A DNA stretch of 38,513 bases from Amylibacter sp. (lineage in GTDB: Bacteria; Pseudomonadota; Alphaproteobacteria; Rhodobacterales; Rhodobacteraceae), in assembly GCA_016764475.1 (NCBI GenBank), contig JAESRV010000077.1, positions 1 through 38,513 on the forward strand, written 5' to 3'. How positions within the stretch are numbered: the first letter of the stretch is position 1; each line of letters starts with the position of its first letter. Below, one piece after another: positions 1-38,513 of this stretch. A program made the position numbers and the translations under genes. A model generated the notes under the pieces. The model worked only from the letters and a program-made list of their open reading frames with translations, was not told the origin of the DNA and searched no databases.

Positions 1-89
1 ACCCTTATCAAATCGGCGAGACCCGTAAATTCTTTATGGATCCTGCCCACTGTTTCTACTTCGCGCCCGATGGCGCACTTGTGGCGTAA
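1..89 (+). CDS. glpS: ABC transporter ATPase, C-terminal end (GlpS-like), cut by window edge
   Basis: Only the last 28 codons are visible (reading from base 3 to the TAA at 87-89). They end in a motif of the type GETRKFFMDPAHCFYF, which resembles the C-terminal TOBE-like end of sugar/glycerol importer ATPases. The stop lies 12 bases before the next ATPase gene. That fits the two-ATPase glycerol transporter operons (glpS-glpT-glpP-glpQ-glpU) described in Rhizobium leguminosarum. The ATPase domain itself is outside the window, so the assignment rests on this tail and on context. Confidence 0.6.
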   Translation, partial: PYQIGETRKFFMDPAHCFYFAPDGALVA

Positions 90-101
90 GGGGATATAGG
101 C

Positions 102-1184
102 ATGGCAAAAATCACCCTTTCAAAGCTGCGACACAGCTATTACCCAAACCCCGAAACGCCCGAAGATTATGCGTTGAAAGAAATTGATCTGGATTGGCAA
201 GATGGTGGTGCTTATGCCCTGCTTGGCCCGTCAGGTTGCGGAAAATCCACCTTACTCAATATCATTTCAGGCCTGTTAGACCCGTCCGAAGGCCAGATAT
301 TGTTTGATGGTCAAGACGTCACCCACCTGCCCCCCGACCAGCGCAACATCGCGCAAGTGTTTCAATTTCCGGTGATCTACGACACCATGACTGTGTTCAA
401 TAATTTGGCCTTTCCCCTGCGCAATCGTGGTGTGGATGAGGCGACGGTGAAACAACGTGTTGAAGAAATCGCCGAGATGCTGGAACTCGGCGACATGCTG
501 CAAACCCGCGCCTCTGCCCTGTCACCTGACAACAAACAGAAAATATCCATGGGGCGTGGTTTGGTGCGCAAGGATGTCAATGTGGTGATGTTCGATGAAC
601 CGCTTACGGTGATCGACCCGCACCTGAAATGGAAGCTGCGTTCCAAGCTGAAAGAACTGCATCAAAAACTGCGCACCACCATGATCTACGTCACCCACGA
701 CCAGACCGAGGCCCTGACTTTTGCCGATCAGGTTGTGGTGATGAACGATGGCGAGATCGTGCAAATCGGCACCCCTGTCGAGCTGTTTGAACGCCCCGCC
801 CATACCTTCGTCGGCCATTTTATCGGCTCGCCCGGCATGAATGTTCTGCCGTGCGAAGTGACCCAAGGTGCGGCGTTTTTCAACGGCCATATGATACGGT
901 TGGAAGGGGATATAAGCGCGGGCAGCGCGGGCAAAACCGAAATCGGTATCCGCCCTGAATATGTCAGCCTTGGTGATCAGGGGTTGGAAGCCAAAATTCG
1001 CAAAGTATCAGACGTGGGCCGCCACAACGTGGTTGATGCCATGATAGGTGACACGCCGATCAAGGCCGTGGTCAACGGCGCAGTTCCCGCACAGGGCGAA
1101 ACGGTTCACCTGTCGTTTGATCCCGCAAAAACCCGCCTCTACCGCGACGGCTGGATTGCCACTGAAACGGGGATAGCACCATGA
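102..1184 (+). CDS. glpT: Glycerol-type ABC transporter ATP-binding protein (GlpT-like)
   Basis: A 360-residue cytoplasmic ATPase that would power import by the two permeases that follow. Visible motifs are Walker A GPSGCGKST (42-50), Q-loop region VFQFP (86-90), Walker B VVMFDEP (161-167) and the switch His in YVTHD (199). A C-terminal TOBE-like regulatory region follows from about 235. The ABC signature is not canonical LSGGQ: residues 140-151 read LSPDNKQKISMG. The D-loop reads LTVIDP rather than the usual SNLDA type. Both changes are, as I recall, typical of the glycerol-transporter GlpT branch, where one of two different ATPases has a degenerate signature. The ATG follows a purine-rich AAGGGGATA stretch. 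The stop overlaps the next start by 4 bases (ATGA). Substrate assignment is by family and operon, not proven here. Confidence 0.85.
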   Translation: MAKITLSKLRHSYYPNPETPEDYALKEIDLDWQDGGAYALLGPSGCGKSTLLNIISGLLDPSEGQILFDGQDVTHLPPDQRNIAQVFQFPVIYDTMTVFNNLAFPLRNRGVDEATVKQRVEEIAEMLELGDMLQTRASALSPDNKQKISMGRGLVRKDVNVVMFDEPLTVIDPHLKWKLRSKLKELHQKLRTTMIYVTHDQTEALTFADQVVVMNDGEIVQIGTPVELFERPAHTFVGHFIGSPGMNVLPCEVTQGAAFFNGHMIRLEGDISAGSAGKTEIGIRPEYVSLGDQGLEAKIRKVSDVGRHNVVDAMIGDTPIKAVVNGAVPAQGETVHLSFDPAKTRLYRDGWIATETGIAP

Positions 1185-2044
1185 AAAAACAATACCAAAA
1201 AGCCTGGTTCTTTGTTTTACCTGTCTTGTTACTGGTCGCGTTCAACGCATTGATCCCGATGATGACAGTGGTTAACTATTCGGTACAAGAAACCTTTGGC
1301 AACAACCTGTTTTTCTGGGAAGGCATGGGTTGGTTTGAAAAACTAATGCGTTCCGACCGCTTTCACGCCGCCCTTGGACGCCAATTTATGTTCACTGGCA
1401 TCATTTTGGCCATTGAAATCCCCTTGGGCATTATCATCGCCCTTTCAATGCCGCGTTCAGGTTTCTGGGTGCCTATCTGCCTTGTCACCATGGCCCTGCC
1501 CATGCTGATCCCGTGGAATGTTGTGGGGGCGATGTGGAACATCTTCACCCTACCCGACATCGGCCTGTTAGGCTACCTGATGAACACCACACTGGGCATC
1601 AACTATGACATGACCCAAGACCCGTTTGCCGCATGGGCCACCATCATCACCATGGACGTTTGGCATTGGACATCGCTGGTCGTGCTTCTTAGCTACGCAG
1701 GTCTGGTATCAATCCCAGACGCCTATTATCAAGCTGCCAAAATCGACGGGGCCTCTAGCTGGGCGGTATTCCGGTACATCCAACTGCCCAAGATGAAACA
1801 GGTACTGACCATCGCAATCTTGTTGCGCTTCATGGACAGTTTCAACATTTACACCGAGATCTTCGTGCTCACAGGTGGTGGCCCCGGCAACTCTACCACG
1901 CTGCTATCCATCGACCTTGTCAAAATCGCCCTTGGCCAGTTTGACTTGGGGCCAGCGGCCGCAATGTCGCTGATCTACTTTGCAATAACCCTTTTGGTCA
2001 GCTGGCTGTTCTACACGCTGATGACCAAAGACGATACCCAATAG
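1181..2044 (+). CDS. glpP: ABC transporter permease (GlpP-like, MalF type)
   Basis: A 287-residue inner-membrane permease with about six hydrophobic spans. The first begins just after a short basic N-terminus (MKKQYQK). The cytoplasmic EAA coupling loop is visible around residues 182-205 (PDAYYQAAKIDGASSWAVFR). A conserved LTGGGPGNST stretch, typical of MalF-type permeases, follows. Translation is coupled to glpT through an ATGA overlap, and the next permease starts 10 bases after the stop. Together they would form the heterodimeric membrane channel. Glycerol is the likely substrate by operon analogy, but other polyols or sugars are possible. Confidence 0.85.
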   Translation: MKKQYQKAWFFVLPVLLLVAFNALIPMMTVVNYSVQETFGNNLFFWEGMGWFEKLMRSDRFHAALGRQFMFTGIILAIEIPLGIIIALSMPRSGFWVPICLVTMALPMLIPWNVVGAMWNIFTLPDIGLLGYLMNTTLGINYDMTQDPFAAWATIITMDVWHWTSLVVLLSYAGLVSIPDAYYQAAKIDGASSWAVFRYIQLPKMKQVLTIAILLRFMDSFNIYTEIFVLTGGGPGNSTTLLSIDLVKIALGQFDLGPAAAMSLIYFAITLLVSWLFYTLMTKDDTQ

Positions 2045-2054
2045 GACGGAACCC

Positions 2055-2852
2055 ATGCGCAAACGTTACATCATCCCGCTGATTTACATCCTGTTCCTGA
2101 TGCTGCCGATTTACTGGCTGGTAGCGATGAGTTTCAAAACCACAGGCGAAATCCTGTCAGGGTTTTCGCTGTTCCCGCAAACATGGACATTTGATAATTA
2201 CCGCGTGATCTTCACCGACCCCACATGGTACTGGGGTTACATCAACTCGATCATCTATGTGACACTGAATACCATCATATCGCTCACTGTCGCCCTGCCT
2301 GCCGCCTACGCGTTTTCGCGCTATCGTTTCTTGGGTGATAAACAACTGTTCTTCTGGCTTTTGACCAACCGCATGGCCCCCGCCGCCGTGTTTGCCCTGC
2401 CGTTCTTCCAGCTATATTCCGCCGTCGGCCTGTTTGACACCCACCTTGCTGTGGCCCTTGCCCACGCCTTGTTCAACATCCCGCTTGCAGTGTGGATATT
2501 AGAGGGTTTCATGGGGGGGGTGCCCAAAGAACTGGACGAAACCGCTTATGTTGACGGCTATTCCTTCCCGCGTTTTTTCACTACAATATTCCTGCCCTCA
2601 ATCAAAGCGGGCGTCGGTGTTGCCGCATTTTTCTGCTTCATGTTCTCATGGGTTGAACTGCTACTGGCCAAAACCCTAACAGCGGTTTACGCCAAGCCTA
2701 TTGCCGCCACGATGACCAAAACTGCCTCATCCGCAGGCTATGAGTTGGGCTTGCTGGCCGCCGCAGGCACCCTGACCATCATCCCCGGTGCCATCGTGAT
2801 CTATTTCGTGCGTAACCACATCGCCAAGGGCTTTGCCCTGGGAAGGGTATAA
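2055..2852 (+). CDS. glpQ: ABC transporter permease (GlpQ-like, MalG type)
   Basis: A 265-residue permease of the MalG group. It opens with a strong membrane span (residues 7-27) followed by SFKTTGEIL, a hallmark start of this group. The EAA loop is visible around residues 154-180 (ELDETAYVDGYSFPRFF). Further spans end in a short positively charged tail (VRNHIAKGFALGRV) typical of sugar permeases. It pairs with the preceding MalF-type permease. The stop codon and the start of the next gene share a base (TAATG), so the DUF2160 gene is translationally coupled to it. Confidence 0.85.
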   Translation: MRKRYIIPLIYILFLMLPIYWLVAMSFKTTGEILSGFSLFPQTWTFDNYRVIFTDPTWYWGYINSIIYVTLNTIISLTVALPAAYAFSRYRFLGDKQLFFWLLTNRMAPAAVFALPFFQLYSAVGLFDTHLAVALAHALFNIPLAVWILEGFMGGVPKELDETAYVDGYSFPRFFTTIFLPSIKAGVGVAAFFCFMFSWVELLLAKTLTAVYAKPIAATMTKTASSAGYELGLLAAAGTLTIIPGAIVIYFVRNHIAKGFALGRV

Positions 2853-3130
2853 TGCTTAGTTGGATGGCCTGGACATGGCCCACCGCATTTGTCTTTATCG
2901 GTATATTCAGTGCAATGGCTATCTTGACCGTCCTGGAGATTAAATATCCGGGCGGGGCCGAGCGCAAAGGCATTCTGGGCCTGACCACCACGCGCGGCGA
3001 CCGTTTATTTATCTCGCTTTTAGGCACCGTTTACATCTTTCTTGCATGGCTTGGCCTGATGGGAATGCCGCTTTGGGCACCCTTGGGATTGGCAATCCTA
3101 TGGGGCGTGTTTTGTTTCTGGAAAGTATAA
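2852..3130 (+). CDS. glpU: DUF2160 small membrane protein (GlpU-like)
   Basis: A 92-residue protein with three hydrophobic stretches (about 8-28, 50-70, 72-90) separated by a charged loop that contains TTTRGDRLF, a stretch I associate with the DUF2160 family. In rhizobial glycerol uptake operons this gene (glpU) sits between the second permease and the periplasmic binding-protein gene glpV. Its molecular role is unknown. Here it overlaps glpQ by one base and is the last gene of the run. No binding-protein gene follows: the next gene is an unrelated regulator. Confidence 0.75.
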   Translation: MLSWMAWTWPTAFVFIGIFSAMAILTVLEIKYPGGAERKGILGLTTTRGDRLFISLLGTVYIFLAWLGLMGMPLWAPLGLAILWGVFCFWKV

Positions 3131-3131
3131 A

Positions 3132-3179
3132 TACAGATGTGACTTGGAAAAATGATAGTTTTAGTATTAAGTGATCACT
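3132..3179 (+). promoter_or_regulatory. Candidate BlaI-family operator region
   Basis: TACAGATGTG at 3132-3141 matches the TACAnnTGTA core used by the BlaI/MecI/CopY repressor family at nine of ten positions. A perfect 10-bp palindrome AGTGATCACT lies at 3170-3179, about 28 bases before the blaI start. Either could be an autoregulatory operator. No convincing -35/-10 pair was found. The assignment is inferred from position and family knowledge only. Confidence 0.3.
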
Positions 3180-3207
3180 AGTAAAATTAGCTTCGGACAG
3201 AGTACCT

Positions 3208-3603
3208 ATGAGACAGAAAAAGAAAAACGAACTGCTGACAGAAGTTGAGCTAGAGTTCATGTCTCACCTGTGGAAACTCGGCCAAGGCACCGTGCGCGAT
3301 GTGCTGGCAAACCTCGCTGAAGGCCGCAATCTGGCCTATACGTCTGCCGCCACAATCCTGCGGATTTTGGAACAGAAGGAATTTGTGGTAAGTGTCAAAA
3401 AGGGCAAAACGTTTACCTATAAGCCCACCATTAAAAAAGACGTCTATCAGTCAAGGTCACTTAAGAACCTGTCTGAAAAGCTGTTTGACGACACACCGGT
3501 ATCTCTGGTGGCCCGCCTTGTGGATGATGCGGGCATGTCTGAAGAAGCGTTAGAGGAAATTCGAGCTCTGCTGGACAAGAGGTTGAAAAATGACATTAAG
3601 TGA
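3208..3603 (+). CDS. blaI: BlaI/MecI/CopY-family transcriptional repressor
   Basis: A 131-residue DNA-binding protein. The N-terminal winged helix starts LTEVELEFMSHLWKLGQGTVRDV and continues with AATILRILEQKEFV, the recognition-helix region typical of BlaI/MecI. It is followed by KGKTFTYKP and a C-terminal dimerisation helix. Members repress their own operon and are inactivated by cleavage triggered by a partner M56 metallopeptidase. That partner is the next gene, which overlaps it by 14 bases. No beta-lactamase or penicillin-binding protein lies nearby, so the regulated function is unknown. The ATG at 3208 is preceded by only a weak AGAG ribosome-binding sequence. Confidence 0.85.
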   Translation: MRQKKKNELLTEVELEFMSHLWKLGQGTVRDVLANLAEGRNLAYTSAATILRILEQKEFVVSVKKGKTFTYKPTIKKDVYQSRSLKNLSEKLFDDTPVSLVARLVDDAGMSEEALEEIRALLDKRLKNDIK

Positions 3604-4723
3604 TGCTGTACTGAACACATATATCAACGCAAACATCATGCTGATCTTTGCTTTTGGCCTATGGTCACTGGCACGTTTCATTACGCAAAAACTGCAAATC
3701 AAACTGCCCTACATCTTGCAACTGCGCCTGCTGAACGGTATTTTTCTGGCCATTGCCCTAAGCCCGATTGCTATTCTTGCCCTCACGGCGTTAACCAGCA
3801 TCGGTGCCGTTTCACCTGGTTTTTCCTTACGCGTTTCCGATTTTGCCATCGCCCAATATCTAAACGGCAGCATTGAGATGAAAGCGGTAGAGTTTGAACA
3901 TATCTTGGGTATGCGCAACACCATCACCGAAAACATCCTGACCCTGAAAACACCCACAGGAATGTTAATAACAGGTTTCTTTACACTGGGCTTCGTGGGT
4001 TTCATTGGCCTTTCGCTGTTGAACATCTTCAAGCTACGCAAGATATTATGCAACAGCTATCCATGGCGCCAATACGGCAGCCTGAAAATATTGTTGAGCG
4101 ATAAAACCTTCATCCCGTTTTCAACCCGAAGCCTTAAAACCCGCTTTGTGGTCATTCCTTCTGGCATGTTGGCCAATAGCAATGATCTGAAAATGGCATT
4201 GGCCCACGAATTTCAGCACATGCGCCAAAGCGATGTCGAATGGGCCTTTGTACTGGAAGCACTACGGCCCCTGTTTTTCTGGAACCCGGTGTTCTACTTC
4301 TGGAAACGCCAAGTGCAACACTTGCGTGAGCTGGCTTGCGACCAACAGCTGGTGGCGGGTAAAAAATTCGATGCAAAAGCCTATTGCGAATGCCTGCTAC
4401 AGGTTTGCCAAAACAGCATCCGCAAACGGGATCAATACTCCATCGCCCTGCCCTCTGTGCCTTTCGTACAAGTTGACAGAACCCCGTTCGGTCTAAACGC
4501 GGCAACGGCCCTGAAACAGCGTATCATCGCAATGGCAGAACCTGCCACAGCGTCTATTTCCAACAAGGCATTTGCCTGTATCTTGATCCCCGCAATGGCC
4601 CTTGTGATCCTAGCATCCCTAACCATTCAAGCCCCCACCGACTGGAGTCAGGATCGTTTGATGCTGTCCGCCATAGTCAATCTGGAACGCATGCAAGATC
4701 GCAATACACTGGCACAGAAATAA
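3590..4723 (+). CDS. M56-family (BlaR1/MecR1-type) membrane metallopeptidase
   Basis: A 377-residue integral membrane peptidase. Hydrophobic spans are near residues 14-32, 47-70, 124-146 and 325-347. The zinc site HEFQH (206-210) is followed by RELACD (246-251), whose Glu is the usual third ligand. In BlaR1/MecR1 systems this enzyme transmits a cell-envelope signal by triggering loss of the BlaI repressor. Unlike true BlaR1 there is no C-terminal penicillin-sensor domain. Only about 30 residues follow the last span, so the signal must be different. It overlaps blaI and is probably co-transcribed with it. Its stop lies 6 bases from the convergent LysR gene. Confidence 0.85.
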   Translation: MTLSDAVLNTYINANIMLIFAFGLWSLARFITQKLQIKLPYILQLRLLNGIFLAIALSPIAILALTALTSIGAVSPGFSLRVSDFAIAQYLNGSIEMKAVEFEHILGMRNTITENILTLKTPTGMLITGFFTLGFVGFIGLSLLNIFKLRKILCNSYPWRQYGSLKILLSDKTFIPFSTRSLKTRFVVIPSGMLANSNDLKMALAHEFQHMRQSDVEWAFVLEALRPLFFWNPVFYFWKRQVQHLRELACDQQLVAGKKFDAKAYCECLLQVCQNSIRKRDQYSIALPSVPFVQVDRTPFGLNAATALKQRIIAMAEPATASISNKAFACILIPAMALVILASLTIQAPTDWSQDRLMLSAIVNLERMQDRNTLAQK

Positions 4724-4729
4724 GAGTAC

Positions 4730-5635
4730 TCACAAAGCTAATTGTGCCAATTCAGCTTTCAATCGCGCGGCTGAAAAATCCAGAAACGCGCGTAATTTTG
4801 GGGCAACCAGCCTGCTTTGTGGGAACACCAGATGAACTGGCACGTCTTCTGGCACATAGCCCATCAGCACAGGCACCAATTTCTTTGATTTAACCAAATC
4901 TACAACCACATAAGACATCATCATGGTAATACCCTCACCTGCTACCGCCGCCTCAACTGCGGCCATCGCATCATTGACCATCAGGCGCGGGGCAAGGGTC
5001 ACATGCCCTTTGCCGGCCTTGGTTTTGTAATGCCATTCTTGACTTGTCTGTATGTTTGAAAACCCGATCATCGCATGCAGCTTCAGTTCTTGCGGATGCT
5101 CGGGGCAGCCGCGCCGCGCCAGATAATCAGGGCTGGCGACAAAGATACGCCGCACGGTCCCCACACGGCGTGCAATCAGGCTGGAAGGGGCTAAATCGCC
5201 TATCCTTACAGCCACATCAATACCTTCATCCACCAGATTAACCACCCTGTCCAAGCTTAAAACAGTCGCTGTAATCTTGGGCTGGGTTTGCAAAAACTTA
5301 CGCACCATGGGCGTGATAACAGAGCGGGCGAATGTTACCGACGCAGAAATAGTCAAATGCCCCTGTGGCACCCCTGTCTCACCACTTGCATCTTTCTCAG
5401 CGGTCTCAATTTCAGCTAACAATCGTTGCGCATGTTCCAAAAACCGCACCCCCGCATCGGTCAAATGCAACCGCCGTGTCGTGCGCGTTAACAATGCGGC
5501 CCCCAACCGTTCTTCCAATGATGCCACTGCACGGGTCACCGCAGGCGGCGACATGCGCATCCGTTCAGCCGCTTTGCTGAAACTGCCCGCTTCATTGACG
5601 GCAACAAACACTTCCATTTCCAATAAACGATCCAT
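4730..5635 (-). CDS. LysR-family transcriptional regulator
   Basis: A 301-residue regulator. The N-terminal helix-turn-helix (residues 1-60) reads [20 protein letters not shown] and continues to the wing [13 protein letters not shown], the AaeR/DsdC-like group with doubled TRTTR. A linker helix and an effector-binding domain (about 90-300) follow. It is divergent from the alpha/beta hydrolase gene at 5746. A perfect 10-bp inverted repeat with a 7-bp spacer (5634-5660) begins on its own start codon. This suggests autoregulation and control of the divergent hydrolase, DUF1348 and PNPOx genes. The effector is unknown. Confidence 0.9.
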
Positions 5636-5660
5636 ACTATTCCTATTTTTGGAATAGTAT
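5634..5660. promoter_or_regulatory. 27-bp perfect dyad over the LysR start codon
   Basis: ATACTATTCC (5634-5643) and GGAATAGTAT (5651-5660) form a perfect 10-bp inverted repeat around a 7-base T-rich spacer. A second, overlapping dyad GAATA-GTA-TATTC covers 5652-5664. The left arm includes two bases of the LysR ATG. The geometry is that of a LysR-type recognition and autoregulation site in the 110-bp divergent promoter region. Regulator identity is inferred from position. Confidence 0.6.
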
Positions 5661-5745
5661 ATTCATAATTTTAGATATTATTCAAATAAATAAAAATCTC
5701 TACACAGGTCTTAACAACAACTCACATCGAAAGAAAGAAATCACA

Positions 5746-6729
5746 ATGACCAAACTCTCATTCAAAAAAGCCTACGGTGCCGCCTTGCTGGCCTTTGGCT
5801 TAATCACGGCACCCATCCTGACGACAACGCAAGCAAACGCCATATCGTTGCAAGCCGAAAGTGCCGTGCATTATAATACCGTCGATATTGACGGTCTGGA
5901 AATTTTCTACCGTGAAGCCGGCCCCAAAGACGCCCCTGTCCTGTTGCTGTTGCACGGGTTCCCAACATCGTCCCAACAATACCGCAACCTGATCCCAGCA
6001 CTGGCCGATAAATACCACGTAATCGCCCCCGATTACCCAGGTTTTGGCCGCAGTGCGATGCCAGCACGCGAAGATTTCGATTATTCATTTGCTTCATATG
6101 CAAACCTGATGGAAAGCTTCACCCAAGAACTGAAACTGGAAAATTATTCACTTTACGTCATGGATTACGGCGCACCCGTCGGCTACCGCTTGGCCCTAAA
6201 AGCCCCTGAAAAAGTTACTGCCCTGATCATCCAAAACGGCAACGCTTATGATGAAGGCTTACTTGAATTTTGGGACGTATTTAAAACTTACTGGTCTGAT
6301 AATACATCAGAAAACCGTGAAAAACTACGTGGTTTCCTGAAAATAGGTGCGACTGAATGGCAGTACACCCACGGCATTCCAGCCCAAAATGCAAACCTTG
6401 TCAGCCCTGACGCATGGATGCTGGATCAAGCCTATCTTGACCGCCCTGGCAATCAAGAAATCCAGCTTGATCTGTTCTATGATTACCGCACCAATGTTGA
6501 TCTATATCCCGATTTTCAGGAATATTTCCGCACATACCAGCCGCCAACCTTAATCGTCTGGGGTGAAAACGATGTGATTTTTCCGGGCGCAGGAGCAACA
6601 CCATATCTACGCGACTTACCAAAAGCAGAGCTTAACATGCTGGATGCAGGCCACTTCGCACTAGAAACAAACGGGCCGGAAATCGCAGACAAAATCCGTG
6701 CTTTTCTGGATAAGTCTTTAAGCAACTAA
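5746..6729 (+). CDS. Exported alpha/beta hydrolase, epoxide hydrolase/haloalkane dehalogenase-like
   Basis: A 327-residue hydrolase with a Sec-type signal peptide: basic start MTKLSFKK, hydrophobic core 11-24, likely cleavage after ANA at about residue 32. The fold motifs are HGFP (70-73, oxyanion region), the nucleophile elbow VMDYGAP with Asp140, the acid in WGENDVIF (Asp276) and the catalytic His in AGHFALET (His303). An aspartate nucleophile with HGFP points to the epoxide hydrolase/dehalogenase branch rather than to serine esterases. It is likely periplasmic. It is divergent from LysR and heads a three-gene run with a DUF1348 protein and a PNPOx-like flavoprotein. The substrate is unknown. 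A cap-domain Tyr pair typical of epoxide hydrolases could not be assigned with certainty. Confidence 0.8.
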
Positions 6730-6739
6730 ACACCCCCAA

Positions 6740-6764
6740 GGGCGCAACCCCTACCGTTGCGCCC
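6740..6764 (+). terminator. GC-rich hairpin between hydrolase and DUF1348 gene
   Basis: GGGCGCAAC (6740-6748) pairs perfectly with GTTGCGCCC (6756-6764) around a 7-base loop. It lies 11 bases after the hydrolase stop and 23 bases before the next start. It is followed by C-rich sequence rather than a T run, so it may be a partial terminator or an mRNA-stabilising element that sets unequal expression within the operon. Confidence 0.5.
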
Positions 6765-6787
6765 CCCCTTAACCAAAGGATAATCTC

Positions 6788-7255
6788 ATGCCACAACGCC
6801 CCCCATTGCCGCCTTTCACCCGCGATACCGCCACCCAAAAAGTTCGCGCCGCAGAGGATGGCTGGAACGGCCAAAACCCCGAAAAAATCGCACTTGCCTA
6901 CACGCCTGACAGTATTTGGCGCAACCGCGCAGACTTTCCCAAAGGCCGCGCCGAAATTATCGTCTTCCTGACCCAAAAATGGCAACGCGAACACGATTAC
7001 CGCCTGATCAAAGAACTTTGGGCCTACTCAGGCAACCGCATCTCTGTGCGTTTCGCCTATGAATGGCGTAATAAAGCGGGCGAATGGTACCGCTCATATG
7101 GCAACGAAAACTGGGAATTTGATGAAAATGGCCTGATGAAGTTCCGATTTGCCAGCATCAACGATCTGGCTATTACAGATGCAGACCGCAAATTCAAATG
7201 GCCTTCAGGCCCACGCCCCGCAGGCCACCCTGGCCTAAGCGAGCTTGGGTTATAG
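6788..7255 (+). CDS. DUF1348 / NTF2-like (SnoaL-fold) protein
   Basis: A 155-residue soluble protein without a signal peptide. The sequence [18 protein letters not shown], followed by [18 protein letters not shown] and [24 protein letters not shown], is typical of the DUF1348 family of small cone-shaped NTF2-like folds. Members are often annotated only as nuclear transport factor 2 family protein and have no established reaction. It starts after an AAAGGATAATCTC leader with a plausible AAGGA ribosome-binding site. It sits 58 bases after the hydrolase and 8 bases before the flavoprotein gene, so it is probably in the same LysR-controlled operon. Confidence 0.8.
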
Positions 7256-7263
7256 GATCAATT

Positions 7264-7875
7264 ATGGCACATAAATTCGCAGACATCATGTTCACCGATG
7301 CGGTTAAATCCATCCAAATAGACTATGGTAGTCGCAAAATGTACACCCGCATGGAACAAGGCACCGCCGATTATAATAATCTGATCGGCCCCAATGAAGC
7401 CGCGTTCATTTCCGCCCGTGACAGCCTTTATATGGCCACCATCAACGAAACAGGCTGGCCCTATGTGCAGCATCGCGGCGGGCCTGTGGGCTTTGTTAAA
7501 ATACTGGATGAAAAAACCATCGCAATGCCTGATTTTCGTGGCAATCGCCAATATGTCAGTGTCGGAAATCTAACCAAGGATGACCGTATATCCCTGTTTT
7601 TCATGGATTACCCCAACAAAATCCGCCTGAAAATTCTGGGGCGGGTGGCATTGGTGGGTTTGGACAAACCCGACATCATCACAAAGCTGCAAATGCCTAA
7701 TTACCGCGGCCATATCGAACGCGGTTTCGTGATCAAAATCGAAGCCTTCGACTGGAATTGCCCGCAACATATCACCGAACGTTATACGCTACCCGACATT
7801 GAAAAATCGGTTTGCGCACTTCAAGATAAAATCACTGATCTGGAAAGCCAGTTGGCAAACCTAAAACCGCAATGA
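7264..7875 (+). CDS. Pyridoxamine 5'-phosphate oxidase-like FMN-binding protein
   Basis: A 203-residue protein of the split-barrel PNPOx-like flavoprotein superfamily. Visible core: AAFISARDSLYMATINETGWPYVQHRGGPVGFVKILDE (about 40-80), then FRGNRQYVSVGNLTKDDRISLFFMDY and RLKILGRVAL, the usual FMN-site segments. The last 25 residues form an amphipathic, probably coiled helix (ALQDKITDLESQLANL). The start at 7264 was chosen over an in-frame ATG at 7198 because the latter would bury 58 bases in the DUF1348 gene, and GGATCAATT precedes this ATG. The substrate is unknown. The last 15 bases overlap the convergent ddaH gene tail to tail. Confidence 0.8.
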   Translation: MAHKFADIMFTDAVKSIQIDYGSRKMYTRMEQGTADYNNLIGPNEAAFISARDSLYMATINETGWPYVQHRGGPVGFVKILDEKTIAMPDFRGNRQYVSVGNLTKDDRISLFFMDYPNKIRLKILGRVALVGLDKPDIITKLQMPNYRGHIERGFVIKIEAFDWNCPQHITERYTLPDIEKSVCALQDKITDLESQLANLKPQ

Positions 7876-8637
7876 CAGGCACGACATGCCACCGTCCAGC
7901 TTGGCGCATTCCGTGTTGTTAACCTGGCGCACCTCAAAACCCGCATCGCGCAATCGCTGTGCGGTTTTTGGAAACCCTGCGGCCATAATCACAAACTGAT
8001 TATAGCGAATGGCATTCGCTGCCGCCTCTTCACCGTCTGCTGTATGGATCACGCGGTAGCCTTCAAAACACCCCGAAGCATCCAGCCGTTTCGTGGCCAA
8101 TATCGTTTCCGCGTCCAACAAAGAACAGTCCGTCTTAAAGTGCAACACGCCTTCGGGCGTGAACACTTCGCGCACGCTATAGCCCCAAGGTGCCACAAGT
8201 TTAGTAAGTTCTGCCACACCTTGTGCATCCGTACGCGCAGAACGCCCCACCAGTATTTCCTTAGCCGTGGTCAGAATATCGCCCCCCTCGATAAAGCCTG
8301 TTTCAACCGCCAGAACCTGATCATAAAACCCGCGCAAAGCAGGGGCCATTTGCGCCACTTCGCCCATGCGCGATGCCGCCCCTGGCCGCATCAAAATCGC
8401 ACCTTCGGGCAGGCAAAGTGCTGTGTCTTCCACAAACACCCCATCGGGGAAATCTTCTAGCGCGGGCAGTTCCACAACATCAGCCCCCGTTTCACGCAAA
8501 GTGACTACATAATGCGCATGATCTTTCAGCATTTGCGCCAAGTCAGGCGTGCCAATATCAGCCGCCCGCAACCCGTCCACAATACTGGCACTGGGTTTGC
8601 GGGTAATCGCGCGACTAAATTCGTATGAATGTTCCAT
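7861..8637 (-). CDS. ddaH: N(omega),N(omega)-dimethylarginine dimethylaminohydrolase (DDAH)
   Basis: A 258-residue enzyme of the guanidino-group-modifying superfamily. DDAH converts asymmetric dimethyl- or monomethyl-arginine to citrulline plus dimethylamine or methylamine. Length and motifs follow the Pseudomonas aeruginosa enzyme (254 residues): RKPSASIVDGL near the start, FPDGVFVEDTA (64-73), EGGD with Glu118, LHFKTD with His166, and the C-terminal DGGMSCLSLRF with catalytic Cys253. It is the last gene of a tetR-aruH-aruI-ddaH run, starting 12 bases after aruI with a clear AAGGAG site. Association with arginine transaminase and decarboxylase genes suggests a role in methylarginine breakdown. 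Arginine deiminase activity is less likely given size and motif match. Confidence 0.85.
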   Translation of the reverse strand: MEHSYEFSRAITRKPSASIVDGLRAADIGTPDLAQMLKDHAHYVVTLRETGADVVELPALEDFPDGVFVEDTALCLPEGAILMRPGAASRMGEVAQMAPALRGFYDQVLAVETGFIEGGDILTTAKEILVGRSARTDAQGVAELTKLVAPWGYSVREVFTPEGVLHFKTDCSLLDAETILATKRLDASGCFEGYRVIHTADGEEAAANAIRYNQFVIMAAGFPKTAQRLRDAGFEVRQVNNTECAKLDGGMSCLSLRF

Positions 8638-8649
8638 CTATTTGCTCCT

Positions 8650-10221
8650 TCAAGCCTTAATTTCAATCATCGCAGGCCCTGCAAGCGGCTGCACCGCGCG
8701 CATGGCTGCCGCCAAACCATCCTTGGTCATTTCACAGCTTTGAAACGGTATCCCGAAGGCCTTGGCCATATGATCAAACTTCGGCGGGGTCGGATCACAA
8801 CCGACAATTTCCACGCCTGCGCGCGCCATCGAAGTTTCAATTTCCAGATAACCGTGATTATTCCAGACAATGAACAGGATGGGCAATTTTTCATCCACCG
8901 CCACCATTATTTCAGGTGAGGTAAACTGCGATCCACCATCCCCTACCAAACAAACCACCTTCGCTGTTGGATCCGCCAAAGACGCGCCAATACACGCTGG
9001 AATAGAATAGCCCAGCGCACCAAAACCAGTGGCCGCATTAAACCACCCACCTGCGCGGTCATGGTCATAATAAAGGTTGCCCGCATAGGTTACTTGGCAA
9101 CTGTCACCGATCAATATCGCATTTGGCATTTCCGCTTGTATGGTTTCCAACATGCCAACTAACACTCTGTAATCAGGCCCTATTTCTTCAAATGCGGCGC
9201 ACCTAACCGCTTCCGCCCGACTTGCCCCATTGCAATCAGAAGTGCCTTCACCAAGGGCTGCCAACAACGCAGGCAATACCTGTTCAACGCGCCCGCAAAT
9301 CGGGTGATCTACAGGGTGCCGCGCCAGTTGATCCGCACTTATATCCACACGGATCAACTGCGCCACCTCAGGCGGCCAAACCGTGCCGTACATGCCGTAA
9401 TCCGTAGGCCCGAATTCTGTTCCCAAAGCCAAAACCAGATCCGCCCCCGTGATTAAACTGTTGACGGATTTCAGGCTTGGGCTGGCAGCCACACATAGAT
9501 CATGCCCGTGCATTAACCCCCGCGCATTAACCGTTTCAACCACAGGCGCATCCAGCCGTTTCGCCAGTTTTTGCAAATCAGCCTCAGCCCATCGCGCCCC
9601 GCCGCCTGCGATAATCACAGGTAATTTCGCCGCCCTTAGCAAAGCCGCAATCGCCGTTAAATCCTGCATAGGCTTTTCAACTATCGGCGCAGAAACATCA
9701 GCTGCAACCGTATAAGGCAGCTTCATCACATCCGTCGGCACCTCGATATGCACAGGGCCACCGCGCCCGTTATCAAACAAGTCGTACGCCTGATCCAATG
9801 CCGCCACCAAATCATCCTCACCGCGCAACTGCGTAGAGGCCAAAGCCAATGTCGCCGTCATTTCCTGTTGCGCAGGCAGTTCATGCAAACAGCCCAACCC
9901 GCGCCCCAAAGTATCGGTCGCATTGACGCCGGAAATCACCAGCATCGGCACACTATCGGCCCGCGCCTGCGCCATCGGCGTAAATGTATTTGCCAGCCCC
10001 GGCCCGGTGATTACAAACGCCACACCGGGTTTGCCCGAAACCCGCGCATAGCCATCGGCCATAAACCCCGTACCTTGTTCATGGCGCGCCGTGATATGGC
10101 GGATTTTTGATCCTGCCAGCCCGCGATACAATTCCACGGTGTGAACACCCGGAATACCAAAAACAATCTCAACACCGCGCGCTTCCAACTGCGCTACCAG
10201 TGCTTCGCCTATTGTTGTCAT
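8650..10221 (-). CDS. aruI: Thiamine diphosphate-dependent 5-guanidino-2-oxopentanoate decarboxylase (AruI-like)
   Basis: A 523-residue enzyme of the acetolactate synthase/pyruvate decarboxylase fold. N-terminal pyrimidine-binding domain: VEIVFGIPGVHTVELYRGL, then catalytic Glu in ITARHEQGTGFMADGYAR. Central domain about 180-310. C-terminal diphosphate-binding motif GDGGSQFTSPEI with IVWNNHGY. AruI decarboxylates 2-ketoarginine, the product of arginine transamination, to 4-guanidinobutyraldehyde. The neighbouring transaminase strongly favours this over a biosynthetic acetolactate synthase, and no regulatory subunit gene is present. The start at 10221 overlaps the aruH stop by 4 bases (ATGA). 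An upstream in-frame start at 10269 would lie inside aruH and was rejected. Confidence 0.75.
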   Translation of the reverse strand: MTTIGEALVAQLEARGVEIVFGIPGVHTVELYRGLAGSKIRHITARHEQGTGFMADGYARVSGKPGVAFVITGPGLANTFTPMAQARADSVPMLVISGVNATDTLGRGLGCLHELPAQQEMTATLALASTQLRGEDDLVAALDQAYDLFDNGRGGPVHIEVPTDVMKLPYTVAADVSAPIVEKPMQDLTAIAALLRAAKLPVIIAGGGARWAEADLQKLAKRLDAPVVETVNARGLMHGHDLCVAASPSLKSVNSLITGADLVLALGTEFGPTDYGMYGTVWPPEVAQLIRVDISADQLARHPVDHPICGRVEQVLPALLAALGEGTSDCNGASRAEAVRCAAFEEIGPDYRVLVGMLETIQAEMPNAILIGDSCQVTYAGNLYYDHDRAGGWFNAATGFGALGYSIPACIGASLADPTAKVVCLVGDGGSQFTSPEIMVAVDEKLPILFIVWNNHGYLEIETSMARAGVEIVGCDPTPPKFDHMAKAFGIPFQSCEMTKDGLAAAMRAVQPLAGPAMIEIKA

Positions 10222-11411
10222 GCAACCATTCCTTTTAATCCGTGCGCGTGATTGGCAATCCGCGCACAAGCCTCTTTCACAACCGCGTCATCCTTGGTCA
10301 GCGCAAAGCGCACCCAATGTTTCAAAGACGCCCCGAAAGACGCCCCGGGCATCACCGCAACACCTGCATTTTCAAGTAAATCATGCGCATATTCATTGCT
10401 TGCCAATCCGCTGGCAGAGGCATCAATCAGCACAAACATACCACCTTGCGGCTTGTTCACCCGCAGGCCTGCAACGCCATCAAGTGCTTCAAAAACCATA
10501 CCCGCCCGTTTGGCAAACCGCCCGCGCATAGCCTTTGCCACCTCAGAAGGTTCTGAAACCGCATGGGCTGTCATATCCGCAATAAACGGCTGATTGCCGA
10601 ACAACATGGTTTCAGCCACGGGCAACACGCGTGCCGTAAACTCTGGCGAACCCACAGCCCAGCCAGTGCGAAATCCGGGGGCTGCATGGGATTTTGATAT
10701 GGATGAAACCACAATCACCCGATCGGCAAATTCTTCATACGCCAAGGGGGAGGTAAAGGTGGCATTGTCAAAAACCATCTCTTCATAAACCTCGTCCGAG
10801 ATGATCCACAGATCATGTTTTACCGCCAAGGCACCAATTTCAGCAATATCATCCGCCGTCAAAATCGCACCCGTCGGGTTATGCGGCGTGTTCAACAATA
10901 TCGCGCGGCTGCGCGGTGTAATGCACGTTTCAATGTCCGCCGCCTGCATCCGAAACCCGTTTTCAGATCGCATCGGTACCGCTACTATTTTCGCCCCGCT
11001 TGCCCTTACCACGCCTTCGTAACAGGCATACATCGGATCGCCCACAAGCACTTCATCCCCCGCTTGGCTTATCCCTGTCAAAGCCAGATAAAGCGATGAT
11101 TGAGTACCCGGCAGGCACAAAAATTGATCCGCCCCGATCACGCGCCCGGTACTGCGCGTGTAGCGTTTGGAAAGCGCGTCCAGCAGACCCGCTTCACCGC
11201 GCCCGTTAGAGTATTTCGTGCGCCCCGCATCCAGTGCCTTTTTCGCGGTTTCAATCAGCCCATCAGGTGTCTCCACATCGGGTTCCCCAATGGTCATCAT
11301 CAAGATATCACGCCCTTCCGCGCGCAATTTCACAGCCCGTAAATGCACTTCCCATTTCGCACTGCCCAGCCCCGAAAGCCGCTCTGTTATCGACGCATAT
11401 CGCATTGTCAT
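10218..11411 (-). CDS. aruH: Arginine--pyruvate transaminase (AruH-like), PLP fold type I
   Basis: A 397-residue class I/II aminotransferase. Motifs seen: MTIGEPDVETPD (40-50), TKYSNGRGEAGLLDAL, NTPHNPTGA (about 174-182), ISDEVYEEMVF (about 204-214) and the PLP lysine in SSISKSHAAPGFRTGW (about residue 240). The N-terminus MRYASITERLSG and the segment VPMRSENGFR align by eye with P. aeruginosa AruH, which transaminates L-arginine with pyruvate. It overlaps tetR by 4 bases and aruI by 4 bases, so the three products are translationally coupled. Whether it also accepts methylated arginine, as mammalian AGXT2 does, is an open inference. A general aspartate-family aminotransferase is the main alternative. 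Confidence 0.75.
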   Translation of the reverse strand: MTMRYASITERLSGLGSAKWEVHLRAVKLRAEGRDILMMTIGEPDVETPDGLIETAKKALDAGRTKYSNGRGEAGLLDALSKRYTRSTGRVIGADQFLCLPGTQSSLYLALTGISQAGDEVLVGDPMYACYEGVVRASGAKIVAVPMRSENGFRMQAADIETCITPRSRAILLNTPHNPTGAILTADDIAEIGALAVKHDLWIISDEVYEEMVFDNATFTSPLAYEEFADRVIVVSSISKSHAAPGFRTGWAVGSPEFTARVLPVAETMLFGNQPFIADMTAHAVSEPSEVAKAMRGRFAKRAGMVFEALDGVAGLRVNKPQGGMFVLIDASASGLASNEYAHDLLENAGVAVMPGASFGASLKHWVRFALTKDDAVVKEACARIANHAHGLKGMVA

Positions 11412-12043
11412 TCCTTTAACTTCAACCCAAGAATAGCACCCACTGACGCCAAGCCGATGGCAGGTAATTCACCTGTTTCAAACGAGTTTGGCAGCGCACT
11501 GCCCTCCAGCCACAACCCGTCCAGCACCGCGTTGCAAGCAATCGCAAGCCTGCGCAAAGCGGCTTTGTCTTTGGGTTGACCTATCTCTATGAAAGTTTCA
11601 GAAATCAAAACCTGCAATGCATCCCGAAATTGAAAATATGTTTTTTCATGGATCGCCTGCATTGACTTATCACGTTGAACAGATTGTATAAAACCTGCCC
11701 ATAAAGCCAGAGATCGTGCATCAATAACAGGCGGCGCCAAAGAGGTTTTCACTAACGAGATAAGACCGGACAATCCTGAAAGCCCCCCATCAACCGTCGC
11801 ATAAGCGGCATAGCGCATTGTTGTCATGTGCCGTTCATAAGCGGCCCCGATCAGGTCTTCCTTGGTCACGAAATAATGCCGTATCAACCCTGGTGTAACA
11901 CCTGCTTCCATCGCGATATTGCGCACGGTCGCAGCCTCTGGCCCGCCAGACGCGATCAGCGACAATGTTGCATCAATCAGCGCATCTTGGCGCTGATCAG
12001 AGCTTTCCCTTTTGAAGGTTTTACGAGAATCGTTCATGTTCAT
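11408..12043 (-). CDS. TetR-family regulator (BetI-like)
   Basis: A 211-residue repressor-type protein. The helix-turn-helix spans about residues 36-64, with ATVRNIAMEAGVTPGLIRHYF, close to the BetI subgroup. The C-terminal ligand domain (about 85-205) is typical in length. It is the first gene of the coupled run with aruH, aruI and ddaH (ATGA overlap with aruH), and it is divergent from the flavin dehydrogenase gene. A perfect 18-bp palindrome-like site (12052-12069) sits 9 bases before its start, which suggests it represses both directions. The ligand may be arginine, a methylarginine or a methylated amine. The ATG at 12037 is an alternative start. Confidence 0.85.
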   Translation of the reverse strand: MNMNDSRKTFKRESSDQRQDALIDATLSLIASGGPEAATVRNIAMEAGVTPGLIRHYFVTKEDLIGAAYERHMTTMRYAAYATVDGGLSGLSGLISLVKTSLAPPVIDARSLALWAGFIQSVQRDKSMQAIHEKTYFQFRDALQVLISETFIEIGQPKDKAALRRLAIACNAVLDGLWLEGSALPNSFETGELPAIGLASVGAILGLKLKE

Positions 12044-12051
12044 TTTCGCTT

Positions 12052-12069
12052 ATTATACGCTTGTATAAT
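12052..12069. promoter_or_regulatory. Putative TetR operator in the divergent promoter
   Basis: ATTATAC (12052-12058) and GTATAAT (12063-12069) are perfect inverted arms around GCTT. The site sits in the 72-base region between the TetR gene (start 12043) and the dehydrogenase gene (start 12116), where it could overlap both promoters. Dyad symmetry and placement next to an autologous TetR gene are the evidence. Binding is inferred. Confidence 0.6.
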
Positions 12070-12115
12070 TTCATAAAATAATGCACAATACAAACGAAAT
12101 TTCAAGGTGTATGCG

Positions 12116-14175
12116 ATGCCTGACAACAACAAATATTCCCGCCTGTTTGAGCCGGTTAAAATCGGCCCCGTGACCGCACCCAACCGCTTCTATCAAGTGC
12201 CGCATTGTTGCGGCATGGGCCACGTCAGGCCACAAGCCCACGCCGCCATGCGCGCCATGAAAGCCGAAGGTGGCTGGGGGGTTGTCAGCACTGAAGAATG
12301 TGAAATCCACCCCAGTTCCGACCTGTCACCCTACGCCGAACAACGCCTGTGGGATGCCCGCGACATCCCCGCATTGCGCTTGATGACAGAGGCAGTTCAC
12401 GCCAAAGGTGCGCTTGCGGCGATTGAGCTGGTACACAACGGCAATCACGCCGCCAACATGCTGACCCGCGCCCCCCCCTTGCACCATCCGATATGTCCGT
12501 TGACTTTGCCTACCCCAAACAAGCCCGCGCCATGGACAAATCCGACATCCGCGAATTTCGCCGCTGGCACCGTGCGGCTGCACGCCGCGCCAAGAAAGCT
12601 GGCTTTGACGTGATCTATGTTTACGCGGGTCACCACATGTCGCTACCGCACCATTTCCTGTTGCCCCAGTTCAATGACCGCACCGATGAATACGGCGGCA
12701 GTCTGGAAAACCGCGCCCGCCTGATCCGCGAATTGCTGGAAGAAACCCACGAAGAAGTCGGCGATACCTGCGCAGTGGCCTTCCGTTTCGCAGTAGATGA
12801 AATGCAAGGCATAGACGGTATGCAAGCCCATGAAGAAGGCCGCGCCGTGGTGGAAATGCTGGCCGAATTACCCGACCTGTGGGATGTGAACGTGTCCGAT
12901 TGGGCAAACGACAGTGCCACCACGCGGTTCCAACCCAATGACGGCTATCAGACACCCTATATTGAGTTCGTCAAACAGGTCACCACCAAACCCGTGGTCG
13001 CCGTTGGCCGCCTGACATCCCCTGATATGATGCTGTCACTGGTCAAACGCGGCGTAGTTGATTTCATCGGTGCTGCACGGCCTTCCATCGCCGATCCGTT
13101 TCTACCGCAGAAAATTCAACAAGGCCGCATTGATGAAATCCGCGAATGTATTGGCTGCAATATCTGTGTTTCCAGCGATAATCTGGGCATCCCCATTCGC
13201 TGCACCCAAAACCCCACAATCGGCGAAGAATGGCGGCGCGGCTGGCACCCTGAAAACATCGCCGCGAAGGGTAAAGAAGAACAAGCTTTGGTTATAGGTG
13301 CCGGCCCCGCAGGTCTGGAATGCACCATGCAACTGGCCAAACGCGGCTACCAAGTGACGCTTGCGGAAGCAGGCAAAGAACTGGGCGGCCGCGTCCCGCG
13401 TGAGGCAGGCTTGCTAGGCTTGGGCGCATGGAAACGGGTCACGGACCACCGCATTTACGATTTGCAACAACGCGCCAATGTGCAGATTTTCAAGGAAAGT
13501 AACCTGACAGCCGATGATGTGATTGAGCTGGGCATTCCCAACGTTTTCATCGCCACAGGTGCCGGCTGGCGGCGTGATGGTGTTGGGCGTAGTACGCGTC
13601 AACCCATTGAAATACATTCCGATATGACGATCTTAACGCCTGATGATATCATGGCGGGGCAAAGCCTAAAAGGCACGGTTTTAATCTATGATGATGATCA
13701 GATTTACATAGGCGGCGTTTTAGCAGAGCATTTGGCGCACGCGGGTCACAAGGTGATTTTCGCGACCCCTGCCAGCATGGTATCACCCTGGACGGAAAAT
13801 ACACTTGAACAGCCCCGTATTCAAAAAAACCTGATTGAACGCAGTGTGGATATTCACACAGGTGCTACATTGAAAACAGTGGATAAATCAGGGTGTGATC
13901 TGGCTTGCATATACACTCAACAGCCCCGCCACATCGCTTGCGACAGCGTGATCATGGTCACCGAACGCACCCGTCACACAGACCTGTTTGATGCCTTGAA
14001 AGTCAGCAAAACATCGTTTCAAACACTGGAACTGATCGGTGATGCCGCATCCCCCGGCTTGATCGCTGACGCAGTCTATGCAGGGCATATGGCCGCCAGA
14101 AACTTCGAAGAAGACCCCGAAAAAGTCGCCCAACAAATGTTCAGACGTGAGATTGTTTCATTACAAAATCAATAA
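12116..14175 (+). pseudogene. dgcA: TMADH/DgcA-like FMN, 4Fe-4S, FAD dehydrogenase, frameshifted at a C8 run
   Basis: One gene read in two frames: 12116 to about 12479, then about 12480 to 14175. The break is in C8 at 12471-12478. One extra C (or two fewer) restores a single reading frame of about 686 residues, the usual length of this family. N-terminal TIM barrel: NRFYQVPHC with Cys31, equivalent to the flavinylated Cys30 of trimethylamine dehydrogenase, then AEGGWGVVSTEECEI. The 4Fe-4S cluster motif is CIGCNICV plus IRCTQNP. The FAD-binding part starts ALVIGAGPAGLE. Of the TMADH aromatic bowl only one Trp (VSDWAND) appears kept: Tyr60 is Glu and Trp355 is Asp, which resembles the dimethylglycine demethylase DgcA. 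Such enzymes oxidatively N-demethylate amines and release formaldehyde. It is divergent from tetR-aruH-aruI-ddaH, so the substrate could be dimethylamine or another N-methyl compound. No DgcB partner is adjacent. Confidence 0.75.
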
Positions 14176-14197
14176 TTTGAAAAATATTCAGATTATT
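14171..14197 (+). terminator. AT-rich hairpin at the end of the dehydrogenase gene
   Basis: AATAATTTGAA (14171-14181) pairs with TTCAGATTATT (14187-14197) over 11 positions with one G-U wobble, around a 5-base loop. It overlaps the stop codon of the dehydrogenase gene. The stem is AT-rich and has no T run after it, so a weak terminator or 3'-end processing element is possible. Confidence 0.35.
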
Positions 14198-14198
14198 C

Positions 14199-14228
14199 GG
14201 GAATAAATTCACGGCTTCGGTGTCTAAC
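14199..14228 (+). promoter_or_regulatory. Possible ECF-type promoter before the small exported protein
   Basis: GGAATA (14200-14205) and TCTAAC (14223-14228) are 17 bases apart and resemble the two-box layout of ECF promoters (GGAAY-type -35 and a short -10). They lie about 57 bases before the COG4315-type gene that is followed by an ECF sigma factor, so autoregulation would be expected. Pattern-based only. Confidence 0.25.
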
Positions 14229-14284
14229 TATATGAGACCAGATGAAACGGTCTTCAATCAACTTTAGTTACTGGAGAAAATCTA

Positions 14285-14662
14285 ATGAAAATATTACTCA
14301 CAACATCCGCGCTTATTCTAACAAGCCTGGCCGCATCGGTTGCATATGCTGCCCCAGTGACCGAAATGGACTCTTCCATCGGCCCTGTGTTGACAGGCGA
14401 GAACGGTATGACACTATACACGTTCAAAAAAGACAAAGCGAATATGTCAAACTGCAACGGCGGCTGCGCACAGAAATGGCCACCCCTGATGGCTGCCGGT
14501 GATGCTACAGCATCGGGTGACTATACGATCATTAAACGCCAAGACGGCACACATCAGTGGGCAAAGGACAGCATGCCACTTTATTTTTGGGTTAAAGACA
14601 CAAAAGCTGGCGATGTCACAGGTGACGGTGTTAAAGGTGTATGGGATGCGGCCCGTCCGTAA
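14285..14662 (+). CDS. Exported COG4315-type protein of unknown function
   Basis: A 125-residue secreted protein. The signal peptide covers residues 1-22, with likely cleavage after AYA. The mature part carries the family motif GENGMTLYTFKKDKANMSNCNGGCAQKWPPL (about 40-70), with a Cys pair in CNGGC. A second, related segment includes GTHQWAKDSMPLYFWVKDTKAGDVTGD. This secreted-repeat family (lipoprotein_15/COG4315) has no defined role; the Cys pair and aromatic residues suggest redox or metal chemistry in the envelope. GGAG lies at the usual distance before the ATG. It directly precedes an ECF sigma/anti-sigma pair and is a likely target or co-regulated member. Confidence 0.8.
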   Translation: MKILLTTSALILTSLAASVAYAAPVTEMDSSIGPVLTGENGMTLYTFKKDKANMSNCNGGCAQKWPPLMAAGDATASGDYTIIKRQDGTHQWAKDSMPLYFWVKDTKAGDVTGDGVKGVWDAARP

Positions 14663-14678
14663 TTTCTATTTCAGGAAA

Positions 14679-14700
14679 GAAGGCACCAACAGGTGCCTTC
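14679..14700 (+). promoter_or_regulatory. Perfect hairpin over the putative start region of the ECF sigma gene
   Basis: GAAGGCACC (14679-14687) pairs with GGTGCCTTC (14692-14700) over 9 bp around AACA. The left arm holds the best Shine-Dalgarno match (GAAGG). The right arm holds the GTG start candidate at 14693. The stem would hide both and could control sigma-factor translation. It could instead terminate or attenuate transcription after the exported-protein gene, but no T run follows. Confidence 0.5.
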
Positions 14701-15214
14701 AAATATTCACATGAAGCCAATGGAAGCCAAAATACTTGATCTTCTACCCTTACTACGCAGGTATTCAAGAAGTCTGTCCGACAACACCCCGGACGCTGAG
14801 GATCTGTTGCAGGACAGCCTTGCTGCGGCCTTGGCCAGCCAAGGGTCTTGGCGTGGCAGAAATCTGAAAAGCTGGTTGATGACAATCATGACTAATCAAA
14901 ATCGCAACCGACGCAGGCGGGTACGGAATGCCCCCGGTTTTACCAATATGGAATATGCTGATACAATTGCGACTGAAAATCCGCAAAGTGACCCATTGGA
15001 ACGCGACCGTTTGCAAGCGGCAATTAACCTGTTGTCTGATGAAAACCGGTCAGTATTAATGTTGGTTGTGGTTGAAGGTTATTCTTATGCGGAAGTGGCT
15101 GACATTCTAAGCATTCCGCTTGGTACAGTCATGTCGCGCCTGTCGCGTGCCCGTAAAAAAGTTGCAGACACACTGGAGGGCAAGAATATTGTTGCCTTGA
15201 GGAAGCCCATATGA
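14693..15214 (+). CDS. ECF (extracytoplasmic function) RNA polymerase sigma factor
   Basis: A sigma-70 family ECF factor of 173 residues from the GTG at 14693, or 167 from the ATG at 14711. Region 2 includes LLPLLRRYSRSLSDNTPDAEDLLQDSL and the -10-recognising segment WLMTIMTNQNRNRRRR. A short linker is followed by region 4, with EVADILSIPLGTVMSRLSRARKKV as the -35-binding helix-turn-helix. It directs transcription of an envelope stress-type regulon when its anti-sigma factor is inactivated. That factor is the next gene and overlaps by 4 bases (ATGA). The GTG start has a GAAGG site 9 bases upstream but lies in a perfect hairpin. The ATG at 14711 has no visible ribosome-binding site. Confidence 0.85.
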   Translation: MPSNIHMKPMEAKILDLLPLLRRYSRSLSDNTPDAEDLLQDSLAAALASQGSWRGRNLKSWLMTIMTNQNRNRRRRVRNAPGFTNMEYADTIATENPQSDPLERDRLQAAINLLSDENRSVLMLVVVEGYSYAEVADILSIPLGTVMSRLSRARKKVADTLEGKNIVALRKPI

Positions 15215-15984
15215 GCGATCAAAAGAAACTCACCGTATCAGAGAATGACCTACACGCGTTTGTCGACGGGCAGTTCAGCGAAACCCGCATGCGTGAAATC
15301 GAAGACCACCTGAAAACTAACGCCGAAGATGCGCAAATGGTGGCATCATGGCAGGCTCAGAACGAAGCTTTGCAAAAAATGTTTCAAGAAACCGCCGAAG
15401 ACGATGATGACCGGCTTGTTGCTGCCAGCGCATCCCGTGCCGGACCGCGTTTGAAAGTACCGCTGCAAGCTGTTGCAGCCCTTGCGATATTCGCGGCGGG
15501 ACTAATCAGCGGCCTTCCCGTAGCGCGCTACTTTTCAACACTGGATAACACTGTTGAATATGTTCAGAACTTACCCGAGGCCGCACGCGCCGGGTATGTT
15601 ATCTACACAAGCGAGGTACGCCACCCGGTAGAGGTCGGGGCCGAAGAGGAAAGCCACCTTGTGGCATGGCTTGGCAAGCGACTGGGTGTAGATTTTGTGG
15701 CCCCCAACCTGACCAAAGTCGGGTTTCGATTGGTCGGCGGACGACTTGTCCCCTATGCTGGAAAACCGGGTGCTTTGCTGATGTACGAAGATGCAACCGG
15801 TGAACGGCTGACAGTTCTGATCGGACGCCAGCCAGGTGCCTCTGAAACCGGTTTCAAGTTTTCCCAGACCGGCGATGTACGTACGTTTTACTGGATGGAC
15901 GGAGAGTTGGGTTATGCCCTAAGCGGCGCGATTGACCGCAAAAACCTGGAAGCCTTGGCGTATGAGGTCTATCAACAGATTTAA
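15211..15984 (+). CDS. Transmembrane anti-sigma factor
   Basis: A 257-residue membrane protein. The cytoplasmic N-terminal part (1-80) includes ENDLHAFVDGQFSETRMREIEDHL, typical of anti-sigma factors of the RsiW/ZAS-like group. No HxxxCxxC zinc motif is present, so sensing is not by a zinc switch. One membrane span lies at about 83-105, followed by a periplasmic domain of about 150 residues with SEVRHPVEVGAEEESHLVAWLGKRLG. This domain is common in anti-sigma factors next to ECF genes in proteobacteria. The start overlaps the sigma gene stop (ATGA), so both are made together. It would hold the sigma factor at the membrane until an envelope signal releases it. Confidence 0.85.
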   Translation: MSDQKKLTVSENDLHAFVDGQFSETRMREIEDHLKTNAEDAQMVASWQAQNEALQKMFQETAEDDDDRLVAASASRAGPRLKVPLQAVAALAIFAAGLISGLPVARYFSTLDNTVEYVQNLPEAARAGYVIYTSEVRHPVEVGAEEESHLVAWLGKRLGVDFVAPNLTKVGFRLVGGRLVPYAGKPGALLMYEDATGERLTVLIGRQPGASETGFKFSQTGDVRTFYWMDGELGYALSGAIDRKNLEALAYEVYQQI

Positions 15985-15991
15985 CAGAATA

Positions 15992-16576
15992 TCACTTCAA
16001 TAATTCCGCATGAAATTTCACATGATCCTCCATGAAGCTCTGGATGAAGAAATAACTGTGATCATAACCGCTTTGCATCCGCAAAGTCGCGGCCTGTTTG
16101 CGCGCGGTAATCGCATCTGCCATGGCCTGCGGCCTTAACAGATCGTAGAAATTATCTGCCGTGCCCTGATCAATCAACACAGGGTTATGGAACCCGAGTT
16201 CTGCCATCAACAATGACGCATCATGTGCCGTCCAAGTGGTCTCATCCGTCCCCAGATAAGCCCCCAATTGCTTGCGCCCCCAGTCGGAAGCACAGGGGTT
16301 TGCGATGGGTGCAAAGGCCGACACGGATTTGAACTGCTCGGGCAAGGTGATCGCAAGTGTCAGCGCACCATGCCCGCCCATAGAATGGCCGGTAATCCCT
16401 TGTTTTTCTTCTAAAACAGCAAACTCCGCCATCACCAACTTGGGCAGCTCTTGTGCCACATATGTCCACATATTGAAATGCGGTTCCCATGGTTTTTGGG
16501 TTGCATCCACATAAAACCCGGCCCCCTGACCCAGATCATAAGCGTCATCATTCGCCACAGCTTCACCGCGCGGCGA
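15992..16576 (-). pseudogene. fghA: S-formylglutathione hydrolase, 3' part only (5' end lost at the junction)
   Basis: About 194 C-terminal residues of S-formylglutathione hydrolase, which releases formate and glutathione in the formaldehyde detoxification pathway. Recognisable homology begins at SPRGE (16576), exactly as inside E. coli FrmB, and runs on through [14 protein letters not shown], the nucleophile elbow GHSMGGHGAL, SAFAPIANP, the acid region VLIDQGTADNF and the catalytic His in GYDHSYFFI. About 85-90 N-terminal residues, including the oxyanion region, are missing. Upstream the DNA becomes the 5' half of tsf in another frame. The GTG at 16558 could be called as a start, but such a protein would not be a functional hydrolase. 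Either a deletion remnant or a chimeric contig. Confidence 0.85.
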
Positions 16577-16577
16577 A
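16558..16577 (-). other. Junction between tsf and S-formylglutathione hydrolase sequences
   Basis: On the minus strand the bases from 16577 to 16558 read plausibly in both genes: as FRRAVKL in the tsf frame and as SPRGEA in the hydrolase frame. Above 16577 only tsf makes sense; below 16558 only the hydrolase does. The overlap of up to about 19 bases is a short shared sequence, as expected for a microhomology deletion or for a short k-mer misjoin. Confidence 0.8.
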
Positions 16578-16989
16578 AACTCATATTTTCGCCAATTTTA
16601 GCAATCAGCTCAGTCAAGGCCGCCGCAACATCCTGCCCACCATCTGCTTGCGTTGCGTTGATAGCATCAACGTCACCACCGGTGGTTAGCGCACGGGTTG
16701 CCAACATTTTGGCAAAGCTCTGAAAATCGTCATTGCGCGAAACAAAATCGGTTTCCGAATTCAACTCAATCATCGAACCGGATGTGCTGTCTGCTGCAAC
16801 AGCGACAACACCCTCAGAGGCAACACGGCCAGCTTTTTTAGCCGCCTTAGCCATGCCGTTTTTACGCATCCAGTCAATAGCAGCTTCAATGTCGCCGCCG
16901 GTTTCCATCAGCGCTTTTTTGCAATCCATCATGCCTGCGGCAGTGGCTTCGCGAAGCTCCCGTACGAGAGCTGCGGTAATTTCAGCCAT
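16558..16989 (-). pseudogene. tsf: Elongation factor Ts, 5' part only
   Basis: EF-Ts recycles EF-Tu by exchanging GDP for GTP. The first 141-144 residues are present: the UBA-like N-terminal domain ([37 protein letters not shown], 9-45), the [10 protein letters not shown] contact motif with EF-Tu (about 81-90) and the start of the core up to [12 protein letters not shown]. The remaining half, typically to about 290 residues, is replaced by hydrolase sequence out of frame; the chimeric frame ends at 16432. The ATG at 16989 has a strong AAGGAG site, and rpsB lies directly upstream as usual. EF-Ts is normally needed for growth, so an intact copy should exist if this is a real genome. Confidence 0.9.
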
Positions 16990-17014
16990 AGCTGAACTCC
17001 TTAAATATTGGGCT

Positions 17015-17040
17015 TGCCCATTGCCTCACAGCAATGGGCA
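17015..17040 (-). terminator. Hairpin between rpsB and tsf
   Basis: TGCCCATTGC (17015-17024) and GCAATGGGCA (17031-17040) form a perfect 10-bp stem with a 6-base loop in the 62-base gap between rpsB and tsf. In transcript orientation it is followed by AGCCCAATATTTAAGGAG with no strong U run, so a partial terminator or processing site that lowers tsf relative to rpsB is likely. Confidence 0.55.
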
Positions 17041-17051
17041 TAACCTCTATT

Positions 17052-18086
17052 CTAACTGTCTTTTTCTTCGCCTTTATCGGCCTTGGCTTTAGGTGTTGCC
17101 TTAGCTTTTGGCTCAGCCTTTTTCTTAGGCTCTTCTTTGGCCTTAGGTTCAGCCTTTTTCTTAGGCTCGGCTTTGGCTTTAGGCTCGGCCTTTTCTTTTA
17201 CTTCTTCCTTAGATGTGGCCTCTTCTTTGGCTTCTACCTTTGGCTCAGCCTTGGCTTTGGCCTTAGGCTTCTCAGCGGCTTTTTCTTCAGACTTAGGGGC
17301 TGCTTTGGCCTTAGGGGCCTTCTTTGGTGCTTCTGCTTTAAGGGCCAGTTCAACAGGCTCTTCGGCAGCACCAAGATCAGCACCCAGGCTAGCCTGCGCT
17401 TCGGCCATACCATCAAGCACGGCATCGGCAATCAGATCGCAATATAGTGCAATGGCGCGCGTGGCATCGTCATTACCCGGAATGGGGTAATCTGCATCGG
17501 CTGGATCAGAGTTTGTATCGATAACAGCAACCACAGGAATGTGCAGCTTACGCGCTTCGGCCAAGGCAATCACTTCCTTGGTGGTGTCGATGATGAACAT
17601 CAGGTCGGGTACGCCGCCCATATCCTTGATCCCGCCCAGCGAGCGTTCCAGCTTGTCCTGTTCGCGGGTCAGCTTGATCAATTCTTTTTTAGTCAGACCC
17701 GTTTGCGCATCTTCGGCCAAGAGGCCTTCCAGATCACGCAAGCGCTTGATGGAGCGCGATATGGTAGTCCAGTTCGTCAGCGTACCGCCCAACCAACGGT
17801 GGTTGATGTAATATTGCGCACAACGTTTAGCCGAAGTGGCAACAACTTCACTGGCCTGACGCTTGGTGCCTACAAACAAGATACGACCGCCTTTGGCGGC
17901 AACTTCGCGGACCTTGACCAAAGCCTGGTGCAAAAGCGGCACGGTCTGGGACAAATCCAGAATGTGAATGTTAGAACGAACCCCAAAAATATAGGGTTCC
18001 ATGCGAGGATTCCAGCGGTGTTTCTGGTGTCCAAAATGCACGCCAGCTTCCAATAGCTGACGCATGCTCACTTCAGGTAGAGCCAT
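17052..18086 (-). CDS. rpsB: 30S ribosomal protein S2 with long low-complexity tail
   Basis: S2 binds late to the 30S subunit and is needed for S1 attachment. The conserved core is residues 1-245: [64 protein letters not shown]. Bacterial S2 is typically about 240-260 residues; this one is 344. Residues 250-344 are almost entirely Lys, Ala, Glu and Pro, with units like [12 protein letters not shown] encoded by a 36-bp repeat. The start at 18086 was chosen for the family N-terminus MALPEVSM and the AAGGAAAAAG site upstream; an upstream in-frame start at 18227 adds unrelated residues. It is followed by tsf as usual. A good promoter lies at 18199-18227. Confidence 0.95.
17113..17168. repeat. rpsB: 36-bp period repeat in the S2 tail coding region
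   Basis: A 20-base sequence beginning TCAGCCTTTTTC occurs at 17113-17132 and again at 17149-17168, a period of 36 bases (12 codons). Less exact copies flank them. The repeat encodes AEPKKK-type units of the S2 tail and could expand or contract by slippage. Confidence 0.7.
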
Positions 18087-18198
18087 AGTCTTTTTCCTTT
18101 TTCCGGTTCGCCTCCACAAGGACAGTCCGCAAATGCGGCACCGGATGGATGAACACGAATGCGTCCGTGCTCCCCGCCCCTGTGTGCGTGATGCGCGC

Positions 18199-18227
18199 CT
18201 TATAGGCAGCATGCACACCATTGGCAA
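18199..18227 (-). promoter_or_regulatory. Predicted rpsB promoter
   Basis: On the minus strand, TTGCCA (18227-18222) and TATAAG (18204-18199) are separated by 17 bases, a good housekeeping-sigma promoter. A G+C-rich discriminator (GCGCGC) follows, as in growth-rate-controlled ribosomal promoters. Transcription would start near 18192 and give a leader of about 105 bases before rpsB, long enough for S2 autoregulation, which is not shown here. Confidence 0.65.
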
Positions 18228-18260
18228 GCGCCCAATTCAGCCGATTTCATCAAAGACCAT

Positions 18261-21200
18261 TTAGCCAGTCCGCTGCACTTCTTGCGCGTCGCGAACACCA
18301 GAGAGTGACTTGAGCGCCTTGCGTGCCGCCCTGTCTGCCGGCCAGGTGCCCTCTATTTGTACTTCGACCTCACATCCGCTTGGTGTCTCGAACACCAGAT
18401 TGAGGCGACGAAGCGGGACATCCTCCCGCCCGCGCAAGGCCTCCAGACACGCCCTGACCGCGGCAGCCTGGTCACTATCATTCAGAGTGACACGCAAATC
18501 CCCTGCTTTCTCTTCGGCCAGACTTTGCAAGGGGTCAACCCGGTTCAGTTTCAGCCGGGCATCGCCCGTGGCCTTGTCAATACGTATAGAAGCCAGCACC
18601 GCAGCGCCCGGCACCATCATCTCGCCAGATTGTTCCAAAAGTCCAGGCGGGGCGAGAACTTCGCATTCCCCACTCGCATCAGAAAACGTAATAAAGGCAA
18701 ACCGCCCACCGCGCTGACTAGGCCGCTCGCGCTTGGCCCTGATGACCGCAGCCAGCCGCATTGACGAACCACCTCGGGCCACTCTTTGGGCGATTTCACC
18801 AATGGGGGTGACGCCAATGCCTTTGATACAATCCGTAAACGCATCAATGGGGTGCCCCGAAAAATAAAATCCGATGGACGCCAGCTCCTCCTGCAGAACA
18901 ACATCCGTGTCCCAAGGGTCCTGATCCGGTAATTCCGCCCGGCCAACGTCTGGGGCTTCATCACCAAAAAGGCCGACTTGCGCGGAGGCGCGCTCTTTTG
19001 CCGCCAGCGCTGCATGGGCCAGCATGGGGCCTGCCGCGCAAAAGACCTTATGGCGATTAGGTTCAATACTATCAAAGGCCCCGGCTCGGGCCAAATTCTC
19101 AATGGCGCGTTTGTTCAAAGCTTTTGGATCAACCCGTGTGGCAAAGTCAAACAGGTCTTTATAGGGGCCATTCTTATGCCGTTCTTCGGCAATATGCGCC
19201 ATCGCAGCACTGCCCACATTACGGACTGCGCCCAGTGCATAAATAATTTTGCCATTCTCAACGGTAAAATCTGCGGCACTGTGGTTTACATCAGGGCCAC
19301 AAACCTCGACGCCCTGGCGTTTCGCATCCATCACAAATACGGTCAATTTATCTGTATTGGCAATATCAAGACTCATCAGAGCCGCCAGTAATTCCACCGG
19401 GTAATGCGTTTTCAGCCATGCGGTCTGATAAGAAACCAGCGCATAGGCCGCAGAGTGAGATTTGTTAAACCCGTATCCGGCAAACTTATCAACCAGATCG
19501 AATATATACTCGGCCTTGTCTTCCTCAACGCCATTATCCATGGCCCCCGCGACAAAGCGTTTGCGTTGAGCCTGCATTTCCGACTTGATTTTTTTGCCCA
19601 TGGCCCGGCGCAAAAGATCAGCCTCGCCAAGCGAATATCCCGCAAGAACCTGAGCGATTTGCATCACCTGTTCCTGATAAATAATAACACCATAGGTTTC
19701 AGCGGTTATGTGGGTAATTTTATCGTGCAAAAAAAGCGGCGCTTGCTGCCCATGCTTACACGCCGCGTATTTTGGGATATTTTCCATCGGCCCCGGGCGA
19801 TAAAGAGCAACAATAGCAATAATATCTTCAAAACAATCCGGTCGGGCCTTGCGCAAGACATCACGCATACCAGAGCTTTCCAATTGAAAAATACCAACCG
19901 TCTCGGCACGCGATAGCATGTCAAACGTCTTGGTATCATCAAGCGGCAACGCTTCAATATCGACATCAACGCCGCGCGCAGAGAGAAAAGAAACAGCACG
20001 ATCAATGACCGTCAGTGTTTTCAGGCCCAAAAAGTCAAATTTGACCAAGCCACACTTTTCCGCCCACTTCATATTAAACTGTGTGGCTGGAATATCGGAC
20101 TTTGGATCACGGTAAAGCGGTGAAAGTTGCACCAGTGGCCGATCCCCGATCACGACACCTGCGGCATGCGTTGAGGTATTACGGTACAGCCCCTCTAACG
20201 CCAAAGCCGTATCCAGCAATTGCGCGACATCATGATCTTCATCCCGGGCCTGTTGCAACCCTGGCTCCGAGGCAATCGCCTCTTTTAGCGTAAGCGGGTT
20301 TGCCGGATTGCTGGGTACCATTTTGGCCAATCGATCCACAAGGCCCAGTGGCAATTGCATAACCCGGCCAACATCGCGCAATACCACACGTGCCTGCAAG
20401 GTCCCAAAGGTAATAATTTGCGCTACACGGTCATCGCCATATTTATTACGCACATAATCAATAACCTCACCGCGCCGCTCCTGACAGAAATCAATATCAA
20501 AGTCAGGCATGGACACCCGTTCGGGGTTCAAAAACCGCTCGAACAGAAGACCAAAACGCAAAGGGTCAAGTCCTGTAATCGTCAGCGCCCAGGCGACAAC
20601 AGAGCCAGCTCCGGACCCCCGACCGGGCCCAACAGGAATGCCTTGGTTATTGGCCCATTTGATGAAATCGGCAACGATGAGAAAATAGCCCGGAAACCCC
20701 ATCTGATTGATGATGCCCAACTCGTGCTCAAGGCGCTTCCAATAGACCTCTTCAGAAGCCGAAAGTTCCGTATTGTCCAATCGTTCTTTCAGTCCGTTTC
20801 TGGCCTGTACTGCCAACTCCTCAGCTTCGTCTGCCCCCTTGCCGCTGGTAAAGTTTGGCAGGATAGGTGCGTGGGTGCGTGGCCGATAATGGCAGCGCAG
20901 CGCCACCAAAGAGGTGTTAGAAATCAATTCCGGAAAATCGCTAAACACTTTAGCCATTTCCCGGCCTGATTTAAAATAATGCTCAGGCGTAACGCGTCTG
21001 CGGTCAGGAACGGATATATAGGTACTTTGCGAAATACACAAAAGCGCATCATGAGCCGCATACATTTCCCGTTTTGCGAAATAAGGCTCATTCGTAGCCA
21101 CCATGGGTATGCCATGACGATCAGCCCAGTCCAAAAGCGCTGGCTCGCTCAGCTTTTCCTCAGCGCGCTCATGGCGCTGTATCTCAACGAACAGATTGTC

Positions 21201-21710
21201 ACCAAACGTCTTGGCCATGGCGTTCAGATGAGCGTGCGCCTTATCTGTTTGCCCATTATGCAGCAATCTGTTGGCAATACCATCAAAGCCGCCAGTCAGG
21301 GCAATAAGCCCCTTTGCATGGGCACAAACACTCTGCCAGGAAACATGTGGCAGGTCGGCAGGGTCAACGTCCAGAAACGCCTTAGAGCTGAGCGCCATTA
21401 GATTGAGATAGCCAGTCTGGTCTGTTGCCAACAGGACAATATTACCCAGAATTTCCCTACCCTGAGCGTTATGATTTGAGGCCTGGCCCAGAGCCAGCGT
21501 CAGGCCAACAATTGGCTGCACACCAGCCTCAGAAAATACTTCTGAAAATTCAAGCGCCCCAAAAAGGTTGTTAATGTCCGTCAGGGCCAGTGCCGGCATA
21601 CCGTGGTGGACGGCCAGATCACGCAGGCCTTTAATCTCGACCGCGCCTTCAAGCAGGGAATATGCGGAACGACATCGCAAATGCACAAAGGGTAATGACG
21701 CCGTATCCAT
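18261..21710 (-). CDS. dnaE: DNA polymerase III alpha subunit (replicative DnaE1)
   Basis: A 1149-residue catalytic subunit of the replicase. N-terminal PHP domain (about 1-280) begins FVHLRCRSAYSLLEGA, with several metal ligands of active PHP domains replaced, so proofreading there is unlikely. The palm contains PGRGSGAGS (362-370) and the catalytic PDFDIDF (402-408, Asp403 and Asp405). These are followed by the fingers, the tandem HhH region and a C-terminal OB-fold part (SMRLAAVIRAKRERPSQRGGRFAFITFSD). Length and N-terminus fit DnaE1, not the SOS-linked error-prone DnaE2. It lies 55 bases downstream of a LexA-linked microprotein gene and may be partly SOS-controlled. No terminator was seen before rpsB. 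Confidence 0.95.
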   Translation of the reverse strand: MDTASLPFVHLRCRSAYSLLEGAVEIKGLRDLAVHHGMPALALTDINNLFGALEFSEVFSEAGVQPIVGLTLALGQASNHNAQGREILGNIVLLATDQTGYLNLMALSSKAFLDVDPADLPHVSWQSVCAHAKGLIALTGGFDGIANRLLHNGQTDKAHAHLNAMAKTFGDNLFVEIQRHERAEEKLSEPALLDWADRHGIPMVATNEPYFAKREMYAAHDALLCISQSTYISVPDRRRVTPEHYFKSGREMAKVFSDFPELISNTSLVALRCHYRPRTHAPILPNFTSGKGADEAEELAVQARNGLKERLDNTELSASEEVYWKRLEHELGIINQMGFPGYFLIVADFIKWANNQGIPVGPGRGSGAGSVVAWALTITGLDPLRFGLLFERFLNPERVSMPDFDIDFCQERRGEVIDYVRNKYGDDRVAQIITFGTLQARVVLRDVGRVMQLPLGLVDRLAKMVPSNPANPLTLKEAIASEPGLQQARDEDHDVAQLLDTALALEGLYRNTSTHAAGVVIGDRPLVQLSPLYRDPKSDIPATQFNMKWAEKCGLVKFDFLGLKTLTVIDRAVSFLSARGVDVDIEALPLDDTKTFDMLSRAETVGIFQLESSGMRDVLRKARPDCFEDIIAIVALYRPGPMENIPKYAACKHGQQAPLFLHDKITHITAETYGVIIYQEQVMQIAQVLAGYSLGEADLLRRAMGKKIKSEMQAQRKRFVAGAMDNGVEEDKAEYIFDLVDKFAGYGFNKSHSAAYALVSYQTAWLKTHYPVELLAALMSLDIANTDKLTVFVMDAKRQGVEVCGPDVNHSAADFTVENGKIIYALGAVRNVGSAAMAHIAEERHKNGPYKDLFDFATRVDPKALNKRAIENLARAGAFDSIEPNRHKVFCAAGPMLAHAALAAKERASAQVGLFGDEAPDVGRAELPDQDPWDTDVVLQEELASIGFYFSGHPIDAFTDCIKGIGVTPIGEIAQRVARGGSSMRLAAVIRAKRERPSQRGGRFAFITFSDASGECEVLAPPGLLEQSGEMMVPGAAVLASIRIDKATGDARLKLNRVDPLQSLAEEKAGDLRVTLNDSDQAAAVRACLEALRGREDVPLRRLNLVFETPSGCEVEVQIEGTWPADRAARKALKSLSGVRDAQEVQRTG

Positions 21711-21765
21711 AATGTCCGCTTTCCCTCGCCATTAGAATGATTCCCGGCGCAGCTTAGCGCCTAAC

Positions 21766-21858
21766 TTAGCCGCCGAGAACCATGGACCACGCCCCAACCA
21801 GCAAAGTCAAACCCGCCAGCACAGAAAGGGCTGCAGCTTCTCTGAGTATATCACGCAT
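21766..21858 (-). CDS. 30-residue single-span membrane microprotein under a LexA box
   Basis: An ATG ORF of 30 codons ending in TAA. It has a charged start (MRDILREAA) and a hydrophobic helix at about residues 9-28 (ALSVLAGLTLLVGAWSMVLG). GGAG lies 7 bases before the ATG (ATATGGAGATTGAAAATG), and a perfect GTTC-N7-GTTC LexA box lies 20 bases upstream. Size, membrane topology and SOS control recall SidA of Caulobacter, a 29-residue inner-membrane inhibitor of division. No residue-level homology is claimed. It sits between lolD and dnaE on the same strand. Too short for most gene callers. An inert leader peptide for dnaE is the main alternative. Confidence 0.6.
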   Translation of the reverse strand: MRDILREAAALSVLAGLTLLVGAWSMVLGG

Positions 21859-21878
21859 TTTCAATCTCCATATTTAAT

Positions 21879-21893
21879 GTTCTTGTTTTGTTC
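21879..21893. promoter_or_regulatory. LexA box (SOS operator) with adjacent -35 element
   Basis: GTTCTTGTTTTGTTC is an exact match to the alphaproteobacterial LexA site GTTC-N7-GTTC (on the minus strand GAAC-N7-GAAC). On the minus strand a perfect TTGACA (21919-21914) lies 20 bases upstream of it. The box therefore covers the expected -10/start region, ideal for repression. The -10 itself is weak (AAAGAA at 17-base spacing). The next start downstream is the 30-codon microprotein at 21858, then dnaE. Confidence 0.75.
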
Positions 21894-22009
21894 TTTTCAT
21901 AATTGCATTAGTCTGTCAAGCAGGTTTTTGCCTTTTTATTGTGATTAATGTCGCGCACTAAAGGCCTGACTGAACTGCCAAGGCATAAGAAATGCCTAAT
22001 AATATGGCT

Positions 22010-22723
22010 TTACACAGGGTTTTTGGTGACTGGTTTTCCATCCTGCATGACCAGAATGCGGTCCATATAAGTTTGCAGATCATGATTGTGTGTGGCCACA
22101 AGCGCCGCAACTCGCTCTATGCGGACCAGATCAAACAGGCTCTGAAAAACTGCTGCAGATGTATTAGGGTCCAGATTGCCGGTAGGCTCATCAGCCAACA
22201 AAATGCGGGGTCGATTGACCAAAGCCCGGGCGATGGCCACGCGCTGTTGCTCTCCACCAGATAATTGCGAAGGCTGATGCTTTACCCGGTCAGACAACCC
22301 CATAATATCAAGAAGACGCGCGGCCTCTTTGCGCGCCGAACGCGCGCCCTGCCCGGCAATACGCAGCGGCATAGCCACATTGTCCAGCGCCGTGAATTCG
22401 GGCAGCAAATGGTGAAACTGATAGACAAAGCCAATGCCATTGCGCCGCACGGCGGTGCGCTCGCCGTCTCTTAGGGAGAGGCATTCCTGTCCCTCAATCC
22501 AGACTTCGCCATCATCAGGACGCTCCAACAGGCCCGCCGCGTGCAGAAGTGTGGATTTACCAGAACCAGACGGGCCAATCAGACCAACAAATTCACCGGC
22601 ATTGATCTCCAGGTCCGCGCCATTAAGCACTTCTAAAAAGCCGTCCCCCGAAGGGTAACGCCGGGTAATGTTGCGCAGCCGCAAAACCGGGTCTTTTGTG
22701 GCCTCGCTCGTTTCCTCACTCAT
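22010..22723 (-). CDS. lolD: Lipoprotein-releasing system ATPase LolD
   Basis: A 237-residue ABC ATPase that powers release of outer-membrane lipoproteins from the inner membrane to LolA. Walker [10 protein letters not shown] (50-58), signature [15 protein letters not shown], Walker [13 protein letters not shown] and the switch His in VATHNHDL are intact. The segment [22 protein letters not shown] is characteristic of LolD. It overlaps the lolC gene by 8 bases. It is followed by a 151-base gap that holds the LexA-controlled promoter of the next unit. Confidence 0.93.
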
Positions 22724-24035
22724 AACGAAGCGCCTCCACCGGGTCGAGCCGCGATGCGCGCCAGGACGGCGGCAGCGTTACCAGTATGGACATGGCAAAA
22801 CCAAAGCCGGCGATGACCATCACCTCGCGCCATTCCACCTTGGCGGGCAGGCGCGCCAACTCATAAACCTCGGCGTCAAACAGACGCTCGCCCGGGTTAA
22901 AGAGCGCGAACACCCACTGAATTACATCCTGAATAGGGTCGATATAGACGGCAAAAAGAATGCCCAGGATCAGCCCGGCCAGCGTGCCAAATCCGCCAAC
23001 CGCCGCCCCGGCCATAATGAACACACGCATGGCCGTACCCCGGCTCGCCCCCATGGTGCGCAAAATAGCAATATCCCGGCTTTTGTTTTTGACCAGCATC
23101 ACCAGGCCAGAAATGATGTTCATCACGGCGATCGCCACAATCAGCAACAGGATCATCCGCATCAGTGTCCGTTCGACCTTTAAGGCCGTAACATAAGTCT
23201 GATTGCGATCTTTCCAGTCATCAATATAGATAGGCACCCCAGCGGCTTCGGCCAACGCCAGACGAACCGGCAGGGTATTAAAGGGGTCATCGACCCGAAT
23301 TTCGATATAGTCTGGCCGTTTATTGCGGCTGAAAAACACTTCGGCCTGGGCCAGCGGCATATAAATAAATGTGCTGTCATATTCGGCCAGCCCCATCTCG
23401 AAAATAGCACCAACACGATAAAGCTTGCCCCGGGGCATGGAGCCAAACGGCGTGGCATTGCTGGAGCTAAAAGATAAAAGCTTCAAATCATCCCCAGCCT
23501 CAATGCCAAATTTCTGGGCCATCTTCGCGCCGATAACAATGGTGTTGCCCCCATTACGCCCGACCCCAAAGGCCTCCATTGAGCCGGAAACCAGCTTGTC
23601 CGTAATCAGGGGAAATTTGCGCAAGACACTGGGCTTGATCCCAAATACCACGGCCAATGAAGCATCCCCGCCGCGATTGGACAAAGCCGCCGCCTGTCCC
23701 ACCACCATGGCGCGCGCGGATTGCACATGTTCAACCCGGGAAAGGCGTTGGCGCAGCGGCTCTATATCCTCTGGCTCAAAGTCCGTGGTTTGGACAAAAA
23801 TATGCCCCTGCGTGCCCAGCATGATTTCAAAAATTTTATCGCGATAGCCATTCATCACCGACATCACGATGATCATTACGGCCACGGCCAGCATAATACC
23901 CAAGAAGGAAATCGTGGTGATCAGCGACACCCCGCCCTCGGCCTTTTTGGCACGCAAATACCGCCAGGCAATAGTGCGCTCTATTGCCGAAAACGGCCCG
24001 GAACCACGAAGGGAAAGAGGCGGGCGTTCACTCAT
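22716..24035 (-). CDS. lolC: Lipoprotein-releasing system membrane subunit LolC/LolE
   Basis: A 439-residue inner-membrane permease of the MacB/FtsX-like type. One span near the N-terminus ([31 protein letters not shown]), a large periplasmic domain of about 220 residues, then three spans ending ...[19 protein letters not shown], the hallmark C-terminus. Many alphaproteobacteria have one such subunit (acting as a homodimer) instead of separate LolC and LolE, and only one is present here. The start at 24035 gives the ATGA overlap with proS; an in-frame start at 24050 adds five residues inside proS and is less likely. It works with LolD encoded immediately downstream. Confidence 0.9.
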
Positions 24036-25366
24036 ACAGTGCTCACACACTTTGCGTTCAAAAGGTTCAATGCCGCTTCCAGCGGCAGGGTCTGGCGCTC
24101 GCCCGTGGCGCGTTCTTTTACCTCAACCACACCGTCTTTCAGACCTCGCGGCCCGATGATCAATTGCCAAGGCAGGCCAATCAGGTCCATGCGCGAGAAC
24201 TTGGCCCCGGCGCGGTTCTCGCTGTCATCATAAAGCGGCTCCAGATCGGCCTTCAATAAAGCCTTATAGGCCTCTTCACAGGCCGCATCTGTGGCGTCAT
24301 CGCCCTGACGAAGATTAATCAGGCCAACCTTGAACGGGGCAATAGCCACAGGCCAGATAATGCCGTCCTCATCGTGGCTGGCCTCGATAATGGCCCCGGC
24401 TATGCGGGAGACACCGACCCCATAAGAGCCCATATGAACGGGCTGTTCCTTGCCATCTTTCATCGTCACATTGGCCTTCATCGAGGCAGAGTATTTGGTG
24501 CCAAAGTAAAACACCTGCCCCACTTCGATGCCGCGCGCGCTCAGGCGTTTGTCTTCGGGCACGGCCATAAAGGCCTCTTCGTCGTGCACATCTTCGGTAG
24601 CGGCATAAAGCGCGGTGCGTTCATCCACCATGGCCTGCAAATCACTATCAAAATCAACATCCAGGCCTGGTGCTGGCATATCCACCAGATCCTTGTGGCA
24701 ATAAACCGCCGACTCGCCGGTTTCGGCCAGAATGATAAACTCATGCGATAGATCTCCGCCAATGGGTCCGGTTTCGGCACGCATCGGCACTGCCTTCAGA
24801 CCCATGCGGGCAAAGGTGTTCAAATATGCAATAAACATGCGGTTATAAGACCGGCGCGCTGCGGCCTCATCCACATCAAAGGAATAGGCATCCTTCATCA
24901 AAAATTCACGGCCACGCATCACGCCAAAGCGCGGGCGCACTTCATCACGAAACTTCCATTGCGTGTGATAGAGAATTTTGGGTAATTCCTTATAGGAACG
25001 ACAGTAGGCGCGAAAAATCGCTGTCAGCATTTCCTCATTGGTTGGCCCATACAGCATTTCGCGCTTGTGCCGGTCAGTAATGCGCAACATTTCCTGACCA
25101 TAGGCCTCATAGCGCCCGCTTTCTTTCCACAACTCAGCAGGTTGCAAGGTTGGCATCAGCATTTCCACCGCACCAGCGCGGTTTTGCTCTTCACGCACAA
25201 TCTGTTCAATATTTTGTAAAACCTTGAACCCCAGCGGCAGCCAAGAATAAATGCCCGCCGCCTCCTGATGGATCATACCGGCGCGCAGCATTAAACGATG
25301 CGAGGCGATCTGCGCCTCGGAAGGCGTTTCTTTCAGGGTTGGCAAAAAATATCGGGAAACACGCAT
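24032..25366 (-). CDS. proS: Prolyl-tRNA synthetase, short alphaproteobacterial type
   Basis: A 444-residue class II aminoacyl-tRNA synthetase that charges tRNA(Pro). It starts [19 protein letters not shown] and contains [18 protein letters not shown] (motif 1 region), [30 protein letters not shown] (motif 2) and [16 protein letters not shown] (motif 3). The C-terminal anticodon-binding domain contains PFKVGLINL and [15 protein letters not shown]. It lacks the roughly 180-residue editing insertion of the E. coli enzyme, as usual in alphaproteobacteria, so mischarged Ala would need a separate editing factor. The start at 25366 was chosen by family N-terminus; an upstream in-frame ATG at 25429 adds 21 unrelated residues. 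Confidence 0.95.
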
Positions 25367-25450
25367 TGAAGGGTCCAGTCTGTCACTATTCCAAATGTGA
25401 TAGACTGAGCCGCCTCGCCCTGTCCACAAGAAGGATCAAAGGATAGCACA

Positions 25451-25544
25451 AAAAATATCGGCCAGAGCCGAAGCTCTGGCCGATTAGGAAGGAAACGCCA
25501 TCAAGCATTATCAGCGTGCGAGCAAGCACCACTGAATGAATCGT
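25451..25544 (-). ncRNA. Candidate small RNA in the proS-DUF1467 gap
   Basis: On the minus strand TTGACG (25579-25574) and TATCGC (25556-25551) are 17 bases apart. About 60-90 bases downstream a perfect 12-bp hairpin plus a T6 run closes the unit. The predicted transcript of about 94 nt carries an unpaired C/U-rich stretch (TTTCCTTCC) complementary to Shine-Dalgarno sequences. No convincing ORF with a ribosome-binding site was found inside it. The alternative is that this is only the terminator of the long upstream operon. Confidence 0.35.
25457..25484 (-). terminator. Strong intrinsic terminator before proS
   Basis: ATCGGCCAGAGC and GCTCTGGCCGAT form a perfect 12-bp stem with a TTCG tetraloop in minus-strand orientation, followed by ATTTTTT. 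This is a textbook Rho-independent terminator on the minus strand. It separates the DUF1467 gene and the genes before it from proS, which starts 91 bases further on. Confidence 0.85.
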
Positions 25545-25716
25545 ATATTAGCGATATTTTATGTATGCGCAAGCGTCAAAGCAAAAATAATTCATTTTTT
25601 TCGTATTTCCATCTTTTTTGATGCAAATTTTTTATTACTTACCCGTATTATTGCAATATTTAACCCTTATTTGCACAGTTTTTAGTCTTCTCAAGCGTAT
25701 ATACCAGCCTCTGAAA

Positions 25717-25734
25717 GGCGCACATATGTGCGCC
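25717..25734. repeat. 18-bp perfect palindrome downstream of the DUF1467 gene
   Basis: GGCGCACATATGTGCGCC is fully self-complementary and can fold as a 7-bp stem with an AUAU loop. Weaker outer pairing (AGCCT...AGGCT) surrounds it. It lies 48 bases after the DUF1467 stop; no U run follows. It may be a 3'-end stabilising or termination structure, or a protein site. The rest of the 415-base gap from 25367 to 25781 holds only the terminator and candidate small RNA; the segment 25585-25710 is AT-rich with no feature I can support. Confidence 0.5.
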
Positions 25735-25781
25735 GCATATTCAGATGTGCAGGCTCTGCGTATTCAAAATATCAATAGGAA

Positions 25782-26057
25782 TCAGGGTTTTATAGGCGCG
25801 CCAAACAGCCAGTCAAAAGAAATCAATTGCAGGGCATGCGTGGTAATCACCACATAAACAACAATCCAGAAGATCACAGCCACGCCAGTCGTAATCATAA
25901 ATTTACGCAAGATTTGTGGTTTTACCGGGGCACCCGGCTCCGAGCCATCTTTTACCGTTCCATTTTCCCATTGCCCCTTAATGCCAAAGGGAAGCACCAT
26001 GAAAAGCGATGTCCACCAGACAATAATGAAGGTGACAATACCAGTTGTAATACTCAT
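25782..26057 (-). CDS. DUF1467 small membrane protein
   Basis: A 91-residue inner-membrane protein with two spans (about 4-24 and 54-74) joined by a polar loop containing LPFGIKGQWENG and EPGAPVKPQILRKF. This arrangement identifies the DUF1467 family, found almost only in alphaproteobacteria and often near mce or proS. Function is unknown. The start overlaps the mce stop by 4 bases (ATGA), so it is translationally coupled to mce. Confidence 0.85.
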   Translation of the reverse strand: MSITTGIVTFIIVWWTSLFMVLPFGIKGQWENGTVKDGSEPGAPVKPQILRKFMITTGVAVIFWIVVYVVITTHALQLISFDWLFGAPIKP

Positions 26058-26479
26058 TGTGCGCTCTCCTTCGAGGTTTGCATCAGTTCGACCAAAACCC
26101 CGCCGCTATCCTTTGGATGAACAAAAATGACCGGCGTACCGTGGGCACCAATGCGCGGCTCACCCGTGCCAAGGATGCGCGCGCCCTTGGCCCGCATATC
26201 ATCACGGGCGGCAAAAATATCCTCGACCTCAAAACAGACGTGGTGTTGTCCACCCGCCGGGGATTTGGCCAAAAATGCAATGAGCGGCGATTTTTGCCCC
26301 AACGGCTCGATCAGTTCAATCTGACTGTTTGGCAGATCAACAAATTTCACCCGCACGCCCTGCTCGACCATATCAAAGGCCTTATGGGCCTTGGTCGCAC
26401 CATAAAGGTCGCACCAGACCTTGGCCGCCTTTTCCACATCTGGTGTGGCAATGCCTATATGGTTCAACCGGCCAATCAT
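26054..26479 (-). CDS. mce: Methylmalonyl-CoA epimerase
   Basis: A 141-residue metalloenzyme of the vicinal oxygen chelate fold. It interconverts (R)- and (S)-methylmalonyl-CoA in propionyl-CoA breakdown. Start MIGRLNHIGIATPDVEKA with ligand His7, then GGQHHVCFEV (His79/80) and GGVLVELMQ (Glu131) give the expected metal site. Length is typical. AGGAGAGCGCC precedes the ATG. It starts 10 bases after the RNase J stop and is coupled to the DUF1467 gene by ATGA. The methylmalonyl-CoA mutase partner is not in the window. Confidence 0.93.
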   Translation of the reverse strand: MIGRLNHIGIATPDVEKAAKVWCDLYGATKAHKAFDMVEQGVRVKFVDLPNSQIELIEPLGQKSPLIAFLAKSPAGGQHHVCFEVEDIFAARDDMRAKGARILGTGEPRIGAHGTPVIFVHPKDSGGVLVELMQTSKESAQ

Positions 26480-26488
26480 GGCGCTCTC

Positions 26489-28165
26489 CTATAATGGCAG
26501 GACAATCACATCCACATGGGGGCGTTTGCCCCAAATACGCGGGGCCAAACGGCGCACCGCCTGGCGGACCGCGTTTTCGGTGGCAATTTCATCACCACGA
26601 GAGCGCTTTGGCAAATTTTCAACCGCTTTTTGCGCAGCATCACACAGTGCGTCGATGGTTTTCTCAAACCCCTCTTTGGGCTCGGCCATGCCAAAAAGAT
26701 TAGCCTCGGGGCCAGAATGAATGCGCCCGGCACCATCCACGGCCAGCGCCAGACTGATCACCCCGCCAAAGGCCATTTTCTTACGTTCCCGCAAGGCCCC
26801 GCTATCGGCAGGTGTCAGCACGCTGCCATCGCGATAAATGCGCCCGGCGGGGACTTCATCCACCAGTTCCGCACCCGCTTCGGATAACATAATCATATCG
26901 CCATTGCGCGGGGCAAAGCCGTGCGGTACCTGTAATTCCTGCGCCAGTTTGGCGTGTTCGATCAAATGACGACGCTCGCCATGTACGGGGATGGCGATTT
27001 TGGGGCGCGCCCAGGCATACATCTGGCGCAATTCATCCCGGCAAGGATGGCCGGAGACGTGAATATGGCGCTCTTTTTCGCCAATCACATTCACCCCAGC
27101 GCTGGCCAAAGCATTTTGCAGGGCAAAAATAGACTTCTCATTGCCCGGAATCACCCGCGAGGAGAAAAGCACGCTGTCGCCATTGCCAAGCTTTACAAAA
27201 CGGTGCGATCCGCTGGCAATGCGCGAAAGTGCCGCCCGTGGCTCGCCCTGACTGCCGGTACAAAGATAAAGAACCTCGTTTTTAGGCAGGGCTGCGGCCT
27301 CTTCCTCGTCAATAAAGGGCTTGGCATTGGTAAACAGGCCCACATGACGCGCCGCGCCCATCATGCGATGCATGGATCGCCCGACCAGACACACCGTGCG
27401 ATCATTATGCTCGGCAGCTTCAACCGCCGTTTGCAAACGGGCCACATTCGAGGCAAAGGCAGCCACGGCCACCCGGCCTTTCTGTTCGCCCACCAGCTTG
27501 ATCAGCTCATCACGGACACCGGATTCAGACCCCGCCTCGCCTTCGGTGAAGACATTGGTGGAATCGCAGACCATGGCTAAAATGCCCTCGTCGCCCGCCG
27601 CCATCAGCGTTTTGGAATCCGTGGCCTGCCCGATCAGCGGATCAGGGTCAATTTTCCAATCGCCGGTATGCAGGATCAGTCCCGCCGGGGTGCGGATTAG
27701 CAAAGCATTGGGTTCGGGAATGGAATGGGTCAGCGTGACCATGTCCATTTCAAATGGACCCAGGGAGATATGTCCGCCAAGGGGCACTTCATGTAATTCC
27801 ACTTCGTCCAGCAGACCGGCTTCGCTTAAACGGTCACGTACCAGATACATAGTAAAGGGTGTAGCATAGACCGGCGCACGCAGGTCTGGCCAGAACGCCG
27901 CCAGTGCCCCCATGTGGTCCTCATGGGCGTGGGTCAGGATAATGCCCAGCAAGTCTTTGGCACGTTCCGCAATGAATTGCGGGTCCGGCATAATCACCTC
28001 AACCCCCGGGGTGGTTAAATCGCCAAAACTGACGCCCAGATCAACGATGATCCATTGTTCACGCCCCTCTGGCCCAAAGCCATACAGATTCAAATTCATC
28101 CCGATCTCGCCAGAGCCGCCAAGCGGCACAAAAACAAGACGGTCTTGTTGTTTAGAAGACCTCAA
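26489..28165 (-). CDS. rnj: Ribonuclease J
   Basis: A 558-residue metallo-beta-lactamase/beta-CASP RNase with 5'-3' exonuclease and endonuclease activity in mRNA decay and rRNA maturation. The zinc motif HAHEDHMG covers 79-86, preceded by [17 protein letters not shown] (13-29). Later motifs are [13 protein letters not shown] and the beta-CASP region with HVSGHP. The start is a TTG at 28165, overlapping the coaX stop (TTGA), because the first in-frame ATG would remove the conserved N-terminal motif. GAGG lies 6 bases before this TTG. Cotranscribed with coaX and birA after the nuo genes. Confidence 0.93.
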
Positions 28166-28938
28166 ACTTTACCTCGATTACGATTAAAAATATCCAGAAG
28201 ACCGCGTACCGTCAGATCGGGGTCAAACCGATCAATGGTTTCCGATGCCCCGGAAAAAAGTGGTGATACCCCGCCCGTGCCAACCACGGTCAGCGGTTCG
28301 TCATATTCATTTTTCATGCGCCGGACCAGTGTATCAATCAGGCCAACATAGCCCCAGAAAATACCGGCCTGCATGGCGCTAACGGTATTTGTGCCAATGG
28401 TTTTTACGGTCTTTTCAATGGCGATACGCGGCAGCTTTGCTGCCGCCTCGTGCAAGGCCTGCAATGCCAAATTCATACCCGGCGCAATGGCCCCGCCCAG
28501 AAACTCACCCTTGGCAGAGATCAGGTCGAACGTGGTCGCCGTGCCAGAATCCACCAGCAACAGGGCCCCCTGAAGAAAAGTGCGCGCCCCCACGGCATTG
28601 ACTAAACGGTCTGCGCCGACTTCGCGTGGATTATCAATCACCGCCACAACGCCAATGTCCAGATCGCTTTCGCCCACCACCATAGGCTCGCATTTCAGAT
28701 AACGCCGCGAAAGATTGCGCATGTGAAACAGCGATTGCGGCACCACGGTGGAAATAATGCAGGCATCAATATCGGCCAGGCTCAGGTTTTCCATGTTCAG
28801 CAATTGGTGCAACCAGACCGCATACTCATCGGCAGTACGCGAGGTCTCGGTGGCGCTACGCCATTGGGCGCGCCATGTCTTGCCATCATGCACTGCAAAC
28901 AGCGCATTGGTATTGCCGCAATCAATCGCCAAAAGCAT
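28162..28938 (-). CDS. coaX: Type III pantothenate kinase
   Basis: A 258-residue kinase for the first step of coenzyme A synthesis. Start [16 protein letters not shown] holds the phosphate-binding Asp6. The middle segment GADRLVNA and [11 protein letters not shown], and the C-terminal TGGVSPLFS, fit the CoaX ASKHA fold. The ATG at 28938 lies two bases after the birA stop, with GGAG inside the birA end. A TTG two codons earlier is less likely. It overlaps the RNase J start. Confidence 0.93.
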
Positions 28939-28940
28939 GA

Positions 28941-29681
28941 TCAATTCTCCTGATCAGCAAAGAAAACTTCGCCTGCGCTGATCTCAATGGACCGGCCAGA
29001 GTTTTGACGCAAGACCAAAGCCCCCTCTTTGCTCAGGTCTTCAAAAATGCCGCTCTGTCCGGCACTGGTCCGCAGCATTGCCCCCAGACCATGGGCACGG
29101 GCCAGCCAGGCGGTACGAATGGGCGCAAAGCCCTCCCCCGTCAAGCAGGTGCGCCAGCTTTCAAAACTGGTAATCAATACGTCCAGAACGTCTGTTGTCG
29201 CCGGGGGCTTGCCCCCGGTTTTTAAGTGCTCATGCAAAGCCGTTGCAGGATAGGGCAAGTCGCTCGGGGCGCTCGCCAGATTAATCCCGATGCCCACGGC
29301 CACCCAGTGTCCGCCCGAAGGCACAGACCCGGATTCCAGCAAGATACCGGCGATTTTTGCCCCGCTTTGCAACACATCATTGGGCCATTTTATCGCCAGC
29401 GTCTGCGCGCCATCCAGAAAGGGCGAGAGCGTATCACAAACGGCCAGTGCTGCCGCAAACCCCAAATGCGCCGAGGCGGCCAGCGAGCCATCCCAATGGT
29501 ATAATCCCGTTGCCGCCAGATTGCCTATGGGGCTTTGCCAGACTTTGGCGCGCCGCCCACGCCCGGCGGTTTGCCGATCTGCATGAAGCCACAATGGCCC
29601 CTGCGTTCCCGCAAGAGCCAATCGTTTGGCTTCTTCATTGGTACTGTCCAGTACCGAAAAGTGCGTGATCGGTAGCGTCAC
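28941..29681 (-). CDS. birA: Biotin--[acetyl-CoA carboxylase] ligase, no repressor domain
   Basis: A 246-residue biotin protein ligase that attaches biotin to carboxylase carrier domains. It begins directly with the catalytic domain ([12 protein letters not shown]), so the DNA-binding winged helix of E. coli BirA is absent and it cannot act as the bio repressor. The biotinyl-AMP loop GRGRRAKVW (40-48) and KWPNDVL (98-104) are intact, and a short C-terminal SH3-like domain follows. The start is GTG at 29681, immediately after the nuoN stop (TAG-GTG), which couples it to the nuo operon. Confidence 0.92.
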
Positions 29682-31121
29682 CTAAAAGAGACTACCCGCC
29701 GCCGCCCCGGCCCAGCGCGCCAATGCTGGCAGTAACCAGAGTGCACCTGGCAACATAAAGAAGGCTGCGGTGCCTGCGGTTAATGTCAGCACAAAGCCAG
29801 AGGGCACAAAGCTGGGCGCCGGATCGTCAAACCACATGATTTTGACAAGGCGCAGATAATAAAACGCGCCAACGACGCTCAAGACCGCGCCATAAATGGC
29901 CAGCCACAACAAACCGCCATCGACCGCCGCTAGAAAGATATAAAGCTTGCCGAAAAAGCCTGCCATGGGCGGCAGACCAGAAATAGAGAACAACAGTATG
30001 CTAAAGCTGATGGCCAGCCCGCGCCGGTTTTGCGACAGGCCCGCCAGATCATCAATATTTTCCACCATGCCTTCGCTTTGACGCATGGCCAGAATACAGG
30101 CAAACATGCCCAATGTGGTGATCAGATAGAGGCCCATATAGAGCAACAGAGCTTCCATGCCGCGCTCGCTGCCAGCGGCCAGGGCAATCATGGCATAGCC
30201 CATATTGGCAATAGAGGAATAGGCCATCAGGCGCTTGATATTGCGCTGCATAATCGCGCCAAAATAGCCAACCGTCATGGACAGCACGCTAAGCGCCACC
30301 AGCACCTGTTGCCACTGGTCCATCATGTCGGCAAACGGCCCCAACAACAGCCGGGCAATCAGGGTAATTGCCGCCAGCTTGGGTGCCGACGCAAAAAAGG
30401 CCGTCACCGGCGTTGGCGCGCCCTGATAAACATCGGGCGTCCACATATGAAATGGCACCGCAGAGATTTTAAACGCCAGCCCGCTGAGCACAAAAACAAT
30501 GCCGATCACCAGACCGACCGAGGCATCCGCATTGGCCGCTTCGGCAATGCCGGCAAAGCGCGTGGTCCCGGCAAAGCCGTACACCATGGACATGCCATAT
30601 AGAAGAAGGCCCGAGGACAAAGCCCCCAGTACAAAATATTTCAGGCCCGCTTCGGAGGCGCGCAGCGAATTGCGATTAAAAGCTGCCAGCACATAGAGGG
30701 CCAGGCTTTGCAGCTCCAGCCCCACATAAAGCGACAGAAGGTCATTGGCCGAAACCATGATCATCATGCCAATGGTCGCCAGAAGAATCAGGATTGAATA
30801 TTCATATTTGACGATCTTTTCGATCTTCAAAAACCCGGCCCCGATCATCAGAACCAATGCCGCCGACAACAAAATCGCGGTTTTGGCAAAAAGCGCCAGC
30901 TTGTCAAAGATCAGCGCGCCGCCAAACGCTTGCGTGGTTTCTGCACCAGCGGATTTCAGGCCCAAAATGGCTGCGCCGACAAGAACAACGATGCTGATCA
31001 TGTTGATCAGGCCACCGGCGCGCTCGCCGCGTATGGCCCCGCCAACCAGCAAGGCCAGCGCCGTCAGGGTCAGCACCACTTCTGGGCCGATGGATGAGAG
31101 ATTGGACATAAAGGGTGTCAT
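29682..31121 (-). CDS. nuoN: NADH-quinone oxidoreductase subunit N
   Basis: A 479-residue antiporter-like membrane subunit of respiratory complex I, one of the three proton-channel subunits, with about 14 spans. The segment AAFNRNSLRASEAGLKYFVLGALSSGLLLYGMSMVYG and FHMWTPDVYQGAPTPVTAFFASAPKLAA are family hallmarks that include the key charged residues of the channel. The ATG at 31121 was chosen, with AGGA about 9 bases upstream; a GTG directly before it is also possible. It is the last nuo gene and abuts birA. Confidence 0.95.
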   Translation of the reverse strand: MTPFMSNLSSIGPEVVLTLTALALLVGGAIRGERAGGLINMISIVVLVGAAILGLKSAGAETTQAFGGALIFDKLALFAKTAILLSAALVLMIGAGFLKIEKIVKYEYSILILLATIGMMIMVSANDLLSLYVGLELQSLALYVLAAFNRNSLRASEAGLKYFVLGALSSGLLLYGMSMVYGFAGTTRFAGIAEAANADASVGLVIGIVFVLSGLAFKISAVPFHMWTPDVYQGAPTPVTAFFASAPKLAAITLIARLLLGPFADMMDQWQQVLVALSVLSMTVGYFGAIMQRNIKRLMAYSSIANMGYAMIALAAGSERGMEALLLYMGLYLITTLGMFACILAMRQSEGMVENIDDLAGLSQNRRGLAISFSILLFSISGLPPMAGFFGKLYIFLAAVDGGLLWLAIYGAVLSVVGAFYYLRLVKIMWFDDPAPSFVPSGFVLTLTAGTAAFFMLPGALWLLPALARWAGAAAGSLF

Positions 31122-31130
31122 CACGCCGTC

Positions 31131-32636
31131 CTATTGCAGGGCCGGGGCAGCAGCGGCGATGTGCTCGACAAGCGCCTCCACAGCCGGGCCGGTCAGATCA
31201 GTTACAAGTGAGGGCCAAAACCCGAAAAGAATGGTCAGAAATACCAGAGGCACAAAAACAATGACTTCGCGCCGCACCATATCGGTTATATTTTCAAGCT
31301 TCGGATTGGTGATCGAGCCATAGATCACCCGCTTATACAGCGTCAGGGCATAAACCGCCGACAGGATCACCCCAAAGGCCGCACCAAAGGCGATCCAGCT
31401 ATTGACCAGATAGCCACCGGCCATGGTCAGAAACTCACCAATAAAGCCAGACGTGCCCGGCAAGCCGACATTGGCCATGGTGAAAATCATAAATACCGTG
31501 GCAAAAACTGGCATACGCTGTGCCAAACCGCCATAGGCGGCAATCTCGCGGGTGTGCATGCGATCATAAATCACCCCGACTACCAGAAAAAGGGCGGCGG
31601 AAACGAGGCCGTGACTGATCATCTGGAACATAGCGCCCTGAACGCCATAAATATTCATTGAAAAGATGCCTATGGTGACAAAGCCCATATGAGCCACCGA
31701 GGAATAGGCGATCAGCTTTTTCATATCAGTCTGGCGAAATGCCACCAGTGAGGTGTAAATGATGGCAATCACCGAGAGGGTGAAAACAAGCGGCGCAAAC
31801 GTCTGTGAGGCGTCAGGGAACATGGGCAGCGAAAAACGGATAAAGCCGTAGCCACCCATTTTCAGCAAAACCCCCGCCAGAATGACCGAACCGGCGGTTG
31901 GGGCCTGTACGTGAGCATCAGGCAACCAGGTGTGGAACGGCCACATGGGCATTTTCACAGCAAAAGAAGCAAAGAAGCCAAGCCATAGCCAGGTTTGCAT
32001 ACCGACCGGGAAGTTATAATCCAGCAGGGCAACCATATCGGTCGTGCCTGCGGTAAGGATCATCGCCACCACGGCAATCAGCATCAGAACCGAGCCAAGC
32101 AAGGTATAGAGAAAGAATTTAAACGCCGCATAGACGCGATCCGGACCACCCCAGACGCCGATGATCAAAAACATCGGGATCAGGCCAGCTTCAAAGAAAA
32201 TATAGAAAAGCACAATATCGAGGGAGGAAAAGACCCCGATCATCAGGCTTTCGAGGATCAGAAACGCCACCATGTATTCGGTGACACGTTTTTTTACTAC
32301 GCCCCAACTGGCGATAAAGCACAGCGGCATAAGGAATGTGGTCAATATAATCAGCGATAGCGAAATGCCATCGACGCCCAGATGGTAGGACATGCCGGCG
32401 AACCAGTCTGCCTTCTCGACAAACTGAAAGCCCGGGTCGGCCATGTTAAAATCCATCAAAGCCCAGATCGAAAGACCAAAGGTAATCAGGCTGGTAGCCA
32501 GGGCAACACTGGGCGCATTACGATCAATGACGCTGGCATCTTCGCCCCGGGCACTGGCCCGAAACACCACCAGCACCAAGGCCCCGACAAGCGGCAGGAA
32601 TGTAATCAGTGAAAGAATATGAGGCAGAGCGTTCAT
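31131..32636 (-). CDS. nuoM: NADH-quinone oxidoreductase subunit M
   Basis: A 501-residue antiporter-like subunit of complex I with about 14 spans. Visible hallmarks: [41 protein letters not shown] (with the essential Glu), [22 protein letters not shown] and [16 protein letters not shown]. The start at 32636 follows the nuoL stop by one base and has a strong GGAGG site within the nuoL end. The in-frame start at 32690 would add 18 residues inside nuoL and was not used. Confidence 0.95.
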
Positions 32637-32637
32637 A

Positions 32638-34686
32638 TCAGTGCCCTCCAACCGAGCCGGAAACCAGAACCCAGGTGACAAGCCCCACAAGGCCCAGCAA
32701 CATCACAAAGGCATAATGATACAAAAACCCGGTTTGCAGTTTAGCCACACGTTTTGCCAATACTGCTGTTATCGCCGCAAACCCATTGGGGCCAAAACCG
32801 TCAATCAGACGCTGATCGCCGCCCTTCCAGAAAAGGTCGCCCAGCTTGCGCGCGCCCCGCACCAGAACAAAGTCGTAAATTTCATCGAAATACCATTTGT
32901 TATAAAGGAAGGGATGCACAATGCGGCTGTTTGCGGCCATGCGCGCGCCCAGTCCTTCATTCATGATGTACATGTACCAGGCAATCAAAAAGCCGATCAG
33001 CGTCACGGCAAAGGGCGACCACGCCACCCATGTCGGCACATGATGGCCGCCGCCTTCGTTCTCGCCCTCAGAAGCAACCGCTTCATGGGCGTTGGAGACA
33101 ATGGCGTGCTCTCCTGCCACGGGGACTGCGTCATGGGCAATCTCGGCGCTGGCCTCAATCACTGTGGACCCACGCCAGAATGCGCCTTGCTTGTCGCCAA
33201 TGAAATCACCGGCAAACATAACGCCCGCAAAGATTGCGCCGACAGAAAGAAGCGCCAACGGCACCAACATGCTGCGCGGCGATTCGTGCGCATGGTCCAG
33301 CACCTCTTTAGGCCCGCGATACGTGCCGTGGAAGGTCATGAAAATCACTCGCCAGGAATAAAAGGACGTCATCAGCGCAGCCACAATACCGATCCAGAAG
33401 GCCTCATAACCAAAGGGCGTTCCGGCCACACCGGCTTCCCATGCGCCTTCGATAATTGCATCCTTGGAGAAGAACCCGGCAAAGCCAAAGTCCGTGCCCG
33501 GTATGCCCACCCCGGTCAGGGCGATGGTGCCGATAATCATGGCAATCCAAGTCAGGGGCATTTTCTTGTAAATGCCCCCCATTTTGCGCATGTCCTGTTC
33601 ATGGTGCATGCCAATGATCACTGAACCCGCGCCCAGGAACAGCAAAGCCTTGAAGAAAGCGTGGGTGAAAAGGTGAAAAATGGCGGCATCATAAAGCCCA
33701 AGCCCGCCAGCCATAAACATATAGCCAAGCTGGGAACAGGTTGAATAGGCAATCACCCGCTTGATGTCGTTTTGCACCAAACCAATGGTCGCGGCAAAAA
33801 ACGCCGTCATGCCGCCAATGACCGTAATAAACAGGCTGGCATGGGGGGCTAGATCAAAGATCGGCGCAGCGCGGGCCACCAAAAACACACCGGCGGTCAC
33901 CATGGTGGCAGCATGGATAAGCGCAGAAACCGGCGTTGGGCCTTCCATGGCGTCCGGCAGCCAGACATGCAGGAAGAATTGCGCCGATTTGCCCATCGCC
34001 CCGATGAACAGCAAAAAGGCAATCAGCTCGACCGCATTAAAATGCATCCACAGAAACGGAATGGTCATGTCGGTTTTGCTTTGAACTGCACCAAAGACGG
34101 TATCAAAGTCGAGCGCGCCAAAAACCGCAAAAATCGTAAAAATGCCAAGGGCAAAGCCAAAATCGCCCACCCGATTAGTGACAAACGCCTTAATGGCGGC
34201 GGCATTGGCCTCTGGCTTTTTGTACCAGAACCCGATCAGCAGATAGGATGCCAGGCCCACGCCTTCCCAGCCAAAAAACATTTGCAGGAAATTGTTGGCC
34301 GTCACCAGCATCAACATGGCGAAGGTAAAGAAGGACAGATACGCAAAGAAACGCGCCTTCCCCGGATCATCGGCCATATAGCCCCAAGAATAGATATGCA
34401 CCAGCGAGGAAACAAACGTCACCACCACCAGCATCACCGCCGTCAGCGTATCAACGCGCAACGCCCAATTGGCCTGAAAATCGCCAACCTGGAACCAGTG
34501 AAACACCTGGATTAATTGCTCGTGCCCATCATAGGCCACCAGTTTAAAAGCCATAATCGACAGTATGGCCGAAACCACCAGTGATCCGGTTGTGACCAAT
34601 TGCGCCATCCGGTCGCCAATGATGCGGCCAAAAAGGCCGGCAATCAGTGCGCCGAGCAGCGGCCCAAATACGATGATCAGATACAT
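32638..34686 (-). CDS. nuoL: NADH-quinone oxidoreductase subunit L
   Basis: A 682-residue distal membrane subunit of complex I. The antiporter core includes [19 protein letters not shown] (with the channel Glu), [35 protein letters not shown] and [15 protein letters not shown]. The C-terminal part includes the lateral helix that runs along the membrane arm. Before the last spans there is a His/Glu-rich loop of about 35 residues ([22 protein letters not shown]), more polar than in the E. coli protein. It starts 7 bases after nuoK. Confidence 0.95.
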
Positions 34687-34693
34687 GGCCCGC

Positions 34694-35005
34694 TCAACCC
34701 TTCATCAGATTGATATTGGAAACGGCGATATTGCCGCGATTACGAAAATAGGCGACCAGAATGGCCAGTCCAACGGCGGCCTCGGCAGCTGCAACAGTGA
34801 GCACAAAGAGCGCGAACACCTGACCGCCCAGATCATTCAAATGCGTGGAGAATGCCACAAAATTGATATTGACCGAGAGCAGGATCAATTCCACCGACAT
34901 CAGAATAATGATAACGTTTTTGCGGTTCACAAAAATGCCAAACACCCCGGTGGAGAACAATATGGCGGCAACCGCCAGATAGTGCGCTAGTCCGATTTCC
35001 ATCAT
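34694..35005 (-). CDS. nuoK: NADH-quinone oxidoreductase subunit K
   Basis: A 103-residue three-span subunit of complex I. The motif [43 protein letters not shown] holds the conserved membrane glutamate (MSVEL) needed for proton translocation. The length matches the family if translation begins at one of the tandem ATGs (35005 or 35002). AGGGGAAAG precedes them. The longer frame back to 35068 runs into nuoJ and was rejected. Confidence 0.95.
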
Positions 35006-35024
35006 CTTTCCCCTAAATTCCCTC

Positions 35025-35645
35025 TTAAAGCCCTTGGCCAGGTTTGACATCAACCAGTTCCACACCATCCTCGGCCTTGCGAGCCACTTGTGCGGAAATA
35101 CTTTGTCTTTTGACGCCTTTTTTATGAAAATTCGTCAACACAATCGCACCAATCATCGCCACCAGCAGGACCAGACCCGCAGCCTCGATAAAGAAGGCAT
35201 AATCGGTGTAGAGCACCTCGGATATGGCACGTAAGTTGTCCTGATCGGCACTGATGGGCGCTTGCCTGAGACCGTCAGCCTTGGCGCTGACATGCCAGCT
35301 TGCGCCCAGCACAATCAGCTCTACCGTCAGGATAAAGGCCAACAGCCCGCCAAGCGGCAGATAGTCGGCAAAGCCCTGGCGCGCCTCGACAAGATCAATG
35401 TCCAACATCATCACCACAAACAGGAACAGCACCGCCACCGCGCCCACATAAACCATGATTAAAATCATCGCCAGAAATTCGGCTCCCATCAGCACGAAGA
35501 GACCGGCGGCGGAAAAGAACGTCATGATCAGAAACAAGACCGACCGAACCGGGTTGCGCGCGGACACCACGCCAAACGCAAAGAGAATCGCCGCGCCCGC
35601 GAAAACGTAAAACGCCACCGCTGGAAGTAAGACTGCCAGATCCAT
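35025..35645 (-). CDS. nuoJ: NADH-quinone oxidoreductase subunit J
   Basis: A 206-residue five-span subunit of complex I. The characteristic segment [54 protein letters not shown] is complete and contains the helix with the central pi-bulge. A hydrophilic tail of about 35 residues follows the last span. The ATG at 35645 has GGAG 8 bases upstream; a TTG at 35657 would add four residues. Confidence 0.95.
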
Positions 35646-35669
35646 TATGCTCTCCAATGCCTCATGATG

Positions 35670-36158
35670 TTACCGATACGGCTCATCAAGTTTGAGGTTT
35701 TGTACAATTTCACGTTCCCAGCGATCGCCATTATCCAACAGCTTGTCCTTGTCATAGAACAGCTCTTCACGGGTTTCGGTGGCAAATTCAAAGTTTGGCC
35801 CTTCGACAATGGCATCGACCGGACAGGCTTCCTGACAGAAACCGCAATAAATGCATTTAGTCATGTCGATGTCATAGCGCGTGGTCCGGCGCGAGCCATC
35901 CTCGCGCGGTTCGGCCTCAATGGTAATCGCCTGCGCCGGGCAAATGGCCTCGCACAGCTTACAGGCAATGCAGCGCTCTTCGCCGCTATCATAGCGTCTA
36001 AGCACATGCTGGCCACGAAAACGAGGGGAGAGCGGACCTTTCTCAAAAGGATAGTTCAGCGTGGGTTTGGGGCGGAAGAAATAGCGCATCGCCAAAGCAA
36101 ACGCGCTTAAAAAATCCAGCAATAACGCACTGCGGACAAAGCGTATAACGGCGTTCAT
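35670..36158 (-). CDS. nuoI: NADH-quinone oxidoreductase subunit I (two 4Fe-4S clusters)
   Basis: A 162-residue ferredoxin-like subunit that carries clusters N6a and N6b in the peripheral arm of complex I. Two full motifs are visible: [12 protein letters not shown] (63-74) and [12 protein letters not shown] (102-113). An amphipathic N-terminal helix and the C-terminal segment [17 protein letters not shown] are typical. The ATG at 36158 follows the nuoH stop by one base. The in-frame start at 36212 lies within nuoH and was rejected. Confidence 0.96.
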
Positions 36159-36159
36159 T

Positions 36160-37215
36160 TCAGGCACCCCCTTGCACAAAAACAACCCAGGCAGATACCA
36201 GCACCACGGCACTCATGGAGATGGGTAAAAACACTTTCCAGCCCAGACGCATCAACTGGTCATAGCGGTACCGGGGCACAATGGCTTTGACCATGGCGAA
36301 CAGGAAGAAGATAAACAAAAGTTTGATTGAGAACCACACAAAGGGCGGCACCCAGGTGAAAGGGGCAAAGTCAAACGGTGCATGCCAGCCGCCCAAGAAC
36401 AAAATAGTGACCATGGCGCACATCAGAACAATGTTCAGATATTCGCCAATCATGAAGAGCAGATACAGCGTCGAAGAATATTCAACCTGATAGCCCGCCA
36501 CCAGTTCGGATTCGGCTTCGGGCAGATCAAACGGCGGGCGATTGGTTTCTGCCAGTGCCGAGATAAAGAACACCACCATCATGGGCAGCATGACCAGCGT
36601 GATCGGCGAGAGCGCAATGCCATACCAGTGCCAGAAGCCCCCGGCCTGTGCCTCGACAATTTCGCTCAAATTCATTGAGCCAGCCAAAAGCAAAACCGTA
36701 ACAATCACAAAGCCAATGGAAACCTCGTAAGACACCATTTGCGCGGTCGAGCGCAGCGCGCCCAGAAAAGAATATTTTGAGTTTGAGGCCCAGCCGCCAA
36801 GGATAATGCCATAAACGCCCAGCGATGAAATCGCCAAAAGGTACAAAATCCCCACATTCAGGTCAGAAATGACCCATCCCGGAGCCACCGGGATCACGGC
36901 CCAGGCAATAAACGCCATAGTAAGCGACAAAAACGGCGCCATAATAAAGATGAACTTGTCGGTCCCCGCTGGGATAATCACTTCCTTGAAGGCGAACTTC
37001 AAAAAGTCGGCAAAGGATTGCAATAACCCGAATGCGCCCACCACATTGGGGCCTTTGCGCATTTGCACCGCCGCCCAGATTTTACGATCGGCCAACAGGA
37101 TAAACGCTAATGAAATCAGCAGAACTACCACAAAGCCCAGCACTTTGAGCAAGGTGATTACCGTCCAGCCCAGCGCCGTGGAGGTGTCAAACAGCATGGA
37201 GAAAAATTCATTCAT
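36160..37215 (-). CDS. nuoH: NADH-quinone oxidoreductase subunit H
   Basis: A 351-residue membrane subunit with about eight spans that forms much of the quinone chamber of complex I. Hallmarks: [71 protein letters not shown], and [29 protein letters not shown] with the acidic cluster linked to proton coupling. GGAG precedes the ATG at 37215. It starts 4 bases after nuoG and is followed directly by nuoI. Confidence 0.96.
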
Positions 37216-37219
37216 CGCT

Positions 37220-38513
37220 CTACTCCGCCGCCTCAGCTACGCCAAGTGCGTTTGCCGCACAGGCCGCCATGGTGGCACTGGCCCGGGTGATCGGGTTGGT
37301 CAAATAATAATCGGTTATGGGCGAGGCAAAGGGCTTGGCTGTGACCTTGCCCGCTTTGCCCAATTTTGCCGGATCAAAGACCATTGCATCAGGGCGACGA
37401 ATGGCGGCACGTAAGGCCTCCAGATCATCATAAGGCAAGGTGCGCTCTATAACATCGGAAAGGGCACGGATAATGGCCCAGTCTTCGCGGGCTTCACCTT
37501 TGGGGAAAACGGCCCGAAAACCATCCTGCATACGCCCTTCGGTATTGGTGTAGAGCGCATCTTTTTCGGTATACGCCGCACCCGGCAAAATGACATCGGC
37601 GCGGTGCGCCCCGGCATCGCCGTGGCTGCCCTGATAGATCACAAAGGCTTGCTTAAGCGCGCTCATATCAATTTCGTCTGCACCCAGAAGATAGACCGTG
37701 TCCATCTCACCAGCGCTGGCTGCTTTTTGAATACCAGCCAGATCATGCCCGCCATTAGACGGAATAAAGCCAATATCCAGACCGCCAACCCGCGCCGCCG
37801 CCGTGTGCAGCACGTTAAAGCCGTTCCAGTCTTCGCGCACCACATTCATCTTGGCCGCCAATTCCCCGGCGGTGCGCAAAACCTGCGCCCCGTCGGGCCG
37901 CGCCAGAGCGCCCATGCCGACAATGATCATGGGCCGTTTGGCTTTCTTGAAGAGGCTTGTAAAGCCACCGCGTTTTGTCGCAAAGGCGGCAATGTCCGCC
38001 GGGCCGGTGCCCAGATGTTCATAGGGGTAGGTCAAATCAGCTGCTTCGCCGATCACGGCAATTTCAGCATCATTATTCAGCCAAGCGCCACGAATGCGCG
38101 CGTTGATAATGGGCGCTTCCATACGCGGATTGGTGCCGATCATCAAAATGGCATCGGCTTCATCAATCCCGGCAATACGAGAATTGAAAATATAGCCTTC
38201 GCGCCCTTGCCCGCCAATGGCTGCGCCATCGACACGGCAATCCAGCGAGGTCACCCCCAGCGACCCCATCAGGTCTTTCAGCGCCTTCATGCTTTCCATA
38301 TCGCACAAATCGCCCGCCAGCGCGGCAATGCGTTCCGGGTCGCCCTTCAGGCGTGTCGCAACAACACCCAGCGCCTCGTCCCAACTGGCCTCGCGCAATT
38401 TGCCGTTCTCACGCACATAGGGCTTATCCAGACGTTGGCGTTTCAGGCCATCCCAGACAAAACGGGTTTTGTCGGAAATCCATTCTTCGTTCACATCATC
38501 ATTATTGCGCGGC
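37220..38513 (-). CDS. nuoG: NADH-quinone oxidoreductase subunit G, C-terminal part, cut by window edge
   Basis: The last 431 codons of the complex I subunit with the degenerate molybdopterin-oxidoreductase fold. The frame is open to the window end (codons RNNDD precede [17 protein letters not shown]). Seen are [44 protein letters not shown] and the catalytic-fold remnant [37 protein letters not shown]. The N-terminal iron-sulphur domain (about 240 residues) is outside the window. The GTG at 38494 is not the true start. Confidence 0.95.

Follow-up and report, generated by a model that had tools for sequence, protein, structure and literature searches.

Among the SOS division inhibitors, a group that includes SulA, YneA and SosA and shares the logic of a division block induced by damage, the closest counterpart of the locus analyzed here is SidA of Caulobacter. 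Sections of PMC4211646 describe SidA as an inner-membrane protein of 29 residues with FtsW as its target, and report its inner-membrane location, its binding to FtsW and FtsN, and its block of division. LexA control in vivo, the division block and the targets are reported for C. crescentus SidA only. According to excerpts of the respective papers, sidA is CCNA_02004 (PMC10769358), CCNA_02005 is an inosine-uridine nucleoside hydrolase (PMC3667746), and dnaE is CC1926 in Caulobacter (PMC1839093, table row).

Other small membrane proteins invite comparison with the peptide described below. TisB of E. coli is an SOS-induced single-helix membrane toxin controlled by antisense RNA, and DidA is a Caulobacter protein of 71 residues encoded at another locus than sidA. 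E. coli DinQ is an SOS-induced single-helix peptide too, set apart by its other locus, its mode of action and its antisense-RNA control. DidA resembles SidA as a membrane division inhibitor that works via the FtsW/I/N complex, but it binds FtsN, is SOS-independent and is driven by DriD (sections of PMC4211646). SulA acts on FtsZ, and the genes yneA, divS, chiZ and sidA are called unrelated (sections of PMC4211646).

A micro-ORF with a LexA box between lolD and dnaE

We analyzed a 38,513-nucleotide stretch of DNA, hereafter the window; the features considered here lie on its minus strand. A gene at 22010..22723 encodes a LolD-type ABC ATPase of 237 aa, for which NCBIfam TIGR02211 LolD is the best match (257.4 bits, under its cut-off of 307.75). 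The dnaE gene, at 18261..21710, encodes the DNA polymerase III alpha subunit (1149 aa; NF004226, above cut-off). Between the two we read a -35-like TTGACA hexamer (21914..21919), a perfect LexA box of the form GAAC-N7-GAAC (GAACAAAACAAGAAC, 21879..21893; GTTC-N7-GTTC on the plus strand), a GGAG ribosome-binding site (21866..21869) with 7 nt spacing to an ATG, and a sidA-like ORF of 30 codons plus stop (21766..21858). The box lies 20 nt from the ATG of this ORF, which is co-directional with dnaE and whose stop is 55 nt from the dnaE ATG at 21710. The predicted 30-residue peptide, MRDILREAAALSVLAGLTLLVGAWSMVLGG, has a charged N-terminus followed by a single hydrophobic helix (best 15-residue hydropathy mean, 2.15).

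The initial annotation had described a perfect LexA box, a TTGACA, a GGAG and a 30-codon ORF, all of which were found on the minus strand where it had placed them. At the level of sequence elements, its proposal of a 30-residue peptide with one hydrophobic helix under SOS-box control is supported. A promoter scan called no sigma-70-like promoter on the minus strand around the ORF: the -10 region downstream of the TTGACA at 21919-21914 is poor, and only the -35 hexamer is good. The same scan found no terminator-like site within 21600-22050.

Origin of the window contig

The assembly that holds the window (G000) is nominally placed in a family (loci L032-L060) that we read as Rhodobacteraceae-like; two Paracoccaceae sequences fall inside it in a DnaE tree. 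G000 has a second dnaE on contig C126, the product of which is 55% identical to that of the window (residues 6-800 of 800 searched). Its rpsB is duplicated as well, the second copy, on C11, being 62% identical to that of the window contig (G000:C63). We compared both DnaE proteins with 11 genus-mates of G000, namely those given as loci in a search that matched 31 of 33 genomes including G000. Identity to these genus-mates is 64-85% for the C126 DnaE (first 300 residues) and 44-49% for the window DnaE.

In an order-wide search, the best matches of the window DnaE were G767 and G563 (77%), which belong to genus g358 of family f175, in the order of G123. The family of G123, f63, contains two genomes in which a Caulobacter CtrA sequence was matched at 100%; one of these two, G519, has a 287-residue DnaE fragment identical to the DnaE of C. 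vibrioides DSM 9893. As judged by these identities, f63 is the Caulobacteraceae. The DnaE tree places the window on a long branch beside Caulobacteraceae, with no firm support. We therefore consider the window contig most likely to be misbinned and to come from a different lineage in the order of Caulobacteraceae. Such an origin would explain why dnaE loci of the nominal family lack the boxed ORF, and it makes the absence of the ORF from that family uninformative about the ORF.

Conservation of the micro-ORF at the protein level

The two sister genomes carry the ORF at loci L275 (G767; peptide MRDILREAAALSVLVSLTLLVGAWSMVLGG) and L276 (G563; peptide MRDIIREAAALSVLAGLTVLVGAWSMVLGG). The window peptide is identical to each of them at 28 of 30 residues; DnaE identity is 77%. 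Across the three pairs formed by the window and its sisters, base changes at codon positions 1, 2 and 3 number 4, 1 and 12; 4, 0 and 12; and 5, 1 and 12, and third positions take 12/17 and 12/16 of the changes that separate the window from its two sisters. For the same three pairs, the ORF DNA is identical at 73/90, 74/90 and 72/90 positions, and the stretch from its stop to dnaE at 34/66, 37/62 and 41/68 aligned columns.

The initial annotation had suggested dN/dS as a check on the ORF. The values for these pairs (0.070, 0.067 and 0.144, rough figures from 30 codons each) point to purifying selection, and pooled dN/dS in three further groups within the family was 0.30, 0.12 and 0.21 (pairs non-independent). 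As judged by its substitution pattern, the sidA-like ORF is a real gene under purifying selection.

The sister loci also retain a TTGACA ahead of the box, and L275 a GGAG before the ATG. In both L275 and L276 an imperfect second box, GAAC-N7-GAAA, precedes the perfect one. The window shows no such second site, which suggests that tandem LexA sites may be present in the sister genomes and not in the window.

Relationship to Caulobacter SidA

Before dnaE in C. vibrioides DSM 9893 (L222), we found a 29-residue ORF (from an inner ATG) that matches the NCBIfam model NF033228 (div_inhib_SidA) over all 29 positions (E 2e-20; 72.4 bits, cut-off 35). The gene order at this locus is lolD, an oppositely oriented nucleoside hydrolase gene (Pfam IU_nuc_hydro), sidA and dnaE, in agreement with the published assignment of sidA to CCNA_02004 and of the nucleoside hydrolase to CCNA_02005. 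The LolD neighbor is 81% identical to that of the window in L275 and 61% identical in C. vibrioides.

The window peptide shares with SidA its length (30 versus 29 residues), its charged N-terminus and one helix, a GAAC-N7-GAAC box, and a position between lolD and dnaE. It differs in lacking the FVWM stretch of Caulobacter SidA and in its low identity, which is 21% to the C. vibrioides peptide and 14-31% to 15 Caulobacteraceae sequences; moreover, no nucleoside hydrolase gene separates lolD from the ORF in the window, as one does in C. vibrioides. The window peptide matched no NCBIfam model, NF033228 included, and no Pfam family. We therefore file the peptide as a SidA homolog outside this curated equivalog model and not as one of its members.

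Profile searches connect the two peptides. With a profile of 27 Caulobacteraceae SidA sequences, the window ORF took first rank when the window was searched as 1331 six-frame segments, at an E of 2.7 that is not significant. We then used a profile grown from Caulobacteraceae SidA over four rounds against 3287 segments from dnaE-upstream regions, with L275 and L276 left out and the window outside the set. Its growth used a loose inclusion limit (0.1) and dnaE-upstream DNA only, so that position contributes to it; what is independent is the subsequent search of the window. This grown profile matched the window ORF with an E of 2.8e-9, and the next segment scored 1.7. In the final round 45 loci were included, every one in sense orientation; none of the 29 from the nominal family (L032-L060) was among them.

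As judged by the grown profile, the window ORF is a divergent homolog of Caulobacter sidA, and probably its ortholog, in a different family within the order. The likeness to SidA that the initial annotation had drawn is therefore borne out beyond resemblance, by synteny as well as by iterated-profile homology. Its word 'undescribed' does not hold for the kind of peptide, as SidA is known (29 residues, FtsW; sections of PMC4211646), although this member has no match in Pfam or to the SidA model of NCBIfam. What is new here is the breadth of the SidA-like family and its constant place. Beyond cellular genomes, a tblastn search of phages and plasmids with the 29-residue C. vibrioides peptide gave no match, a result that argues only weakly for absence given how short the query is.

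LexA boxes upstream of dnaE

The window contains 2 occurrences of GAAC-N7-GAAC against 0.65 expected, and 14 of 100 shuffles reach 2; a single box in a window of this size, taken alone, is within chance. The significance of the box comes from comparison, namely from the retention of both box and ORF in G767 and G563, the closest two genomes by DnaE in the order-wide search, and from its recurrence upstream of dnaE. Perfect boxes lie within 400 nt upstream of dnaE in 16/29, 25/26 and 15/30 loci of three sidA-bearing sets. Control counts for 11 permuted 4-mers in the same sets had means of 0.55, 0.82 and 0.18 and maxima of 3, 3 and 1. Within the same distance, no perfect box was found at the 29 loci of the nominal family (L032-L060), where the permuted mean was also 0.

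Box spacing was surveyed at 173 dnaE-upstream loci from five sets. A spacing of 7 between GAAC pairs was seen at 79 loci, and spacings of 3-6, 8-11 and 15 at 1 to 8 loci each. Spacings of 12, 13 and 14 were more frequent, at 15, 22 and 28 loci respectively. Spacing 12 was accompanied by spacing 7 at each of its 15 loci, the pattern expected of tandem half-sites; the frequent spacings 13 and 14 perhaps mark a second half-site array.

We also surveyed 23 lexA loci, in 18 of which the start was placed by pattern; a box lies within 300 nt upstream of the lexA start in 17 of these 18. In both sister genomes, G563 and G767, lexA is preceded by GAACATCTATAGAAC, the same box form as found before the sidA-like ORF. 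Among 22 genomes with both genes placed (L306-L327), lexA and dnaE share a contig in 16, at a distance of about 23 to 43 kb, and are on different contigs in the remaining 6. By that spacing, the lexA of the window lineage would fall just past the left end of the window.

Distribution across Alphaproteobacteria

We examined dnaE-upstream regions at the level of order, family and class. The order-level set comprised the best 30 of 242 DnaE-matching genomes (249 searched), 29 of them from f175 and one from f176, and a membrane micro-ORF was found just upstream of dnaE in all 30. An ORF scan of the Caulobacteraceae set (f63) found the micro-ORF in 26 of 30 loci; of the other four, L125 has one by profile, L131 is without upstream DNA, and the scan found none in L108 and L110. 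A further set of mostly named Caulobacteraceae (L222-L249) had it in 26 of 28 loci, the exceptions being L231, with only 48 nt upstream, and L242, with none. C. vibrioides DSM 9893 was counted in both of these sets, as G519 (L123) and as L222.

Across the class, dnaE was matched in 353 of 385 genomes, and 89 loci were examined: the 29 best after the window (L070-L098) and 60 from later rows, with rows skipped and some out of order. Upstream DNA is shorter than 300 nt in 4 of the 89. Box and membrane micro-ORF occur together before dnaE in 24 of these 89 loci, which span 13 families (f4, f5, f10, f19, f41, f57, f70, f82, f91, f116, f121, f126 and f171). The initial annotation had named a box kept only for dnaE as the finding that would speak against it. 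The reverse was seen: all 24 class-level loci with GAAC-N7-GAAC upstream of dnaE also have the micro-ORF, located downstream of the box or overlapping it. It had also called for a search of the lolD-dnaE gap in relatives. Upstream of dnaE, box and micro-ORF do recur; with f63 and f175 included, they were found in 15 families among those sampled. The micro-ORF occurs without a perfect box in f137 (L084, among the class-level loci) and f176 (L304). A few hydrophobic ORFs were seen in the nominal family (L032-L060), by scan alone.

The grown profile detects kinship in f10, f121, f137, f4, f91, f82, f19, f171, f175 and f176, with weak matches in f57 (0.0034) and f126 (0.02). Inclusion of f5, f41, f70 and f116 follows from position, box and helix alone. 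At seven loci of these four families (L087, L164 and L178 in f5; L077 and L093 in f116; L209 in f41; L221 in f70), box and micro-ORF are present with no detectable SidA kinship, and the peptides would be either highly diverged SidA or a different peptide that occupies this site.

An earlier, first profile was searched class-wide; it included the window, and the window's own match is no test. It matched 135 of 385 genomes at E <=1; most of the matches below the top are short and partial, and we take them as chance. Its 16 strongest matches all lie at dnaE, including G337, G123, G063 and G297, which were not profile rows. Rank 17 (G289:C77, 2.5e-4) is on a contig other than that of the genome's dnaE, and rank 18 (G353, 5.8e-4) is again at dnaE.

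We found no account of a wider SidA family among the titles and abstract openings of the literature matches listed, with subscription papers mostly outside their scope. The curated SidA model missed both of the members tested from outside Caulobacteraceae (n=2). The distribution indicates that the Caulobacter damage-checkpoint peptide is no local invention: a fast-changing SidA family with a LexA box would occupy a fixed site next to the replicase gene in many families of Alphaproteobacteria. This fixed place offers a simple route to an SOS division inhibitor in genomes without an annotated one.

Proposed function and alternative explanations

At the sequence level, the locus presents a gene, selection upon it, a box, and homology and synteny with SidA. 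We consider it likely that the gene is a sidA homolog or ortholog whose SOS-induced peptide holds FtsW/FtsI/FtsN and delays constriction. Upon DNA damage, RecA would promote LexA self-cleavage and LexA would leave the box at 21879-21893; a transcript from near the TTGACA would then encode the 30-residue single-helix peptide. By analogy with Caulobacter, the peptide would enter the inner membrane and keep the FtsW/FtsI/FtsN complex inactive, with constriction delayed until repair. For the window lineage, induction, membrane insertion and division block are predicted steps.

Size, single helix and LexA box would also suit an SOS-induced toxin of the TisB/DinQ kind, one that depolarizes the membrane and is not a division inhibitor, and excerpts of PMC3567139 describe E. 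coli DinQ as an SOS-regulated toxic single-membrane-span peptide. Iterated-profile homology and gene order, however, both point to SidA, and we regard a toxin as improbable here. Very improbable, too, is a role of the ORF as a leader peptide or upstream ORF that would tune dnaE through its translation and have no protein function of its own. The ORF is short, close upstream of dnaE and co-directional with it across a 55 nt gap that contains no terminator-like site, as such a leader could be; yet its amino-acid sequence is conserved and not its position alone, its gap to dnaE varies from overlap to ~260 nt in relatives, and in C. vibrioides its counterpart is SidA, for which a protein function is reported. 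That a chance ORF happens to sit next to a chance box has a negligible probability: taken alone, the box could be a chance occurrence in the window (14/100 shuffles), but box and frame are both retained in G767 and G563 and are found repeatedly in families across the class, and the protein sequence is conserved beyond the DNA. All three alternatives were ranked below the SidA reading.

Relationship to dnaE

The gene order lolD-sidA-dnaE recurs, and the window ORF likewise lies behind lolD and upstream of dnaE. The initial annotation had regarded the link to dnaE as unusual, a view that does not stand, since C. vibrioides has the same adjacency; judged by gene order, a dnaE-adjacent sidA-like ORF is common to Caulobacter and not peculiar to this genome. 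Co-transcription of the ORF with dnaE is plausible because of the 55 nt gap and the lack of a terminator-like site in the scan, and read-through into dnaE would be predicted for the window lineage. The ORF-dnaE gap among relatives extends from overlap to ~260 nt, and the larger gaps would leave room for a separate dnaE promoter.

The term 'dnaE' occurs 0 times in the main texts of four Caulobacter papers (PMC12700426, PMC13384398, PMC4211646 and PMC4117421), which thus lend no support to dnaE as a noted SOS gene. We found no passage that places sidA beside dnaE in the literature covered, from which subscription papers were mostly absent. Tentatively, and somewhat less likely than not, sidA-dnaE may represent an old alphaproteobacterial SOS operon, in which a single LexA-relieved transcript would halt septation and raise the replicase, the two being coupled by read-through, and whose micro-ORF changes so fast that it would escape the curated SidA model in lineages beyond Caulobacteraceae. 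With a family this broad and this constant in position, whether dnaE belongs to the SOS response deserves a direct test.

Three loci (L089, L207 and L211) have a GTTC-form box within 90 nt of dnaE without a membrane micro-ORF; these boxes may reflect direct LexA control of dnaE alone, or chance.
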